From contig DAHUYL010000003.1 of NCBI GenBank assembly GCA_027315255.1, forward strand, positions 1 to 60,312: a stretch of DNA of 60,312 nt, in the 5' to 3' direction. Shown piece after piece: positions 1-60,312 of the stretch. Position numbers and translations under genes: made by a program. The notes beneath the pieces were generated by a model. The model saw only the letters and a list, made by a program, of their open reading frames with translations. It had not been told where the DNA came from and searched no databases. Position 1 is the first letter of the stretch. Every line of letters starts with the position of its first letter. The stretch comes from Solirubrobacterales bacterium (GTDB lineage Bacteria; Actinomycetota; Thermoleophilia; Solirubrobacterales; Solirubrobacteraceae).

Positions 1-1
1 G

Positions 2-955
2 GACGCGCTCGTCCACGAGGCACAGCGGCGCGGCATCGAGGTGCTCGCGCCGGACGTCAACGAGAGCGGCGCGGAGTGCGAGATCGACGGCGACCTCAGG
101 CTGCGGATCGGCCTCGGCTACATCCGTGGCGTGCGCCGGCACGAGATCGAGGCGCTGGTGGCGGCGCGCGAACGGGCAGGCCCGTTTCACAGCCTCGCCG
201 AGCTCGCGTCGCGCGCGGGCGCCGGCTCGCCTGCGCTCGAACTGCTGGCGTGGTCGGGCGCGTGCGACTCGCTGGCCCCCCCGGCAGATGGCTCCCGCCG
301 GCGGCTGGTCCTCTGGCAGCTCGGGATCGCCACGCCCGGCCGCAGCGTGCCGGGCGGAGTGCAGCTGGCGCTGCCGCTGGAGCTGCCGGCGCCACCACGG
401 CTGCGGGAGCTGTCGGGCTGGGAGTCGATGCTGGCCGATTACCGCACAGCGGGACTGACCGCGGGCGCACATCCGCTTCAGCTGCTGCGCGAGCAATTGC
501 CGAGGGGGACCGTCGCCAGCCCGGATCTCGAGCGCCTGCCGCATGGATCCCGGGTGCGGGCGGGGGGACTCGTGGTCGCCCGCCAGCGGCCGGGGACGGC
601 CGGTGGGGTCGTATTCGTGCTGCTCGAGGACGAGTTCGGGGTGATCAACCTGATCGTCCCGCCGAAGGTCTACGAGCGTCACCGCCTGATCGTGCGGACC
701 GAGCCGCTGCTGCTGGTGGAGGGCAAGCTCGAGCGGTTCGCGGCGGCGGGCGGGGCGATCAACGTGCTTGTCGACAAGGTCGGCTCGATCTCCGCGCCCG
801 ACCGGCTCGCCGCGCAGGTCAAGGACTTCTCGCTGCTCGACGAGCAGGTGCGGACCGGGCTGGCCGCGCAGGAGCGCGCGGCGGCCGATGAAGCGGATGA
901 GTTCCGTGCGGTCGCGCCGGCCGTGATGAGCTTCGGTGCCGGGCGGCGCCGGTGA
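2..955 (+). CDS. dnaE2: Error-prone DNA polymerase III alpha subunit, C-terminal part (partial)
   Basis: The reading frame is open from base 2, so the gene begins outside the window and only about 317 C-terminal residues are present. The order fits DnaE2/ImuC: the end of the polymerase domain (RIGLGYIRGV, then PFHSLAELASRAG), a helix-hairpin-helix-like part, and an OB-fold with GGLVVARQRPGTAGGVVF and LLLVEGKLER. The RQRPGTA segment and the short ending are typical of ImuC rather than of replicative DnaE. In the family this polymerase works with ImuA and ImuB in SOS-induced translesion synthesis; neither partner is visible, so they would have to lie upstream. The GTG at 41 is internal and should not be taken as the start. 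The stop lies 52 bases before the GTG preferred for the cytochrome c gene. Confidence 0.93.
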   Translation, partial: DALVHEAQRRGIEVLAPDVNESGAECEIDGDLRLRIGLGYIRGVRRHEIEALVAARERAGPFHSLAELASRAGAGSPALELLAWSGACDSLAPPADGSRRRLVLWQLGIATPGRSVPGGVQLALPLELPAPPRLRELSGWESMLADYRTAGLTAGAHPLQLLREQLPRGTVASPDLERLPHGSRVRAGGLVVARQRPGTAGGVVFVLLEDEFGVINLIVPPKVYERHRLIVRTEPLLLVEGKLERFAAAGGAINVLVDKVGSISAPDRLAAQVKDFSLLDEQVRTGLAAQERAAADEADEFRAVAPAVMSFGAGRRR

Positions 956-1007
956 GGGATGCGCGCGGCCGGGCGTACCGACGCGTCCCGCTTGGTTCCT
1001 CGATAAG

Positions 1008-1544
1008 GTGCCCGCCACTGTGGTGGGCGTGATCGTCATCGCTGTCGTCTTCACCGGGCTCGCGGTCGGCATCTTCTGGGCAGCCTCGCGGGGCGGGCTC
1101 GGTGGGCTCACGCGCATCATCCAGACCGAGACGCCGATCGGCCGGCGGATCGTGAACCTGACGCTCGTGATCATCTACATCGGGTTCGGGATCGCCGTCC
1201 CGCTCGCATTCATCATCGGCAACCACGCGCACGCGAGCGCGCAGGTCGGCGGCCTCAAGCTGACGGCCGCCGAGAAGCAGGGACGGATCCTGTTCGGCGA
1301 GCACTGCGCCGTCTGCCACACGCTCGCCGCCGCGTCCGCCGTCGGCAAGACCGGCCCGAACCTCGACCAGCTCCAGCCGAACGAGGCGCTGATCCTGCAC
1401 ACGATCCAGAACGGCTGCCTGCAGGACCCCGCCGGCGAGCCCAACGAGGTGTGCCTCGGTTACGGCAACATGCCGGCGGACGAGGTTCAGGGTCGCGATG
1501 CCCAGGACGTCGCGGCGTTCGTCGCCAGGGTCGCCGGGCACTGA
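1008..1544 (+). CDS. Membrane-anchored mono-haem cytochrome c
   Basis: A 178-residue protein with two hydrophobic helices (about residues 6-25 and 50-71) followed by a soluble class I cytochrome c domain. The haem site CAVCH is at residues 100-104 and the likely distal Met is in GYGNMPADEV near residue 155. Two further cysteines (about 137 and 149) could form a disulfide. The haem domain should face outside, where c-type haem is attached. I chose the GTG at 1008 because it starts just before the first helix; an in-frame GTG at 936 would add 24 residues and overlap dnaE2. No Shine-Dalgarno is clear at either. It probably shuttles electrons at the membrane; the redox partner is not nearby. Confidence 0.85.
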   Translation: MPATVVGVIVIAVVFTGLAVGIFWAASRGGLGGLTRIIQTETPIGRRIVNLTLVIIYIGFGIAVPLAFIIGNHAHASAQVGGLKLTAAEKQGRILFGEHCAVCHTLAAASAVGKTGPNLDQLQPNEALILHTIQNGCLQDPAGEPNEVCLGYGNMPADEVQGRDAQDVAAFVARVAGH

Positions 1545-1668
1545 CGGCCGATCGGCCACCGGACACGAGCCATCGGCCACTCGGGCCTCCGGCGTGGTGT
1601 AACTCGTACGGGGAGGCTACGGAGGCGTGAGCGGTCCTTTACGTTGGGTTTAGCGGCTGTCACCGCAT

Positions 1669-2409
1669 ATGTTGGAGGGCGTGCGTGCGTGGAGAGACGA
1701 TCGGCCGTTGCGCCCGCTGAAGCAGATCGTCGGGGATCGGGCTGCGTCTCGTCCGGACGCCGTCGTCGGCTATCGCATCGTCGTGGTCGACGAGCGTCGC
1801 TTGATGGCGGAGGCGCTGGCGGCGCTGATGGAGTCGATCGGCACGGGCTGGATCGGCGAGGTTCTGGCGATGGGCACATCACCGAGCGCGATCGCGGCGC
1901 TGGCGCCGGATCTACTGATCGTGGCGGTCGGTCTCGAGCGCGTCGCGCCGCTGCGGCTGATCACGGCTTTGCGCGAGCATGCGCCACGCATCAGGATCGT
2001 GATCGTCGCCGACTGGTGCGAGTCGGATCTGATCAAGTTCGTGCTCGACCACGACGTCGCAGGCCTGCTGCTGAGCGATTCGACCGGTGCCGACCTCGCC
2101 GTCTCGCTCGACGAGATCGTGCACGGCCACACGGTGCTGCCCGCGGATTGGCGCCGGGTTATCGCCGCGTCCGATCAGGACCACATCAGCGAGCTCTCGG
2201 AGCGCCAGCTCGAGGTGCTGTCGCTGGTGGCCGACGGATGCTCGTACGACGAGATCGCGCGGCAGCTGTTCATCAGCGTCAACACCGTCAAGTTCCACGT
2301 CAGGTCGATCTACCAGCGTCTCGGCGTCCGCAACCGCATGGCTGCGGCCCGCCTGCTCGCCGAGCACGGCGCGCCCGTGCACATAAGCCACGGTCCCGTC
2401 CTCAGGTGA
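1669..2409 (+). CDS. NarL/LuxR-family transcriptional regulator with degenerate receiver domain
   Basis: A 246-residue protein: a 34-residue N-terminal extension, a receiver-like domain (about 35-155) and a C-terminal LuxR helix-turn-helix (about 174-234, ISELSERQLEVLSLVADG, then FISVNTVKFHVRSIYQRLGV). The DNA-binding half is canonical. The receiver is not: the acidic start is kept (VVVDERR), but the position of the phospho-acceptor Asp (after PDLLIV) is Ala86, and the conserved Lys is Ser136 in GLLLSDS. It therefore probably cannot be switched by a normal histidine kinase and may act constitutively or through a ligand or partner. No kinase gene is adjacent. The ATG at 1669 lies in ccgcatatgttg without a clear ribosome site, so the start is uncertain. 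Confidence 0.88.
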   Translation: MLEGVRAWRDDRPLRPLKQIVGDRAASRPDAVVGYRIVVVDERRLMAEALAALMESIGTGWIGEVLAMGTSPSAIAALAPDLLIVAVGLERVAPLRLITALREHAPRIRIVIVADWCESDLIKFVLDHDVAGLLLSDSTGADLAVSLDEIVHGHTVLPADWRRVIAASDQDHISELSERQLEVLSLVADGCSYDEIARQLFISVNTVKFHVRSIYQRLGVRNRMAAARLLAEHGAPVHISHGPVLR

Positions 2410-2506
2410 GCACCCCGCGCTCGGTCAAGCCGAGCCCGGACTGACCCCGCCGGGTCGGCAGAACAACCAGAAAGGGTGGGCACGAACCGCCCCCTCGGAC
2501 GTTGCC

Positions 2507-2523
2507 GGCCCGTCAGGCGGGCC
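2507..2523 (+). other. Short GC hairpin in the leader of the secreted-protein gene
   Basis: Arms GGCCCG and CGGGCC around a five-base loop. There is no T-run, so it is a weak terminator for the upstream regulator at best, or part of the 5' leader of the next gene. A second stem-loop (about 2551-2574, GCGCCC paired with GGGCGC) follows just before the ribosome site. Confidence 0.4.
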
Positions 2524-2598
2524 ATAAGCTGGCTCTCCTGACGTGAATCGGCGCCCCTCACCTATGAAGGGCGCACATATCTCCTAATAGGAGGCACC

Positions 2599-5244
2599 AT
2601 GAGCCGTACCAAGCGGAGGCTCGTGGGTGGCGGTGTCTCGTTGGTGCTAGCGCTTTGTGTGACAAGTGCCTTTGCGGCGCTTTCCGCAGCCGGTGCGACC
2701 AGCCAGACATCGTTGCCGACGACCTCGACCCAGTGGGATCCGCAGAACACGAACGTACCCTACCTTGCGTGGGCCGGAGAGCAGGTGCGGCTCGAGAAGT
2801 GCGTCGCGGTTCCGGCGTTCGACAACCTGGCTGTGATTCCCGATCTCAGCAGTGTCAACGCCACCTTGACCGTCGAGGACTGGAGCGGTGACCCGAACTT
2901 CAAGCCGACCATCGTCGACGGAGCCAACGGAACAGGCTCCGGGACCGTCGGGGTGTTCTGGTCCAAGAGCAAGCACGCGCTGTGTGCGAGCGGCGATCTG
3001 ATGTCCCTGTATCCGGGGATGGCGAAGGTCGAGCTCGACCTGATCGACGCGAACAACATCCTCCAGTTCTTCGGCCAGGGTCCGGGCCATCCGGTGATGA
3101 GCCATCAGTTCCTGGCCGGCTGGATGATTCTCGATCCGGCCCTGACGGAGATGAGCTCGTCCAACTTCGCATCGACCGCGCAGAGCAATGCGGCCGCCGC
3201 GATGGGCGACCCGACCGGCGATGGCCAGTTTGTGGCCGGCGGAAAGCCCGGGTACATGGACGTGACGGTGAAGGGGACGATCCCGATGATGGGCGCCTGG
3301 GGTCAGTTCCTCGGAACCTCGCAGGTCACGCTGCCTGACGACTGGGCGTTCCTCGCGAACAAGCTCGCGGCCACCGATCTGGGGCTCAGCGCTGGCAATC
3401 CAGCCAGCTACTGGGACATCATGAACGACCCGGCCAACGTCCTCAGCCATGTGCCGCAGTCGCCGACTCCGTGCAGTCCGGTACCGTCGCAGTTCGCGTC
3501 GGTGCCCTCTGGACCGGCCGGCACGGATACAGTCGACAACTGTGCCGCTGACGTGCTCACGGGCAGCGGTCCGCCTGCAGATTCAGCGTTCTCGACGCAA
3601 TTCGGGATCATCTCGCACGGCTCGTTCGGGCCGTTCGATCCGGTCAACGGGGCCGAGACGCTGCTTCCCAACGGCGTGCTCGACTGGGCAGACGCACCGA
3701 TGCCCGCCGCGCGGATCGACGTGACGATCACGCCGAACGGCGGTGGCAGCACCGACACCACCGGCGTCGGCTACCTGGACTCGGTCTCCAAGGATCAGAC
3801 GTACTCGCGTGATTTCCTCGGGACCGACTGGAACACGACGCCCGGCGACCTGTACGCGCCGTACTACGACCAGTACATCCCAGCGACCTCGCGACCGGGG
3901 GATGCGTCCTCCGGGATCGACGGGGCAGCCGCGAACAACTTCAACGGCTTCCTCGTCAACGGTCGCTACGACAACTGGGACATCGCGGCGACCTGGTCGA
4001 CCGCACTCGGTGGTGCGAGCTCGTGCCTGAGGTCGGCGGCCAACCCGATGATCGACAGTCCGCTCGCGAACCCTGGCGACTACTACCAGCTGCCGTCGGG
4101 ACCACAGAGCGTGTCGGTGTACACGGACAACCACGGCGAGGCTCAGGTGAAGTACGTGCCCGGAATGGGGTTCTACTTCAACAGCCTGATCACCAGCGGC
4201 GCTGCGATCACGAACGCCAACGGCGGCTGTGACCTGCAGAGCCTCTACAACGTGCCCGGCGGACTCGGTTCCGCGACGATTACGGCGACGGCGAAGTATC
4301 CGTACAAGCCGGTCCTGCTCCCCGACGCGGCGAGCAGCTCGATCGTGAAGCAGGTCGCCTCGCTGTGGAGCAAGACGATCGCCTCCTTCCCGAAGGGTGC
4401 GGGGACGAACAATGCCAACGCGCGGATCGTCACGACCCACGCGCAGGGCATCGACGGCAGCCCGTTCGCGGGCGAGATCGTCTGCTTCTCGGGCGATCAG
4501 AACTCGCAGGGCATCGGCATATTCCAGGGCAAGGTCGGCGGCACGTCGTACAGCGGCGTCCAGCCGGTGATGTTCTATCCATATGCTCCGCCCGGGTCGA
4601 CGTGCGTGACGGCTGATGCCAACGGCAACGCCGCGGTCGAAGTGCTGAACAGCAACGCGACCAAGGTTGACGTCGTCGCCGAGTTCATGAACGAGGGGCT
4701 CTTCCGTGACATCGTCGTCGACTTCGGATCCGGTACGGGTCCGACCGGTGGCGGCGGTGGCGGCGGTACAGTCACCACCACGACGACTGTCCCCGGCCCG
4801 ACGACGACTGTCCCCGGCCCGACGACGACGGTCATCCAGAAGACCGAGCCCGGCTCGACCACGACGGTGATCTCTGGCACCACGACCACCGGCTCGTCCA
4901 GCACGACCGCTGCGGCGAGCACCGGCTCAGCAGGCACGACGACGGCGAGCACTCCGGCGAAGGCATCGCCGAAGGCGTTCAAGCCGTTGCTGCGGGTCGT
5001 GCGCCTGGTCACGCTCAAGCGTGGCCACCACTACGTGCTCATCGGCGTGACCTCGACCAAGGCGACGGCAAAGGTTCGCCTGGCGATCACTCAGAAGATC
5101 ACAAAGCGGGTGAAGCAAGGTAACCGTATGGTCAACAAGACGACCCTGAAGCACCTCAACAAGACCTACACGATCCGGACCAACCGGAACGTGCAGCTCA
5201 AGATGGGTGACTCGGTCACGAAGGTGACCGCGCGGTTGATCTGA
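2599..5244 (+). CDS. Large secreted surface protein with Thr-rich linker, function unknown
   Basis: An 881-residue protein with a Sec signal peptide (basic MSRTKRR, hydrophobic core, likely cut after AFA near residue 27). Three regions are visible: a large, presumably beta-rich ectodomain (about 30-710) with roughly ten cysteines; a low-complexity linker starting GGGGGGG and continuing as Thr/Pro/Val repeats (VPGPTTT twice, about 715-790); and a basic C-terminal module (about 795-881, rich in Lys and Thr). I recognise no enzyme family. The architecture resembles a cell-wall-associated or S-layer-like protein whose basic tail could bind the envelope. A perfect TAGGAGG five bases before the ATG and a strong terminator just downstream suggest a highly expressed single-gene unit. 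Function is inference only. Confidence 0.8.
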   Translation: MSRTKRRLVGGGVSLVLALCVTSAFAALSAAGATSQTSLPTTSTQWDPQNTNVPYLAWAGEQVRLEKCVAVPAFDNLAVIPDLSSVNATLTVEDWSGDPNFKPTIVDGANGTGSGTVGVFWSKSKHALCASGDLMSLYPGMAKVELDLIDANNILQFFGQGPGHPVMSHQFLAGWMILDPALTEMSSSNFASTAQSNAAAAMGDPTGDGQFVAGGKPGYMDVTVKGTIPMMGAWGQFLGTSQVTLPDDWAFLANKLAATDLGLSAGNPASYWDIMNDPANVLSHVPQSPTPCSPVPSQFASVPSGPAGTDTVDNCAADVLTGSGPPADSAFSTQFGIISHGSFGPFDPVNGAETLLPNGVLDWADAPMPAARIDVTITPNGGGSTDTTGVGYLDSVSKDQTYSRDFLGTDWNTTPGDLYAPYYDQYIPATSRPGDASSGIDGAAANNFNGFLVNGRYDNWDIAATWSTALGGASSCLRSAANPMIDSPLANPGDYYQLPSGPQSVSVYTDNHGEAQVKYVPGMGFYFNSLITSGAAITNANGGCDLQSLYNVPGGLGSATITATAKYPYKPVLLPDAASSSIVKQVASLWSKTIASFPKGAGTNNANARIVTTHAQGIDGSPFAGEIVCFSGDQNSQGIGIFQGKVGGTSYSGVQPVMFYPYAPPGSTCVTADANGNAAVEVLNSNATKVDVVAEFMNEGLFRDIVVDFGSGTGPTGGGGGGGTVTTTTTVPGPTTTVPGPTTTVIQKTEPGSTTTVISGTTTTGSSSTTAAASTGSAGTTTASTPAKASPKAFKPLLRVVRLVTLKRGHHYVLIGVTSTKATAKVRLAITQKITKRVKQGNRMVNKTTLKHLNKTYTIRTNRNVQLKMGDSVTKVTARLI

Positions 5245-5316
5245 TCACAGCCCGCAGATCCGATCTGTGATCCAGGCTCACAAGCTGGTCTGGACCGCAG
5301 CCGGTCCAACCACCCA

Positions 5317-5355
5317 GGGAGGCCCGCCCGCCGTGGCGGGCCTCCCCCCTTTTTT
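5317..5355 (+). terminator. Strong intrinsic terminator
   Basis: A perfect 12-bp GC-rich stem (GGGAGGCCCGCC pairs with GGCGGGCCTCCC) with a six-base loop, then CCC and six T. It ends transcription of the large secreted-protein gene. A smaller stem (TGGACC/GGTCCA, 5291-5308) precedes it. Confidence 0.95.
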
Positions 5356-5382
5356 CAGCTGGAAGATCCGGATCCGGCGACG

Positions 5383-5925
5383 CTACGGATAACCCTGCGC
5401 CAGGGCTTGCGCAGCCTTGCCGTGCGGCGTATGGAGGTAGGTGCGGGTGACCGCCTCGATCAGCGCGAGCCTGCGGCTGTGGCCCGCGCCGTGCCACGTG
5501 ACCGAAGTCGTGATCAGCTCCCGGCCGTCGGTCGCCTGGAGCCACTGCTCCTGAGGAAACCAGCTGGCGCCGAGTCCGAGGTTGTCGACCGCGACCGGTG
5601 CCGGTTCGGGTCGCGGTCCCGCCCAGTACTGCGAGGCCTCTTCGATCGTCCGCTCGAGCACGAAGTAGGCAGACGGGACCTTGCCGCCGTTCGCGAGCAC
5701 GACGACCGCGTGGCGGCTCCCCCGGCGGGCGGTGAACGAGCACTGCGGCATGCCATCGTTGCCGGTCGAGGCGGCCGTGGCGATCGTGCCGGGGCGGATC
5801 CGCAGGAAGCGGGCGAGCGCGGCGCGGGCCTGCGCGGTGCAGACGGGTCCACGCGCAAGCGGGTAGAGCTTCGCGCCTGAGCCGCCGCAGCCGGCGACTG
5901 CGAGCGCGGCGGCTGCGGCGAGCAC
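5383..5925 (-). CDS. Putative lipoprotein, function unknown
   Basis: About 180 residues with a lipobox (LAVAGC followed by GG) near the N-terminus, so the mature protein should be lipid-anchored at the outer face of the membrane. The GTG at 5925 gives a very short signal peptide without a basic n-region; arginine codons continue upstream in frame, so the true start may lie further out at a non-ATG codon. The mature part has two cysteines (GPVCTAQ and PQCSF) that could pair, and a C-terminal segment with Trp and His residues. I recognise no family. It is convergent with the terminated surface-protein gene and divergent from the riboswitch-controlled gene. Confidence 0.65.
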   Translation of the reverse strand: MLAAAAALAVAGCGGSGAKLYPLARGPVCTAQARAALARFLRIRPGTIATAASTGNDGMPQCSFTARRGSRHAVVVLANGGKVPSAYFVLERTIEEASQYWAGPRPEPAPVAVDNLGLGASWFPQEQWLQATDGRELITTSVTWHGAGHSRRLALIEAVTRTYLHTPHGKAAQALAQGYP

Positions 5926-6094
5926 GACGGCGACGGCAGGCGCGCAGCCCTCGCGCCTGCACCCGAGCTGAGCACCGATCGAGCCGCTTCGAGGTCGCGT
6001 AGCGATGACGACACTACCTATTTGCGGGGTTCGTCGGCGCTATTTCGCGGCAGGGCCGCGAACCGTCCGGACCCCCTGCTAGATTCTGCGCTCC

Positions 6095-6245
6095 GTACAA
6101 CGCCGAATTCCCGGATGGCTGCGAGCAGCGGGCTGCCGGGAAACGGGGGACCCAAAGTTGTAGGGGCGAATCGCGCAAGCCGCCGCGTAGCGCCGCTCTT
6201 TCGGCGCGAGTCCGTCAGCTAACCCCGTAGGCAAGGAAAGAGGAC
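6095..6245 (+). promoter_or_regulatory. Cyclic di-AMP riboswitch (ydaO/yuaA leader)
   Basis: The conserved ydaO blocks occur in order: CGCCGAATTCCC (6101), GGGGACCCA (about 6146), GGGGCGAATCGCGCAAG (about 6163) and the diagnostic TCCGTCAGCTAACCCCGTAG (6211-6230) followed by GC and GAGGA. These match the known Bacillus leader closely (CCGTCAGCTAACCTCGTAGG in the same place). The 3' side of the closing stem merges with AAGGAAAGAGGA, the likely ribosome-binding region of the next gene. In actinobacteria this class usually switches genes off when c-di-AMP is high, often cell-wall hydrolases. TAGATT at 6080-6085 is a plausible -10 element. Confidence 0.93.
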
Positions 6246-6253
6246 GGTTACGC

Positions 6254-6757
6254 ATGCCGCGATCAGCTTCGGCGACTTGGGACGAGCAAACCGGCACCGA
6301 CGAGGTCGACGACTACATCCGTGCGCGCCGGGCGCGGAGGCACCGGCGGGTCGCCGAGGAGACTGGCGTCGACCTGCTGGAACTGGACAGCGAGTTCAGC
6401 TGGGAGACGCGCGGGACAGAGGCACGTGCGAGTCAGACCGTCGTCCGGGCCCCGGCACAGCGTGCGCCGTCCCCGTCCCGGGGCGACCGACGGCTGGCCT
6501 CCGAGGTCGCCGCCCACCGCGAGCCTCGACCACCCGCGGCAGAACGACCACCCCAGCCACCGGCAACCGGTGCCAGGCGGACGGTGGTGATCACGGGTCG
6601 CGGAGCCGAGCGAGCGGTTCCGAGGCGGCGGAGCTACAGCTCCAGCCTGCGGCCGTACGAACGCGCCGGATTCAAGCCGGACCGGGTCGCGATGTGGGCC
6701 GTCCTGCTCGGGATCGCGCTGTTGCTGGTAGCGGTCGCGAGCGCCCACGGCGCCTGA
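6254..6757 (+). CDS. Hypothetical basic protein with C-terminal membrane anchor, riboswitch-controlled
   Basis: A 167-residue protein beginning at the ATG just behind the c-di-AMP riboswitch. Residues 1-60 are charged and probably helical (DEVDDYIRARRARRHRR). Residues 60-145 are a Pro/Arg/Ala-rich, probably disordered stretch. A single transmembrane helix follows (MWAVLLGIALLLVAVASA, about 146-163) and only a few residues remain. This is the layout of a tail-anchored cytoplasmic protein. No peptidoglycan-hydrolase or LysM domain is present, unlike most known c-di-AMP riboswitch targets in actinobacteria. The leader links it to envelope, osmotic or potassium homeostasis, which is inferred from the ligand alone. 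Confidence 0.75.
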   Translation: MPRSASATWDEQTGTDEVDDYIRARRARRHRRVAEETGVDLLELDSEFSWETRGTEARASQTVVRAPAQRAPSPSRGDRRLASEVAAHREPRPPAAERPPQPPATGARRTVVITGRGAERAVPRRRSYSSSLRPYERAGFKPDRVAMWAVLLGIALLLVAVASAHGA

Positions 6758-6922
6758 CCCGGCCCCGCCGCCCGATCTTCTTCGGCAACGCCGGTGTCGG
6801 CGTGAGTCCGCGTTTAAGGATCCCTGCGTTCATACGGGAGCGAAGCATCAAGCCCAAGCGTCGAAGGGCTGGCCTGATGAACCGACAGGGCTCGCTTGAC
6901 GCGCCTACCGGACGTCAGTAGC

Positions 6923-6937
6923 CTTACGAAGCGTAAG
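6923..6937. promoter_or_regulatory. Palindromic operator CTTACG-aag-CGTAAG
   Basis: A perfect inverted repeat with 6-bp arms and a 3-bp centre; it also reads TTAC-N5-GTAA, a spacing common for dimeric repressors of the TetR type. It lies about 100 bp upstream of the CMD/HxlR gene pair, so the HxlR protein is the closest candidate binder. That assignment is inference. Confidence 0.5.
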
Positions 6938-7036
6938 TAGATCTCGAAAATGTAGGAGACGGCATCTCCCACGGGCCGCCTCCGGTCAACCCTCCCCTCG
7001 CAAACGGATCGTGTGGTGGTCGAAATGAAATCCTCC

Positions 7037-7585
7037 ATGAGCAGATTCCAGATCCACGATGAACTGACGGCCCCCGAGCGGTCGGCGCCGGTGCTGCGCG
7101 GCGCGCTGTCCGGCGGGGGACAGCTGCCGAACTTCCTCGGAGTGCTGGCCGGATCGCCGGCGGCGCTGCGCGCCTATGCCCGCTTCCGCGGCGAGCTCAG
7201 GCACGGCAAGCTGCCGCTCCCGACGCTCGAACGGATCGCGCTTGCGGTGGCCGAGCACTACGGCTCCGAGCAGGGCATCCTGATGCACGCGCGGGCCGCT
7301 CGGGGCGCCGGGCTCGCGCTCGACGAGGTCGCACTCGCCCGCAAGTTCTCCTCGAAGGAGCCGCGCGAAGCGGCCCTGCTGCGCTACCTGCAGGCGCTGA
7401 TCGTCGACGGCCGTCCGCCGATGCACCTGCACGAGGAGGCGCACGAGGCCGGCTGGGACGACGAGCAGCTCCTGGAGGCGATCGCGGCGGTCGCGCTCGA
7501 GTCGTTCACGGCGATGGTCAACGTCGCCGGGGAAGTGCCCGTCGACGGCTCGAGCGAGGAGTCGCGCACGTTGAAGGCCGCATAA
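7037..7585 (+). CDS. Carboxymuconolactone decarboxylase/AhpD-family protein lacking the redox cysteines
   Basis: A 182-residue all-helical protein of the CMD superfamily, recognised from QLPNFLGVLAGSPAALRAY near the start, LPLPTLERIALAVAEHYGSE in the middle and the C-terminal EEAHEAGWDDEQLLEAIAAV. AhpD-type members carry CxxC and His in the helix after the LPxxxRE segment; here that stretch is EHYGSEQGILMH, so both cysteines are missing while a histidine remains. Classical peroxidase activity is therefore unlikely. I prefer the ATG at 7037 because homologues start MxRF; in-frame ATG 7025 and GTG 7013 are alternatives. It shares a direction with the HxlR gene 15 bp downstream and sits behind the operator-like palindrome, so it is probably a target of that regulator. 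Confidence 0.8.
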   Translation: MSRFQIHDELTAPERSAPVLRGALSGGGQLPNFLGVLAGSPAALRAYARFRGELRHGKLPLPTLERIALAVAEHYGSEQGILMHARAARGAGLALDEVALARKFSSKEPREAALLRYLQALIVDGRPPMHLHEEAHEAGWDDEQLLEAIAAVALESFTAMVNVAGEVPVDGSSEESRTLKAA

Positions 7586-7600
7586 GATCGCGTCCACCAG

Positions 7601-7969
7601 ATGTACGCGCGCGAGCACACGGACGGCCGCGACGCGCCAAGCCGCGCCGGTTGCTGCCCTCTGTACCACGAGGCCGTCGAGCTCGTGGGGAGGCGGTGGA
7701 CCGGCGCGATCCTGCGGGTGCTGATGGACGGCCCGATGCGGTTCTCGCAGATCGCCCATTCGGTGCCCGAGCTGTCCGACCGGCTCCTGTCGGAGCGGAT
7801 GAAGGAGCTCGAGGCGCGCGGGATCGTCGACCGAACGGTCCATCCGGGACCGCCCGTCAAGGTCGAATACTCGCTCTCGGTGATGGGGCGCGAGCTCGAG
7901 CCGGCGCTGTACGAGCTCCAGCGATGGGCGCGTCGCTGGCTCGCCGATCGGGTGTCCACGCGGATCTGA
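7601..7969 (+). CDS. HxlR-family transcriptional regulator
   Basis: A 122-residue winged-helix protein of the HxlR/MarR-like group. Hallmarks are CCPLYHEAVELVGRRWT near residue 18, LMDGPMRFSQIAHSVPELSD with LLSERMKELEARGIVDR (helix-turn-helix and wing) and YSLSVMGRELEPAL. The N-terminal Cys18/Cys19 lie where HypR and QorR-type sensors carry their reactive cysteine, so control by electrophiles or oxidants is plausible. It follows the CMD-family gene on the same strand and TAAGAT at 7583-7588 could be its own -10 element. Such regulators usually repress a neighbouring reductase or peroxidase-like gene. Confidence 0.9.
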   Translation: MYAREHTDGRDAPSRAGCCPLYHEAVELVGRRWTGAILRVLMDGPMRFSQIAHSVPELSDRLLSERMKELEARGIVDRTVHPGPPVKVEYSLSVMGRELEPALYELQRWARRWLADRVSTRI

Positions 7970-8034
7970 GCGAAGCGTCGGCGAGCGCGCGGGGCTGCTG
8001 CCCCGCCCGCCCCCGCAAGTAAGGTTCCGCGGCG

Positions 8035-9375
8035 ATGAGCACCCCGCCCTCCCGCACCGCCGAGGACGTGATGGCCCTCGCGGCGGAGCAGGGGATCCGC
8101 TTCGTCAGGCTCTGGTTCACCGACATCCTCGGCCAGCTGAAGGCGTTCTCGATCGGCGCGACCGAGCTCGCCGATGCGTTCGAGGGGGGGATGGGATTCG
8201 ACGGCTCGTCGATCACCGGCTTCAACCCGATCGAGGAATCGGACATGATCGCGATGCCGGATCCGGCGACGTACGCGGTGCTGCCATGGCGCCCCGCGGA
8301 GCAGGGGGTCGCGCGGCTGTTCTGCGACATCCGGACGCCGGAGGGAACCCCTTACGAAGGCGACCCCCGGTACGTGCTGCGCCGCGCGCTCGAGCGGGCC
8401 AGGGCGATGGGCTTCGACCACTACTACGTCGGTCCGGAGCCGGAGTTCTTCTACTTCAAGGACGCGACGTCGACCGACACCCTCGACGAGGGCGGCTACT
8501 TCGACCTGACGACGCTCGACGCCGGCTCGGATCTGCGCCGCGAGACCGTGCTGGCGCTCGAGCAGCTCGGGATCAGCACCGAGTACTCCCACCACGAGGT
8601 CGGCCCGAGCCAGCACGAGATCGACATGCGCTACGCAGACGCCCTGAAGATGGCCGACGACTGCATGACCTACCGGATCACGGTCCGCGAGTACGCGATG
8701 AAGTACGGCTGCCACGCGACCTTCATGCCGAAGCCGCTGTTCGGTCGCAACGGCTCCGGGATGCACACCCACCAGTCGCTGTTCCGGGGCGAGCACAACG
8801 CCTTCTTCGACGCCGACGATCCCTACTACCTGTCGGACGTCGGCAGGGCGTTCATCGCCGGCCAGCTGCGGCACGCGCGCGAGATCAGCTCGATCTTCGC
8901 CCAGTGGGTGAACTCCTACAAGCGCCTCGTGCCCGGGTACGAGGCGCCCGTGTACGTGGCGTGGTCGCGGCGCAACCGCTCGGCGCTTGCCCGGGTCCCG
9001 ATGTACCACCCCGGGAAGGAGTCGGCGACCCGAATGGAGCTGCGCTGCCCCGACCCCGCCTGCAATCCGTACCTGACGTTCGCGGTGCTGCTCCAGGCCG
9101 GGCTCGAGGGGATCGAGCACGGCTACGAGCTGCCCGAGCCGATGGAGAAGAACCTGTACCACCTGTCGCCGGACGAGCGGCGGCGGCTCGGGATCGAGCA
9201 GCTGCCCGAGACGCTCGGCGAGGCGATCGAGCTGACCGCGCAGTCCGAGCTCGCGCTTCGCACCCTCGGTGAGCACATGTTCAACCGCTACATCGAGATC
9301 AAGCGCCAGGAGTGGGACGACTACCGCGTCCAGGTGACTCCCTGGGAGCTCGAGCGGTACCTGTCGGTGCTCTGA
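8035..9375 (+). CDS. glnA: Glutamine synthetase, type I-alpha
   Basis: A 446-residue enzyme that makes glutamine from glutamate, ammonia and ATP in the cytoplasm. Signatures include the N-terminal GFDGSSITGF, the catalytic YVGPEPEFFYFKD and EVGPSQHEID, the ATP-site KPLFGRNGSGMHTHQS and the C-terminal RVQVTPWELERYLSVL. Length, absence of the 25-residue insertion, and the segment RRRLGIEQLPETLGEAI followed by LGEHMFNRYIEIK match the Bacillus-like I-alpha class, which is controlled by feedback and a repressor rather than by adenylylation. TAAGGT nine bases before the ATG suggests a leaderless message. No GlnR gene is adjacent. Confidence 0.97.
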   Translation: MSTPPSRTAEDVMALAAEQGIRFVRLWFTDILGQLKAFSIGATELADAFEGGMGFDGSSITGFNPIEESDMIAMPDPATYAVLPWRPAEQGVARLFCDIRTPEGTPYEGDPRYVLRRALERARAMGFDHYYVGPEPEFFYFKDATSTDTLDEGGYFDLTTLDAGSDLRRETVLALEQLGISTEYSHHEVGPSQHEIDMRYADALKMADDCMTYRITVREYAMKYGCHATFMPKPLFGRNGSGMHTHQSLFRGEHNAFFDADDPYYLSDVGRAFIAGQLRHAREISSIFAQWVNSYKRLVPGYEAPVYVAWSRRNRSALARVPMYHPGKESATRMELRCPDPACNPYLTFAVLLQAGLEGIEHGYELPEPMEKNLYHLSPDERRRLGIEQLPETLGEAIELTAQSELALRTLGEHMFNRYIEIKRQEWDDYRVQVTPWELERYLSVL

Positions 9376-9390
9376 CCTGAGGCAGCGCCG

Positions 9391-11373
9391 TCAACCGAGC
9401 GCGGCCAGCAGCGCATCGGTCGATGTCACCGGCGCCTGGCAGGTGAACCGCTCGCACACGTACGCGGCTGCGCGGCCGTCGACCGGGCCACGTCCCGCCA
9501 GCAGCGGCACGCCGTCGGCCGCTGAGCCGCCGGCGAGCACCGCGTGAGGATGGAACGTGCTTCTGACGGCGCTGGCCAGCAAGCCAGCGCCGTCAGCGCA
9601 GGCGCCTGCGATCGCGACCTCGCGGACCGGCGCGAGCTGGAAGTCGAGTGCCTGCAGCAGGTGGCCGAAGGCGCTCGGGTGCCGCGCCGCGTACGGCCAC
9701 TGGAGCGCGAGCGTGTCCGCCGCGGCCCGCTCGTAGCGCGACCCGCCCGACAGCCGCGCGAGCCGCAGCAGTCCGAGCGCCGCCGCCGAGTTCCCGGACG
9801 GGATCGGGGCGTCCTCGAGGTCCTTGCGACGCGCGACGAGGTGCGGTTCGCCCGCGGCGGTCGTGAAGAAGCCTCCGTGGTCGGGGTCGGCGAAGCGCGC
9901 AAGCATCGACTCCCCGACGGCCACCGCCTCGTCGTACCAGCGCGTCTCGAACGTCGCCTCGTACAGCGCGAGCAGCCCCTGGAGCAGGAACGCGTGATCC
10001 TCCAGGTACGCCGCGAGCCGCCCGCGTCCGTCCTTCCACGTGCGCAGCAGCCGGCCCTCGCCGTCGCGCAGCGAGCGCAGCATGAAGTCCGCGCACGCCC
10101 GGGCGGCCTGCAGATAGCGCTCGCTCCCGAGCGCGGCGCCCGCATCGGCCAGCGCCGCCAGCATCAGCGCGTTCCACGCGGTCAGCCGCTTGTCGTCGCG
10201 GCCCGGCGGCACCCGCCGTGCGCGCACGGTCGCGAGCCGCGCGCGGATCTCCGCGCGGACGTCGTCCGGCGGTGCGGCGCCGCGGGCGGTGAGCACGTTC
10301 GCGACGCCCTCGAAGTTGCCGCGCTCGCTGGCGCCGTAGTACGCGACGGCGGCGTCGAGCAGCTCGCCGCTGCCGAGCGCGTCGCGCAGCTCCTCGAGCC
10401 GCCACACGTAGAACTTCCCCTCGACTCCCTCGGAGTCGGCGTCGAGCGAGGAGCAGAACCCGCCCTCGGGGCCGCCGAGCTCGCGCAGCGCCCAGTCGAG
10501 CGTCTCGCAGCACACCTCCCGCAGTCGCGGCTCGCCGCTGACCTGGAATCCGTGCAGGTACGCGCGCGCGAGCAGCGCGTTGTCGTACAGCATCTTCTCG
10601 AAGTGCGGGACCGTCCAGCTCGCGTCGACCGCGTAGCGGGCGAAGCCGCCGCCGAGCTGGTCGTAGATCCCGCCGGCGGCCATCGCCCGCAGCGTCTGGA
10701 GCGCCATCGACCGCTCCCCGGCCGCGAGCAGGAACTCGAGCGTGCTTGCCGGCGGGAACTTCGGCGCCCCACCCCAGCCGCCGGCACGCGCGTCGAATGT
10801 CCGCTCGAGTGCCGTGACCGCGTCGGCCACGATCGAGGCGGGGACCGAGGTGCGTGCGCTGACTGTGGTTCGCAGCCCGGCGGCGAGTGCCTCCGCCAGT
10901 CGGGCGCCCTGGGCCAGCACCTGCTCGCGCCGGTCGCGCCAGGCGCCGGCCACCGCCTCGAGCACCATCGGCCAGCTCGGCATGCCCTGGCGCGGCTCGG
11001 GCGGGAAATAGGTGCCGGCGAAGAACGGCTGCTGCTCGGGGGTCAGGAACACGTTCAGGGGCCATCCGCCCTGGCCGGTGAGCGCCTGGCAGGCCTCCAT
11101 GCAGACCGCGTCGACGTCGGGCCGCTCCTCGCGGTCGACCTTGACGCAGACGAACGACGCGTTCATCTGTGCCGCGATCTGCGGGTCCTCGAAGCACTCG
11201 CGCTCCATCACGTGGCACCAGTGGCAGGCCGAGTAGCCGATCGAGGCGAGCAGCGGCCGCTCGAGCGCGCGGGCGCGCGCGAGCGCCTCCTCGCCCCACG
11301 GATACCACTGCACCGGGTTGTCCTTGTGCTGGAGCAGGTAGGGCGAGGTCTCGTCGGCCAGGCGGTTCGGCAC
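9391..11373 (-). CDS. DUF255 thioredoxin-fold protein (YyaL/SSP411 family)
   Basis: A 660-residue cytoplasmic protein. The N-terminal thioredoxin-like domain has LADETSPYLLQHKDNPVQW, the redox-type motif CHWC at 50-53 and REERPDVDAVCMEACQALTG. The rest is an (alpha/alpha)6-barrel similar to epimerases and glycosidases (KRLTAWNALMLAAL, DLEDAPIPSGNSAAALGLL). The family is widespread (B. subtilis YyaL, mammalian SPATA20) but its reaction is unsettled. GTG start, with TACCCT seven bases upstream on the coding strand and no ribosome site, pointing to a leaderless transcript. A large antisense reading frame here is a GC artefact. Confidence 0.93.
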   Translation of the reverse strand: MPNRLADETSPYLLQHKDNPVQWYPWGEEALARARALERPLLASIGYSACHWCHVMERECFEDPQIAAQMNASFVCVKVDREERPDVDAVCMEACQALTGQGGWPLNVFLTPEQQPFFAGTYFPPEPRQGMPSWPMVLEAVAGAWRDRREQVLAQGARLAEALAAGLRTTVSARTSVPASIVADAVTALERTFDARAGGWGGAPKFPPASTLEFLLAAGERSMALQTLRAMAAGGIYDQLGGGFARYAVDASWTVPHFEKMLYDNALLARAYLHGFQVSGEPRLREVCCETLDWALRELGGPEGGFCSSLDADSEGVEGKFYVWRLEELRDALGSGELLDAAVAYYGASERGNFEGVANVLTARGAAPPDDVRAEIRARLATVRARRVPPGRDDKRLTAWNALMLAALADAGAALGSERYLQAARACADFMLRSLRDGEGRLLRTWKDGRGRLAAYLEDHAFLLQGLLALYEATFETRWYDEAVAVGESMLARFADPDHGGFFTTAAGEPHLVARRKDLEDAPIPSGNSAAALGLLRLARLSGGSRYERAAADTLALQWPYAARHPSAFGHLLQALDFQLAPVREVAIAGACADGAGLLASAVRSTFHPHAVLAGGSAADGVPLLAGRGPVDGRAAAYVCERFTCQAPVTSTDALLAALG

Positions 11374-11458
11374 TTGTTCGAGGGTACCCGCGGCGCGCCG
11401 CCTCGGAAGCCGGGTCTCGCACTAACCTACGGACGCCACCGAGCTCAGAGGAGTCGCC

Positions 11459-11851
11459 GTGCCGAACGACCGCAGGACTGTGACCGCGCCGGACGCGCCC
11501 GCCGCGGTCGGACCGTATGTCCATGCAGTTCGCGCCGGCGGCCTGCTGTTCTGTTCCGGGCAGATCCCGCTGGATCCGGCGACCGGCGAGCTGGTCGGTG
11601 ACACTCCGGGCGAGCAGGCGCGGCGGTGTCTCGAGAACCTCACGGCTGTCTGCGCGGCAGCGGGCGCGAGCCTCGTCGATGCCGTCAAGCTGACCGTCTA
11701 CCTGACGTCCATGGATACGTTCGGCGAGGTCAACGAGGTGTATGCCTCGTTCTTCGCGACGGAGCCGCCCGCCCGCGTCGCGATCGCCGTGGCGGCGCTT
11801 CCGCGCGGCGCGCAGGTCGAGATCGACGCGATCGTCGCGCTCCCGGACTGA
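11459..11851 (+). CDS. ridA: RidA-family enamine/imine deaminase
   Basis: A 130-residue protein of the YjgF/YER057c/UK114 family, which hydrolyses reactive 2-aminoacrylate and related enamines formed by PLP enzymes. The family signature is at the C-terminus (PPARVAIAVAALPRGAQVEI), with the substrate-binding Arg at about residue 106; GPYVHAVRAGGLLFCSGQIP is the usual N-terminal strand. It starts at GTG behind AGAGGAG. The threonine ammonia-lyase gene begins two bases after its stop, a coupling that makes sense because that enzyme releases the enamine that RidA removes. Confidence 0.96.
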   Translation: MPNDRRTVTAPDAPAAVGPYVHAVRAGGLLFCSGQIPLDPATGELVGDTPGEQARRCLENLTAVCAAAGASLVDAVKLTVYLTSMDTFGEVNEVYASFFATEPPARVAIAVAALPRGAQVEIDAIVALPD

Positions 11852-11852
11852 C

Positions 11853-13109
11853 GTGGCCGACCCGCTCGACCCGGCCGGCGTCGACCCTGCGAGCGTTGAC
11901 CGCGCGAGGATCGAGCGGGCCGCGGCCGCCGGCGCCGGGGTCGTGCGCTAGACGCCCGTCGTGAGCTCGCGGACGCTGTCGGGGCGGGCCGGCGGCGTCG
12001 TCGCGCTGAAGGCCGAGAACCTGCAGCGGACCGGCTCGTTCAAGCTCCGCGGGGCGCTCGCGAAGATCGCCTCGCTCGGCGACGGCTGCGCTCACGGGGT
12101 CGTGTGCGGGAGCGCCGGCAACCACGCCCAGGCGGTCGCGTACGCCGCCCGCTCGCTCGGCGTCCCGTGCGAGGTGTTCATGCCCGAGGGGGCGCCGATC
12201 TCGAAGATCGAGGCGGCGCGCGAGCTCGGTGCGACCGTACGGCTCGTCGGCGCTGCCGTCGACGAGTCGTTGCAGGCGGCGCGCGCCCGGGCGGTACAGG
12301 CCGGGATGGCGATGATCCATCCGTTCGACGACCCGGACGTGGTCGCGGGCCAGGGCGGGCTCGGGCTCGAGCTGCTGCGCCAGGTGCCGGACATCGCGCG
12401 GGTGGTGGTGCCGATCGGCGGCGGCGGGCTGATCGGCGGCGTCGCGGTCGCGCTCAAGTCCGAGCTGCCGGACCTCAGCGTCGTCGGCGTTCAGGTCTCG
12501 GCGTCGGCGTCGGTGCCGGCGTCGCTCGCCGCGGGAGCGCCCGTCGCGGTCGAGCCGGCGCTGACGATCGCCGACGGGATTGCGATCAAGCGCCCGGCCC
12601 GGCTGACGCTGGCCTTGATCCAGTCGCTGGTCGACGAGGTGGTGCAGGTCGACGAGGACGAGGTGTCCGAGGCGATGATGTTCCTGCTCGAGCGGGCCAA
12701 GCTCGTGGTCGAGGGGGCCGGAGCGGTCGGCGTCGCCGCGCTGCTCGCGGGCAAGCTGTCGGCGACTCCGAACGGCACGACCGTCGTGATCCTGTCGGGC
12801 GGCAACGTCGACGCGGGGCTGCTGGCGGAGGTCGCCCGCCGGCACGAGACCCAGGCCGGCCGGCGGCTCGTGCTGCAGGCGCGCATCTCAGACCGTCCGG
12901 GATCGCTCGCGCGGCTGCTGACGATGCTCGGCGAGCTCGGCGCCAACCTGCTCGACGTCCAGCACATCCGCGAGGGGATCGACCTCAGCATCCGCGAGAC
13001 CGGCGTGCAGCTCGTGCTCGAGACGCGTGGGGGCGAGCACGCCCGCGAGGTGACGCGCGCGGTCCGCGACGCCGGCTACCCGGAGCCCGGCTGGCGCGCT
13101 GAGCTGTGA
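11853..13109 (+). CDS. ilvA: Threonine ammonia-lyase, interrupted by an in-frame TAG at codon 33
   Basis: A PLP enzyme that deaminates threonine to 2-oxobutanoate for isoleucine synthesis. The full frame starts at GTG 11853, two bases after ridA. Residues 20-32 (ERAAAAGAGVVR) match the family N-terminus, then codon 33 (11949-11951) is TAG, and the same frame resumes TPVVSSRTL, KAENLQRTGSFKLRG (PLP lysine), the Gly loop VVVPIGGGGLIGGVAVA and an ACT domain (LVLQARISDRPGSLARLLTM). Relatives usually read VVRRTPV here, so the stop replaces one arginine codon. Restart at GTG 11961 would give 382 residues without the N-terminal helix. Sequencing error, recent nonsense mutation, suppression or reinitiation are all possible. 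Confidence 0.9.
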
Positions 13110-14113
13110 GCCGGCGGGCATCAGGCGGCCGGCTGCGGCGGATCGCCGCCGGCCTGGCAGGGCTGGCACTGCTCACGAGCGGGGTCATGGCGGCCGGCGC
13201 CCCGGCGCGCACCCCGGCCGCCGGCGCCCCGGCGCGCGTCCCGGCCGCCGCGCGCGGACCCTTCGCCGTCGGCGAGATCGTCGTCACGTACATCGACCCG
13301 AGCCGGATGGTGCGCTTCCCCGGGCGTCCGCCGGAGCCGCGGCAGCTCGTGACGGTGATCCGCTACCCGGCGGTCGGTCCGGCCTCCCGCGTGGATCGGC
13401 TGAGCGCCGCTCCGGCGACGGCCGCGGGACCGTTTCCACTGGTCGTGTTCGCCCACGGCTTCGACGTCACGGCCGGGACCTACTCGAACCTGCTCGAGGC
13501 GTGGGCGCGGGCCGGCTACGTGGTCGCGGCGCCGATCTTCCCGCGCACCAACGTGAGCGCTCCCGGCGGGCCGGACGAGGCCGACATCGTCAACCAGCCG
13601 GCCGACATCAGCTACGTGATCACCTGCCTGCTCGCCGCCAGCGCGGCCGATCACGGGATCCTCGCGAAGCTGATCGACCCGCACGAGATCGCCGTGGCCG
13701 GACATTCCGACGGCGCCGAGACGGCACTCGCCACCGCCTACGATCCGTCCTACCACGACCCGCGCGTCGACGCCGCGGTGATCCTGTCGGGTGCCGAGAT
13801 GACGAACCCTCCGTTCACGTTCGTCCGCCCGAGCCCACCGCTGCTCGCGACCCAGGGGACCGCCGACACGATCAACCTGCCGCAGAACACCTACCAGTTC
13901 TTCGACGTCGCGCCGCCGCCGAAGTACCTGCTGGAGCTGACCGGCGCGCGGCACCTGCCGCCGTACACGCGCGAGCAGCCGCAGCTGGCGGTGGTCGAGC
14001 GGGTGACGACGGCATTCCTCGACCTGTACCTGAAGCACCTCCCGCAGGCCGGCCCCGAGCTCGCGCAGCTGGGGAATGTCAGCGGCGTCGCGTCGCTGTT
14101 CTCCGATCCGTAG
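13106..14113 (+). CDS. Secreted alpha/beta hydrolase (PET-hydrolase/dienelactone hydrolase-like)
   Basis: A 335-residue protein with an N-terminal signal or anchor (SRRASGGRLRRIAAGLAG, then a hydrophobic stretch) and a short tandem repeat of GAPARTPAA. The hydrolase core shows PLVVFAHGF (oxyanion strand), the nucleophile elbow VAGHSDGAETALA and a late His in LTGARHLPPYTREQ. Substrate is unknown; it was probably an esterase acting outside the membrane. The GTG overlaps the lyase stop by four bases (GTGA), so it is cotranscribed with ridA and the lyase. A close paralogue lies at 23763-24863. Confidence 0.88.
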   Translation: MSRRASGGRLRRIAAGLAGLALLTSGVMAAGAPARTPAAGAPARVPAAARGPFAVGEIVVTYIDPSRMVRFPGRPPEPRQLVTVIRYPAVGPASRVDRLSAAPATAAGPFPLVVFAHGFDVTAGTYSNLLEAWARAGYVVAAPIFPRTNVSAPGGPDEADIVNQPADISYVITCLLAASAADHGILAKLIDPHEIAVAGHSDGAETALATAYDPSYHDPRVDAAVILSGAEMTNPPFTFVRPSPPLLATQGTADTINLPQNTYQFFDVAPPPKYLLELTGARHLPPYTREQPQLAVVERVTTAFLDLYLKHLPQAGPELAQLGNVSGVASLFSDP

Positions 14114-14125
14114 GAGGCGAAACGC

Positions 14126-14875
14126 TCAGGCCGGCGTGCGCGATGCCCGGTAGGCGCGCGCTTCCTCGACGAGCGACTCGACCACGCTCGAGTCGGGGTC
14201 GGCCTCCGGATGCCACTGGACGCCGAGCACGTACGTGCGCTCGGGCGCCTCGATCGCCTCGGGGAGCGTGTCGAGCACCGACCGGCCGCTGATCACGAGT
14301 CCGGCGCCGAGCTCGTCGACGCCCTGATGGTGGTGGGAGCGGGTCGCGTGGGTCGGCTCGCCGGCGGCCCGGGCGGCGAGCGACCCGGCCTCGAGCTCGA
14401 CATCGTGCTCGGAGTCCCCGTCGAGGCTGCCGAGCGTGCGCCGGTGATCGCCGTGGCCGACCGCGTCGGGCAGGTGCTGGATCAGCGTGCCGCCGCGGGC
14501 GACGTTGATCACCTGCATGCCGCGGCAGATGCCGAGCACCGGCACGTCCCGGTCCCAGGCGGCGCGCATCAGCCCCAGCTCGAGCTCGTCGCGCACGCGG
14601 ACGACGCCGGCGGTCTCCGGGTGCGGCTCGTGGCCGTAGGCGGCCGGGTCGAGATCTGACCCGCCGGCGAGCAGCAGGCCGTCGAGCCGGTCGAGGATCT
14701 GCTCCGGCTCGGCCGCCAGCTCCGCGTCGGCCGGCAGCAGGACCGCCAGCCCGCCGGCGCGCTGGACCGCCTGGACGTACGCGTACGGCGTCAACGCGCA
14801 GAGCGAGTTCCAGACCCCGTACGAGGCCTGCTCGAGGGCCGCGACGATGCCGATGACGGGTCGGATCTCGCTCAC
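14126..14875 (-). CDS. Class I glutamine amidotransferase-like hydrolase (PuuD/gamma-Glu-GABA hydrolase family)
   Basis: A 249-residue cytoplasmic protein of the peptidase C26 type. The triad is visible: nucleophile Cys in VLGICRGMQVINV, His in VLGVQWHPEA and the following Glu. SHHHQGVDELG and LLLAGGSDLDPAAYG are also typical. Members cleave gamma-glutamyl amides made by glutamine-synthetase-like ligases in polyamine breakdown; the nearby glnA is, however, a true glutamine synthetase, so the substrate stays open. The message is probably leaderless: TAGGCT lies eight bases before the GTG on the coding strand. Confidence 0.92.
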   Translation of the reverse strand: MSEIRPVIGIVAALEQASYGVWNSLCALTPYAYVQAVQRAGGLAVLLPADAELAAEPEQILDRLDGLLLAGGSDLDPAAYGHEPHPETAGVVRVRDELELGLMRAAWDRDVPVLGICRGMQVINVARGGTLIQHLPDAVGHGDHRRTLGSLDGDSEHDVELEAGSLAARAAGEPTHATRSHHHQGVDELGAGLVISGRSVLDTLPEAIEAPERTYVLGVQWHPEADPDSSVVESLVEEARAYRASRTPA

Positions 14876-15044
14876 CTCGACAAAGCCTATCGGCCGCGGC
14901 GCACGGTCGTTCGGATCGAGCAGGCCCTCATGTCTAAGAACTTTTCCACACGCAGGCTGGGTTATACGAACGGATGGCCCCGACCGCCAGGTGCGCGAGG
15001 CTGCCGGTCACTGCATGGAAACCCACTGAAGGGAGCGTTTGCAG

Positions 15045-17477
15045 ATGAAGGCCTTGACTCGTCGGCGGTTCGTCCAGGGCGCGGCCGGAGCCGCAGGGGT
15101 GTTGACCGTAACCGGCGGGCTGCGCTACCTCGACGACGCCGCCCCGGCTTCCGCGGGCGAGATCCGCGGCACCGAGACGCTGTTCCGCACCGGCCACTCC
15201 AACAACTGCGACGGTGCGTGTGGCCACCAGGTGCACGTCGTCGACGGGCGGATCCGGCTGGTCCAGGGCGCGCAGTGGGATCAGACGACGATCGCCGGCG
15301 ACGCCGCCCCGCAATACAACCCGCGCGCCTGCCTGCGCGGGATCGCCCAGATCCAGAACACGTACAGCCCCGACCGTCTCAAGTATCCCTACCAGCGCGT
15401 CGGCGAGCGCGGCTCCGGCCGCTGGCGGCGCCTCAGCTGGGACGAGGCCACCTCGATCGTCGCCGAGAACCTCCAGCGCGTCCAGCAGCGCTACGGCAGG
15501 AAATCCGTGTGGATCGCTCCGTACACCGGCTCGCTGGCGGTGCTCGAGGGCGTCGTCGGAGCCGGCTTCCGGCTCGCCAGCGTGATCGGCGCCTCGGCCG
15601 GCGACTTCGAAGGCGACAACGAGGGCGACAGCTCGACGCCGGCCGGCTGGAACTACGTCCTCGCCGACCCGGACCTGACCGCCGGCGGGATCTTCGACGG
15701 CCACGAGATGACCGACTTCCTGAACGCGAAGGCGATCGTCCTGTGGGCGAACAACGTCGCCGAGACCTCGATCCCCGATTGGCGGATCATCGCCGACGCG
15801 CGCAAGGCCGGCACCCCGGTCGTCTCGATCGACCCGCGCTTCACGCCGACGTCCGCCAAGGCGGACCTCTGGCTGCCGATCCGGCCCGGGACGGACACGG
15901 CCCTGATCGACGGCGTGATCAACTACCTGCTGCTGCACAAGGCGTACGACGCCGCCTACGTCAAGCAGTACACGGTCGCGCCGTTCCTCGTCGACCCGCA
16001 GACGAAGCTGTTCCTGCGTCGCGGCAAGTCCTACCTGGTGATCGACGCCGCCGACGGGCAGCTCAAGCCGGTCGAGCAGGCCAAGGACCCGGACCTGTAC
16101 GGGGAGCACAACGGGGCGCAGTCGGCGCTCACGCTGCTGGCGCAGGCGATGGCGCCGTACACGCCCGAGAAGGTGGCGGCGATGTGCGACCTCGAGCCTT
16201 CCCAGGTGCTCCAGCTCGCCGAGCTGTGGGCGAAGCGCAACCCGCTCGCGGTCCGGGCCGGGTTCGCGCTCTCGCACTGGGGCCGCGGCGATCTGACGAT
16301 GCAGGCGCTGGTGACGCTCCAGTCGCTTGCCGGGAACATCGGCACGCACGGCGGTGGGATCACCACGTTCGCCGGCGGGCTGACGACAACCGCCTTCGAC
16401 CTCGGCAACTGGTGGGCACCGAAGGGAACCGAGATGTTCACGGTGCTCGAGCCGATGGACGCGTGCGGGGCGATGCTCGATGGCAAGCCCTACCCGGTTC
16501 GTGCCGCGTGGTTCATGGTCGACAACTTCGCCCAGCAGATGTCAGACCGCAACAGGGTCGTGCGCGCGCTGAAGTCGCTCGACTTCCTGGTCGTCTCCGA
16601 CTACGTGATGTCGGCGACGGCGGATCTCGCGGACATCGTGCTGCCCGCGTGCACGTACCTGGAGAAGACCGATCTGCTGTCGTCGAACAACTACTACCTG
16701 CAGTACATGCCGAAGGTGATCGACCCGTTGTGGGAGTCGAAGTCCGATCTCGACGCGATCACGCTGGTCGCGGGCAAGATGGGCTACGGCAAGTACTTCG
16801 ACAAGTCGCCCGACGAGTACCTGCAGGAGATCCTCCACATCGGCGACCCGAAGGCCGATCCGAACGTGAGGGGCCTGAAGTGGGAGCAGGTCACGGGCGG
16901 GGCTCCGCACCTGAACACGCCGACGGTGCCGTATGTCGCGTTTGCGAACAAGCAGTTCCCGACGAAATCGGGCCGGATCGAGTTCTACGTCGAGCGACTG
17001 ATCGAGTACGACCAGCAGCTGCCGGGCTACAAGGTGCAGCTCGAGGCCTACAGGGAGAACCCGCTCGCCCAGAAGTACCCGCTCACGTTCCTGTCCACCC
17101 ACACCCGGTTCCGCACCCACTCGCAGTACGTGAACCTGCCGTGGTTGAAGGAGATCAACAACAACGGAGAGGGGTTCCTCGAGATCAACCCGGTGGATGC
17201 CCGCCGGCGCGGGATCGCCGACGGCGACGTCGTCCGGGTGTTCAACGACCGCGGCCAGATGAAGGTGCGGGCGCGGCTCACGGAGGGGATCAAGCCGGGA
17301 GTCGTGAACTGCTATCAGGGCGGCTGGGACACGATCCGGGTCAAGCACTACATCGAAGGACATCCGAACAACCTCACCCACCAGATCGCCAACCCGACGC
17401 AGTCGGTGATCCCCAACTTCCGTTCGAACGCGGCGTACTACGACTGCCTGGTCGAGGTGCAGAGGGAAGGAGCCTGA
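15045..17477 (+). CDS. Tat-exported molybdopterin oxidoreductase, catalytic subunit
   Basis: An 810-residue member of the DMSO-reductase superfamily. The N-terminus has a twin-arginine signal (TRRRFVQG). The proximal Fe-S site is H51-x3-C55-x3-C59-x36-C96 (GHSNNCDGACGHQV, later RACLRG), a His-first pattern known from the type II branch (nitrate, selenate, perchlorate, ethylbenzene enzymes) rather than the four-Cys pattern of DmsA. The Mo-site region reads ANNVAETSIPDWRII, where Asp is a candidate Mo ligand. Further cofactor blocks are VVSIDPRFTPTSAKADLWLP and the C-terminal FLSTHTRFRTHSQY. ATG 15045 has GGGAG nine bases upstream. It heads a five-gene operon; substrate and direction of catalysis cannot be read from sequence. 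Confidence 0.92.
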   Translation: MKALTRRRFVQGAAGAAGVLTVTGGLRYLDDAAPASAGEIRGTETLFRTGHSNNCDGACGHQVHVVDGRIRLVQGAQWDQTTIAGDAAPQYNPRACLRGIAQIQNTYSPDRLKYPYQRVGERGSGRWRRLSWDEATSIVAENLQRVQQRYGRKSVWIAPYTGSLAVLEGVVGAGFRLASVIGASAGDFEGDNEGDSSTPAGWNYVLADPDLTAGGIFDGHEMTDFLNAKAIVLWANNVAETSIPDWRIIADARKAGTPVVSIDPRFTPTSAKADLWLPIRPGTDTALIDGVINYLLLHKAYDAAYVKQYTVAPFLVDPQTKLFLRRGKSYLVIDAADGQLKPVEQAKDPDLYGEHNGAQSALTLLAQAMAPYTPEKVAAMCDLEPSQVLQLAELWAKRNPLAVRAGFALSHWGRGDLTMQALVTLQSLAGNIGTHGGGITTFAGGLTTTAFDLGNWWAPKGTEMFTVLEPMDACGAMLDGKPYPVRAAWFMVDNFAQQMSDRNRVVRALKSLDFLVVSDYVMSATADLADIVLPACTYLEKTDLLSSNNYYLQYMPKVIDPLWESKSDLDAITLVAGKMGYGKYFDKSPDEYLQEILHIGDPKADPNVRGLKWEQVTGGAPHLNTPTVPYVAFANKQFPTKSGRIEFYVERLIEYDQQLPGYKVQLEAYRENPLAQKYPLTFLSTHTRFRTHSQYVNLPWLKEINNNGEGFLEINPVDARRRGIADGDVVRVFNDRGQMKVRARLTEGIKPGVVNCYQGGWDTIRVKHYIEGHPNNLTHQIANPTQSVIPNFRSNAAYYDCLVEVQREGA

Positions 17478-17480
17478 GCG

Positions 17481-18227
17481 ATGGCCACCGAACAGAAGAG
17501 AGAACCGCACTGGGCGATGGTGATCGACCAGGAGCGGTGCGTCGGCTGCTGGACGTGCGCGGTCGGCTGCAAGGAGATCAACAACGAGCCGCTCGGGGTG
17601 TGGTGGAACCGGATCCTGACCGCCAGCCCGAACGAGATAACCGGTGAGGCAGCGGCCCCTTCGCCGGCGGCGCCGGCGAGTGACAACATCGACGTCCCGC
17701 ACGGTGTCTTCCCGGCGCTCGAGATGGACTACATCCCGGTTGCCTGCCAGCACTGCAACGACGCGCCGTGCCTGCGGGTGTGCCCGGTCGGGGCGACCTT
17801 CCGCCGCGACGACGGGACGGTGCTGATCGACTACGAGCGGTGCATCGGCTGTCGCTACTGCATCGCCGCGTGCCCGTACGGGGTACGCGTGTTCGGCTGG
17901 GGACAGGAGAAGCGCGACCCGGACTTCACGGTCGGCTATGGCCGCGACTACCGCACCGACGGTGGCCGGCTCGTGTTCACCCCGGACCGCCCGACCGGCG
18001 TCGTCGAGAAGTGCACGTGGTGCGTCGAGCGGGTCGACGAGGGCCAGCAGCCGTTCTGCGTCGACGTGTGTCCCACGGGGGCGCGGGTGTTCGGCGACGC
18101 CGGCGACTCCGGCAGCGAGGTCGCGGGGCTGATCGAGCAGGGTGGCGCAACCCGGCTGCTGCCCGAGCTCGGCACCGAGCCGCGCGTGTTCTACCTGCCC
18201 GCCAAGCCTGAGAGGAGCCTGTCATGA
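17481..18227 (+). CDS. Four-cluster ferredoxin subunit (DmsB/NrfC-like) of the Mo enzyme
   Basis: A 248-residue electron-transfer subunit with four Cys groups: CVGCWTCAVGC (20-30), CQHCNDAPCLRVCP, CIGCRYCIAACP and CTWCVERVDEG followed by FCVDVCP. This is the usual arrangement of four [4Fe-4S] clusters that lead electrons between a Mo subunit and a membrane quinone subunit. An insert between the first two groups is rich in Ala/Pro. It has no signal peptide, so it is probably exported as a complex using the Tat signal of the catalytic subunit. It starts three bases after the catalytic gene and overlaps the next gene by four. Confidence 0.95.
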   Translation: MATEQKREPHWAMVIDQERCVGCWTCAVGCKEINNEPLGVWWNRILTASPNEITGEAAAPSPAAPASDNIDVPHGVFPALEMDYIPVACQHCNDAPCLRVCPVGATFRRDDGTVLIDYERCIGCRYCIAACPYGVRVFGWGQEKRDPDFTVGYGRDYRTDGGRLVFTPDRPTGVVEKCTWCVERVDEGQQPFCVDVCPTGARVFGDAGDSGSEVAGLIEQGGATRLLPELGTEPRVFYLPAKPERSLS

Positions 18228-19468
18228 GCGCGATCGAGCCCACGCTGGCGCTGCCGAAGGCGAGGGACCGGATCGTCGGGCGCGGCTGGATCGTCGCGCT
18301 CGCCCTGCTGGCGCTGGTCGGATTCGGCGCGTGGATCTACCAGCTCACCCAGGGGCTGGTCGTGACCGGGATGCGCGACGTCGTCTCCTGGGGGATGTAC
18401 ATCTTCACGTTCGCGTTCTTCGTCGGACTGTCCGCCGGCGGGCTGATCATGGCGTCTGCGGCCGAGCTGTTCGGGATCCGGAGCCTGCGGCCCCTGTCGC
18501 GGATCGGGGTGATGACCGCGGCCGCGTGCGTGCTCGTCGCCGCGATGATGATCATCCCCGATCTCGGCAAGCCCGCGCGCGTGTGGGAGCTGTTCCGCTA
18601 CCCGAACTGGCGCTCGCCGCTGGTCTGGGACGTGATCATCATCGTCGTCTACTTCTGCTTTGCGTCCGCCGACCTGATCGTCATGACCCGGCGCGGGATC
18701 GCGCCGGGGAGGCGGGGCCGGATCCTGCGCATGATGGCGCTCGTCGGGTTGCCGGCGGCGGTGATGCTGCACACGATCACCGCTTGGATCTTCGGTCTGC
18801 AGATCTCGCGGCCGTGGTGGAACACGGCGCTGATGGCGCCCGTGTTCGTCGTCTCCGCGATCCTGTCGGGCACCGCGCTGGTCGCGCTGGTCGCGCTCGC
18901 CGCGCGACGCTTCGGCCGCCTCGAGCTGCCCGACGAGACGGTCTCGGCGCTGCGCAAGCTGATCATCACCGCGATCTGCGTCGAGCTGTACATGGTCGGC
19001 GCCGACTACGTCACGATCCTGTGGGGCAACGTGCCCAGCGAGCGCGCCGCGCTCGACATGATCCTGCCGGGCGGCAGCTGGCAGTGGGTGTTCTGGCTCG
19101 AGTGGATCGCCGGTGGGCTGTTCCCGCTGATCCTCCTCTCACTCCCGCGGCTCCGGCGCCGGCCGGGCATGATGGCGCTCGCCTCCGTGCTGGTGCTGGT
19201 CGGCGTGTACGCGTTCCGGATCGAGCTCGTCGACGGCGGCCTGCTGAAACCGCTCGTGATGCTGGCGCCGGGCCAGTCGATGGGTAGCTTCACGGCCGGC
19301 CAGAGCAGCTTCCAGCTGATCGGCAACTACTACCCGACGTGGGTCGAGTTCGCGATCACCGCTGGGATGATGGCGTTCCTGGCGCTGCTGATCACGCTCG
19401 GCTACCGGTGGCTGCGCTCGCTCGAGGCCGGTCACGGCGCCGCCGAGCCGGAGGGGGCGGGCGGATGA
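18224..19468 (+). CDS. NrfD/PsrC-like membrane subunit
   Basis: A 414-residue integral membrane protein with about nine to ten hydrophobic helices. The first helices contain WIYQLTQGLVVTGMRDVVSW and FVGLSAGGLIMASAAELFG, matching the NrfD family that exchanges electrons with quinone without haem. In this operon it is the membrane anchor and quinone site for the Mo and ferredoxin subunits. It starts ATGAGC overlapping the ferredoxin stop (ATGA) and itself overlaps the chaperone gene by four bases, so the subunits are translationally coupled. Confidence 0.93.
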   Translation: MSAIEPTLALPKARDRIVGRGWIVALALLALVGFGAWIYQLTQGLVVTGMRDVVSWGMYIFTFAFFVGLSAGGLIMASAAELFGIRSLRPLSRIGVMTAAACVLVAAMMIIPDLGKPARVWELFRYPNWRSPLVWDVIIIVVYFCFASADLIVMTRRGIAPGRRGRILRMMALVGLPAAVMLHTITAWIFGLQISRPWWNTALMAPVFVVSAILSGTALVALVALAARRFGRLELPDETVSALRKLIITAICVELYMVGADYVTILWGNVPSERAALDMILPGGSWQWVFWLEWIAGGLFPLILLSLPRLRRRPGMMALASVLVLVGVYAFRIELVDGGLLKPLVMLAPGQSMGSFTAGQSSFQLIGNYYPTWVEFAITAGMMAFLALLITLGYRWLRSLEAGHGAAEPEGAGG

Positions 19469-20028
19469 CCGCCGGGGCGGCGCTGCTGGCGCGCTGGTGG
19501 AGCCGCCCGACGGCGCAGGAGCGCGACTGCTGGGACGGACTGTGGCCGCTCGCCGACGAGGCGGCGGCCGCGCTCGAGCTCGAGCCAGGTGCGCTCGCCG
19601 AGCTGCGCGCGGCCGTCGCGGCCGCGTCCGGCGAGGCGCTGCTCGACGAGCACGAGCGGCTGCTCGTCGGGCCGGGCCGCCCTCCCTGCGCCCCGTACGA
19701 GTCGCTGTGGCGCGCCGACCTGCCGGCCCGCGAACGCGGGTCGCTGATGGGATCCGCCGCCACCGCGGTCGAACAGGTGTACCGCGACCTGGGGCTGCGG
19801 ATGCGCGCCGGCAGCGGCGAGCTGCCCGACCACCTGGTGATCGAGTGGGAGGCGCTCGCCTACGCGCTCGAGCACGGGGTCACAGACGCCGCCGACGAGC
19901 TGATCGGAGCGCACCTGTCGCGCTGGATGGGACCGTTCTGCGACGCCGTCGTCGCGCACGCGGAGCTCCCGTTCTACGCGTCGCTGGCTCGCCTGACGCG
20001 GGGCTTCACCGCAGCGCTGGCGCGATGA
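19465..20028 (+). CDS. TorD/DmsD-family maturation chaperone
   Basis: A 187-residue all-helical cytoplasmic protein. LDEHERLLVGPGRPPCAPYE with SLWR and SAATAVEQVYRDLGL, and later LPDHLVIEWEALAYALEH, are the TorD/NarJ signature (core Y-E-S and E-x3-P-D-H). It should bind the Tat signal of the catalytic subunit and hold it for cofactor insertion. ATG 19465 overlaps the NrfD stop (ATGA), and its own stop overlaps the polyferredoxin start the same way. Confidence 0.92.
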   Translation: MTAGAALLARWWSRPTAQERDCWDGLWPLADEAAAALELEPGALAELRAAVAAASGEALLDEHERLLVGPGRPPCAPYESLWRADLPARERGSLMGSAATAVEQVYRDLGLRMRAGSGELPDHLVIEWEALAYALEHGVTDAADELIGAHLSRWMGPFCDAVVAHAELPFYASLARLTRGFTAALAR

Positions 20029-21452
20029 GCGAGACGGCGATCGCCGTGCTCGTCTGCCGCGATGCCTGTCCGGGGCTCCTCGCGGCGCCCGCGGACTCCG
20101 CGGCGGTTCCGGTCGAGGACCTGTGCGAGCGTCCCGACGCTGCCGCACAGGAGCTCCGCCGCGCGGGCGCCTCGCGTGCCGTGCTCGGGGTGTGCGCGCC
20201 GCCCTCGCGCGACCTGCTCGGCGCGCTCCCGCGGGCCGGCGCGGTCCCGTTCGGGATCCAGTCGGTGGTGCTCGCCGGACGCGACCCGGACGAGGCCCGC
20301 GTGCTGATCGGCGGCGCGGTCGCGCGGCTGGGGGCGCTCGCGCCCGGTGAGCGCGGGAAGCCGCGGATCACCGACGGCGCCGTCAGCCGCCGGTCGCTGT
20401 TCTCGCGTGCGGCGGTGCTCTACGACGCACCGGTGGCGGTGCTCGACGCGGAGGCGTGCACCGGCACCGCGGGCTGCGGGATCTGCATCGAGCGCTGTCC
20501 TCACGGTGCGGTCGACCGCGCGAGCGGGACCTCGCCGGCGGGGCGCGTTCCCGCCGTCGACGCGGACCGGTGTGCCGGGTGCGGCGTGTGCGTGTCAGCC
20601 TGCCCGTCCGGGGCGCTACGGCTCAGCGGGTGCTCGACCGCGCAGGTCGAGGCCCAGCTCGACGCGCTGCTCGAGCACTTCGATGGGCTCGTGCTCGCGT
20701 GCGAGTCGGCGCGGCCAGACGGCGAAGCGCTGCCGCGAGGGTGGGCGCGCATCGAGCTTCCGACGCTCGGGTTGCTCACGCCCGGCTGGCTGCTCCAGCT
20801 TCGCCTCCGCGGCGTCGCGACGAGGCTCGCACCGTGCGAGGGTCGTTGCTGCGAGGGCGCGCTCGAGCTCGAGGCGCTGGCCGGACGGTTGATCGCGGCG
20901 GGTGCAGGCCACCAGCCAGCACCCGCCGCGGGCGAGCCGCCCATCTCGCCCGGCGAACCGCTCCGCCTGACGGAGCCTCGCGCGACCGCCGATGCCGTTC
21001 GCCGGATCGCGGATGGGCTGCCGGTGCTCGACGATCGCGCGCCGCTCGGCCTCGTGTCGTTCGACCCCGAGCGCTGCACGGTGTGCGGCGCGTGCGCGCT
21101 CGCGTGCCCGACGGGCGCGCTCGCGCTCGAGCAGGCGGACGACTCGGGCGCGGTGCTGCTGCACGACCCAGCCGCCTGCGTCGCGTGCGATCGCTGCGCC
21201 CGCGCGTGCCCGGAGCAGGCGCTCGGCGTCGCTCGCGGGATCGACGGCGCCCGGCTGCGCGCCGGCCCGATCGAGCTGATCCGCGACCAGCCCGAGCGGT
21301 GCCTCGTGTGCGGTGCGCAGCTGCCGCCCCGCCCGCTGCGCCGCCGGCTGCGCGAGCTGCTGCCGTTCCTGGCGGACGCCCCGCTCGAGCTCTGCACCGG
21401 CTGCGGCGCCCGCGCGGCTAGCGCCAGCCGAGCGCCGGCGCCACGTGGGTGA
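20025..21452 (+). CDS. Polyferredoxin with HdrA-like N-terminal domain, last gene of the Mo operon
   Basis: A 475-residue, probably cytoplasmic protein. The first 120 residues resemble the N-terminal part of HdrA-like proteins (SRAVLGVCAPPSRDLL, then GRDPDEARVLIGGAVARLGA). Ferredoxin groups follow: CTGTAGCGICIERCP, CAGCGVCVSACPSGAL, a middle domain with VLACESA and CEGRCC, then CTVCGACALACPTGAL and CVACDRCARACPEQAL, and two C-terminal CxxC pairs (CLVCG, CTGCG) resembling a zinc or rubredoxin-like site. At least four [4Fe-4S] clusters are expected. Dedicated respiratory Mo operons do not usually carry such a protein; it may link the complex to cytoplasmic donors or assist assembly. The 3' end overlaps the convergent LLM gene by 35 bases. 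Confidence 0.85.
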   Translation: MSETAIAVLVCRDACPGLLAAPADSAAVPVEDLCERPDAAAQELRRAGASRAVLGVCAPPSRDLLGALPRAGAVPFGIQSVVLAGRDPDEARVLIGGAVARLGALAPGERGKPRITDGAVSRRSLFSRAAVLYDAPVAVLDAEACTGTAGCGICIERCPHGAVDRASGTSPAGRVPAVDADRCAGCGVCVSACPSGALRLSGCSTAQVEAQLDALLEHFDGLVLACESARPDGEALPRGWARIELPTLGLLTPGWLLQLRLRGVATRLAPCEGRCCEGALELEALAGRLIAAGAGHQPAPAAGEPPISPGEPLRLTEPRATADAVRRIADGLPVLDDRAPLGLVSFDPERCTVCGACALACPTGALALEQADDSGAVLLHDPAACVACDRCARACPEQALGVARGIDGARLRAGPIELIRDQPERCLVCGAQLPPRPLRRRLRELLPFLADAPLELCTGCGARAASASRAPAPRG

Positions 21453-22440
21453 GGATGTTCTCGATCACGTGGGCGTTGTACTCGACGCCGAGCTGGTTGG
21501 GCACGGTCAGCAGCAGCGTGTCCGCCGCCTCGATCGCCTCGTCCGCGCGCAGCTGCTCGACGAGCACGTCGGGCTCGGCCGCGTACGAGCGACCGAAGAT
21601 CGCGCGGGTGTTCTCGTCGATCATCCCGATCTGGTCTCGCGAGCTGCCGTCGCCGCCGAAGTAGGCGCGGTCGGTGTCGGTCGTGAGCGCGAAGATGCTG
21701 CGGCTGACCGACACCCGCGGACGGCGGTCGTGCCCGGCCTCGCGCCACGCCTCGCGATAGGCCTCGATCTGCTTGCGCTGCTGGACGTGCAGCGGCTCGC
21801 CCGTCTCGTCGTCCTTGAGCGTCGAGCTCTGCAGGTTCATTCCCAGCTGCGCGGCCCAGACGCCGGTCGCGTTCGATCCGGATCCCCACCAGATCCGGTC
21901 CCGCAACCCGGCCGAGTACGGCTCGAGACGCAACAGCCCGGGCGGATTGGCGAACATCGGTCGCGAGTTCGGCTGTGCGAACCCCTCGCCCTCGAGCATC
22001 TGGAGCGCGACCTCGGTGTGCCGGCGCGCCATCTCGGCATCGCTCTCACCGTCGGCGGGCGCGTAGCCGAAGTACCGCCAGCCGTCGATCACCTGCTCGG
22101 GTGAGCCGCGGCTGATCCCCAGCTGCAGCCGCCCACCGGCGATCAGATCCGCCGCGCCGGCGTCCTCGGCGAAGTACAGCGGGTTCTCGTAGCGCATGTC
22201 GATCACGGCCGTGCCGATCTCGATCCGCGAGGTCCGCGCGCCGATCGCCGCCAGCAGCGGGAACGGCGAGGCCAGCTGGCGCGCGAAGTGGTGAACGCGG
22301 AAGTACGCGCCGTCGGCTCCCAGCTCCTCGGCGGCGACTGCGAGCCCGATCGACTGCAGCAGCGCATCCGCGCCCGAGCGCGTCTGCGAGTGCGGGCTCG
22401 GGCTCCAGTGACCGAACGACAGGAATCCGATCTTCTTCAT
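21418..22440 (-). CDS. LLM-class flavin-dependent oxidoreductase
   Basis: A 340-residue TIM-barrel protein of the luciferase-like monooxygenase family. Typical parts are MKKIGFLSFGHW, ADGAYFRVHHFARQLASPFP, IEIGTAVIDMRYENPLYFAE and GRLQLGISRGSPEQVIDGW. It would use FMN or F420 to oxidise an unknown substrate. I chose the internal ATG at 22440 because it starts the family's first strand and overlaps the RNase H stop (ATGA); upstream residues in that frame belong to the RNase H gene read out of phase. Confidence 0.93.
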   Translation of the reverse strand: MKKIGFLSFGHWSPSPHSQTRSGADALLQSIGLAVAAEELGADGAYFRVHHFARQLASPFPLLAAIGARTSRIEIGTAVIDMRYENPLYFAEDAGAADLIAGGRLQLGISRGSPEQVIDGWRYFGYAPADGESDAEMARRHTEVALQMLEGEGFAQPNSRPMFANPPGLLRLEPYSAGLRDRIWWGSGSNATGVWAAQLGMNLQSSTLKDDETGEPLHVQQRKQIEAYREAWREAGHDRRPRVSVSRSIFALTTDTDRAYFGGDGSSRDQIGMIDENTRAIFGRSYAAEPDVLVEQLRADEAIEAADTLLLTVPNQLGVEYNAHVIENILTHVAPALGWR

Positions 22441-22940
22441 GCGCGCTGGAGCACCGGGGGAGGGGAGGTGCCGGCGGCGATCCGGCCGGCGTGGATGTCG
22501 CGCTCGTGCACGGCGAGCCGGTCGCAGCGCTCGTTCAGCTCCCGGCCGGCGTGGCCCTTGACGCGCTCCCAGCTGATCGTGTGGGGCGCAGCCGCCTCGA
22601 GCAGGGCACGCCACAGGTCCTGGTTCTTGACCGGCTGGCGCCCGCTCCTCCAGCCGTTGCGCTGCCACTTCGCCAGCCAGCCGTCGACGAACGCGTCGAC
22701 CAGGTAGGCGGAGTCCGGGAGGATCGTGACGCTCGCGGGGCGCGCGAGCGCGCGCAGCCCGTGCAGCGCCGCGGTCATCTCCATCCGGTTGTTGGTCGTG
22801 TGCGGCGCGCCTCCGTGGCCCTCGAGCTGCTTCGCGATCGTGCCGTCGGCTCCGCGTGCGACGAGGACGAACGCCCAGCCACCCGGACCGGGGTTGCCCG
22901 AACAGGCGCCGTCGGTCCAGAGCTCGGTCGTGAACGCCAC
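22437..22940 (-). CDS. rnhA: Ribonuclease HI
   Basis: A 167-residue cytoplasmic nuclease that cuts RNA in RNA-DNA hybrids. All four catalytic acids are visible: Asp10 in LWTDGACSGNPGPGGW, Glu54 in NNRMEMTAALHGL, Asp76 in PDSAYLVDAF and Asp140 in NERCDRLAV; the basic segment GWLAKWQRNGW is the hybrid-binding handle. GTG start at 22940 with TACAGT six bases upstream on the coding strand, so probably leaderless. It is translationally coupled to the LLM oxidoreductase. Confidence 0.95.
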   Translation of the reverse strand: MAFTTELWTDGACSGNPGPGGWAFVLVARGADGTIAKQLEGHGGAPHTTNNRMEMTAALHGLRALARPASVTILPDSAYLVDAFVDGWLAKWQRNGWRSGRQPVKNQDLWRALLEAAAPHTISWERVKGHAGRELNERCDRLAVHERDIHAGRIAAGTSPPPVLQRA

Positions 22941-22990
22941 GCCTGGACTGTAGGACCCGGCCCAGTCGTGAGCCTGCCGCGCCGCGGTCC

Positions 22991-23701
22991 TCAGCGAGGG
23001 ATCCGGCCGGCGGCGATCCCGCCCTCGTGGTCCAGCGGCCACGCGCGGATCGCCTCGAAGCCCGCGTCGTGGAGCGCCGCGCGCCACCACGCGACGCTCG
23101 CCGGGCGCTCCCGTGAGCCGGTCAGCTGCCGCAGCGCGGTGCGGGCCAGCCGCAGCAGCCCGGCCGGGCCGCGGCGCAGCATCCGCCACGCGAACGAGCC
23201 GATCACGGCGCGGTCGCGAGCGCTGGCGAGTCCGACCCGGAACATCATGTCGCCGAACACGAGGCGGCCGCCCGGCGTCAGCACCCGGCGCACCTCGTCG
23301 AGGGCACGCCGCTTGTCGGGGTCCGACAGATGGTGGAAGCAGTAGTTGGAGACGACGACGTCGATCGAGCCGTCCGGAATCGGCAGTCGCGTCGCGTTCC
23401 CCTGGTGGACCGCGACGTTGCCGGGTTGCGGTTGCCGCGCGAGCTTGTCCGACAGGTGTCGGCACATCTCCGCCGAGACGTCGACCGCATCGACGTGACT
23501 GACGCTGGGCGCCGCCGCGAGCGCCAGGAGGCCGGTGCCGGCGCCGATGTCGAGCACTCGATCGCCCGGCTCGAGCTCGGCCAGCGCCAGGATCTCGTCC
23601 CGCAGGGCGGTGAACCCCTCGCTGGTCGCGAGCCGCTCGAGATCGGCGACGTGCTCGTCCCAGGACTTGGCGCCGCCGTGGTCAGCCGTGGTCGTGCACA
23701 C
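22991..23701 (-). CDS. Class I SAM-dependent methyltransferase
   Basis: A 236-residue Rossmann-fold methyltransferase similar to UbiE-type enzymes. Motif I is RVLDIGAGTGLLALA, motif II GSIDVVVSNYCFHHLSD, and motif III LTPGGRLVFGDMMF. The C-terminal part (ARTALRQLTGSRERPASVAW) probably forms the substrate cap. Substrate unknown. GTG start at 23701; a TAG immediately upstream in the same frame rules out a longer form. It runs in the same direction as rnhA, 50 bp away. Confidence 0.9.
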   Translation of the reverse strand: MCTTTADHGGAKSWDEHVADLERLATSEGFTALRDEILALAELEPGDRVLDIGAGTGLLALAAAPSVSHVDAVDVSAEMCRHLSDKLARQPQPGNVAVHQGNATRLPIPDGSIDVVVSNYCFHHLSDPDKRRALDEVRRVLTPGGRLVFGDMMFRVGLASARDRAVIGSFAWRMLRRGPAGLLRLARTALRQLTGSRERPASVAWWRAALHDAGFEAIRAWPLDHEGGIAAGRIPR

Positions 23702-23762
23702 GTACGCTATGCAAGCTGACCTCGCCTGCGGCTTTCTAAACGCAGGATGAGATACCCCTCAG

Positions 23763-24863
23763 GTGCACGTGGCTCCCGCAACTCGAACAAGACGTCCGAC
23801 CCGGGCGGCCGTCCGCCGCCGCCGCTTGACCGCGCTCGTCGTGCTGGCGGCGATCGTCGCCGGCGGGATCGCCGTGATCAGCGCGGCCGGTGGCGCGGGC
23901 CGGCCACTCGGGCCGGGGCATCCGCGGACGCCGCTCGTCGGCGCGCCGGCTCCCGTCCGGTCGACCACCGTGCGAACGGCCACGACCCACACGGTCGCCG
24001 CCACCGGATCCGGCACGCGTGCCGTCCATCCGCCCAGGCGGCTGGGGCCGTTCGGCGTGGCCGAGACGGTGATGCGGATCGTCGATCCGACCCGGACGGT
24101 CACGTTCCGAAATGGCGAAACGGAGCCCCGGACGCTCGTCACCTACGTCCGCTATCCGACCGCCCGGGGGGCGGGGCCGTTTCCGCTGATCGTGTTCGGC
24201 CACGGGTTCGCCGAGACGCCCGGGTTGTACGCGCAGCTGCTGCAGGCGTGGGCGCAGGCCGGTTTCGTGGTGGCCGCGCCGCTGTATCCGCTCGCCAACC
24301 CGAATGCTCCCGACGGGCCGCTCGAGTCCGACCTGCCGAACCAACCGGCCGACGACCGGCTCGTGATCACGCGTGTGCTGGCCGCCTCGGCCGCGGCCTC
24401 ATCGCCGCTCCACGGCCTCGTCAACCCGCGGCAGATCGCCGTCGCCGGCCAGTCCGATGGCGGTGACACGGCCCTGGCGGTCGGCTACGACCCGCCGTAC
24501 CGGGACCCGCGCGTGGGCGCCGTGATCGTCCTGTCCGGCGGCGAGATCCCGTTCCTGCCAGCGTTCCAGATCGCGCCGGGCGGTCCGCCGTTGCTCGCCA
24601 CCCAGGGCTCCGACGATCCGATCAACCCGCCGAGCGCGACGGACGCGTTCTTCGACAGCGCGCCACCGCCGAAGTTCCTGCTGTGGCTTCCCGGCGCCAA
24701 CCACCTGCCCCCGTACTCGACCGAGCAGCCCCAATTGCAGACCGTGGCCCGGGTCTCGATCCTGTTCCTGCGCCACTACCTCGAGCACGTACCCGGCGCG
24801 CTGCGGCGGATGGCGGCGGCCGGCAACCGTCCCGGGATCGCCACGCTCACCTCCGACCCGTGA
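23763..24863 (+). CDS. Secreted alpha/beta hydrolase, paralogue of 13106-14113
   Basis: A 366-residue protein with a basic N-terminus, a hydrophobic signal or anchor helix (LTALVVLAAIVAGGIAVISA) and a hydrolase core. The oxyanion strand is PLIVFGHGFAETPG, the nucleophile elbow VAGQSDGGDTALA and the late His LPGANHLPPYSTEQ. It shares segment order, the phrase PxLATQG and the ending GxATLTSDP with the paralogue, but the residue before the nucleophile Ser is Gln instead of His. Substrate unknown. Its end overlaps the convergent acyl-CoA synthetase by 17 bases. Confidence 0.88.
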   Translation: MHVAPATRTRRPTRAAVRRRRLTALVVLAAIVAGGIAVISAAGGAGRPLGPGHPRTPLVGAPAPVRSTTVRTATTHTVAATGSGTRAVHPPRRLGPFGVAETVMRIVDPTRTVTFRNGETEPRTLVTYVRYPTARGAGPFPLIVFGHGFAETPGLYAQLLQAWAQAGFVVAAPLYPLANPNAPDGPLESDLPNQPADDRLVITRVLAASAAASSPLHGLVNPRQIAVAGQSDGGDTALAVGYDPPYRDPRVGAVIVLSGGEIPFLPAFQIAPGGPPLLATQGSDDPINPPSATDAFFDSAPPPKFLLWLPGANHLPPYSTEQPQLQTVARVSILFLRHYLEHVPGALRRMAAAGNRPGIATLTSDP

Positions 24864-26319
24864 CCGCCCGCTCGCGGAGCAGCGCCCGCCGGACTTTGCC
24901 GCTCGCGGTCTTCGGGAGCTCGGTTGCGAACTCGACGACCCGCGGGTACTTGTACGGCGCCGTCTGCGCCTTGACGTGGTCCTGGAGCTCGCGGGCCAGG
25001 GCCGCGGCGGGCGCGTAGCCGTCGCGGAGCACCACGACCGCGCGGACGATCGTGCCACGCTCGTCGTCGGGGGCGGCGACCACGGCCGCCTCGGCCACGG
25101 CCGGGTGCGAAACCAGCGCCGACTCGACCTCGAACGGCCCGATCCGGTAGCCGGCGGAGATGATCACGTCGTCGGCGCGACCCTCGAAGTACAGGTAACC
25201 GTCCTCGTCGGCGTGGACGCGATCGCCGGTCCGCCACGGGACCTGCTCGGGCGCGGGCTCGCCGCCGAGCCAGCCGGCGAAGAACGTCGGATCGCTCGCC
25301 GGATCGCTGAGCACGAGCTCGCCCGACTGGACGCTCAGCGCGATCCCGGGAAGCGGTCTCCCCATCGACCCGGCCCGTGCCGGCACGCCGGCCGGCATCC
25401 CGGTCAGCTGCCCGGTCTCGGTCTGCCCGTAGCCGTCGCGGATCTCGATGCCGGTCGCCTCCCGCCACGCCCGCAGCACCTCGGGATTCAGCGCCTCCCC
25501 GGCCGCCACCAGGCTGCGCAGCGCCGGCAGCGGCCCGAGCGTTGCGCGCTTGGCGATCACCCGGTACTCGGTCGGCGCCATGCACAGCACGTTCACGCGC
25601 TCGCGGGCCAGCAGCTCGAGCCGCTCGTGCGGGTCGAAACGCGCATCGTGCAGGAGCGCGGCGGCTCCGCGCAGCCACGGGGCGACGAACACGTTGCGCG
25701 CCGACTTCGACCACCCGCTCGCGGCCGTGCACCAGACGAGCTCGCCGGAGCGGGCGCCGAGCCAGTGCTCGGCCTGGAGGCGCTGACCGGCGAGGTAGCG
25801 CTGGCCGTGCACGACGCCCTTCGGGTCGCCGCTGGTGCCGCTCGTGAACGTGATCAGGCACGGGTCTCGTGGCCCGAGCTCGGCCGCAACGTGGCTGCCC
25901 CGGGGTGCGGGTGGATCGAGCCACAGCGACTCGTCGGGGACGACCACCACCTCGCAGCTCGGCGCCGCCGCCTCGAGCTCGGCGAGGTTGCGCTCGTCGC
26001 AGACGACGACGGCCGGAGCGGCTGCGGCGAGCCGCCGTCGCAGGTCGCGCGCGCGCAGCTGCTCGTTGCACGGCAGCGCGACCGCTCCGATCCGGAAGCA
26101 CGCGAGCATCGTCAGCACCCACTCGGGCCGGTTCCCGACGACGGTCATCACGACGTCGCCGCGGCCGGCGCCGCGCGCGAGCAGGTGCCCGGCGAATCCT
26201 CGCGAGGCCGCCGACACCTCGCCGAACGACCACTCGCGCCGGTGTCCGTCCCGCGCCAGCTCGACGAGCGCCAGCCGCTGCGCCGGCTGCGCGTCGACGA
26301 CGTCGCGGGCGAAGTTCAC
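24847..26319 (-). CDS. Acyl-CoA synthetase (AMP-forming), medium-chain type
   Basis: A 490-residue adenylate-forming ligase that activates a carboxylic acid with ATP and CoA. Core motifs: CLITFTSGTSGDPKGVVHGQ (A3), IRDGYGQTETG (A5), WRTGDRVHADEDGYLYFEGR (A7), SAGYRIGPFEVESAL (A8) and the catalytic Lys in LPKTASGKVRRALL (A10). The order is closest to the ACSM/medium-chain group. I start at GTG 26319 (VNFARDVVDA), where the domain begins; a longer frame to 26520 gives an implausible N-terminus and overlaps the small gene behind it. An acyl-CoA dehydrogenase gene is divergent nearby, so both may serve fatty-acid breakdown. Confidence 0.9.
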   Translation of the reverse strand: MNFARDVVDAQPAQRLALVELARDGHRREWSFGEVSAASRGFAGHLLARGAGRGDVVMTVVGNRPEWVLTMLACFRIGAVALPCNEQLRARDLRRRLAAAAPAVVVCDERNLAELEAAAPSCEVVVVPDESLWLDPPAPRGSHVAAELGPRDPCLITFTSGTSGDPKGVVHGQRYLAGQRLQAEHWLGARSGELVWCTAASGWSKSARNVFVAPWLRGAAALLHDARFDPHERLELLARERVNVLCMAPTEYRVIAKRATLGPLPALRSLVAAGEALNPEVLRAWREATGIEIRDGYGQTETGQLTGMPAGVPARAGSMGRPLPGIALSVQSGELVLSDPASDPTFFAGWLGGEPAPEQVPWRTGDRVHADEDGYLYFEGRADDVIISAGYRIGPFEVESALVSHPAVAEAAVVAAPDDERGTIVRAVVVLRDGYAPAAALARELQDHVKAQTAPYKYPRVVEFATELPKTASGKVRRALLRERAVTGRR

Positions 26320-26344
26320 GCCCGCGAGTGTGTCACCCGGACGA

Positions 26345-26533
26345 TCAGCCCCGGTTGTGGCGCTCGGCGACCGACGCGGCACGCTCGAGCTGGCTCCGCC
26401 AGCGGTCGAGCTGGTGGCGCTGGCAATCCGGGCACGATCCCTGATGGTGCTCGTGACCGCACCGCTTCGCCGCCGCGGGCCCCTGCACTCGACTTCGCCT
26501 GCCCCAGACGGGCAGCGCATCCCTGAACTGCAT
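26345..26533 (-). CDS. Small Cys/His-rich protein, putative zinc-binding
   Basis: A 62-residue basic protein with CGHEHHQGSCPDCQRHQ, a C-x-H...C-x2-C-x2-H arrangement that could bind one zinc. The ATG at 26533 has AGGAG eleven bases upstream on the coding strand. It would precede the acyl-CoA synthetase by 25 bp in the same direction. No known family is recognised; the short length makes the call tentative. Confidence 0.45.
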   Translation of the reverse strand: MQFRDALPVWGRRSRVQGPAAAKRCGHEHHQGSCPDCQRHQLDRWRSQLERAASVAERHNRG

Positions 26534-26745
26534 GTAGATGTCTACTCCTGCCAGAAGGTTTCCTGCGTCACTTCGATCCCGGCGACAAAGGTACGCGAAT
26601 CGGACCGCATTCGCATCGGTACCTGCAGCGGAGCGCGTACGTGGTTGTCCACAGGAGTGCGCCGCCGGCCTCCGGCTCCGGCCCCCGGCGCCGAGCTGCC
26701 GCCTCTATGCTCGGCCCGGCAACTTTCCGAGGAGTCGACACGCCG

Positions 26746-27957
26746 ATGGCCACCGCCGCATCATTGAACGAGCTGACCGACGAGCAACGCGCGATCTGCG
26801 AGATGGTCCGGCAGTTCGCCGACGAGCAGATCATCCCGAACGCCGGGCACTACGACCACGAGGACGAGTTCCCCGAGCCGATCGTCGAGCAGATGAAGGA
26901 GCTCGGTCTGTTCGGGGTGACGATCCCCGAGGAGTACGGCGGCATGGGGCTCGACCTCGCGACCTACGCGATGATCGTCGAGGAGCTGTCGCGCGGCTGG
27001 ATCAGCATCTCGGGGATCGTCAACACGCACTTCATCGGCTCCTACCTGCTGATCAAGTTCGGCACCGACGCGCAGAAGCAGCGGTACCTGCCGAGGATGG
27101 CGACGGGCGAGCTGCGCGCCGCGTTCTCGCTCTCAGAGCCCGAGCTGGGCTCGGACGTGCAGGCGATCAAGACCTCCGCGCGCAGGCTCGACGACGGCAA
27201 CTACGAGATCAACGGCACGAAGATGTGGGTCACGAACGGCCTGCGTGCCGGACTCGTGTTCGTCCTCGTGAGGACCGATCCGGCGGCGGAGCCCAAGTAC
27301 CGGGGGATGACGTGCTTGATCTGCGAGAAGCAGCCCGGGGTCGCCGAGAACACCGGCGAGTACGCGGGCTTGAACGTCCCGCCGCAGATCAAGAAGATGG
27401 GCTACAAGGGCGTCGAGTCGACCGAGCTCGTGTTCGACGGGTACCGGACGCCGGCCGCGAGCGTGCTCGGTGGCGAGCAGGCCGGCCTGAACAAGGGGTT
27501 CTCGCAGATGATGGACGCGCTCGAACTGGGGCGCGTGAACGTCGCCGCCCGGGGCGTCGGGCTGGCGCAGCGGGCGCTGGAGCTGGCGCTGCGCTACGCC
27601 CAGGAGCGGCACGCGTTCGGCCGGCCGATCGCCCAGCACCAGGCGATCCAGTTCAAGCTCGCGGACATGGCGACGCAGGTCGAGGCGGCCAGGTTGCTGA
27701 CGCGCCAGGCGGCACGGATGAAGGACGCGGGCGAGCGCTCTGACATCGAGGCGGGGATGGCGAAGCTGTTCGCGTCGGAGACCGGCCGCTTCTGTGCCGA
27801 GGAGTGCCTGCGGATCCACGGCGGCTACGGTTACTCGAAGGAGTACGAGATCGAGCGGATCTACCGTGACGCGCCGCTGCTGTTGATCGGCGAGGGCACG
27901 AGCGAGATCCAGCGGATGGTGATCGGCCGCAAGCTGCTGCAGCGGTACAAGATCTGA
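26746..27957 (+). CDS. Acyl-CoA dehydrogenase
   Basis: A 403-residue flavoenzyme for alpha,beta-oxidation of an acyl-CoA. N-terminal helices (LTDEQRAICEMVRQFADEQI), the FAD/substrate strand LRAAFSLSEPELGSDVQAIK, WVTNG, the C-terminal RIHGGYGYSKEYEIERIYRD and GEGTSEIQRMVIGR fit the family; the Glu in GEGTSE occupies the usual catalytic-base position of short/medium-chain enzymes. ATG 26746 with AGGAG twelve bases upstream fits best; ATG 26707 is possible. FAD-linked electrons would go to an electron-transfer flavoprotein, not encoded here. Confidence 0.95.
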   Translation: MATAASLNELTDEQRAICEMVRQFADEQIIPNAGHYDHEDEFPEPIVEQMKELGLFGVTIPEEYGGMGLDLATYAMIVEELSRGWISISGIVNTHFIGSYLLIKFGTDAQKQRYLPRMATGELRAAFSLSEPELGSDVQAIKTSARRLDDGNYEINGTKMWVTNGLRAGLVFVLVRTDPAAEPKYRGMTCLICEKQPGVAENTGEYAGLNVPPQIKKMGYKGVESTELVFDGYRTPAASVLGGEQAGLNKGFSQMMDALELGRVNVAARGVGLAQRALELALRYAQERHAFGRPIAQHQAIQFKLADMATQVEAARLLTRQAARMKDAGERSDIEAGMAKLFASETGRFCAEECLRIHGGYGYSKEYEIERIYRDAPLLLIGEGTSEIQRMVIGRKLLQRYKI

Positions 27958-28257
27958 CCAGGCAGGTGACTGCGCCGCCCCCAACCGCACGCCGGTTCCA
28001 CGTTTCCACGTCGCAAGGGCCAAAACGTCGAAACCTCCCTCGGTGAAGGTCAGGGGTGTGCAAACGGCGCCCTCTGAGGACGCTTGATGCACACCCCCTC
28101 CGTCCTCGGCGGGGGGTTGTGACATCTTGGTCCCTTGGGGCAGCGACGCAGCGACGCGGCGACCAAACCCCGCCCGCATGCCCTGGGCGCGACTCCGCCT
28201 GGGGAACGCTGCGCCGAGCGCACCCCGGATCGCGACCCCTGATTAGACTGGCCATCG
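27958..28257. other. Intergenic region with a long inverted repeat
   Basis: No convincing gene. It holds an inverted repeat (listed separately) and several runs of C or G. TAGACT at 28244-28249 is the likely -10 element of the next gene. CCACGTTTCCACGTCG near 27999 contains a short direct repeat. Confidence 0.6.
28054..28097. repeat. Inverted repeat GGGGTGTGCA ... TGCACACCCC
   Basis: Perfect 10-bp arms separated by 24 bases, between the acyl-CoA dehydrogenase gene and the next gene. No T-run follows, so a regulatory dyad or RNA hairpin is likelier than a simple terminator. Confidence 0.6.
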
Positions 28258-28635
28258 ATGGCTGCCCAGGCGGATACGAAGACCCTGATCGAGACCGCCG
28301 TCAAGCGGTTCCTGGCGGAGGTGCCGGCACTCCAGCAGATGAAGCTGGTCGCCGGGCTCGAGCTCCGCGGCCGCGGCGACGTCCAGCTGTACCGGGTCGA
28401 GCTGCCGGGGCCGCGCGTGACGAAGGCGATCGCGCCCGATGCGAAGGTGACGCTCGAGATCCAGCGCGCCCGCTTCAACGAGCTTGCCGCCCGCGGCCAC
28501 ATCGCCGACTGGCGCGAGGCGTTCGCCCATGGCGAGGCTCGGGCGACGGGGGTCGAGCAGGTGCTGAAGCTGATCGCGAACGTCGTCGAGCGCCAGGAGG
28601 AGCGCTCCCGCACCCGCCGCGCCCGGCGAGCGTGA
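28258..28635 (+). CDS. Conserved small protein, possibly SCP2-like
   Basis: A 125-residue soluble protein. The middle (LVAGLELRGRGDVQLYRVEL, then VTLEIQRARFNELAARGHIADW) reads like a compact SCP2/sterol-carrier type fold with a helix-rich end and a basic tail (RTRRARRA). No catalytic motif is evident. The start is supported by TAGACT eight bases before the ATG, implying leaderless translation. It is convergent with oligoendopeptidase F, seven bases away. Confidence 0.7.
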   Translation: MAAQADTKTLIETAVKRFLAEVPALQQMKLVAGLELRGRGDVQLYRVELPGPRVTKAIAPDAKVTLEIQRARFNELAARGHIADWREAFAHGEARATGVEQVLKLIANVVERQEERSRTRRARRA

Positions 28636-28642
28636 ACGCGGC

Positions 28643-30442
28643 TCAGCCGGCGGCCGCGAGCTGCTCGGCGGCGGTCAGCTGCTCCTCGACGAGCGCCAGC
28701 CCCGCGTCCCAGAAGCCGGGGTCGGTCAGGTCGATCCCGACCATCTCGGCGAGCGCCTCGGGGCTGCGCGAGCCGCCGGCCGCGAGCAGCGCCAGGTAGC
28801 GCGGGACGAACGCCTCCCCCTCCTCGCGGTAGCGGCTGTAGGCCGACAGCGCCAGCAGCTGTCCGTACGCGTACGCGTACACGTATCCGGGCGATCCGAT
28901 GAAGTGCGGCACGTAGGACCACCAGCTGCGATAGCCGTCGGTCATCTCGACGGAGTCGCCGAACAGCTCGCCCTGGCTCTCGCTCCACGCCTGCGCGATC
29001 CGCTCGATCGACAGCTCGCCCTCGGCCCGCCGGCGGGTGTGGACCAGGTGCTCGAAGCGGTTCATCGCCATCTGCCTGAACACCGTCGCGACCATCCCGT
29101 CGATCCGCTCGCCGAGCAGCCCCAGCCGCTCGGAGTCGTCGGGGGCGGCGTCGAGCAGGCGGCCGAACACGAGCGTCTCGCCGAACACCGACGCCGTCTC
29201 TGCCAGGGTCAGCGGCGTCGAGTGATGGAAGACGCCCTGCGGTTGTGCGAGCGCGGCGTGCAGCCCGTGTCCGAGCTCGTGCGCCATCGTCAGCACGTCA
29301 CGGCGGCGCGCGGTGAAGTTGAGCATCAGGTACGGGTGCACACTCGGGACCGTGTAGGCGCAGAACGCGCCCGGCCGCTTGTTGGGGCGCACGGGCGCGT
29401 CGACCCAGTGCTCGTCGAAGAACCGCCGCGCGATCTCGCCGGTCTGCGGCGAGAACTCCGCGTAGGTGTCGAGCACGAGCTCGCGCGCCTCGCCAAACGA
29501 GAACGTCGTGTCCTTGGCGAGCACCGGCGCCGAGCGGTCGTAGTCGACCAGCCGCTCGAGCCCGAGCAGCTGCGCCTTCAGCCGGTACCACCGCTGCGGG
29601 ATGTCGAAGCGGGCGCGGACCGCCGTGATCAGCGCCATCACCGACTCGTCGGAGGCCTCGTTGGAGAGGTTACGGCTGGCCAGCCAGTGGGGGTAGCGGC
29701 GCAGCCGGTCGTCGACCGACTTCTCGTACAGCAGCGTGTTGTAGATGAACGCGCGGGTCCGCAGGCCCGGCTCGAGCGCGGCTGACACGGCCTCCGCCGC
29801 TGTCCGTCGCTGGTCGCGATCGGCCGACATCAGCCGGCTGAGGGCGACCTCGAGCGACTGCTCCTCGCCGTCCAGCTGCACGCGCAGGGCCGAGGTGAGC
29901 TCGCCGAACAGCCGTGCCCAGGCGGCGGCGCTGGTGACGCTCTTCTCGGCCAGCACCTTCTCCTCGGGCTCGGTCAACAGGTGCGGGCGGTAGCGGCGGG
30001 CGCTGCGCAGGTGGTGGTCGCAGAACCCGAGGCCGGGGGCGCTCAGCAGCGCCTCGGCGCGCTCGTCGTCGAGCGCCGCCCACTCGAGCTCGAAGAACAG
30101 CAGCAGCGTCTCGATCTCCGTCCCGCGCTCCTGGACGAGCTGGAGCAGCGCCCCCCGTTCGGGGTCGGCGGTGTCGGTCGAGAACCGCAGCGACGCGTAG
30201 TTGGCGGCCCTGCCGATCAGCTCGTCGATCGCCGCGAGCTCGCGCATCGCGCCGCACAGCCCGTCGGGCTCGAGCTCCGCGACGCGCCCCGAGTGCGCGG
30301 CGGCGAACCGCTCGGCCCGCTCCCTGGCCTCGTCGAGCTGGCGGCGGACGCCGTCGGCGCCGTCGCCGTCGACGAGCGGTCCGAGGTCCCACTCGGCCGC
30401 GAGCAGCTCGGGGTCGGCAAGGTGGTCGGCGGTGGTCGCCAT
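28643..30442 (-). CDS. pepF: Oligoendopeptidase F (M3 metallopeptidase)
   Basis: A 599-residue cytoplasmic zinc peptidase that trims short peptides. The zinc motif is in VLTMAHELGHGLHAALAQ with the third ligand Glu in LTLAETASVFGETLVF. Substrate-side motifs GAFCAYTVPSVHPYLMLNFT and SPGYVYAYAYGQLLALS match PepF. ATG 30442 was chosen because the family starts shortly before LLAAEWDLGPL, and TAAAGT lies seven bases upstream on the coding strand; residues upstream in frame are from the divergent gene's leader. Confidence 0.96.
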   Translation of the reverse strand: MATTADHLADPELLAAEWDLGPLVDGDGADGVRRQLDEARERAERFAAAHSGRVAELEPDGLCGAMRELAAIDELIGRAANYASLRFSTDTADPERGALLQLVQERGTEIETLLLFFELEWAALDDERAEALLSAPGLGFCDHHLRSARRYRPHLLTEPEEKVLAEKSVTSAAAWARLFGELTSALRVQLDGEEQSLEVALSRLMSADRDQRRTAAEAVSAALEPGLRTRAFIYNTLLYEKSVDDRLRRYPHWLASRNLSNEASDESVMALITAVRARFDIPQRWYRLKAQLLGLERLVDYDRSAPVLAKDTTFSFGEARELVLDTYAEFSPQTGEIARRFFDEHWVDAPVRPNKRPGAFCAYTVPSVHPYLMLNFTARRRDVLTMAHELGHGLHAALAQPQGVFHHSTPLTLAETASVFGETLVFGRLLDAAPDDSERLGLLGERIDGMVATVFRQMAMNRFEHLVHTRRRAEGELSIERIAQAWSESQGELFGDSVEMTDGYRSWWSYVPHFIGSPGYVYAYAYGQLLALSAYSRYREEGEAFVPRYLALLAAGGSRSPEALAEMVGIDLTDPGFWDAGLALVEEQLTAAEQLAAAG

Positions 30443-30487
30443 CCGGTGGACTTTACGGCGCTGCGCCACCACTACGCTTCCCGCCAG

Positions 30488-30976
30488 ATGCGCGCGCACC
30501 CCGGGATCGTCCTGCTGGTCACGGTGTTGGCCGCGCTGGCCGGCGCGGCCATCGGAGGGTGCGGTGACTCGCCCCCGCTCGCCCGGACCCCGAAGCTGGC
30601 CGGGCTCCCGCTCGTGACCGGCTCGCAGGTCGAGATCCAGATGCGTACGTGCGACCGCGGCGCCAACGCGTACTGCCAGCTGCAGCTGGTCGTCGTCGGC
30701 GCGCACTACCGCAGCTCCCTGGAGATGTTGCGGGCCGAGCGGCGGCTGCTGCAAAGCCGTCACTGGTCGCACGCGAACGCCCCGATCGGGCTCGAGGCGG
30801 CCGCCGATGCGCCGAGCGACCGGTTGCGCGTGACCTATGCGACCGCGAGCAACGAGCTCCGCGGGTTCGACCTCGGCTGGATCAACCGCGCCCGGCCGAT
30901 CACGCTCGCGCTCGCGCACGACCTGCTGGCGCAGCGCTCGGCGCTGGCGGTGGTGCTGCAGCTAGGAACCGGCTAG
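30488..30976 (+). CDS. Putative lipoprotein
   Basis: A 162-residue protein with a lipoprotein signal peptide (hydrophobic VLLVTVLAALAGAAIGG then Cys). The mature part has a Cys pair (RTCDRG, YCQL), and a C-terminal half beginning at YRSSLEMLRAERRLLQSRHW. No family recognised; it should be anchored at the outer face of the membrane. Leaderless start is likely (TACGCT nine bases before the ATG). It is divergent from pepF, the two starts being 45 bp apart, and its end overlaps the RNase D gene by 15 bases. Confidence 0.7.
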   Translation: MRAHPGIVLLVTVLAALAGAAIGGCGDSPPLARTPKLAGLPLVTGSQVEIQMRTCDRGANAYCQLQLVVVGAHYRSSLEMLRAERRLLQSRHWSHANAPIGLEAAADAPSDRLRVTYATASNELRGFDLGWINRARPITLALAHDLLAQRSALAVVLQLGTG

Positions 30977-32176
30977 CGGCCCGTTGGAGCTTCGCAGCTC
31001 GAGCCGCCGGCGCCCGGCGACCGCGAGCGCGGTGCGGCCGGTCATCAGGTCCTCGAGATCGGAGCCGACGAGCTCGCGGCGCCAGCCGCTGAGCGTCCGC
31101 ACCTCGGGCTCGGGCTGCGACTGTCGCGCGGCGGCGACGATCTGCTCGAGCTCACTGCGCGAGGCGAGCAGCTCATACGCGAGGCCTGCCTCGATCGCGC
31201 GGGCGCGCAGCAGCGCCTCCGCCAGCGCGATCAGCGGCGAGTCGCCCGGCTCGGAGCGGCCGCGCCGCTCCTCGCGCGGGATCGGCGCGTCGGCCAGGCC
31301 AGCACGGATCGCCTCGAGGATCGGCTCGCCGCGGCGCTTGATGATCGACTGGTGGATGCCGCGGATCGCGGCCAGGCTGCGCATGTCGGCGGGGTGGCGC
31401 TTGGCGATCTCGACCAGCGGCGCGTCCTGCAGGACCGAGCCGACGGGCCGGTCCTCGGCGGAGGCGGTGCGCTCGCGCCACGCCGCCAGCTGCCGGGCGA
31501 CCGCGCGCGAGCGCGGGTCGAGCTGGCCGACTCGCGGCAGCCGCTCCCAGGCGGTGTCCGGGTCGCGCTCGTCGGTGGCGGACTCGAGCCGCCGGCACTC
31601 CTCGTACGCCCACTCCTCACGGCCGCTCGAGCGCAGCCGCCGCTGCAGCTCGTCCGCGAGCTGCAGCAGGTGCGCGACGTCCTCGGCCGCGTAGCTCAGC
31701 TGCTCGCGCGTCAGCGGCCGCGCGTCCCACCGCGTGAAGCTCGCGGTCTTGCCGACCCGCAGCCCGAGGATCGAGGCGATCAGGTTGCCGTAGCCGGACT
31801 GCGCGCTCTCGCCCGCGAATCCGGCCGCGATCTGGGTGTCGAAGATGCTCGTGAGCTCGGTCTCCCACGCGCGGCGCAGGATCGCCACGTCCTGGCGGCC
31901 GGCGTGCAGCACGACCTCGATCTCCGGATCCGCCAGCAGCTGCGCGAGCGGCGCGACGTCGACGTGGCCGTCGAGCCCGTCGATCAGGATCGTGCGGATC
32001 CCGTCGGGTGCGTCCGGGTCCTCGACCGCGACCTGCGTGAGGCACAGCAGCGCCCGGTAGCGGCCCTCGGACATGAACTCGGTGTCGATCCCGAACCGCC
32101 CGCAGGCGCGAGCGAGCGCTGCGGTGGCGGCTACGTCCGCAGTCCGTGCGAGCGTGACGTGAGCGGATCCGTCCAT
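30962..32176 (-). CDS. rnd: Ribonuclease D
   Basis: A 404-residue 3'-5' exoribonuclease of the DEDD type. Exonuclease motifs: Exo I GIDTEFMSEGRY, Exo II VLHAGRQDVAILRRAW, Exo III YAAEDVAHLLQLADEL. One HRDC domain follows (DRPVGSVLQDAPLVEIAKRH with LAAIRGIHQSIIKRRGEPIL). It trims the 3' ends of structured RNAs such as tRNA precursors. TACTGT lies 12 bases before the ATG on the coding strand. The gene is divergent from the SUF-locus regulator. Confidence 0.95.
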   Translation of the reverse strand: MDGSAHVTLARTADVAATAALARACGRFGIDTEFMSEGRYRALLCLTQVAVEDPDAPDGIRTILIDGLDGHVDVAPLAQLLADPEIEVVLHAGRQDVAILRRAWETELTSIFDTQIAAGFAGESAQSGYGNLIASILGLRVGKTASFTRWDARPLTREQLSYAAEDVAHLLQLADELQRRLRSSGREEWAYEECRRLESATDERDPDTAWERLPRVGQLDPRSRAVARQLAAWRERTASAEDRPVGSVLQDAPLVEIAKRHPADMRSLAAIRGIHQSIIKRRGEPILEAIRAGLADAPIPREERRGRSEPGDSPLIALAEALLRARAIEAGLAYELLASRSELEQIVAAARQSQPEPEVRTLSGWRRELVGSDLEDLMTGRTALAVAGRRRLELRSSNGPLAGS

Positions 32177-32297
32177 CGTGCGCGCCTGACAGTACCGCTC
32201 TGCGCAGGCAGGAACCGGTCAGCCGGTCACCCGGACCCGCTGACCGCGCGCCACCATGCCGCGAACACCGACCTGGGTGGTAGGATTTCTGCCGAGC

Positions 32298-32783
32298 ATG
32301 ATCTTCTCCTCCAAAGCCGAGTACGGCGTGCGGCTGATGGTCGAGCTGGGCCGCCAGAACCCCGAGCAGCCGACCAGCCTGAAGGCGATCGCCGATGCCG
32401 AGGGGCTGCCGCTCGCCTACCTCGAGCAGGTCGTGGCGCGGCTGCGCCGCGCAGATCTGGTGATGAGTGCGCGCGGCGCCCACGGCGGCTACTGGCTGGC
32501 GCGCGACCCGGCGGAGATCTCGATGTTCGACGTCGTCGCAGCGCTCGAGGGGACGATCGCGCCGATGGAGTGCTTCGTGCACGACACGATGGAGCGGGTC
32601 GTCTGCTCGCACGAGCCGTACGCGAACCGTGGGCCGTGCGCGACGAAGCTGCTGTGGACCCGCGTGCAGGGCGGCATCGTCCGCTCGCTGCAGACGACCA
32701 CCCTGGCCGAGCTCGTCGAGTTCGCGCGCCGCAGTGAGCGCGAGCCGCAGGCCGAGCCTGAACTTCTCTCAACGAAAGCCTGA
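32298..32783 (+). CDS. Rrf2-family Fe-S-responsive regulator (IscR/SufR-like)
   Basis: A 161-residue winged-helix protein starting MIFSSKAEYGVRLMVEL. Three cysteines (C92, C103, C114) lie in the loop where IscR and NsrR bind a cluster, spaced C-x10-C-x10-C. It should sense Fe-S status and control the SUF genes that follow; sufC starts five bases after its stop. The ATG at 32298 is preceded by TAGGAT (32281-32286). Confidence 0.92.
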   Translation: MIFSSKAEYGVRLMVELGRQNPEQPTSLKAIADAEGLPLAYLEQVVARLRRADLVMSARGAHGGYWLARDPAEISMFDVVAALEGTIAPMECFVHDTMERVVCSHEPYANRGPCATKLLWTRVQGGIVRSLQTTTLAELVEFARRSEREPQAEPELLSTKA

Positions 32784-32788
32784 ATCAG

Positions 32789-33571
32789 ATGCCCGACCTA
32801 GAGATCCGAAACCTCCACGTCCGCGCAGGCGAGAAGGAGATCCTGCGCGGCGTCGAGTTGACCGTCGGCGGCGGCGAGATCCACGCGCTGATGGGGCCGA
32901 ACGGCTCCGGCAAGTCGACGCTCGCCAACGCGATCATGGGCCACCCGGGGCTCGAGGTGACCGAGGGACAGATCGTGTGGAACGGCGCGGACATCACCGG
33001 GGCCGAGCCCGACGAGCGGGCCCGGATGGGGCTGTTCATGGCGTTCCAGTACCCGGTCGCGGTCCCCGGCGTGACCGTCACGAAGTACCTGCGGACGGTG
33101 CTCAACGCCCACCGCACCGCGCGCGGCGAGGAGCCGATCTCGCTGCGCGACTTCCGCAGGACGGTCGAGGCGGCGATGGAGTTGACGAGGGTCCCCGAGG
33201 AGTTCTCGCGCAGGTATCTGAACGACGGCTTCTCCGGCGGCGAGAAGAAGCGCATGGAGATCCTCCAGCTGGCGCTGATGAAGCCGGCGCTGGCGGTTCT
33301 CGACGAGACCGATTCGGGCCTCGACATCGACGCGCTGCGCGTCGTCGCAGACGGCGTCAACTCGGTCGCGCGCGAGGTCGGCGCCAACATGGGGCTCCTC
33401 ATCATCACCCACTACCAGCGGATCCTCCACCTCGTCCAGCCGAGCCACGTGCACGTGCTGTACCGCGGGCGGGTCGTCCGCGAGGGCGGGCCCGAGCTGG
33501 TCGGGGAGCTCGAGGCGAAGGGCTACGGCTGGATCACCGACGAGGTCGACGCCGAAGAGGTGGCCGCTTGA
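32789..33571 (+). CDS. sufC: SufC, ATPase of the Fe-S assembly scaffold
   Basis: A 260-residue ABC ATPase with Walker A GPNGSGKST (36-44), signature GFSGGEKKRMEILQLAL and Walker B ALAVLDETDSGLDIDALRVV, the last being characteristic of SufC. It forms the SufBCD scaffold with the products at 36958 and 39527. The gene follows the Rrf2 regulator in one operon, but is separated from sufB and sufD by about 3.4 kb, unlike the usual actinobacterial order. Confidence 0.97.
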   Translation: MPDLEIRNLHVRAGEKEILRGVELTVGGGEIHALMGPNGSGKSTLANAIMGHPGLEVTEGQIVWNGADITGAEPDERARMGLFMAFQYPVAVPGVTVTKYLRTVLNAHRTARGEEPISLRDFRRTVEAAMELTRVPEEFSRRYLNDGFSGGEKKRMEILQLALMKPALAVLDETDSGLDIDALRVVADGVNSVAREVGANMGLLIITHYQRILHLVQPSHVHVLYRGRVVREGGPELVGELEAKGYGWITDEVDAEEVAA

Positions 33572-33617
33572 GCGGCCGCCGTTCAAGGGAGGCCGGAGGC
33601 CGACCGGCCGTGTCAGA

Positions 33618-33640
33618 CCGCGGGCCCGGATGGCCCGCGG
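33618..33640 (+). other. GC-rich hairpin between sufC and sufS
   Basis: Perfect 9-bp arms CCGCGGGCC and GGCCCGCGG around a five-base loop, 22 bp before the sufS start. No T-run, so more likely an mRNA-stabilising or processing hairpin than a terminator. A smaller stem (GGCCGG...CCGGCC) precedes it. Confidence 0.55.
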
Positions 33641-33662
33641 AGGAATCCCTCGGTGTGACCGG

Positions 33663-34898
33663 ATGGCGCTGACGGGACCCGATCTGCGCGAGCTGGCGGA
33701 CGAGTTCCCCGTCCTGCGCGCCGCCGACGGCGTCCGCCCGCCCGCCTACCTCGACTCCTCGGCGACGTCGCAGACGCCGCAGCCGGTGATCGACGCGATG
33801 ACGCGCTACTACACGGAGACGCGCGCCTCGGTGCACCGCGGCGTCTACCCGCTGGCGGTGCAGGCGACCGACCTGTTCGAGGGAGCGAGGGCGCGGATCG
33901 CCGGCTGGATCGGCTCGACCCCTGCCGAGACGATCTTCACCGCCAACGCGACCGCCTCGCTCAACCTCGTCGCGTACGCATGGGGCATGGCGAACCTCGA
34001 GCCCGGGGACCTCGTCGTGCTCACGCAGATGGAGCACCACTCGAACATCGTGCCGTGGCAGCTGGTGTGCGCGCAGCGTGGCGCCTCGGTGCAGTGGGTG
34101 GGCGTGCTGGACGACGGCCAGCTCGACCTCGATGCGCTCGACGCGCTGCTCGAGCGCGAGCCGAAGCTGGTCGCGGTCGCCCACGTCTCGAACGTGCTCG
34201 GGACGATCAACCCGGTTGCCGAGATCGCCCGCCGCGCGCACGCGGCAGGGGCGATCGTGGTCGTCGACGGCGCCCAGGCGGTGCCGCAGATCCCCGTCGA
34301 CCTGCGCACGCTCGACGCCGACTTCTACGCGTGGACCGGCCACAAGGCATACGGGCCGACCGGGATCGGCGTGCTCCACGGCCGCCGCGCGCTGCTCGAG
34401 CAGATGCCGCCGTTCATCGGGGGCGGCCACATGATCCGCCAGGTGCTCGACGACTACTCGACCTGGACCGAGCTGCCGTGGAAGTTCGAGGCGGGGACTT
34501 CGCAGATCGCCGAGGCGATCGGCCTCGGCGCCGCCGTGGACTGGCTGGGAGCGGTCGGGATCGAGACCGTGCGCGAGCACGAGCAGGCGCTCGTCGCCGA
34601 GGCACTCGAGCGGCTGTCGGCGATCCCGGGGCTGACGATCAACGGGCCCGCGGCCGCGAGCGACCGCGGGGCGCTGGTCTCGTTCGTGCTCGAGGGCGCG
34701 CACCCGCACGACGTCGGCGAGATCCTCGGCCGCGACGGCGTCTGCGTCCGTGCGGGCCACCATTGCGCGCAGCCGCTGATGCGCCGGCTCGGCGTGCCGG
34801 CGACGACGCGGGCGTCGTTCGCCGTGCACAACACGAGCGAGGATCTCGACCGCCTGCTCGACGGGATCGAGAACGTCCGGCGCGTGCTTCAGCTCTAG
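33663..34898 (+). CDS. sufS: SufS cysteine desulfurase
   Basis: A 411-residue class V aminotransferase fold enzyme that takes sulfur from cysteine. PLP-binding Lys228 is in AWTGHKAYGPTGIG, and the persulfide-forming Cys368 in CVRAGHHCAQPLM, a spacing typical of group II (SufS/CsdA). ATG 33663 is preferred over ATG 33630, which lies in the hairpin. SufU, the usual sulfur acceptor in Gram-positives, is the next gene. Confidence 0.97.
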   Translation: MALTGPDLRELADEFPVLRAADGVRPPAYLDSSATSQTPQPVIDAMTRYYTETRASVHRGVYPLAVQATDLFEGARARIAGWIGSTPAETIFTANATASLNLVAYAWGMANLEPGDLVVLTQMEHHSNIVPWQLVCAQRGASVQWVGVLDDGQLDLDALDALLEREPKLVAVAHVSNVLGTINPVAEIARRAHAAGAIVVVDGAQAVPQIPVDLRTLDADFYAWTGHKAYGPTGIGVLHGRRALLEQMPPFIGGGHMIRQVLDDYSTWTELPWKFEAGTSQIAEAIGLGAAVDWLGAVGIETVREHEQALVAEALERLSAIPGLTINGPAAASDRGALVSFVLEGAHPHDVGEILGRDGVCVRAGHHCAQPLMRRLGVPATTRASFAVHNTSEDLDRLLDGIENVRRVLQL

Positions 34899-34937
34899 GC
34901 CCCGGCTGGTCGGGCGAAGAGGCTACCCTCAGCAGTG

Positions 34938-35351
34938 ATGGACGAGCAGCTGTACCGCGAGTACATCCTCGAGCACTACAAGCATCCGCGCAACTGGAGC
35001 CCGCCAGGCGAGGAGCTCGACCGCCCCGACCTCGAGGCCCACGACCTCAACCCGCTGTGCGGCGACGAGCTGAAGGTTCAGCTCGCGCTCGACGGCGACG
35101 GCCGCGTCGCGCAGGTGGTGTTCTCGGGCCACGGCTGCGCGATCTCGCAGGCCGCGGCGTCGATGGTCTCGGACGAGATCACCGGGATGACCGCCGACGA
35201 GCTGCTGCGACTCGACCGCGAGTTCGTGCTGGAGCTGCTCGGGATCGACATCTCGGCGACCCGGATGAAGTGCGCGATGCTCGCGCTGAAGGTGCTCAAG
35301 AGCGCAGCGCTGGGGTCAGCCGTCGACTGGGAGCCCGAGGCCGCCGCCTGA
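34938..35351 (+). CDS. sufU: SufU sulfur-transfer protein
   Basis: A 137-residue IscU-like protein with the zinc/sulfur site Cys41, Asp43, Cys67 and Cys112 ([22 protein letters not shown]). In Gram-positive SUF systems it accepts sulfur from SufS and passes it to SufBCD. TACCCT eight bases before the ATG suggests a separate leaderless message in addition to read-through from sufS. The last 56 bases overlap the convergent small gene. Confidence 0.95.
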
Positions 35352-35598
35352 CCGGGGCCGCGTCATCGGCGCGCAAGCGCAGCAGCTTGACGACATCGGC
35401 GGTGTAGGTGAACGGATCGGCGATGACCGTGCCGTCGCGGAGCGACAGCGCGACCTTCAGCTCGCCGTCGAGCTCGGCGACGAGCAGCGGCGCCGGCGGC
35501 TTGCGGGCGCTGTCGAGCGACGCGAGCCGCCGGAGCGCGAGCTCGTCGTCGGCGTATGCGTTGCGGATGAGGATCTCTGTGGGTCTTGTGATCGGCAT
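35296..35598 (-). CDS. Small conserved actinobacterial protein, function unknown
   Basis: About 100 residues: [40 protein letters not shown] and [17 protein letters not shown]. The pattern resembles a short, common actinobacterial family that looks like half of an acetyltransferase fold, but no catalytic function is evident. ATG 35598 fits best. The C-terminal 19 codons overlap sufU and are probably not conserved. It is divergent from the LysR gene and may be its target. Confidence 0.6.
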
Positions 35599-35624
35599 GG
35601 CGTCGATGTTGGACCTCGCCGGCC

Positions 35625-35661
35625 ATAAACGCAAATAGGGTTTGATCGGTGGGGGTATAAT
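35625..35661 (+). promoter_or_regulatory. lysR promoter with consensus TATAAT and upstream dyad
   Basis: TATAAT (35656-35661) lies eight bases before the lysR ATG and is the only perfect -10 box I noticed in front of a gene here. Just upstream, AAAC-N9-GTTT (35627-35643) is a partial dyad of the size bound by LysR-type dimers. No good -35 box is seen. Confidence 0.55.
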
Positions 35662-35669
35662 CTGACGTT

Positions 35670-36608
35670 ATGCTCGACGTGCGACGCCTGCGGGTCCTGT
35701 GCGAGGTTGCACGGCTTGGCTCGTTCTCCGCCGCCGCGGAGTCGCTCGGCTACACCCAGCCGGCCGTCTCTCGCCAGATCGCCGTGCTCGAGGCCGAGAC
35801 CGGCGCGACGCTCGTGCAGCGGCTGCCGCAGGGCGCCGTGCTGACCGACGCCGGTCGGCTGCTGGTCGGCCGGGCAACGGCGATCCTGTCGCAGCTCGAC
35901 GACGCCGAGGCCGACCTGCAGGCGCTGCTCGGCCTGCGCGGCGGCCGCCTGCGGCTCGCGTCGTTCGCCTCGGCGGCGTCGACGATCGTGCCGCTCGCGG
36001 TCCTGCGCTTCCGCGAGCGCCATCCCAGGATCGAGCTGCGGATCACGATGGCCGACCCGGATGACTCGTTCTCGCGGGTGCGCTCGGGCGAGCTCGACCT
36101 GGCGCTGTCGCACGATCCGGCGTGGCTGCAGGACGGATTCCCCGGGCTCGACCTGGTGCCGCTGTTCGACGATCCGATGTACGTGGCGCTGCCGCTCGAC
36201 CATCCGCTGGCGCAGGCGGAGCCGCTGTCGCTATCGCGCTTCGGCGTCGAGGCGGCGTGGATGGTCGGCACCTCGTCGTCCTGCCCCGACGCTCGCCTGC
36301 TGCGCCGAGCCTGCCTGGACGCGGGCTTCGAGCCGCGGATCGCGATGCAGAACGACGACTACGGGGCGATCCTGGGGTTCGTCGCCGCGGGCGTCGGAGT
36401 CGCGCTCGTCCCCGACATGGTGACCCACGTCGTTCGCCGCGACGTCGTGATCCGCGAACTGGAGCCGGCGCTGCCGGCGCGCCCGATCAGCGTCGCCGCC
36501 GCGGCCGGCTACCGCTCCCCGGCGGCGAGCGCGATGATCGCGGTGCTCCAGGAGATCGCGGCGGAGTGGGTCGCGGGGCGGGATCTGCCGGTCGCGGCGG
36601 CGGCGTAG
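35670..36608 (+). CDS. LysR-family transcriptional regulator
   Basis: A 312-residue regulator: an N-terminal winged helix (RRLRVLCEVARLGSFSAAAE, TQPAVSRQIAVLEAETGATL) and a periplasmic-binding-like effector domain (LRGGRLRLASFASAASTIVP, FVAAGVGVALVPDMVTH). The inducer is unknown. It sits inside the SUF locus between sufU and the Rieske gene and probably regulates itself and the divergent small gene. Confidence 0.93.
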   Translation: MLDVRRLRVLCEVARLGSFSAAAESLGYTQPAVSRQIAVLEAETGATLVQRLPQGAVLTDAGRLLVGRATAILSQLDDAEADLQALLGLRGGRLRLASFASAASTIVPLAVLRFRERHPRIELRITMADPDDSFSRVRSGELDLALSHDPAWLQDGFPGLDLVPLFDDPMYVALPLDHPLAQAEPLSLSRFGVEAAWMVGTSSSCPDARLLRRACLDAGFEPRIAMQNDDYGAILGFVAAGVGVALVPDMVTHVVRRDVVIRELEPALPARPISVAAAAGYRSPAASAMIAVLQEIAAEWVAGRDLPVAAAA

Positions 36609-36640
36609 GCAAATCCGATTGGTGCGCTAGGATTTGGGGC

Positions 36641-36958
36641 GTGCCGGAGACGATCGAAGTCTGCACCCTCAGCGAGCTGCCGCCGGGCGCGATGCGCCTG
36701 GTCGAGCACGACGAGCTCGAGATCGGCGTGTTCAACTGTGCCGGGACGGTTTACGCGATCGAGGACCGCTGCTCGCACGACGACGGGCCGCTGGTCGAGG
36801 GACTGCTCGACGAGGCGCAGTGCACGGTCGAGTGCCCCCGGCACGGATCCCTGTTCGACCTGAAGACGGGTCGGCCCCTGTCCCTGCCCGCATACGTGCC
36901 GGTTGACACCTTCGCGGTGCTGATCGACGGCGAGATGATCAAGCTGGAGGTGGAGTAG
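36641..36958 (+). CDS. Rieske [2Fe-2S] ferredoxin of the SUF locus
   Basis: A 105-residue Rieske protein. Cluster ligands are C44-x-H46 (EDRCSHDDGP) and C65-x2-H68 (VECPRHGSLFD). Small Rieske proteins of this type occur in SUF operons of actinobacteria and may donate electrons during cluster assembly; that role is inferred. GTG start seven bases after TAGGAT (36628-36633), with no leader. The stop and the sufB GTG overlap by one base. Confidence 0.93.
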   Translation: MPETIEVCTLSELPPGAMRLVEHDELEIGVFNCAGTVYAIEDRCSHDDGPLVEGLLDEAQCTVECPRHGSLFDLKTGRPLSLPAYVPVDTFAVLIDGEMIKLEVE

Positions 36959-39534
36959 TGGCGATTCCCGAGACCGAACTGCGCGACGGGCAGCCCGAGG
37001 AGCTCACTGAGAACGAGCAGCTCGCGCTGATCAATGCGGACTATGACGGGCGCTACGGGTTCCACGACGCCGAGAACTACCTCTACAAGGCGCCGAAGGG
37101 CCTGAACCGCGAGATCGTCGAGAAGATCTCCGAGTTCAAGTCAGAGCCGCAGTGGATGCGCGAGTTCAGGCTGAAGGCGCTCGAGCACTTCTACGCGCGG
37201 CCGCAGCCGACCTGGGGCTCACCGATGCTGGCCGAGGTCGACTACGACGAGATCCGCTACTTCGTGCGCGCCTCCGAGCGCGCCGAGCGATCCTGGGACG
37301 ACGTCCCCGAGGACGTCAAGCGCACGTTCGACCGGCTCGGGATCCCCGAGGCCGAGCGCAAGTTCCTGTCGGGCGTCGGCGCACAGTACGAGAGCGAGGT
37401 GGTCTACCACCAGGTGCGCGAGGACCTCGAGAAGCAGGGCGTGATCTTCAAGGACATGGACTCCGGGCTGCGCGAGCACGAAGGTCTCGTCCGCGAGTAC
37501 TTCGCCACCGTGATCCCGGCCAACGACAACAAGCTCGCCGCGCTGAACTCGGCGGTGTGGTCGGGCGGCTCGTTCGTGTACGTACCCAAGGGTGTGCACG
37601 TCGAGATGCCACTGCAGGCCTACTTCCGGATCAACACGGAGAACATGGGCCAGTTCGAGCGGACCCTGATCATCGCCGACGAGGGCTCGTACGTGCACTA
37701 CGTCGAGGGTTGCACCGCTCCGACCTACAGCTCCTCGTCACTGCACTCGGCGGTGGTCGAGCTGATCGCCAAGCCCGGCGCAAGGATCCGGTACACGACC
37801 GTCCAGAACTGGTCGGCGAACGTGTTCAACCTCGTGACCAAGCGGGCGGTTGCCCAGGAGGACGCGACCGTCGAGTGGGTCGACTGCAACCTCGGGTGCC
37901 TGACCGCCGAGGCGAAGGTGTTCACCACTGATCGCGGACCGACATCGATCGCCGAGATCCGCGAAGGCGACATCGTCTACGGCACCGATCTGCAGACGAT
38001 GAAGCCGGTTGCACGAACCGTCACGGCGACCCGCAACAATGGTGTCCAGCCGACGTTCCGCGTCACGACGGCGAACTTCCGTCAGCTCGAGGCGACCGCC
38101 AACCACCCCTTCCTCGTACTCGACCGAGCGAGCGGTGGCGACGCCTTCACAGTTCGCTGGCGCCGGCTCGAGAATGTCAACGTGGGGGACTACGTTGCGA
38201 TCAGCAAGGGTTTCGGCGATACCGGGTCCGCGAGGTTCCTCGGCGACTACCGCTTCGAGTCGGCGTCCCGCCGCTCGAGACCGAAGCCGATCACGCTCCC
38301 GCTCGAAACGACAATCGAGCTGATGTGGTTCCTCGGCGCGTATCTTGGAGATGGTTGCATCGAGCATGTCGATGGTCGTGCGCGCCGAGTCAATCTCGCA
38401 GTGCCGCCATCTGATCCCGCTCGCTCTCGGCTCGAAACCACGCTGCGCGACGTGTTCGATCTTGAAGGCACGCAGAAGGGACCCGTGACCCTGGCGGTTG
38501 CGTCCTCGATTCTCGGCGACTTCATCGAATGGCTTGGCTTTGTCGGGCCGGCGAAGGAGAAGCGGATTCCCGGCTGGGTGTGGGGACTGCCGATCGATCA
38601 GAAGCTCGCGTTCATCGAGGGTTACCTCGATACGGATGGATGCGAACGCAAGCGCAAGGTCGTCGACGGCGTCGAGTACGGACAGATCGTCTGGTCGAGC
38701 GCCAACCGCGCGCTGCTCGAAGACCTCAAGCTGCTGTTGATCGACTGCGGGCTCGAGCCACGAAAGATCTCGGAACACTCCTTCACGAAGAAGCTGCCGC
38801 TCGGTGCCGAGGTGAGGAGCTACACCAACTACTTCCTGGCGATGAACCTGCGCGGCAATCTCGATGTGATCAAGCGGAAGGTGTCGCCGCCGCGGCCGGT
38901 CGTGCAGTTCGTCAAGGTCACGAGCATCGACGAGCTGCCCGCCCAGCCGACGTATGACATCGAGGTCGACGGGATCGAGAACTTCACCGCGAACGGCATC
39001 GTCGTGCACAACTCACGACTCACGATGAAGTACCCCAGTGTGTACCTGGTCGGTGAACGAGCTCACGGTGAGATCCTGTCGATTGCGTTCGCGGGCAAGG
39101 GGCAGCATCAGGACGCGGGCGGGAAGATCATCCACGCGGCGCCCAACACGACGTCGAACATCTTCGCCAAGTCGATCTCCAAGGACGGCGGGCGCGGTAG
39201 TTACCGCGGCCTGCTCGAGATCGCGAAGGGCGCCCACGGCGCGCGCTCGAAGGTGGTGTGCGACGCGCTGCTGCTGGACGATCGGTCGCGATCCGACACG
39301 TACCCGACGATCCGGATCGGCGAGGACGACGTCAACGTCGGCCACGAGGCGACGGTCTCGAAGGTCGGCGATGACCAGCTGTTCTACCTGATGTCCCACG
39401 GGATCCCCGAGGACGAGGCGTCGAAGCTGATCGTCAACGGCTTCATCGAGCCGATCACGAAGGAGCTCCCGATGGAGTACGCGGTCGAGATGAACCGGCT
39501 GATCGAGCTGCAGATGGAGGGCTCGATTGGCTAG
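36958..39534 (+). CDS. sufB: SufB Fe-S scaffold protein with an in-frame intein
   Basis: An 858-residue precursor. Residues 1-313 are the N-extein (YKAPKGLNREIVEKISEFKS, WSGGSFVYVPKGVHVEMPLQ, ending VEWVDCNLG), residues 314-685 an intein, and 686-858 the C-extein (starting SRLTMKYPSVYLVGERAHGE). Splicing would give a 486-residue SufB, a normal length. SufB carries the nascent cluster with SufC and SufD. GTG start overlaps the Rieske stop; the 3' end overlaps sufD by eight bases. The insertion sits at a highly conserved segment before the TMKYP block, where loss of splicing would inactivate the protein. Confidence 0.96.
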   Translation: MAIPETELRDGQPEELTENEQLALINADYDGRYGFHDAENYLYKAPKGLNREIVEKISEFKSEPQWMREFRLKALEHFYARPQPTWGSPMLAEVDYDEIRYFVRASERAERSWDDVPEDVKRTFDRLGIPEAERKFLSGVGAQYESEVVYHQVREDLEKQGVIFKDMDSGLREHEGLVREYFATVIPANDNKLAALNSAVWSGGSFVYVPKGVHVEMPLQAYFRINTENMGQFERTLIIADEGSYVHYVEGCTAPTYSSSSLHSAVVELIAKPGARIRYTTVQNWSANVFNLVTKRAVAQEDATVEWVDCNLGCLTAEAKVFTTDRGPTSIAEIREGDIVYGTDLQTMKPVARTVTATRNNGVQPTFRVTTANFRQLEATANHPFLVLDRASGGDAFTVRWRRLENVNVGDYVAISKGFGDTGSARFLGDYRFESASRRSRPKPITLPLETTIELMWFLGAYLGDGCIEHVDGRARRVNLAVPPSDPARSRLETTLRDVFDLEGTQKGPVTLAVASSILGDFIEWLGFVGPAKEKRIPGWVWGLPIDQKLAFIEGYLDTDGCERKRKVVDGVEYGQIVWSSANRALLEDLKLLLIDCGLEPRKISEHSFTKKLPLGAEVRSYTNYFLAMNLRGNLDVIKRKVSPPRPVVQFVKVTSIDELPAQPTYDIEVDGIENFTANGIVVHNSRLTMKYPSVYLVGERAHGEILSIAFAGKGQHQDAGGKIIHAAPNTTSNIFAKSISKDGGRGSYRGLLEIAKGAHGARSKVVCDALLLDDRSRSDTYPTIRIGEDDVNVGHEATVSKVGDDQLFYLMSHGIPEDEASKLIVNGFIEPITKELPMEYAVEMNRLIELQMEGSIG
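37897..39012 (+). mobile_element. SufB intein with LAGLIDADG homing endonuclease
   Basis: A 372-residue protein-splicing element. Block A starts at Cys1 (CLTAEAKVFTTDRGPTSIAE), block B has TANHPFLVLD (T-x2-H), and the end is IVVHN followed by Ser+1, the complete set for class 1 splicing. Two DOD motifs, LGAYLGDGCI and IEGYLDTDGC, identify a LAGLIDADG endonuclease between the splicing halves; both keep their acidic residue, so it may still cut. Base usage is visibly less GC-rich than in the flanking exteins, in line with horizontal spread. Confidence 0.95.
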
Positions 39535-40684
39535 CTCGGCGACGCGCGGCCCAGCGGTCGAGCTGCCGACGTTCAAGGGGCGGCCCGGGTGGGAGTTCAC
39601 CGACATCTCGGGGCTGGATCTGGCTGCGTACGAGCGGGCGTTGCCTGAGTCGGGCGCGCCTGCGCCGGCCAGCGCCGGCGCGCCCGCGCCCCTGTGGACG
39701 CTCCCGGCGGCGACGCTCCCCGACGGGGTGCTCGTCGTCAGCTCGCTCGAGGATGCCGAGCAGCTCGGGTCGCTGCTGGCGGCGGACGACGACGTGTTCG
39801 TCGCCCTGAACGATGCCGGCGTGCGGGGCGGCACGTTCGTCTACGTCCCGCGCGGCGTGATCGTCGAGCAGCCGATCTCGGTCGCGGCGCTGCAGTCGCG
39901 GTCGGGGACGCTCGTCAACCAGCGAACCCTGATCGTGCTCGAAGAGGGTGCCCAGGCGGAGGTCTGGGAGCAGTTCCTGAGCGGCGAGGAGGAGCTCGAC
40001 GGCGTCTTCAACGCGGTCACCGAGCTGATCGTCGGCGACGGCGCCCGCCTGCGCTACGTGTGCGGGCAGGGGTTGTCGGAGCGCAGCTGGATGTTCGGGG
40101 CGCAGCGCGCGCAGGTGGGGCGACACGCTGCGCTCGACTGGGTCGCGCTCGGGTTCGGCTCGGCGCGCGGGCGCGTGCGGATGGAGACGCGGCTGGCCGG
40201 TCAGGGCGCGGAGGCTCGCGTCACCGGCGCGTACGCTCCCCGCGGGCGCCAGCACATCGACTTCGACACGACCCAGGAGCACGCGGCGACCAACACCACC
40301 TCCGATCTGGCGTTTCGCGGCGTTCTCCAGGGCAGCTCGACCGCCGTCTGGAAGGGCAACATCATCGTCGACCCGGGCGCGCAGAAGACCGACGCGTTCC
40401 AGGAGTCGCGCAACCTGCTGCTGTCCAAGCGCGCCCACGCGGATGCGATCCCGGGGCTCGAGATCCAGGCCAACGACGTCCGCTGCACGCATGCGGCCGC
40501 GGTCGCCCAGGTCGATGCCGACCAGCTGTTCTACCTGCGCAGTCGCGGGCTGCCCGAGCCGGAGGCCAAGCGGCTCGTGATCGAGGGATTCCTGGCGGCG
40601 CTGGTCGAGCGCTTCGAGCCAGGCCCGGTGCGCGAAGTGCTCGGCACCGCGCTCGAGCGCCGGCTCGAGCTCGTGCTCGGCTGA
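39527..40684 (+). CDS. sufD: SufD Fe-S scaffold protein
   Basis: A 385-residue paralogue of SufB. Signs are the N-terminal RPGWEFTDI, GGTFVYVPRGVIVEQPISVA, FDTTQEHAATNTTSDLAFRG and the C-terminal ANDVRCTHAAAVAQVDADQL with FYLRSRGLPEPEAKRLVIEG, the typical SufD ending. Start at TTG 39527 (GGAGGG six bases upstream), eight bases inside the sufB end, so translation is coupled. No intein here. Confidence 0.95.
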   Translation: MASSATRGPAVELPTFKGRPGWEFTDISGLDLAAYERALPESGAPAPASAGAPAPLWTLPAATLPDGVLVVSSLEDAEQLGSLLAADDDVFVALNDAGVRGGTFVYVPRGVIVEQPISVAALQSRSGTLVNQRTLIVLEEGAQAEVWEQFLSGEEELDGVFNAVTELIVGDGARLRYVCGQGLSERSWMFGAQRAQVGRHAALDWVALGFGSARGRVRMETRLAGQGAEARVTGAYAPRGRQHIDFDTTQEHAATNTTSDLAFRGVLQGSSTAVWKGNIIVDPGAQKTDAFQESRNLLLSKRAHADAIPGLEIQANDVRCTHAAAVAQVDADQLFYLRSRGLPEPEAKRLVIEGFLAALVERFEPGPVREVLGTALERRLELVLG

Positions 40685-40733
40685 CGCGAGCAGGCGCTTC
40701 TGTTCGGCCGCCGCGGAGGTTAGGATCGGCGCC

Positions 40734-41009
40734 GTGGTCCGCGGCCCCGCATCGCTCGTCCCGCTCGGCTACGGCAAGTTCGTCCGGGCCGATCGCGTCT
40801 ACGCACTGGTGCCGCTCGCCGGGGACGAGCGCGGCGACGGGCGTCGCACGCTCGTCCACGTCGAGGGGATCGAGGAGCCGCTGATCGCGTCGCGGTCCGA
40901 CGGCGCGATCGCCCGCGACGTGGCGGTCGCACTCGGTCATGTCGAGGCCGAGCCGGCGGGCGGCCGTCACGGCCAGGACCGCCACCCGGGGCAGGAGCAC
41001 CTGTTCTGA
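40734..41009 (+). CDS. RemA/DUF370-like small protein
   Basis: A 91-residue protein whose first 65 residues (LGYGKFVRADRVYALVPLAG, GRRTLVHVEGIEEPLIASRS) resemble RemA-type regulators (GFGNIV, then SANRIIAIV and a GRRTRAVI segment). RemA binds DNA as an oligomer and controls matrix and osmolyte genes in Bacillus. The C-terminal tail is His/Gly-rich. GTG start seven bases after TAGGAT (40721-40726), so leaderless. Assignment rests on the short motif pattern. Confidence 0.65.
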   Translation: MVRGPASLVPLGYGKFVRADRVYALVPLAGDERGDGRRTLVHVEGIEEPLIASRSDGAIARDVAVALGHVEAEPAGGRHGQDRHPGQEHLF

Positions 41010-41013
41010 GCGT

Positions 41014-41424
41014 TCAGCTCTTCTGCTGGATGCGGACGAGATTCCCGGCGGGATCGCGGAACGCGCAGTCGCGCAGACCGTAGGGCTGGTCGGTCGGCTC
41101 CTGGACGACCTCGGCGTCGCTCGCCTCGAGCCGCTCGAACGTGCCGTCGACGTCGGTCGTGGCCAGGTTGATGCTGGCGAACGTCCCCTTGGCCATCATC
41201 TCGGCGATCGTGTGGCGCTCGTCCTCGGTGACGCCGGGGGTGGCGGCCAGCGGGTACAGCACGATCGCCGTGTCGGGCTGGCCGGGAGGGCCGACGGTGA
41301 TCCAATGCATGCCGCCGTATTCGACGTCGCCCCGGACCTCGAAGCCGAGCGCGTCGCGGTAGAAGGCGAGCGTGGCGTCCGGGTCGTCGTGCGGAAGCAT
41401 GCTCGAGTGAATCGTGATGTTCAT
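41014..41424 (-). CDS. VOC-family (glyoxalase/dioxygenase-like) protein
   Basis: A 136-residue protein with two beta-alpha-beta-beta-beta units: NITIHSSMLPHDDPDATLAF with YRDALGFEVRGDVEYGGMHW, and GTFASINLATTDVDGTFERL. CAFRDPAGNLVRIQQ is the usual last strand. Possible metal ligands (His, Glu) are present but the reaction cannot be named. ATG 41424 is preceded by TAGCCT six bases away on the coding strand. The AraC-type gene lies just behind it in the same direction. Confidence 0.88.
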   Translation of the reverse strand: MNITIHSSMLPHDDPDATLAFYRDALGFEVRGDVEYGGMHWITVGPPGQPDTAIVLYPLAATPGVTEDERHTIAEMMAKGTFASINLATTDVDGTFERLEASDAEVVQEPTDQPYGLRDCAFRDPAGNLVRIQQKS

Positions 41425-41433
41425 GTCGCCAGG

Positions 41434-41877
41434 CTAATTGCGACCCGCGACGGGCGCTTCTCGATTCCTGATCGGCTTGGTCACCTGTCTGGCGACGCAC
41501 GGCAGCATCCCCTCCGTCGCGCCCGGCCGCCGGCGGCGGTAGGCACCGGGTGGCATCCCGACGAGCTCGGTGAAGCGAGTGGTGAAGGTGCCGAGCGACG
41601 AGCAGCCGACCTCGAAGCAGACCTCGGTGACACTGAGATCGCCGCGGCGCAGCAGCGCCATCGCACGCTCGATCCGGCGCGTCATCAGGTAGCCGTACGG
41701 CGACTCTCCGTAGGCGAGGCGGAACTGTCGGCTGAGGTGGCCGGCCGACATGTGCGCGCCGCGCGCGAGCCCCTCGACGTCGAGCGGCTGCGCGTACTCG
41801 CGGTCGATCCGGTCGCGGACGCGCCGCAGCAGCGCGAGGTCGCGCAGGCGCTGTGCCTCGACGGCCGTCCTCGTCAC
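41434..41877 (-). CDS. AraC-family transcriptional regulator (DNA-binding domain only)
   Basis: A 147-residue protein consisting of one AraC/XylS double helix-turn-helix: QPLDVEGLARGAHMSAGHLS with RQFRLAYGESPYGYLMTRRI, and DLSVTEVCFEVGCSSLGTF with TTRFTELVGMPPGAYRRRR. No ligand domain is present. It forms a likely operon with the VOC gene nine bases downstream and probably regulates it. Its C-terminal codons contain one copy of a 20-bp repeat found again at 44674. Confidence 0.92.
   Translation of the reverse strand: MTRTAVEAQRLRDLALLRRVRDRIDREYAQPLDVEGLARGAHMSAGHLSRQFRLAYGESPYGYLMTRRIERAMALLRRGDLSVTEVCFEVGCSSLGTFTTRFTELVGMPPGAYRRRRPGATEGMLPCVARQVTKPIRNREAPVAGRN
41456..41475 (+). repeat. 20-bp direct repeat, copy 1
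   Basis: GCTTCTCGATTCCTGATCGG, identical to 44674-44693. It lies in the 3' end of the AraC gene. The two copies bracket the UvrA-like and VOC genes in direct orientation. Confidence 0.7.
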
Positions 41878-41886
41878 CGGAGGGGA

Positions 41887-44250
41887 TCATGACACGTACC
41901 TCGCCAGATGCTCACCGGTCAGCGAGCCCGCTCGGTCCCACCCGGCGAGCAGCGCGGCCGGCGGACCCTCGAAGATCACGCGACCGCCGTCGTGGCCGGC
42001 GCCCGGTCCGAGGTCGATGATCCAGTCGGCGTGCGCGACCACCGCCAGGTGGTGCTCGACGACGATCACCGAGTTGCCCGCGTCGACCAGCCGGTCGAGC
42101 AGGCCGAGCAGCTGCTCGACGTCGGCGAGGTGAAGGCCGGTCGTCGGCTCGTCGAGCACGTAGACGCCCGCGGCGCGGGCGCTCGTCATGTGCGTGGCGA
42201 GCTTCAGCCGCTGGCGCTCGCCGCCCGACAGCGTCGTCAGCGGCTGGCCGATCGTCAGGTAGCCGAGCCCGACGTCGACGAGCCGCGCGAGGATCGCGTG
42301 GGCGGCAGGCGTGCGCGCCTCGCCGGCGCCGAGGAACGCCTCGGCCTCGGTCACCGACATCGCGAGCACCTCGCTGATGTTGCGTCCGCCGAGGTGGTGC
42401 TTCAGCACCGACGGCTCGAAGCGCCTGCCCTCGCACTCCTCGCACGTGGTCGCGATGCCTCCGAAGATCGCGAGGTCGGTGTAGATGACGCCGCTGCCGT
42501 TGCAGTTGGGGCACGCGCCCTCGGAGTTGGCGCTGAACAGTGCCGGTTTGACTCCGTTCGCCTTCGCGAACGCCTTGCGGATCGGCTCGAGCAGTCCGGT
42601 GTACGTCGCCGGGTTGCTCCGGCGCGAGCCCCGGATCGGAGCCTGGTCGATCGACACGACTTCGGCGCCGGGCGGGATCGATCCGTGAACGAGCGAGCTC
42701 TTGCCCGAGCCCGCGACGCCGGTGACGACAACGAGCACGCCGAGCGGGACGTCGACGTCGACGTCCTGGAGGTTGTTGACGTTGGCGCCCCGGATCGCCA
42801 GGGTGCCGGCGGGCGCCCGCACCTCCTGCCTGAGCTTTGCCCGGTCCTCGAGGTGGCGACCGGTGAGCGTGCCACTGGCGCGCAGCCCGTCGACCGTCCC
42901 CTCGAAGCAGACGGTGCCGCCCGCCGCGCCGGCGCCCGGGCCCAGGTCGACCACGTGGTCGGCGACCTGGATCGTCTCCGGCTCGTGCTCGATCACGAGC
43001 ACGGTGTTGCCCTTGTCGCGCAGCGCCAGCAGCAGCTCGTTCATCCGCTGGACGTCGTGCGGATGCAGACCGGTCGTCGGCTCGTCGAACACGTACGTGA
43101 CGTCGGTCAGGGAAGACCCGAGCTGACGGACGAGCTTGACGCGCTGGGCCTCGCCACCTGAGAGCGTGGCGGAGGGCCGGTCCAGCGACAGATACCCCAG
43201 CCCGATCTCGGCGAACGAGTCGAGCGTCTGGCGCAGCGTCGCGAGCAGCGGCGCGACCGACGGCTGGTCGAGCGTCGGCACCCAATCGGCGAGATCGCTC
43301 ACCTGCATCGCGCAGGCGCCGGCGATGCTGACCCCCTCGATCTTCGACGACCTGGCCGCGTCGGTGAGGCGGGTGCCGTCGCAGGCGGGACACCTCGTGA
43401 ACGTGACCGCCCGGTCGACGAACGCCCGGATATGGGGCTGCATCGCCTCCCGGTCCTTGGACAGCATCGACTTCTGGATCCGCGGGATCAGCCCCTCGTA
43501 GGTCATGTTGATGCCGGCGATCTTCATCCGGACGGGCTCACGGTGGAGGAGGTCGTGGAGCTCCCGCTTCGTGTATCTGCGGATCGGCTTGTCCGGGTCG
43601 ACGAGCCCCGATGCGCTGTAGAGGCGGTAGTTCCACCCTCCGGGCGTGTACCCGGGGATCGTCAGCGCGCCCTCGTTCAGCGACTTGGAGTCGTCGAACA
43701 GTTGGGTGAGGTCGACGTCGGTCACGTGTCCGCGGCCCTCGCAGCGCGGGCACATGCCGCCTGCGCGGCTGAAGCTCCGCTCGACCGTCTCCCCGTCGCC
43801 GCGCTCGACCGTGATCGCGCCGCTGCCGCTGACCGACGGGACGTTGAACGAGAACGCGTTCGGCGGGCCGATGTGCGGGCGCCCGAGACGGCTGAACAGG
43901 ATCCGAAGCAGCGGGTTGGCGTCTGTCGCCGTGCCGACCGTCGAGCGCGGGTCCGAGCCGATCCGCTGCTGGTCGACGATGATCGCGGTCGTCAGTCCCT
44001 CGAGCACGTCGACCTCGGGGCGCGCCAGCGAGGGCATGAAGCCCTGCACGAACGCGCTGTAGGTCTCGTTGATCAGCCGCTGTGACTCCGCCGCGATCGT
44101 GTCGAACACGAGCGAGCTCTTGCCCGAGCCCGACACGCCGGTGAACACTGTCAGCCGCCGTTTCGGGAGCTCGAGGCTGACGTTCCGGAGGTTGTTCTCG
44201 CGCGCGCCGTGGACGCGGATCAGGTCGTGGCTGTCCGGGGCGGAGCTCAC
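41887..44250 (-). CDS. UvrA-like ABC ATPase (class II UvrA, drug-resistance type)
   Basis: A 787-residue protein with two ABC modules as in UvrA: Walker A sites GVSGSGKSSLVFDTIAAES and GVAGSGKSSLVHGSI, signatures ATLSGGEAQRVKLVRQLG and TTLSGGERQRLKLATHM, and UvrA zinc modules (CPRCEGRGH, CPACDG, CPNCNGSG, CEECEGRRFEP). It is about 150 residues shorter than housekeeping UvrA and lacks the UvrB-binding part, as in UvrA2/DrrC-type proteins linked to resistance to DNA-binding drugs. GTG 44250 overlaps the VOC stop by four bases. Confidence 0.94.
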   Translation of the reverse strand: MSSAPDSHDLIRVHGARENNLRNVSLELPKRRLTVFTGVSGSGKSSLVFDTIAAESQRLINETYSAFVQGFMPSLARPEVDVLEGLTTAIIVDQQRIGSDPRSTVGTATDANPLLRILFSRLGRPHIGPPNAFSFNVPSVSGSGAITVERGDGETVERSFSRAGGMCPRCEGRGHVTDVDLTQLFDDSKSLNEGALTIPGYTPGGWNYRLYSASGLVDPDKPIRRYTKRELHDLLHREPVRMKIAGINMTYEGLIPRIQKSMLSKDREAMQPHIRAFVDRAVTFTRCPACDGTRLTDAARSSKIEGVSIAGACAMQVSDLADWVPTLDQPSVAPLLATLRQTLDSFAEIGLGYLSLDRPSATLSGGEAQRVKLVRQLGSSLTDVTYVFDEPTTGLHPHDVQRMNELLLALRDKGNTVLVIEHEPETIQVADHVVDLGPGAGAAGGTVCFEGTVDGLRASGTLTGRHLEDRAKLRQEVRAPAGTLAIRGANVNNLQDVDVDVPLGVLVVVTGVAGSGKSSLVHGSIPPGAEVVSIDQAPIRGSRRSNPATYTGLLEPIRKAFAKANGVKPALFSANSEGACPNCNGSGVIYTDLAIFGGIATTCEECEGRRFEPSVLKHHLGGRNISEVLAMSVTEAEAFLGAGEARTPAAHAILARLVDVGLGYLTIGQPLTTLSGGERQRLKLATHMTSARAAGVYVLDEPTTGLHLADVEQLLGLLDRLVDAGNSVIVVEHHLAVVAHADWIIDLGPGAGHDGGRVIFEGPPAALLAGWDRAGSLTGEHLARYVS

Positions 44251-44603
44251 GTGTCCTGGACGAGCCCGAGCACGTTCCCATCGGGGTCTGTGAAGCTGGC
44301 GACCAGCCGGCCGCCGCCGACGTCGCGCGGGCTCTCCTTCAGGGTCGCCCCGGCGGCGGTCACCTCGGCGAGCTTCGCCTCGATGTCCGAAACGTGCCAG
44401 TAGGCGACGGGCGAGCTCATCTGCTGCGGGCCGCCGCCCGGCACCAGCCCGATGTGCTGCCCCTCGGCGTCGAAGCCGACGTAGTAGGAGGAGTCGGCAG
44501 TCGGCGCGACACCTAGCAGCGCTCCGTACACCCGCTTGGCCCGCTCCAGATCGGACACGGGGTGCAGCACCGTCTTGATTCCCTGCGTGGATGACCCAGC
44601 CAT
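44247..44603 (-). CDS. VOC-family protein
   Basis: A 118-residue glyoxalase/bleomycin-resistance fold protein: KTVLHPVSDLERAKRVYGAL, VAYWHVSDIEAKLAEVTAAG and the ending SFTDPDGNVLGLVQD. ATG 44603 has AGGAG on the coding strand, so it starts an operon with the UvrA-like gene. Together they look like a small drug-resistance unit, with the VOC protein binding or modifying the compound; this is inferred. Confidence 0.9.
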   Translation of the reverse strand: MAGSSTQGIKTVLHPVSDLERAKRVYGALLGVAPTADSSYYVGFDAEGQHIGLVPGGGPQQMSSPVAYWHVSDIEAKLAEVTAAGATLKESPRDVGGGRLVASFTDPDGNVLGLVQDT

Positions 44604-45034
44604 CGTCGCTCCTGTTCGGTCGTGGACGCTACCCGTGTTGCGCCGCCGACGTTAGCTGTGGCCCCTCGGCCCCGCTTCTCGATTCCTGATCGGTTGGACC
44701 CGGTGAACCCGGTCTCCTGGTCCCACACGACCCAGATTCGAACCAGGAACGCGTCGTCCAGCACGAGCGCCGTCACACCCTCGATCCGCGCGTGCAGCGA
44801 CAGCACCCCTGCCCTCGGCATGCTGTCCTGCAGTCCCGCCCAGGTCGCCGACCGCAGCGACCGCCGACCTGCGGGCGCGCGCTCATCCAGCCCGTTGGTT
44901 TACCGGCGGCCGCTCACGATCTGATCCCTCGTCAGCGTCGGCGGAGCCCCCAGGCCATCTCCACGCTCGAGAGACTTGCCCGGCAGCGAACACAGGCGTC
45001 TCGACCCTTGGTCCGCTGTCACTTGGGTGACCGC
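44604..45034. other. Intergenic region with a probable gene remnant
   Basis: No intact gene. On the minus strand about 44690-44820 a short frame reads DDAFLVRIWVVWDQETG, which looks like the C-terminal end of a lost gene (SnoaL-like proteins end this way, unproven). It contains the second copy of the 20-bp repeat. No terminator is evident. Confidence 0.4.
44674..44693 (+). repeat. 20-bp direct repeat, copy 2
   Basis: Exact second copy of 41456-41475, 3.2 kb away, in the remnant region upstream of the VOC/UvrA-like operon. Confidence 0.7.
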
Positions 45035-46732
45035 TCACGTGACGGCCTCGCCGTTGAAGATCGTCTGCACGACGCGCGTGTCGTGCAGCGTGTCGACGTC
45101 GCATTCGACAGGATCGCGGTCGATGATCGCCAGGTCCGCGAAGTTGCCGGGAGCGATGGAGCCGATCTCCGGCCATCGCAGCACCTTGGCGGCGTCGCTC
45201 GTGAACATGGCCAGTGCCTCGAGGCGCGAGATCCGCTGGTTGGCCCCGGTGTTGCGATAGCCGGAGTCCATCAGCTCGTGGGTGAGGGACAGCTCGACCT
45301 GCGCCCACGGGGATAGCGGGCCCCAGTCGGTCCCAGCGCCGACGGCCATTCCGGCGTCGAAGAAGCGGCGGAGCGGATGCAGATGCTCGAGGACGTAGCG
45401 TCCCATCGTGCGACACATCAGGTCGCCTTCGCCGCAGCCAAACGCCATCGAGGTCGTGTGCGCGAAGCCGAGGGCCTTGTACCGGTCGATCTGGTCGTTC
45501 TCGATCGTGGTGGCGTGACAGAGCACCCAGTTGCGGGCAGCGATGTCGAGCTCTGGATCGAGCCGTTCGAGCAGCTCGAGCACCTCGTCGTGGGCTGCCA
45601 GGCCCATCGCGAGGATGTTCAGTCGCATCCCTCGCTCGGCACACAGTCGCATCACATGTTCGGCGCGTTCGAGCGAGATGTGGCGGCGGCCGCCGGTGAG
45701 CTTCCCGTAGACGTCGAGATAGGGCTGACGCATCATCATCGTGCCGCCGTAGCAGTAGCCGTCCCAGGCGATGGTGATGCCGTTGAAGCGCAGCAGGGCG
45801 TCTTCGTGGTCGAGCTTGCTCGCGGCCCGCTCCAGCCGCTCGCGGAAGTCGGCATCGGCCCGCGGCTGGGCGGACCACGCGAACCCGTATGCCTCGGCCT
45901 CCTGGGAGCTGACGACCCGGATCGCGAGGTCGTCGTCGTGGCGCAGGCGGCGGTAGACGTCGAGCATCTCGTCCTCGAGCATGTGGTTCTCGTAGACGGT
46001 CGTGATCCCGAGGCGCTTGTAGCGCTCGATGCCATCGCGGACCGAGGGCACCAACCGATCCCACCTGAAGTGCGGCGCCAGGCGGTTGATGAGCTCATCG
46101 CCGTAGGCGTCGTAGGCGTAGTAGGTGATGACCGAGCCGCTGAGGCGTCCGGTCGGCTCGGCTGCGGAGTCCTTCTCGACCCACACATTCCCGATCCGGT
46201 CCGGGGAGTCCGCCGTCACGCCGAGCAGCTCGAGCCCGCGCGAGTTGGCGGCGATCATCCCGGGGCGGACGGGCGCCCAAGCGGTGATCACGACCGGGTG
46301 TCGGCTCGTTGCGTGATCGAGGACATGGCGGTCAGGGAGAACGGCCTCCTCGAGGTCGCGGTAGGACCGCTTGTGGAAGAAGTGCGGCTCGCCTATCGGC
46401 GAGCAGAGGATGAGCTCGCCTTCAGGGGTCTTCTCGGCCTCGGCCCTGATCGCTGCGGCGATCTCTGCGTGGTTGCGGCAGTGCCACAGTGGGACGTGCA
46501 TCGCCGTCGTCCAGGACCAGTGCAGCATGTGTGGGTGGGTGTCGATGAGCCCCGGGGTCATGGTCGCGCCGTGGAGATCGACGTGCTTCACGCCGCCCGT
46601 CACGTGCGAGCGGACCTCGTCGAGCGACCCGGCCGCGACGACGCGCTCACCCGCCGTCAGGACAGCGTCCACGACCCGCCGCTCCTCGTCCATCGTGTAG
46701 ATCCGGCCCCCGCGGTACAGGCGCTGGCGCAT
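45035..46732 (-). CDS. Amidohydrolase family protein (YtcJ-like)
   Basis: A 565-residue TIM-barrel hydrolase. The metal motif is TPGLIDTHPHMLHW; barrel strands include YGGTMMMRQPYLDVYG, RLNILAMGLAAHDEVLELLE, WVLCHATTIENDQIDRYK and AVGAGTDWGPLSPW (late Asp). The ending SIAPGNFADLAIIDRDPVEC is the usual small beta domain. YtcJ-type members act on N-formimino or N-acyl compounds; substrate here is unknown. ATG 46732, with no clear ribosome site. Confidence 0.93.
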   Translation of the reverse strand: MRQRLYRGGRIYTMDEERRVVDAVLTAGERVVAAGSLDEVRSHVTGGVKHVDLHGATMTPGLIDTHPHMLHWSWTTAMHVPLWHCRNHAEIAAAIRAEAEKTPEGELILCSPIGEPHFFHKRSYRDLEEAVLPDRHVLDHATSRHPVVITAWAPVRPGMIAANSRGLELLGVTADSPDRIGNVWVEKDSAAEPTGRLSGSVITYYAYDAYGDELINRLAPHFRWDRLVPSVRDGIERYKRLGITTVYENHMLEDEMLDVYRRLRHDDDLAIRVVSSQEAEAYGFAWSAQPRADADFRERLERAASKLDHEDALLRFNGITIAWDGYCYGGTMMMRQPYLDVYGKLTGGRRHISLERAEHVMRLCAERGMRLNILAMGLAAHDEVLELLERLDPELDIAARNWVLCHATTIENDQIDRYKALGFAHTTSMAFGCGEGDLMCRTMGRYVLEHLHPLRRFFDAGMAVGAGTDWGPLSPWAQVELSLTHELMDSGYRNTGANQRISRLEALAMFTSDAAKVLRWPEIGSIAPGNFADLAIIDRDPVECDVDTLHDTRVVQTIFNGEAVT

Positions 46733-46887
46733 CAGTGGGCCCCTGCGCTGACGACGCCAGTCAGGTGTACGCCGACCGCTGCCTTGATCACAAACACGAC
46801 GGTGGAGGTGCAGTCAACGGGCACGCCGCGCTCGGGTGGGCGCGGGTCATGCTCGGAGGCGCGAGGCTCCAGAACCTGTCGCGATCG

Positions 46888-47271
46888 CTAGTGGCGCATC
46901 CGCCGGTGGAAGCCCCGCATTGCGTCGCGACGGTCGGCGTGAGCATCTGCGATGGGCGCTCCGTCCTGGCGCCACGTGAGCGGGAGCTCGCCGTCGCGGG
47001 CGACTTTGTCGATGTGTCGGGTGATCAGCTCGCGAACCTGTTGGAGGCCGTTCTGATCTGGAGCTTCGGCTTGGAGCTCGAGCATGGTCTCGCCGGCGCG
47101 CATGCTGCAACGGCCCCATCCGAAGTCCACGGTTCCGGCAGCGTCGGTCCACTCCACCTGCACGCCCAGCTCGGGCTTCGCGTGCGACCTCGCGTCAAGC
47201 TGCCGGCAGAGCTCGTCGAGATACCTGCTGGCGTTACCGGTCTCGATCCGGGCTTCTGTGGTCAGAGTCAT
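46888..47271 (-). CDS. DUF2218 family protein
   Basis: A 127-residue protein: RIETGNASRYLDELCRQLDA, the family core TVDFGWGRCSMRAGETMLEL and ELITRHIDKVARDGELPLTW. DUF2218 proteins are small, common in actinobacteria and without known function. I start at ATG 47271, which has AAGGAG on the coding strand. The next gene in the same direction upstream is the small membrane protein, so both are probably cotranscribed. Confidence 0.88.
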   Translation of the reverse strand: MTLTTEARIETGNASRYLDELCRQLDARSHAKPELGVQVEWTDAAGTVDFGWGRCSMRAGETMLELQAEAPDQNGLQQVRELITRHIDKVARDGELPLTWRQDGAPIADAHADRRDAMRGFHRRMRH

Positions 47272-47284
47272 CTGCTCTCCTTCG

Positions 47285-47509
47285 TCAATGGGCGCCGGGG
47301 CCGAAGACACCTGTCAGGTGAAGCACGACGAACCCGGCCACGAGCAGCACCATCACCACGACGAGCCACACCGGCACGCGACCGGCGGACGCTTCAGGTT
47401 CTGGGTCGCTGTGGGACAGGAGTCCCGGTGTGCCCGGCTCGACGGGCGGCTTGGGTGGGTGATGCTCGGCGTCGGCGCTCTGTTGGGGTTGTTGGGGTGG
47501 GTGGCGCAT
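47285..47509 (-). CDS. Small single-pass membrane protein
   Basis: A 74-residue protein: a Pro/Gln/His-rich N-terminal half and one transmembrane helix (VWLVVVMVLLVAGFVVLHL) before a short tail. It lies between the ABC permease and DUF2218 genes, in the same direction as both. No family is recognised; such tails are often found beside ABC-2 exporters. Confidence 0.65.
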   Translation of the reverse strand: MRHPPQQPQQSADAEHHPPKPPVEPGTPGLLSHSDPEPEASAGRVPVWLVVVMVLLVAGFVVLHLTGVFGPGAH

Positions 47510-47533
47510 GTGGCTCCTGTGGCTCGTGGCGCT

Positions 47534-48283
47534 CTAGGCGACGTCGCGGCGGGTCGTGGCGAGCGTTCCCGCCGCGGCGGCGATCGCGGCGTAGGCGACG
47601 AGCAGTACGACGCCGAGGACGGGAGCGACGAGCTGTGATGCGGATTGGGTCTGGATGGCGCCGGCGATCGCCCCGGCCGCGGCGCCTGGGGCGTACTTCC
47701 CGGCCGAGGGGATGTTGCCGATCAGCGTCGTTTCGATCAGCAAGAGCCATACGCACAGCCCGACGACCGCGCCGATCTGCTGGCGCACGACCGCGCCGAT
47801 GCCGACGCCGATCGCGGCGAACAGCGCGGCGGCTGCGGCGCCGCCGGCGAGCAGCTGAAGGTAGTCCGCGGCGCCCAGGTGGATGTGGATGCCGCGGGCG
47901 GCGAGCCCGGCGGCCTCGATCCCGGCGGTCAGCGCTTCTGCGAGCAATCCCACCAGGAGGCTGGTGAGCGCGCCGGCGAGCAGCTTTGCGGCGATCACCC
48001 GCTCGCGCCGGGGACTGGCTAGGAGCGTCGGGCGGATCGTGCCGTGGCGGAATTCCGAGGTGATCGACATCGCCCCGAGCAAGGCGGCGAACAGAGCGCC
48101 GATGCCGGTACCCCAGCCGACGACCTTGAGCTGCCCATCGAGGCTCGAGATGTGAGCGCTCGAGAGGCTCAGGACGTGCAAGAGCGTCACCAGCAGGATC
48201 AGCGCGGTCATCCACACGAGCAGCAGCAGGGTGGTGCGCGTGGTGCGCTGCTTGAGCAGCTCGGAGCGGACCAGGTGGCTCAC
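47534..48283 (-). CDS. ABC-2 type transporter permease
   Basis: A 249-residue integral membrane protein with about six helices. MSHLVRSELLKQRTTRTTLL and MSITSEFRHGTIRPTLLASP are the typical start and first-loop motif of ABC-2 permeases (EFRxGTI). It pairs with the ATPase whose stop overlaps its ATG (ATGA). Substrate unknown; this class often exports antibiotics or peptides. Confidence 0.93.
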   Translation of the reverse strand: MSHLVRSELLKQRTTRTTLLLLVWMTALILLVTLLHVLSLSSAHISSLDGQLKVVGWGTGIGALFAALLGAMSITSEFRHGTIRPTLLASPRRERVIAAKLLAGALTSLLVGLLAEALTAGIEAAGLAARGIHIHLGAADYLQLLAGGAAAAALFAAIGVGIGAVVRQQIGAVVGLCVWLLLIETTLIGNIPSAGKYAPGAAAGAIAGAIQTQSASQLVAPVLGVVLLVAYAAIAAAAGTLATTRRDVA

Positions 48284-49053
48284 GACATCGTCCCGGTCAG
48301 CTCGAGATAGGCGGCCTCGAGCGAGCGGGCGCCGTCCTCGAGTTGGTCGAGCTGAACCTGCCCGGCCAGTCGCCCGGATGTGATGATCAGGGCGCTGTGC
48401 ACGGTTTGGGCGACCTCGGCGAGCACGTGGCTCGAGATCAGGATCGTGCGCCCGCCGGCGGCGAGCTGCTGCAGGAACCCTCGTAGCCAGTGGACCCCGG
48501 CGGGGTCGAGCCCATTGGCCGGCTCGTCGAGCAGCAGCAGCTCGGGGTCGCCGAGCAACGCCGCGGCGAGCCCGAGCCGCTGGCGCATCCCAAGCGAGTA
48601 GGTGCGAACCGGACGATCGGCGGCGCGTCCGAGTTCGACCAGGTTGAGCAGCTCCTCTGCGCGCTCGTAGGGGATGCCGGTGGCGAGCGCGAGCATACGG
48701 AGGTGGTTGCGTCCGCTGCGGCCCGGGTCGAAGTCGCCTGACTCGAGCACGGCGCCGACCATGCCGGTCGGCTGCTCGAGGTCGCGGTAGCGGCGTCCGA
48801 ACACGAGCGCTTCGCCGGCCGTCGGCTCGGCCAAGCCGAGCAGCAACCGCAGCGTTGTCGTCTTACCCGCGCCGTTGGGCCCAAGGAAGCCCGTGATCGT
48901 TCCGGCCGTGAGCGTGAACGTGAGCCGGTCGAGCGCGACGAAATCGCCGTAGTGCTTGGACAGGCCGCGGACGGTCACGACGGCGTCGGCGGAGTCGATC
49001 ACCCCCGACGCTCCGGGCACGGCATTGACGGTGGTGAGCTGTTCGTCACGCAT
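48280..49053 (-). CDS. ABC transporter ATP-binding protein
   Basis: A 257-residue ATPase: Walker A GFLGPNGAGKTTTLRLLLGL, signature YSLGMRQRLGLAAALLGDPE, Walker B LLLLDEPANGLDPAGV, and H-loop LISSHVLAEV. It is of the drug-export/BcrA type. In such modules the regulator is often a divergent two-component system; here the divergent kinase gene is truncated (next entry). Confidence 0.95.
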   Translation of the reverse strand: MRDEQLTTVNAVPGASGVIDSADAVVTVRGLSKHYGDFVALDRLTFTLTAGTITGFLGPNGAGKTTTLRLLLGLAEPTAGEALVFGRRYRDLEQPTGMVGAVLESGDFDPGRSGRNHLRMLALATGIPYERAEELLNLVELGRAADRPVRTYSLGMRQRLGLAAALLGDPELLLLDEPANGLDPAGVHWLRGFLQQLAAGGRTILISSHVLAEVAQTVHSALIITSGRLAGQVQLDQLEDGARSLEAAYLELTGTMS

Positions 49054-49174
49054 CGCTTCGCATGCTGGCCGTGAAACGGCGCCCGCGCATCGTCTCGGGG
49101 GGGTATTCGAGCCGGTCGATCTACTCCCACGGGGGTATGACGACAGCGCGGGCCGGCGCTAGATTTGCTCCACT

Positions 49175-49261
49175 GTGCTTCGTCGCCATCAGGCGTTGAT
49201 CGATGCGGCCGTGCCCGTCCTTGTCGGCGCGGTGATGGTGAGCGGCGAGGTCCTGCACGGC
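49175..49261 (+). pseudogene. Truncated 5' end of a sensor histidine kinase-like gene
   Basis: GTG at 49175 opens a frame reading LRRHQALIDAAVPVLVGAVM then VSGEVLHGGS, which looks like the first transmembrane segment of a short sensor kinase. After about 29 codons the sequence becomes transposase DNA. TAGATT (49160-49165) lies nine bases before the GTG. The kinase identity is inferred from the hydrophobic start and its place beside the ABC genes. Confidence 0.45.
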
Positions 49262-49545
49262 GGTTCTACAAGCGCTGGTACTTCTGGGCCACCCACTCAC
49301 GGCTACAGCCCGTGATCGGCGTCGCCCGCATGATCAACCGCCACCAGCAAGGCGTCCTGAACTACTTCACCGCCGCGCGGATCACCAACGCCGCGGCCGA
49401 AGGCCTGAACTCCAAGATCCAGACGATCAAGAAGATGGCCTACGGCTACCGCAACCGAGAACACTTCAAGACCGCCATCTTCTTCCACTGCGGAGGCCTC
49501 CAGCTATACCCGGCCAGCACCTTCACCCACGGAAATCCCGGATGA
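49262..49545 (+). mobile_element. ISL3-family transposase, C-terminal fragment
   Basis: About 94 residues of the C-terminal end of an ISL3-type DDE transposase: RFYKRWYFWATHSRLQPVIG, then INRHQQGVLNYFTAARITNA and AAEGLNSKIQTIKKMAYGYR (with the last catalytic Glu in NAAAEGLNSKI), ending HFKTAIFFHCGGLQLYP. The N-terminal two thirds of the gene are missing, so it is not active. It is fused to the truncated kinase start. Confidence 0.9.
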
Positions 49546-49877
49546 CCCGGTTCTTGTTGGCCCCGGGAGTGCAACGGCGCGGAGCGCCTCAACCTGACCG
49601 AGATGGATAACCCGCTCGTCACATATCTGAGCGCGTCTGGACGCGCCTGTAGCGGAGGCGGCGACACCGCCGTACCACCAGTACGACTTGTGTCACCGCC
49701 TCCCCTCATCCACGCCCAGCCATCGCTCATCTATGCAACGAATTTCCGGTGCAGGACACTAGGCGTGGTGATCTCGGCTACGCCGCAACGACCAGGAGTG
49801 CAAAGTGCCCGTACGCTCAACCCTAACGGTGAAGACCGGTGCCAAGCCGACCACATCCGCGACCTGACCTCCCCGAC
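49546..49877. other. Intergenic region with an imperfect long inverted repeat
   Basis: No convincing gene. At 49654-49667 GGAGGCGGCGACAC is matched by GTGTCACCGCCTCC at 49690-49703 (one mismatch), forming a stem with a 22-base loop that contains GTACCACCAGTAC, itself a small palindrome. It may be the right end of the ISL3 remnant or a separate structured element. Confidence 0.5.
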
Positions 49878-50237
49878 ATGAACGAGAAGATCAACCTTGC
49901 CGAGAAACTGACGTTGCTCGAGAAACCCTACGAGCCGGGCATCGTCGGATTCATCAACGACTACAAGTTGCAGGTCGTCAAGGTCAAGGGCCCGTTCGTC
50001 TGGCACAAGCACGACGAAACCGACGACTTCTTCCTCGTGATCCGCGGGCAGTTGACGATTCACCTGCGTGATCGCGACATCGTGCTCGATCCAGGCGAGA
50101 TCTTCGTCGTGCCACGCGGCGTCGAGCACTGCCCCGACGCCAAGGAAGAGACCGAGGTGCTCCTCATCGAGCCGCACGGAACCGTCAACACCGGTGACGC
50201 GGGCGGCGACATGACGGCGGAGCCCCGCCTCCTCTAG
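49878..50237 (+). CDS. Cupin-domain protein
   Basis: A 119-residue single-domain cupin. The metal site is VWHKHDETDDFFLVIRGQL (His, His, Glu) with a late His in VPRGVEHCPDAKEETEVLLI. Small cupins of this sort bind a metal and may act as isomerases or sensors; no specific reaction can be named. ATG 49878 starts the domain without a recognisable ribosome site. Confidence 0.88.
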   Translation: MNEKINLAEKLTLLEKPYEPGIVGFINDYKLQVVKVKGPFVWHKHDETDDFFLVIRGQLTIHLRDRDIVLDPGEIFVVPRGVEHCPDAKEETEVLLIEPHGTVNTGDAGGDMTAEPRLL

Positions 50238-50312
50238 CCTGAGATCACCGTTCAGTGAGATCGGCTCCGTCCGAGCCTGAGGCTTAGATGTGGCTTAGAT
50301 GTCCTCCTGAGC

Positions 50313-50541
50313 AGGGTCCGCGACATCCGACACGCGGTTGGCTTCCTGGCGGCGCATCCCGCAGTCGACCCGCGCGAAGCGCTTCTATGACGGCGTCGCC
50401 GGACCCACGGAGATCGTCTGGACGCATGGCACGCAGCTTGATCTCTACGATCAAGAGCCCGACGTGCGGCACGCACTCGACCCCGCGTCCCGGCACCTTC
50501 ACACGCACCTCAGCCACTTCGACCGGCCGGGCGCACGATGA
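50313..50541 (+). pseudogene. Alpha/beta-hydrolase relic with internal deletion
   Basis: Two pieces of one hydrolase lie side by side in different frames. From 50319, RDIRHAVGFLAAHPAVDPR matches the segment before the nucleophile elbow of dienelactone-hydrolase-like proteins. From 50362 in another frame, STRAKRFYDGVAGPTEIVW then GTQLDLYDQEPDVRHAL matches the C-terminal end. The middle with the catalytic Ser is lost, so the gene is dead. Confidence 0.6.
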
Positions 50542-50822
50542 CTGCGATCCGGAACCCGAGTCGCTCAGCGCCGCTGGCGCGGTGAGACCGGTTTGGCGGA
50601 GCTCGCGTTTCGGCGTGACACGCTCGATGGTCGGGACCGTTCGTGGCGACCTACGCAGCATCTGCCGTCCGGTGGGCGACGCGCGCCGCGCCCGAGGCGG
50701 CTACCAGATCGCTTCTCACTGCACGGTCCGGGTTGGCGACCTCGCCCGATCGCCTCCTAGTATTGGGGGAGAGGGCGGCGGGTCTTCATGTTCGAGCGAT
50801 TCAAAGAAAGGGGCTGGGTCAC

Positions 50823-51296
50823 GTGAGAGAGCTGATGGAGACGATGCCGCGCCGAAAGCGGATCGCGTTGATCGCGCACGACAACTGCAAGCTGGAGATG
50901 CTGGAGTGGGCACGGTTCAACAAGGGGACGCTGGCCGCTCACGAGCTGCATGCGACCGGCACGACGGGGACGCTGCTGGCCGAGGAGCTCGGGCTGGACG
51001 TCCATCGCTTCCTGAGCGGCCCGCTTGGCGGTGACCAGCAGGTAGGCGCGGCGATCGCGGAGAGCAGGATCGATTTTCTCGTGTTCTTCTGGGATCCGCT
51101 CGAGCCTCAACCCCACGACGTCGACGTCAAGGCGCTGCTGCGGATCGCGGTGGTCTGCAACGTGCCGACCGCATGCAATCGGGCCACGGCCGACTTCATC
51201 CTCTCCAGCCCGCTCACCGATCGCGAATACGAGCGCCCGACCGGCGCCTACAGCGAGGCCGTTTCGCCGGACATGGCTGCGACCAGCGTGCTGTAG
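50823..51296 (+). CDS. mgsA: Methylglyoxal synthase
   Basis: A 157-residue cytoplasmic lyase that converts dihydroxyacetone phosphate to methylglyoxal and phosphate, a bypass used under phosphate limitation. Motifs: RIALIAHDNCKLEMLEWA (catalytic His region), ATGTTGTLLAEELGLDV, SGPLGGDQQVGAAIAE and FFWDPLEPQPHDVDVKALLR (Asp/His site), IAVVCNVPTACNRATADF. The start is GTG 50823 or ATG 50835; the longer frame to 50643 has no family similarity. It is the only intact central-metabolism gene within the accessory island. Confidence 0.94.
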   Translation: MRELMETMPRRKRIALIAHDNCKLEMLEWARFNKGTLAAHELHATGTTGTLLAEELGLDVHRFLSGPLGGDQQVGAAIAESRIDFLVFFWDPLEPQPHDVDVKALLRIAVVCNVPTACNRATADFILSSPLTDREYERPTGAYSEAVSPDMAATSVL

Positions 51297-51299
51297 CGA

Positions 51300-51522
51300 A
51301 TCCCGCAGCGCGGGCCAGGCGCTGTCGCCGCCGATGTTCGCCCTCCTCGACGAGGTCGCATGACTGCGTGACGATCAGGCCGTGCGGGGGGGCGGTGGCG
51401 AAGATCGCATTGTCGGAGGCGGCTTGCATTCCGAGGTCGCGGACGTGGACGGCGTCGTGCCCGAGGCGCCCGAGCTCGCGGGCGAGGATCGGCGAGAGCG
51501 CGTTGTCGATCAGGAACTTCAA
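51300..51522 (-). pseudogene. DUF5615 PIN-like toxin, 3'-truncated
   Basis: The first about 50 residues (MKFLIDNALSPILARELGRL, GHDAVHVRDLGMQAASDNAI, FATAPPHGLIVTQS) match DUF5615 toxins, with the first acidic residue of the PIN-like site (Asp6). After that the frame diverges from the family (expected DTDFG and LLA segments are absent) and runs into the mgsA end until 51214. The toxin is probably inactive. Its start overlaps the antitoxin stop by four bases. Confidence 0.7.
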
Positions 51523-51743
51523 CCCGCGAGCGGTAGCTCTCGCTCGCGGACCGCCTCGGCTGCGTACCGGAGCGCCTCTTGGATGTCAGTCGGCTCGAGG
51601 TCTGGGTAGGCGTCGAGCACCTGATCGGTGCTCATGCCCTCCGCGATCATCCCGATGACGGTCGCGACCGGGATCCGCAGTCCCCGGATGCAGGGCACGC
51701 CGTCCATCTGGTCGGCGCGAACGGTGATCCGAGTGAACATCAT
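51519..51743 (-). CDS. DUF433 antitoxin
   Basis: A 74-residue helix-turn-helix protein: RITVRADQMDGVPCIRGLRI, PVATVIGMIAEGMSTDQVLD and YPDLEPTDIQEALRYAAEA, the full DUF433 signature. DUF433 proteins pair with DUF5615 PIN-like toxins as type II toxin-antitoxin modules; the toxin follows directly. ATG 51743 (or 51740) is chosen because the longer frame has a non-conserved N-terminus. Confidence 0.88.
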   Translation of the reverse strand: MMFTRITVRADQMDGVPCIRGLRIPVATVIGMIAEGMSTDQVLDAYPDLEPTDIQEALRYAAEAVRERELPLAG

Positions 51744-52116
51744 CACCTGCAGGGTACCGTCAGCACCTGCTGCCTCACGGATCTTGGTGGGAGGCTCGAC
51801 GGATGACAACAGCGCCCCGGCTGGTGGGCGCCGCCGCGCGCCGGTCCAGATCTGATGGGAGGACATCAGGTCCGAGACACGACTGGTGGATGTGACGGCC
51901 GGCTCAGGTCGCCGGCCGCGACCCCGGGGCACTCGGCGGGGACCGCGCCGCCGAACAAAGGTCAGCGCTGCCGGGTCACCCGCCGACTGTTGAGGAGATC
52001 GTCCTCGTCATGCGCCAAGCCGGGCCAGGACGCTACGCGGACCGGATGGAATGTCACTGTTCGACGGAGAGTGGGTTAGGTTGTAGTAAGTATATCCAAT
52101 TAGTGGAGATTGTCTA
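51744..52116. other. Non-coding scar region
   Basis: No gene is supported. Base composition drops near 52080-52115 (TTGTAGTAAGTATATCCAAT), unusual for this genome, consistent with a junction of foreign DNA or a promoter region. Confidence 0.5.
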
Positions 52117-52336
52117 CTATCGCACAGCTGAGACGACCCCAGCCAGCGCTTCGAGTGCAACGGTCACGTCGTCGATCTGCTTGACGAGGTCGTCCGCAAC
52201 GGAGTTTCCGGGCAGCGCTGAAGCGGCGGCGGTCGCTGAACCATCCGCCGAGCAAGCCCGCGCTCAGCGTGCCCGCAATACCGGCGATGGCGGTCCAGTC
52301 GGTACCGCCTCCGACGAGGTGGATATCCAGCGTCAC
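52117..52336 (-). pseudogene. Degenerate small membrane-protein gene with frameshift
   Basis: On the minus strand, GTG 52336 starts TLDIHLVGGGTDWTAIAGIA then GTLSAGLLGGW, like the N-terminus of a small membrane protein. About 35 codons on, a coding-like segment continues in the next frame (NSVADDLVKQIDDVTVALEA) to a TAG at 52117. One frameshift near 52240 would join them. No family is known; the call is tentative. Confidence 0.35.
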
Positions 52337-52789
52337 CGGTCTAGCCCGAAGTTCCCCCAGGGGAACTTCGGTCTAGCCGACGCCCGGCACCGGATCCTGC
52401 TCGTCAGCTACGCCACGTACACGCTGCCTGAGATCGCCGCCGACCTGCAGGCCGCCGTCGTCCGCGGCTGCGCCGTCGACGTCGTCTTCGAAACGGTCGA
52501 CGACAACGACGCCTACAGGGGACCGAGCCAACCGTTCGCCGACATCCCGGGTCTGATGCGCTGGCGCTGGCCCCACGAGCAGCGTCCCCCCGGCGCTGCC
52601 CTGCATGCCAAGCTGCTCGTCGTCGACGGCCGGCGCGCATTGGTCGGCTCAGCCAACCTCACCCACCGCGCTCTGAACGCCAACACCGAGGCCGGAATCG
52701 TGACCTGCGACGAGCAACTGGCCAGCGCCTTGGAACGCCACGTCCGGGACCTCATGGTTGCCGGCGTGTTCACGCCGCTGACGACGTGA
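52319..52789 (+). CDS. HKD phospholipase-D-like protein, N-terminally truncated
   Basis: About 156 residues. ARHRILLVSYATYTLPEIAA and the HKD motif LHAKLLVVDGRRALVGSANL (H-x-K-x4-D, then GSANLT) show one PLD half-domain. Single-HKD proteins of this size with this ending resemble DrmC of DISARM defence systems, but no other DISARM gene is present. The N-terminal part expected for that family is missing; upstream codons are not conserved-looking. GTG 52319 is the nearest in-frame start. A palindrome in direct repeats lies inside the 5' end. Confidence 0.6.
   Translation: MDIQRHRSSPKFPQGNFGLADARHRILLVSYATYTLPEIAADLQAAVVRGCAVDVVFETVDDNDAYRGPSQPFADIPGLMRWRWPHEQRPPGAALHAKLLVVDGRRALVGSANLTHRALNANTEAGIVTCDEQLASALERHVRDLMVAGVFTPLTT
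52337..52378. repeat. Perfect palindrome bracketed by 10-bp direct repeats
   Basis: CGGTCTAGCC occurs at 52337-52346 and 52369-52378. Between and overlapping them lies CCGAAGTTCCCC-CA-GGGGAACTTCGG (52346-52371), a perfect 12-bp inverted repeat with a two-base centre. Direct repeats around a palindrome look like a target-site duplication with a tiny inserted element or excision scar. It is placed at the point where the PLD-like protein loses similarity. Confidence 0.7.
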
Positions 52790-52879
52790 ACCGCCGGGGT
52801 GCGCGCTTCGACGGCCCAGATCGCGGAGAGCGCTACACGGTGCGGCCCAAGATCGTCCGATTCGCGCGTGTGGAAGCGC

Positions 52880-53336
52880 CTACTCCGCGGTCAGCGGCAG
52901 GTACAGCACCTCAAGACCAGGATCCCAGATTCTGGATTGGTCCTGATCGCACGTCACCAGCGCATGCCGACGCGATCCCGCCGTTGCTGCGATCCAGAGG
53001 TCGTTTTCCCCGACGTTCCAGCCATTCTGCTTGCTCAGCGTCTTGAGCCGTGCCCACTCGTCAACGACGGACATGTCCAGGGGCAGCTGAAGGAACCCAG
53101 CTATGGCGTTGCTCTGCGGGGGCGATTCTGGCTGGTCCCCAGTTGGCGCTCGCGAACCCGAATCGAGACTCGGCGAGCGTGATCACGCTGATCGCCAGGA
53201 TCGCGGACTCGATCCGAGCGATGGTCTGCTGTGGCCAGTGTGCGAACTGATCCGGGTGGGTTGCGCGCCTCGCTGTGGCGCCGACGAAGCTCGAGTCGCA
53301 CACGACGACCTCGGGCACCGCGGAGGGCGCGCTCAT
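52880..53336 (-). pseudogene. PIN-domain (VapC-like) toxin with a frameshift
   Basis: Two overlapping minus-strand frames together make one PIN protein. The first (from ATG 53336) reads VVVCDSSFVGATARR and AISVITLAESRFGFASANW (first and second acidic residues). The second carries FLQLPLDMSVVDEWARLKTL, GENDLWIAATAGSRRHALVT and CDQD (third acidic cluster). A single extra base near 53103-53107 breaks them. The ATG overlaps the stop of the upstream gene (ATGA), so it was the last gene of a small operon. Confidence 0.8.
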
Positions 53337-53746
53337 TTCTCCAGCAGGGCGGCCAGGTACGGGTCGTCGCTGGCGTCATCCCAGTCGGTCACGGCCAGCG
53401 ATGAAAGGCCCTGTGGCGCGGAGATCCCTTCGCGTGATGCGAGCACCCACTCGTCGATCTGCTCGATCGTGAACAGCGATGACTGCTCGAGATCGACCGG
53501 CTCAATGCGCTCGATCGTCATCGTTCCGCGAAGCGGACTGGTCAGCGTCCCGGTGCCTTCGACCCAGACGATTCGGTCGAGCATCGCCTTGACGCGCTCC
53601 TCGAGCGGTTCGGGGTACTTGCAGGACCATTCGACGCCGGCCGCTGTCCGGATCCCGAGCCGATCGGGTTCTAGATCGAGTAGGTGGAGGCGACCCGAGA
53701 TCGTCGTCACTTCGCTGGGCTCTGGTTCGGTCGTGGCGTTTGCCAC
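53333..53746 (-). CDS. Hypothetical protein coupled to the PIN toxin, candidate antitoxin
   Basis: A 137-residue acidic, soluble protein: TISGRLHLLDLEPDRLGIRT, VEWSCKYPEPLEERVKAMLD and the ending SDDPYLAALLEK. The first half looks like a small beta barrel, the second a flexible acidic tail as in many antitoxins that wrap their toxin. It overlaps both neighbours (40 bases upstream gene, 4 bases toxin). No family name is known to me; the antitoxin role is inferred from position. Confidence 0.7.
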   Translation of the reverse strand: MANATTEPEPSEVTTISGRLHLLDLEPDRLGIRTAAGVEWSCKYPEPLEERVKAMLDRIVWVEGTGTLTSPLRGTMTIERIEPVDLEQSSLFTIEQIDEWVLASREGISAPQGLSSLAVTDWDDASDDPYLAALLEK

Positions 53747-54174
53747 CGTGCCACCGATAGTGAGCCATCGCTGCCAGCTGCCCGGCGAGCCTTCCCGAGG
53801 GACTCGATCACGGACGGAGGAACGGCTCGCTCCGCTGAGAGGTCCGCCGTGAGCGCCTTGAGGGTGGTGAGCGAGATCGGCTCCTCGTCGAACAGTGCTT
53901 CCTCATCCTCGTCCGCGCTGACGAGTTCCGGTTCGAGCGTGGCGATCCCGCTGCCGGTCCGAAACCCAACCAGACGGAAGGCGGTGACGGCGCCGGCACG
54001 CCGCTCGGGGTGGCCCGACTTCTTCGTCTGTTGGCCGCGGCCGGCTCGATCGTAGTCGCGGAGCGCGGCGCCGAAGTTCTCGATGAACGACTCGAAATCG
54101 GCCAGGCTGACGCCGCGCTCAGCCCGAACGCCCTTCATTGTCAGCGTGATCTGATTGTCGCCGGTGTCCGTCAT
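53707..54174 (-). CDS. Hypothetical protein, first gene of the PIN-toxin operon
   Basis: A 155-residue soluble protein: TLTMKGVRAERGVSLADFES then FIENFGAALRDYDRAGRG, VTAFRLVGFRTGSGIATLEP and LKALTADLSAERAVPPSVIE. The pattern of a short helix-rich N-terminus and a beta segment is seen in unannotated proteins next to VapC-like toxins. It may bind the partner protein or DNA. ATG 54174; the stop lies inside the next gene, so translation is coupled. Confidence 0.65.
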   Translation of the reverse strand: MTDTGDNQITLTMKGVRAERGVSLADFESFIENFGAALRDYDRAGRGQQTKKSGHPERRAGAVTAFRLVGFRTGSGIATLEPELVSADEDEEALFDEEPISLTTLKALTADLSAERAVPPSVIESLGKARRAAGSDGSLSVARWQTPRPNQSPAK

Positions 54175-54208
54175 CGCCTCGCAATCTTCGCTGTGACGCG
54201 TGCAAGTC

Positions 54209-54557
54209 CTATCGTCGCACGCTCGGGGGCAGACGCAGGGCGCCGGCCATGTATTGCACCGTCCGCTCGGCCGCCTCGAGCAGCGCGGTCTCGATCAGAA
54301 CCCGGTCCTGGTCGTCGGCCATCGCCCACAAGAACTGAGACGGACTTCGGGACCGACAGCGTCATCTCCACGTGCGCGACGCCGTTGACCTTCTCGATCA
54401 CCGGCCGGCCGCCCTCGTCGAGGAGCGCCTCGCCGTTCTCGTCGCCGCACAGATCGAGCTGCGGGAACTCGCGACCAGGGCCGACGCTCTGGAAGCGAGC
54501 ATCGACGAGGTGTTGACTCAGCTGCTCGAACGCTGACTCGAACGCCCACGTTCTAGT
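54209..54557 (-). pseudogene. MobF/TrwC-type relaxase relic
   Basis: From about 54557 a minus-strand frame reads VGPGREFPQLDLCGDENGEA, then RPVIEKVNGVAHVEMTLSVP and KSVSVL; the phrase TLSVPKSVSVL is the relaxase-core motif of TrwC. After a one-base frameshift near 54334 it continues LWAMADDQDRVLIETALLEA, AERTVQYMAGA to a TAG at 54209. Both ends are missing. It shows that conjugative DNA once entered this locus. Confidence 0.75.
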
Positions 54558-54615
54558 CCCGGAACGTCTCTAACGAGACTGGCAGTATTCGTTATGGTCG
54601 CGTAGGCTGTCGGTC

Positions 54616-55851
54616 GTGAATCTGGCGGACTTCCCGCGCACGGTCTTCGGCGAAGCTCGATCGACGATGGGGCCGCACTCATACGTTGCGTACTTCACGG
54701 CGCCGATCCCGCGCACCTACGAGTTGCCAAGTCGGCTCGTGCAACTGCTCGCCGAGGCCGAAGCGGCGCTCGGCAGACTTGCTGGAGTCGGCCAGCTGCT
54801 TCCCAACCCCCATCTTCTGATCCGCCCATACCTCCTCCGTGAGGCCGTTGCGTCGACGATGATCGAAGGCACACAGGCTTCCCTTGCTGAGATCTTTGAG
54901 TTCGGCGCCGCTGGTGATCAGCCGAACGCCGATGTCGAGGAGGTCCTCGCCTACGTCGAAGCGATGGAGTGGGCGGTCGACGCGGCGGCGCGACTCCCCC
55001 TGAGCAACCGCCTGCTCCTCGAGACGCACCGCCGCCTACTGCACGGCGTTCGGGGCGCCGAGCGTCGTCCCGGCGAGTTCCGCACGACCCAGAACTGGAT
55101 CGGCCGGCCCGGGTCGACCTTGGCCTCCGCTCGGTTCGTGCCGCCTCCACCTGACTTCCTCGGTGACGCGCTCGCGGATTGGGAGCGGTTCGCGAATGAG
55201 ACGCCGGACATGCCGCTGCTCGTTCAGGACGCGTTGCTGCACGTCCAGTTCGAGACGATCCACCCGTTCCTCGACGGAAACGGCCGCCTCGGCCGGTTGC
55301 TGCTGGTGTTGTTCCTGATCATCCGAGGGCGCCTCACCGCTCCGCTGCTTTACCTCAGTGCCGGGATCGAGCGGGAGCGGGACCGCTATTACGCCGCGCT
55401 CGGCGCGACCCGAACCGACGGAGACGCCGCGCCATGGATAGAGCTCTTCTTCGAAGCTGTGCGCTCCCAGTCACTGGACGCCGTTGCGCGCGCGGAGAGA
55501 ATCGTTGAGCTGCGAGAGCGCTACCGCGCGGTCGCCGCCGAGATCGGCAGCGTCAACGCGATGCACGCCGTCGACGCGATCTGCGAGAACCCAATCGTGA
55601 CGACCCGTGTGATCGAATCCCGCCTTGAGGTCGCGCGCCCGACCGCCCTTCGGCTACTTCGTCAGCTTGAGCAAGCCGGGGTGCTTGAGGAGGCACAACA
55701 GGGAGCGCGTGGCCAACGGCGATACGTTGCACGCGAACTCATGGATGTCGTCACCGCGGAGAAAGTTGGGGAAGGAGGTGAGCGAGTGGCGCGACAGGAC
55801 CCTCGGCGACGTGCTGACCCTGCAGCGCGGGTTCGACCTTCCGGAGCGTAA
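54616..55851 (+). CDS. Fic-domain AMP-transferase-like protein
   Basis: A 411-residue class II Fic protein. The inhibitory motif is STMIEG (80-85) in an N-terminal helix, and the active-site motif HPFLDGNGRLGR (216-227) is intact. A winged-helix-like domain follows (TRVIESRLEVARPTALRLLR, QLEQAGVLEEAQQGARGQRR). It should transfer AMP to a target protein when the inhibitory helix is released. GTG start with TAGGCT seven bases upstream. The last about 25 residues overlap the HsdS start and are likely not native. Confidence 0.92.
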   Translation: MNLADFPRTVFGEARSTMGPHSYVAYFTAPIPRTYELPSRLVQLLAEAEAALGRLAGVGQLLPNPHLLIRPYLLREAVASTMIEGTQASLAEIFEFGAAGDQPNADVEEVLAYVEAMEWAVDAAARLPLSNRLLLETHRRLLHGVRGAERRPGEFRTTQNWIGRPGSTLASARFVPPPPDFLGDALADWERFANETPDMPLLVQDALLHVQFETIHPFLDGNGRLGRLLLVLFLIIRGRLTAPLLYLSAGIERERDRYYAALGATRTDGDAAPWIELFFEAVRSQSLDAVARAERIVELRERYRAVAAEIGSVNAMHAVDAICENPIVTTRVIESRLEVARPTALRLLRQLEQAGVLEEAQQGARGQRRYVARELMDVVTAEKVGEGGERVARQDPRRRADPAARVRPSGA

Positions 55852-55882
55852 CCGAGGCTTCGATCCGTCCGGTTATTCGTAG
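55778..55882 (+). pseudogene. 5' stub of a type I restriction specificity gene (hsdS)
   Basis: GTG 55778 behind AAGGAGG opens WRDRTLGDVLTLQRGFDLPE then RNRGFDPSGYS, the standard beginning of HsdS target-recognition domain 1, but stops at TAG 55880-55882 after 34 codons. No HsdM or HsdR is seen. It overlaps the Fic gene end, showing the two were adjacent in a now lost type I system with a Fic neighbour. Confidence 0.8.
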
Positions 55883-56137
55883 CCCGATATTTCGGGTGGG
55901 GACTCACCATGAGCCAAGCCGTGCTCAAGGCTGTCTGTGCTGCGTCGACGACTCCATCAGCAGCAGCATCCCGGCTCGCCGTTTGCCTCGACCACGGAGA
56001 CGATCAAACCGTGGAGCACTGTCCTGAGCGGCCCCTGCCATGACGCCACCGCGGTATCCCCGTCCCGGATGCCGGCGAAGCGCGCGTCTCGGTGAGGTTC
56101 AGAGAATGCGCGTGCACGAACGGAAGGTCGGGCGGGA

Positions 56138-56566
56138 TCAGCTCTCGGTGGTCGGCGGATCCCAGGGGTCGACCAGCGCGATTCCCGTGCCCAGGAAGTC
56201 CTTGATGTTGCGGGTGCAGAGCACGGCGTTGTGGACGGCGCACGTGGCCGCAATCTGGGCGTCGGCGATTCCGATTGGCCTCCCGGCTCGTTCACGGACG
56301 GCGACGATTAGCCCGTATGCATCGGCACAGGCGCCGTCGAAGGCGAGTACCACGCCTCCTAGATCATCGGCCACGAACCGATCGATCGCCTCACCCAGCG
56401 CGATCCTGCGTCTGCTCTCGGGAAGCCGGGCGACGCCGAAGCGCAACTCAGCTAAGGCTGTCGCTGCGATGGCAAGCTCGACCTGCGCATCGATCCACGC
56501 GATGACAGTGGGGTCGGGTGCCGGCTTGGCGAGCTCCGAGACGACGTTTGTGTCGAGAACGATCAC
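56138..56566 (-). CDS. PIN-domain toxin, FitB/VapC type
   Basis: A 142-residue PIN ribonuclease with the acidic residues in MIVLDTNVVSELAKPAPDP (Asp5), TALAELRFGVARLPE (Glu), IGIADAQIAATCAVHNAVL (Asp) and TRNIKDFLGTGI (Asp), as in FitB. In such modules the toxin cuts RNA when the antitoxin is lost. GTG start overlaps the antitoxin stop (GTGA). All catalytic residues are kept, so this module looks functional. Confidence 0.94.
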   Translation of the reverse strand: MIVLDTNVVSELAKPAPDPTVIAWIDAQVELAIAATALAELRFGVARLPESRRRIALGEAIDRFVADDLGGVVLAFDGACADAYGLIVAVRERAGRPIGIADAQIAATCAVHNAVLCTRNIKDFLGTGIALVDPWDPPTTES

Positions 56567-56805
56567 GCCGTGAAATCGGAGGCCCGCGGAAGCTCGTCGC
56601 GCGGTGGGAGCTCAAGGTCATCTAGACCCAGGCCGGCAAAGCGGTTGTGGATCATGGTGCCGAGTCCAGTGCGCGGCTGCATAGCGAGCGATGCGCGGAG
56701 GATCTCTCTGGCTTCGGCCTCCATCGATCGTCCGTTCTGCGCGGCGCGAACACGCAACCGGGTCTTCAGGTCGTCATCGAGATTGCGGACTGTCAGTGTG
56801 GACAT
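56563..56805 (-). CDS. FitA-like ribbon-helix-helix antitoxin
   Basis: An 80-residue antitoxin: STLTVRNLDDDLKTRLRVRA and AQNGRSMEAEAREILRASLA form the Arc-type DNA-binding fold, and the C-terminal tail (GLDDLELPPRDELPRASDF) should wrap the toxin. ATG 56805 has AAGGAGG on the coding strand. It should repress the operon together with the PIN toxin. Confidence 0.94.
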   Translation of the reverse strand: MSTLTVRNLDDDLKTRLRVRAAQNGRSMEAEAREILRASLAMQPRTGLGTMIHNRFAGLGLDDLELPPRDELPRASDFTA

Positions 56806-56954
56806 CGCTCGCCTCCTTACGGCTGCAATGCTGTCAATGCTAGCAAACCAGGGTGAGCCACAAGGTCGCCGGTTCTGCTCGCCGCGCACAGCGGGTCTGT
56901 CGATGGGGCAAGCGAGATGCTCGTGAGAGGAGGGATGCAGGACTCCGGGTGCGT

Positions 56955-57296
56955 TCAGGTCCGCGAGGCGGAGGCCAGCCCGAGGAATACCATCAATGAT
57001 CGGTTGAGCTGCAAGAGTTCGTCGTCTCGGAGGCGTCCAATCCGCTCACCGAGGCCTGTCCTGGGCATGGTTGTGATCTTGTCAACCATGAGGCTGCTCG
57101 GCCGGTCCAGGCCATTGGTATCGGATGGTCCTATCCGGATCCTGATCAGCGGAGCGTCGACCGGACTGGCTGTGAACGGGCATACCGTCACCGACGCCGT
57201 CGCGTCGAACCGGTCGTCTTGGATGATGAGCACCGGACGCGGCTTGCCGGTGTAGGCACCCTGGGCCGCAGCCGTGTAGACCTCTCCGCGCGTCAC
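56955..57296 (-). CDS. MazF/PemK-family endoribonuclease toxin
   Basis: A 113-residue toxin: MTRGEVYTAAAQGAYTGKPR with PVLIIQDDRFDATASVTVCP, and VDKITTMPRTGLGERIGRLR. The R-P-V-L-I strand and the late Thr/Arg segment are the MazF fold. It cleaves mRNA at short sequences. Its start overlaps the antitoxin stop by four bases. Confidence 0.93.
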   Translation of the reverse strand: MTRGEVYTAAAQGAYTGKPRPVLIIQDDRFDATASVTVCPFTASPVDAPLIRIRIGPSDTNGLDRPSSLMVDKITTMPRTGLGERIGRLRDDELLQLNRSLMVFLGLASASRT

Positions 57297-57523
57297 GCGT
57301 GTGAGGCTTGTTCGTCGTCTTCATCCAGTCCGACGGAGATCGCGTCGACGAACGCCTGATCATCAGCCTCGCCCTCGCTCGCAGCGATCGCAGCCGACTG
57401 CCTGTGAGCCTCAGCGGCGAACTCGGGGGCCCGGACATCGGGAACCCAGATCTGCACGGGCCGTAGCCCTTGGCTACGCAGCCGCTCTCGGTGTTGGCGT
57501 ACCCGATCGCGAGTCGAAGACAT
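57293..57523 (-). CDS. MazE-like antitoxin (DUF3018)
   Basis: A 76-residue antitoxin: STRDRVRQHRERLRSQGLRP then VQIWVPDVRAPEFAAEAHRQ is the DUF3018 signature, followed by an acidic tail that binds MazF. ATG 57523 is preferred over ATG 57529, because TAACCT (coding strand, 57530-57535) lies six bases before it, giving a leaderless transcript whose promoter lies inside the operator. Confidence 0.88.
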   Translation of the reverse strand: MSSTRDRVRQHRERLRSQGLRPVQIWVPDVRAPEFAAEAHRQSAAIAASEGEADDQAFVDAISVGLDEDDEQASHA

Positions 57524-57531
57524 ATCCATAG

Positions 57532-57543
57532 GTTACATGTAAC
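57532..57543. promoter_or_regulatory. MazEF operator palindrome GTTACATGTAAC
   Basis: A perfect 12-bp palindrome eight bases upstream of the antitoxin ATG (57523), overlapping its -10-like hexamer. Autorepression by the MazEF complex is the likely role. Confidence 0.65.
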
Positions 57544-57656
57544 AGGCTGCTGCTTGTTAACGATCTACCCGGGGGCGGTTCGCGGAGGCGGTCCGCGGAC
57601 TCGTGCTGGCCCGCGTTGGCCCACGCGCCGTGGCCCAAACCGACCGTGAGACCGAC

Positions 57657-57685
57657 AAAGCCCCGCTCTCGCCGAGAACGGGGCC
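57657..57685 (-). terminator. Hairpin with terminator character on the minus strand
   Basis: GCCCCGCTCTCGCCGAGAAC followed by GGGGC pairs as a 6- to 11-bp stem; on the minus strand it is followed by TTTG. It is weak by T content but typical of actinobacterial terminators. The DNA to its right (57700-57800) is clearly richer in A and T. Confidence 0.45.
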
Positions 57686-57779
57686 GAAACGGACCGAATT
57701 TACGGAATTATCAGGACAACTATCGAACCCCCCTGAGCCGCTAGCTCGGATGTTGGCTCGGCAGAAAATCCCTGTAAAC

Positions 57780-57989
57780 CGCGATATTAGGGGGGACGGA
57801 TCAGAAAGTGCCCGCCAGCGCCAGGTTCGCCCTTCGGCGGAGAAGAAGCTAGAACTGGCCCAGCGGTACCGGGCAGGCGCCACCCAGCGCGAACTGGCCG
57901 AGGTGTACGGCATCGCGGCCTGCACGGTGTCGGACATCGTCGGGCGTCATGGAGTCAGGCGCCGCCCATCGAGGGCCGATCAGAGTTGA
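57780..57989 (+). pseudogene. Helix-turn-helix tail of a recombinase or resolvase
   Basis: About 69 codons in one frame: AEKKLELAQRYRAGATQREL then AEVYGIAACTVSDIVGRHGV and RRRP, the pattern of the C-terminal helix-turn-helix of site-specific recombinases. No start codon is evident and the catalytic domain is missing. An A/T-rich stretch just upstream (57700-57800) could be part of an old recombination site. Confidence 0.5.
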
Positions 57990-58362
57990 GATTCGAGCCA
58001 ACCCCGAACTTCTCTTACGAGCGCACGGCGCTGCCGGACGGGGTTCATCGCTTCTTGGCGCCGAGCCGGCCGTGCCCTGCGACGACTGGGTGGTGCACGT
58101 CGGTCCGTATCCGCTGGACGGTGGAGTGCGGGAGAGCATCGCCTTCTACGACCTGATGCTTGGTCAACTGTGTGGATCAGGAGGACAGCGCTTGGCTTCA
58201 ACCCGATAGACAGGAGAACGGGGGAGCCGTTCTAGCGTGGTTGAACCGCTGTTTCTGGCTGATGGGCGGCGGTGACCATGGCGCGCGTGACCATAACGCC
58301 CGAAATCCTCTCCGGGGTAGCCGTGGGTTGCGGGGCGCGAGGGGTCGCCAGGGTCCAGATTG
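57990..58362. other. Intergenic region without supported gene
   Basis: A plus-strand frame (57949-58209) containing PYPLDGGVRESIAFYDLMLG looks coding-like but has no start, family or continuation, so it may be a relic. No RNA gene or repeat is recognised. Confidence 0.5.
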
Positions 58363-59091
58363 CTACGCGGCCACCATCACGTGCGCGGCTGGTAGCTCGT
58401 TCCAGGTTCGGCCGTCGAGTTCGCGGCCGCCTGACTTGGGGCGATGTCCGCCCCACTGCTTGAAGAAGTAAGCAACGTCCTCCTCGATGCAGCGGTCACG
58501 GAGATCCCGGAGCCATTCTGGCCTGACGGGGCGATGCTTGGCTCCGGATTCGCCACCTGCGATCAGCCAGTCGATGCCTGTGAGCTCGAGCCCGTCGAGC
58601 GGTCCGAGGAGCGGTTCGGCCGAGATGAATCGGACGGCAGCATCGATCTCGCGCAGGTAGTCGGCGCGATGGACGAAGCGTCGATTCTCGATTGAGACGC
58701 CGATCCAGATGTTTGGATGCCAGGTGAGGCTCGGAGCTATCTCGGCGAGGCGCTCGTGTCGCTTCGTAAGGATCTGGAACGTGTGGTGCTCTGCTCGGCC
58801 CATGACGTCGAAGACCTGCTCGATGTAGGCAGCCGGAATGCCCTCGTGGAACAGATCGCTCATCGAGTTGACGAAGATCATCCGCGGCCGCGACCATTTC
58901 AACGGCTGCTCCAGCCGATGCGGCCACATCTGTAGGTCGAAGCCGTGCTCATAGGGGTGCCCGGGAACTCCCCGCCAGCGCTCAGCGAAGGTTTTCGCGT
59001 AGCAATGGGCGCATCCAGGCGACACCTGATGACAGCCGGTCACCGGGTTCCACGTTGCTTCGGTCCACTCAATCGCGCTGTTGTCGGCCAT
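58363..59091 (-). CDS. DUF5131 (phage Gp37/Gp68-like) three-Cys protein
   Basis: A 242-residue protein: SAIEWTEATWNPVTGCHQVS then PGCAHCYAKTFAERWRG with the three cysteines C-x6-C-x2-C resembling a radical-SAM cluster site, WSRPRMIFVNSMSDLFHEGI, FQILTKRHERL and DWLIAGGESGAKHRPVRPEW with FFKQWGG. This is the complete DUF5131 pattern. The biochemical role is unknown. As I recall, such three-Cys proteins occur regularly beside TcmP, which is exactly the next gene. ATG 59091 fits the family start. Confidence 0.93.
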   Translation of the reverse strand: MADNSAIEWTEATWNPVTGCHQVSPGCAHCYAKTFAERWRGVPGHPYEHGFDLQMWPHRLEQPLKWSRPRMIFVNSMSDLFHEGIPAAYIEQVFDVMGRAEHHTFQILTKRHERLAEIAPSLTWHPNIWIGVSIENRRFVHRADYLREIDAAVRFISAEPLLGPLDGLELTGIDWLIAGGESGAKHRPVRPEWLRDLRDRCIEEDVAYFFKQWGGHRPKSGGRELDGRTWNELPAAHVMVAA

Positions 59092-59197
59092 ATCGCTCCC
59101 GATTCGCCACGGTTTAGCCAAACCCTTCGACCCGTACGAACGCATGTTCGCGTGGGTGTCGGACGGATCGACTCACTGCGGACTCTACGCGGGCCTG

Positions 59198-60172
59198 TCA
59201 GGCGAGGAAGCGCAGCCGCGAGCTGTCCAAGCTGCGCGTCCCCGCGCGACGCTGGATCTCGAGCTTCCCAGCCCGTTCGGCTGGGAGGAGCGTCTTCTGC
59301 CGGAGGTGCCCCACACGGAATACCGTGTCGATCCGCGTGAAACGTTCGGCCTCCTCGGCCGTAAACCAGTTAAGGCCAAACCTGGCCCGCAGATCGGCCA
59401 GGAGCGGCGCCGTGTCGACCGTTGGCGCGAACAGCACCTCCTGCCCAGTCTGGGTCGTCGCTGCATAGGCTGTGCCAGCGACCGGGTCAACCTTCCACAT
59501 GGCGTCCTTCGCAAGATCCAGCGCCTTGTCGTGACCCAAGCCGAACACGAGGCGGTAGTCGTTGCCGTCCTGCGTGCGGAGCTGGAACGAGCGAACGTGC
59601 TCGACCGTGGGATTCGTGCCGAGCTGGCGCTCAAACAGCCGGAGCAGGAAGTCGCGCCTTGGCTCGCCCTGTAGCCGGATCGCCTCTCTCCAATCTTCAC
59701 ACCCGAACAGCGAGGTCAGCGCAGCGTCTTGGCCTTCGCGTCCGACAAACCGGTGGACGAACGAGAGCGGCAGGAAGATCAAAACCTCGCACCGGGGGAA
59801 AGTGAGCAGCTTGCCGGTTAACGACATCGACGACGTCGAATAGCCGAACGGGTCGATGAAGGCGAACGTGGGGACGAGCACCTTTCCATCGTTAGTCGTC
59901 TCGTCGAGCAGTTGCCCGAAGGTCGCCTCGAACTCGCCGGGTTCGATGTGCACGCTGACGTTCTTGGGTAGGGCGCCGAGGCCGGCGACTTCTTGCCGGA
60001 GGTGGTCGACCCGCCGCGGGTCGTGCTCGATGAACAGGAAGATGAACTCGACGTCGTTCCACCGGGCGCGTCCCTTGTGGGAGAGCAGCCCATCGAGCAT
60101 CAGGAGTGGGGATCCTGGCTGGCCTGTCGCGTAGCGGCCTGGTCCGGCGAAGCCATCAACAAGCAGCAGTCG
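59198..60172 (-). pseudogene. TcmP (three-Cys-motif partner protein), 5' end removed by an IS element
   Basis: About 324 codons. The conserved start of the family, LLLVDGFAGPGRYATGQPGS, is present at 60100-60170 upstream of the nearest ATG, then FIFLFIEHDPRRVDHLRQEV, VPTFAFIDPFGYSTSSMSL, CEVLIFLPLSFVHRFVG, and LVFGLGHDKALDLAKDAMWK. The fold looks like a Rossmann methyltransferase. The frame runs into IS-type DNA at about 60172, so the N-terminal 40-60 residues and promoter are lost. A short form from ATG 60100 would lack the GFAGPG motif. Confidence 0.8.
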
Positions 60173-60312
60173 TGGAACGCCCCCGGGTGCGTGGACACTT
60201 GATCGCTTGGGTCTGTCCGGCCCAGCGGGAAGGATGTGGTGTTCATGCCCAGGACGCGCCCGCCGTACCCCAAGGAGTTCCGTCGTGAAGCCGTCGCGCT
60301 GATCCGCTCAGG
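60173..60312 (+). mobile_element. Left end of an IS3-family element (partial)
   Basis: The junction is at about TGGAACGCCCCCGGGTGCG (60173), where the TcmP frame ends. The element continues beyond the window. Its right end and target duplication cannot be seen, so the boundary is approximate. Confidence 0.6.
60245..60312 (+). CDS. IS3-type transposase OrfA, N-terminal part (partial)
   Basis: Starts ATG 60245: MPRTRPPYPKEFRREAVALI then RS, the beginning of the helix-turn-helix OrfA (HTH_Tnp_1) of IS3-family transposases. The gene leaves the window after 22 codons. A ribosome site is suggested by GGGAAGGATG upstream. Confidence 0.8.
   Translation, partial: MPRTRPPYPKEFRREAVALIRS

Follow-up and report, generated by a model that had tools for sequence, protein, structure and literature searches.

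Catalytic subunits of the type II branch of the DMSO reductase family bind the FS0 cluster by one histidine and three cysteines, and their beta subunits hold three [4Fe-4S] clusters and one [3Fe-4S] cluster, as given in the available part of PMC8840923. In haloarchaea, a dms operon is needed for DMSO/TMAO respiration (accessible text of PMC1971269), and TorD-nrfD-hybA-bisC has been described as a class of operons of two to three ORFs in Gram-positives, Chlorobia and Archaea (PMC4464133, in the part available). A cytoplasmic maturation role for NapA has been ascribed in print to NapF, whose effect was only marginal in E. coli and Wolinella (extract of PMC10609526).

Here, we analyzed five genes (A to E) in a window of 60,312 nucleotides, the whole stretch of DNA under analysis. 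The A lineage looks like one that matches none of those characterized and is carried by uncultured bacteria, and the iron-sulfur helper E may ready the enzyme prior to export. A respiratory reductase is the most likely nature of A-B-C; that it is a new respiratory enzyme, as a preliminary description had suggested, is plausible on the sequence evidence.

Results

A five-gene operon that recurs in relatives

The preliminary description had reported a five-gene operon, coupled throughout by overlaps or a 3-base gap, in which an NrfD membrane subunit is joined to the catalytic subunit. All five ORFs are present, each with a Pfam match (Table 1), and the coupling holds at every junction: a gap of 3 bases lies between A and B, and ATGA overlaps join B/C, C/D and D/E. 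Gene A starts with the ATG at 15045, the ORF list giving a TTG at 15039. The NrfD assignment of C was confirmed by its Pfam score; its 17 overlapping hydrophobic windows were merged by us into about 10 segments, and it scored 152.7 bits against the DsrP model, below the cut-off of 350.

Table 1 Features of the five-gene operon and its products.
Feature	Position	Strand	Details
Gene A, catalytic molybdopterin subunit	15045..17477	+	810 aa; Pfam Molybdopterin 5.4e-49; N-terminal Tat signal TRRRFV
A, FS0 cluster ligands H51, C55, C59, C96 (H-x3-C-x3-C-x36-C)	15195..15332	+	kept in 18/18 A rows
A, Asp195, candidate Mo ligand	15627..15629	+	Asp in 18/18 rows, by alignment only
A, His411-Trp412	16275..16280	+	kept in 18/18 rows
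Gene B, Fe-S subunit	17481..18227	+	248 aa; Fer4_11 2e-23; 16 Cys in four 4Fe-4S motifs
Gene C, NrfD/PsrC-type membrane subunit	18224..19468	+	414 aa; NrfD 1.8e-54 (Pfam)
Gene D, TorD/NarJ-type maturation chaperone	19465..20028	+	187 aa; Nitrate_red_del 1.1e-21 (Pfam)
Gene E, polyferredoxin	20025..21452	+	475 aa; Fer4 3.2e-23, 4 stretches (Pfam)
E residues 1-105, alpha/beta N-domain	20025..20339	+	C11, C34, C57 in 10/10 rows
E residues 121-126, internal SRRSLF twin-arginine-like motif	20385..20402	+	R122 R123 in 12/12
E cluster I (C145, C151, C154, C158), irregular	20457..20498	+	C154, C158 12/12; C145 11/12; C151 9/12
E cluster II (C183, C186, C189, C193)	20571..20603	+	12/12
E residues 203-300, MvhD/FlpD-like middle domain	20631..20924	+	C226, W255, C271 invariant
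E clusters III and IV (C351-C361, C385-C395)	21075..21209	+	12/12
E C-terminal four-Cys site (C426, C429, C457, C460)	21300..21404	+	12/12

One genome scan yielded at least 24 loci in metagenome-assembled genomes (MAGs) with A 62-82% identical; the searches covered samples of the larger group and scored at most 16 first-look candidates per genome, with misses possible. The hosts are labelled as belonging to two phyla, and several come from peat according to the record titles (the habitat reading is ours). The five-gene order recurs in these relatives, and D with a recognized polyferredoxin was found in 18 of the 19 loci long enough to show it. In the remaining locus (L039), the profile of the E N-domain found no match in the open frame, and its polyferredoxin was therefore counted as undecided. 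Since the His and three Cys of A are kept across the family rows and the order recurs, motif and gene order are not due to chance.

The stretches around the family loci also hold Mo-cofactor genes, MoaA-type in five loci, MoeA-type in four and MoaD-MoaE in two (one member of each was tested). The neighbors of the 24 family loci gave no hint of a substrate, and literature searches found no publication on this family, which is weak evidence of absence, as many subscription papers were beyond reach. Other neighbors were CMD (5/24 loci), LuxR-type (4), Nramp (3) and hemerythrin-type (3) genes, again with one member of each tested.

A quinol-linked reductase as the preferred reading

We propose, with a probability of about 0.5, that A-B-C is a membrane-anchored, Tat-exported and quinol-linked reductase that is matured by D together with a NapF-like E. 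Menaquinol is the quinol expected of such hosts. Sequence does not tell which way the electrons flow, and we infer direction, substrate and cofactor content as follows: quinol would be oxidized at the NrfD subunit C, and the electrons would travel along the four [4Fe-4S] clusters of B to the His-ligated FS0 of A and on to a Mo-bisPGD held by Asp195. There, a small oxo-substrate, be it an oxyanion or an S- or N-oxide, would lose its oxygen, with His411 as the putative proton donor. For the role and location of E, we infer that D and E act in the cytoplasm before export; D would guard the precursor of A, and E would provide or repair an Fe-S cluster, or give electrons, like NapF for NapA. The gene order with the chaperone, the relatives of E in L086-L088 described below and the SRRGIL sequence of NapF (an SRRxIL motif) would fit such a maturation role.

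Domains and possible roles of the polyferredoxin

Conservation in E was assessed in an alignment of 12 proteins (A1), omitting L030, L039 and L041 (truncated at contig ends), L044 (identical to L040), L032, L043 and L045 (a variant) and L031; the E of L031 lacks the first two ferredoxin motifs. The N-domain alignment (A3, 10 rows) also drops L040 and L049, which seem to differ in this domain. The structure of E was predicted with a pLDDT of 82.2 and a pTM of 0.80. In the model, the N-domain leads to a ferredoxin at residues 138-200, and residues 110-132 have a pLDDT under 50. No hydrophobic stretch follows the SRR motif, as judged by eye. The four clusters claimed as a minimum for E were recovered as four Fer4 stretches, the first being irregular; 3 of the 12 proteins lack C151, and L036 is without C145 as well.

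The N-terminal domain had also been called HdrA-like, which the searches did not bear out. HdrA was absent from the matches of the 10-row N-domain profile to PDB sequences, the best of which were polyketide synthase chains (0.056), and NCBIfam gave no match of this domain to HdrA. The matches of whole E to HdrA sequences fall on the ferredoxin part, residues 121-219, and those in fold are local, with TM values of 0.18-0.19 and an rmsd of 27-31 Å (aligned range not given). Pfam FlpD matched the middle domain in 3 of the 12 members (best 9.5e-5), the window's own row being unmatched, and this domain had no match among PDB sequences. No FAD family was among the matches of the 12 members.

These data bear on the idea that E is a permanent cytoplasmic electron-transfer subunit on the NrfD complex, of the Hdr type and with a ferredoxin or a thiol/disulfide as cytoplasmic donor or acceptor, which we consider unlikely. 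The FlpD/MvhD-like middle domain would suit this role, as would weak fold matches to PDB chains that we take to be HdrA, MvhD and FwdF, and the invariant extra cysteines (C11, C34, C57, C226 and C271) together with the C-terminal four-Cys site. In addition, in three genomes (L086-L088) a relative of E is encoded in one open frame ahead of an Fe-S subunit that bears a Tat signal. However, known flavin-based bifurcation is not expected of E, since the FAD domain is absent, and the HdrA fold matches are local. The Tat signal on A places the active site outside, and AxA-like sites, seen by eye behind the Tat signal in the one-frame relatives, suggest that the two parts separate upon export.

A quite improbable further reading is that a decoy Tat signal lies within E: the invariant and probably flexible [STA]RRx[LV][LF] segment of E would mimic the signal peptide of A and dock on TorD, with which E would form a redox checkpoint. 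TorD would then free the real signal of A only after the clusters of E had been loaded and one had been passed to A; NapF would represent a pared-down version of such a device, and the polyferredoxin-Tat proteins of L086-L088 a covalent form. Relatives of E adjoin other molybdoenzymes as well. The His-Cys3 motif, NrfD and polyferredoxin, whose combination was described earlier as matching no named complex, are real, but the polyferredoxin is not confined to this setting.

Residues of the catalytic subunit

The H-x3-C-x3-C-x36-C motif ascribed to A was verified by a script that counted the spacing, and it is kept in the relatives, with the FS0 His in 22 of the 22 family rows covering that position. 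In an alignment of 18 of the 25 A proteins (A2; L035, L038, L040, L044-L046 and L049 left out), R6 and R7 of the Tat signal are invariant, as are H51, N54, H61, R98, D195, H411 and W412. All of the latter except W412 occupy columns to which roles are assigned in PcrA/NarG, His411 corresponding to PcrA H454 (precursor numbering), a possible proton donor (available part of PMC8301774). Asp195 shares its column with Asp170 of PcrA (mature numbering, our own count) and with the Asp of NarG and ClrA. A does not follow the Ser ligand rule of bacterial DmsA, as the Ser197 column is Ala in 14/18 rows; the Ser196 column is Ala in 1/18. The predicted structure of A (pLDDT 48.9) was set aside.

The gate residues of PcrA/NarG are not conserved in A, so its substrate may differ from theirs: the Phe column holds S188 in 10/18 rows and F in 8/18, the Tyr column E or Q189, and the Trp/Glu column L, M or I446 (the PcrA Trp lies outside the compared PcrA segment). 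A perchlorate reductase, suggested by the CxH, HW and Asp pattern, was rejected, as this aromatic gate is absent. Catechol dehydroxylases were considered because of relatives that we take to be Coriobacteria; no link of the A family to them was found in the accessible text of PMC7028382 and in trees that held no dehydroxylase recognized as such. The sulfur reductase SreABCDE, encoded as a five-gene cluster, was likewise considered and rejected, since archaeal and bacterial SreA are Cys-ligand enzymes (PMC10100899), the column here being Asp.

A dehydrogenase or hydroxylase, which would oxidize an organic or sulfur compound and deliver electrons via NrfD to the quinone pool, seems doubtful to us. 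Asp-type enzymes do include EbdA and DdhA (table in PMC10100899), and the peat, read by us as an organic-rich habitat, from which several loci come would agree with such a function. On the other hand, the His411-Trp412 pair is shared with E. coli NarG and PcrA, whereas EbdA has Lys-Ser at these columns. This argument is weak, since the chlorate reductase ClrA also has Lys; with Asp in Haloferax pNarG, the proton-donor His is no marker of reductases. In addition, the NrfD/TorD-linked Asp-type operon with a printed role (haloarchaeal dms, by our identification) encodes a reductase.

Phylogenetic placement

The A family forms its own clade with 100/100 support in a 46-row tree, which omits the near-copies L035 and L038 and the fragments L044-L046, and in a second tree of 30 of these rows. 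A fell in no characterized clade of these trees, which were built without PsrA, PhsA, TtrA, ArrA, SoeA, SerA and DdhA and in which PcrA and EbdA are stitched segments. The best NCBIfam score of A was 361 bits with TIGR02166, versus 778 needed. A union of A with bacterial DmsABC/YnfEFGH was not rejected (p=0.114), the two being separate clades in the tree. The earlier claim that the locus matches no named complex stands in these trees for the position of A, but not for the A-B-NrfD-TorD order, which occurs in haloarchaea.

The haloarchaeal operons in question (L050 and L051, on Halomicrobium plasmids) are taken by us for the DMSO/TMAO reductase operon DmsEABCD. There is some tentative ground for a DMSO/TMAO reductase of this kind here, as both share the order and have Asp at the ligand column, with identities of 44-45% in B and 36-38% in C. 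Nevertheless, we hold the odds to be low: A is only 30-32% identical, its FS0 His is a Cys there, and polyferredoxin is absent from both annotated haloarchaeal stretches. The free trees contain no joint clade, and the union of A with the haloarchaeal plus five other rows was not rejected either (AU p=0.187).

The preliminary description had likened A to the type II branch, which holds for the His-Cys3 motif but not for the position, since placement inside the NarG/PcrA/ClrA/EbdA clade was rejected (AU p=5.87e-05). The FS0 His is not exclusive to type II, as L066 and L070, two enzymes outside that branch, also carry it. In the type II beta subunit, a Trp/Tyr/Phe column presumably makes the [3Fe-4S] site (Trp in NarH, Tyr in ClrB and pNarH, Phe in the Alisedimentitalea partner); B has C124 there and does not fit the type II composition. 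It is therefore very unlikely that A genuinely belongs to type II and has had its membrane subunit exchanged, even though it has the His ligand, the Asp and the HW pair and its union with all six type II rows was not rejected (p=0.523), given the rejected inside position, the Cys of B and a TIGR03479 score of 353.4 bits, below the cut-off of 984.75.

Discussion

With the A family, a coherent lineage from MAGs labelled as two phyla joins the superfamily behind many inorganic respirations. The mix of a His-ligated FS0, an Asp Mo ligand, an all-Cys B and NrfD parts features that are commonly assumed to go together. The polyferredoxin offers a testable handle on Fe-S insertion into exported molybdoenzymes ahead of the Tat gate and, should the substrate come to light, the family might reveal one more electron acceptor (or donor) used in peat and comparable settings.

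Among known systems, the haloarchaeal operons already show the A-B-NrfD-TorD order, which is accordingly not new, and their catalytic subunit next to NrfD and TorD is likewise of the Asp type. Their B subunits, like that of the window, have Cys at all aligned cluster columns; in place of a polyferredoxin, L050 has a small first gene with an acidic product. Type II enzymes (NarG, PcrA, ClrA, EbdA) share the His-Cys3 FS0 and the Asp column with A, and the HW pair in E. coli NarG and PcrA only; they differ in the tree, in the B column and the gate residues, and in having other gamma subunits in place of NrfD. Bacterial DmsABC/YnfEFGH combine a Ser ligand with a Cys FS0, versus Asp and His in A. 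For the TorD-nrfD-hybA-bisC class, the available part of PMC4464133 does not mention a polyferredoxin, whereas it mentions ferredoxins for TorD-fdh operons.

As for E, methanogen HdrA/MvhD resemble it in the ferredoxin pairs and in the middle domain, which matches the FlpD/MvhD family, whereas E lacks the FAD domain, has an N-domain without sequence match and lies in another gene context. NapF resembles E in its four 4Fe-4S motifs, one of them irregular (C-x7-C-x2-C-x3-C), and in an operon with an exported molybdoenzyme and a chaperone. Unlike E, it has 164 aa and neither the alpha/beta domains nor the four-Cys site; hhalign of the two spans one generic ferredoxin pair only, and E scores 44.5 bits against the NapF model TIGR00402 (NCBIfam), far below the cut-off of 102.2.

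Conservation of a coupled five-gene operon

The operon encodes a catalytic subunit (A), an Fe-S subunit (B), an NrfD subunit (C), a TorD-type chaperone (D) and a polyferredoxin (E). The junctions comprise one 3-base gap and three ATGA overlaps, confirming the coupling proposed in the preliminary description, and the spacing of the proposed His-Cys3 motif in A, H-x3-C-x3-C-x36-C, was verified by a scripted count. A scored below the cut-off of every one of the 25 NCBIfam models listed, the best among them being TIGR02166 (361 of 778 bits) and TIGR03479 (353 of 985). Similar ORFs flank the operon on both sides, fall in one blastp cluster and look by eye like alpha/beta hydrolases. The last 35 bases of E are shared, tail to tail, with a convergent ORF that by eye resembles a luciferase-type flavin oxidoreductase.

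Table. Features of the window and of the compared loci (locus features in locus or contig coordinates)
Feature	Position (strand)	Length	Description
Operon	15045-21452 (+)		five ORFs
A		810 aa	molybdopterin oxidoreductase; N-terminus MKALTRRRF
B		248 aa	16 Cys, four 4Fe-4S motifs
C		414 aa	NrfD
D		187 aa	TorD/NarJ chaperone
E		475 aa	four Fer4 stretches
C11, C34, C57 of E	20055-20195		N-domain cysteines
Upstream flanking ORF	13106-14113 (+)	335 aa	
Downstream flanking ORF	23763-24863 (+)	366 aa	
Convergent ORF	21418-22668 (-)		
L031	6311-7777		E variant
L060	3960-9489		conjugative plasmid
L085	7426-8966		neighbours of a polyferredoxin-bearing operon
Contig C8 of the source genome (L003, L004)	14404-17724	1277 aa	NarG-like open frame

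One scan of genome contigs yielded 24 family loci, all titled MAG, with A 62-82% identical. By tblastn, E was detected in 13 and D in 16. Blastp clustering added an E-type ORF in L030, and hhalign to the N-domain profile the start of E in L041 (97.7%, E 1.4e-12). In L043 and L045, Pfam recognised both D (4.1e-21, 1e-23) and a polyferredoxin. L032 has the start of the polyferredoxin found in those two loci and a D, seen by eye, that crosses an ambiguous base. In total, 18 of the 24 loci carry D and a recognised polyferredoxin, so that both the five-gene arrangement and the presence of the polyferredoxin in related operons, on which the preliminary description depended, are upheld. In five others (L027, L034, L035, L038, L046) the contig stops too early to show a polyferredoxin. 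The remaining locus, L039, counts with neither group: it carries D, and its open frame bearing TRRDVI, which reaches the contig end, gave no match to the E N-domain profile. Some of the loci do not count as independent events: L034 nearly duplicates L035, as L033 does L038, and one assembly contains both L034 and L044. L032, L043 and L045 are set apart as a variant: their B and C share 39-44% identity with those of the window, and the polyferredoxin, where complete (L043, L045), is shorter. E of L031 lacks the first two ferredoxin motifs and keeps the RR motif; the loss is either genuine or an artefact of assembly.

Distribution and phylogenetic placement

The source genome (4.3 Mb, 92% complete), of which the window is one entire contig, was taken for a MAG. 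It was the only hit for A among 201 sampled genomes of the order (E<=1e-60) and for E among 101 of the family (E<=1e-10), and weaker relatives occurred in 10 others among 396 sampled from the phylum; these searches score few first-look candidates per genome, making misses possible. The 24 titles include Actinomycetota or Actinobacteria, Acidimicrobiales, Acidimicrobiaceae, Acidothermaceae, Solirubrobacteraceae, Jatrophihabitans, Nakamurella, Thermoleophilia, Clostridia and Bacillota. Some isolate names, palsa and bog among them, indicate peat, and others might be read as mine drainage or acid soil. Bacillota- and Actinomycetota-labelled copies share one clade in the 46-row tree, suggesting transfer or misplaced contigs in MAGs. 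The source genome also has an open frame that is NarG-like by size and match, and thus another enzyme may cover nitrate reduction there.

The family forms a single clade (100* in the 46-row tree, 100/100 in the careful 30-row tree), and NarG, pNarG, ClrA, PcrA, EbdA and the Alisedimentitalea enzyme form a second in both. A position of the family within type II is worse by 52 log units and was rejected (AU p=5.87e-05). Single clades uniting the family with all type II rows (p=0.523), with the haloarchaeal plus five other rows (p=0.187), or with Ser-type DmsA and TorA (p=0.114) were not rejected. Taken together, the proposed lineage of its own stands, and the assignment to type II does not.

The active site of A and the B subunit

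H51, N54, C55, C59, H61, C96, R98, D195, H411 and W412 are invariant in all 18 aligned A proteins. D195 lies opposite PcrA Asp170 in phmmer, and the alignment pairs it with Asp in NarG, in ClrA and in the haloarchaeal enzymes as well. In the available text of PMC8301774, PcrA H454 may act as a proton donor, K104 as an electron bridge, N63 in substrate binding and H70 in tuning the A-subunit cluster FS0 (precursor numbers, 28 above mature by our count). The corresponding columns of A hold H411, R98, N54 and H61. His is not universal at the H411 column, which holds Lys in ClrA and EbdA and Asp in Haloferax pNarG. No counterpart of the gate residues Phe192/Tyr193/Trp489 is found in the family (F/S188, E/Q189, L/M/I446), so the substrate of A, judged from sequence, probably differs from that of PcrA or NarG.

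In two enzymes from phylum relatives (L066, L070), neither of which falls in the type II clade, His also replaces the first FS0 Cys, and the His ligand is therefore exclusive neither to type II nor to this family. In L060, a chlorite-dismutase-family gene adjoins a type II-like enzyme with Asn in the FS0 His column.

C124 of B lies opposite Trp of NarH, Tyr of ClrB and pNarH and Phe of the Alisedimentitalea partner, a column that we take to make the [3Fe-4S] site and that, in these alignments, separates the family from type II. The EbDH beta subunit has a [3Fe-4S] cluster, with a near-identical ligand pattern in nitrate and perchlorate reductase, as described in part of PMC8840923.

Domains and relatives of the polyferredoxin

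In the model of E (pLDDT 82.2, pTM 0.80; 12-row alignment), two alpha/beta domains alternate with two ferredoxin pairs: the N-domain precedes the first pair, the middle domain lies between the pairs, and a four-Cys region follows at the C-terminus. Foldseek matched chains that we take to be HycF (1.3e-6), HdrA (4.8e-5 and 7.1e-5; TM 0.18-0.19, rmsd 27-31 A), FwdF (9.8e-5) and MvhD (0.022; TMt 0.48). The N-domain alone gave no HdrA match among PDB sequences or NCBIfam, leaving the proposed HdrA-like N-terminal domain unproven. Its three cysteines are invariant in 10/10 rows and form no recognised ligand pattern. The middle domain alone matched FlpD in 3/12 members and nothing among PDB sequences. 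R122-R123, within [STA]RRx[LV][LF], is invariant in 12/12 proteins, in a stretch of low model confidence.

Among 245 other genomes of the phylum, a search with a profile built from the 12 E proteins located relatives in six. Full-length E with the RR motif occurs in L084 and L085 next to B, NrfD and a different molybdoenzyme (25-26% identical to A); in L089 a polyferredoxin lies close to an A with 30% identity. In L086, L087 and L088, the polyferredoxin and a downstream Tat-signal Fe-S subunit share one open frame with no intervening stop. If the frame is real, a folded cytoplasmic domain precedes an internal Tat signal; an internal start could also serve. The [ST]RRx[hydrophobic] motif is missing from the L087 polyferredoxin and altered in those of L088 and L089. 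Mechanical ORF picking gave no polyferredoxin in eight phylum-relative stretches. The L085 operon adjoins genes for an LMW phosphatase (ArsC-like by eye), a methyltransferase (ArsM-like by eye) and an ArsR family protein, hinting at arsenic metabolism at that locus.

Comparison with known systems

E. coli NapF carries SRRGIL after five residues, resembling the RR motif of E. Profile homology between the two is limited to one ferredoxin pair. In the available text of PMC10609526, NapF is cytosolic with four labile clusters and binds NapA in E. coli; reconstituting the Fe-S cluster of Rhodobacter NapA required it, yet its effect in E. coli and Wolinella is marginal. By analogy with NapF, and from gene order and the one-frame relatives, we read E as a putative maturation factor.

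The joining of such a catalytic subunit with NrfD is not unprecedented: the Halomicrobium plasmid loci L050 and L051 have A, B, NrfD and TorD in the order of the window. We took these loci for a putative dms operon. The dms operon is required for DMSO/TMAO respiration in Halobacterium (part of PMC1971269). Operons that combine TorD with nrfD-hybA-bisC have been described as a class (excerpt of PMC4464133). In four operons of phylum relatives (L063, L067, L069, L072), the interval between NrfD and TorD encodes, by eye, a radical-SAM-like protein, small membrane proteins or both. By architecture, the closest complex is the haloarchaeal one; the novelty lies in how traits combine in A and B, in E being regularly present and in the twin-arginine motif that E carries.
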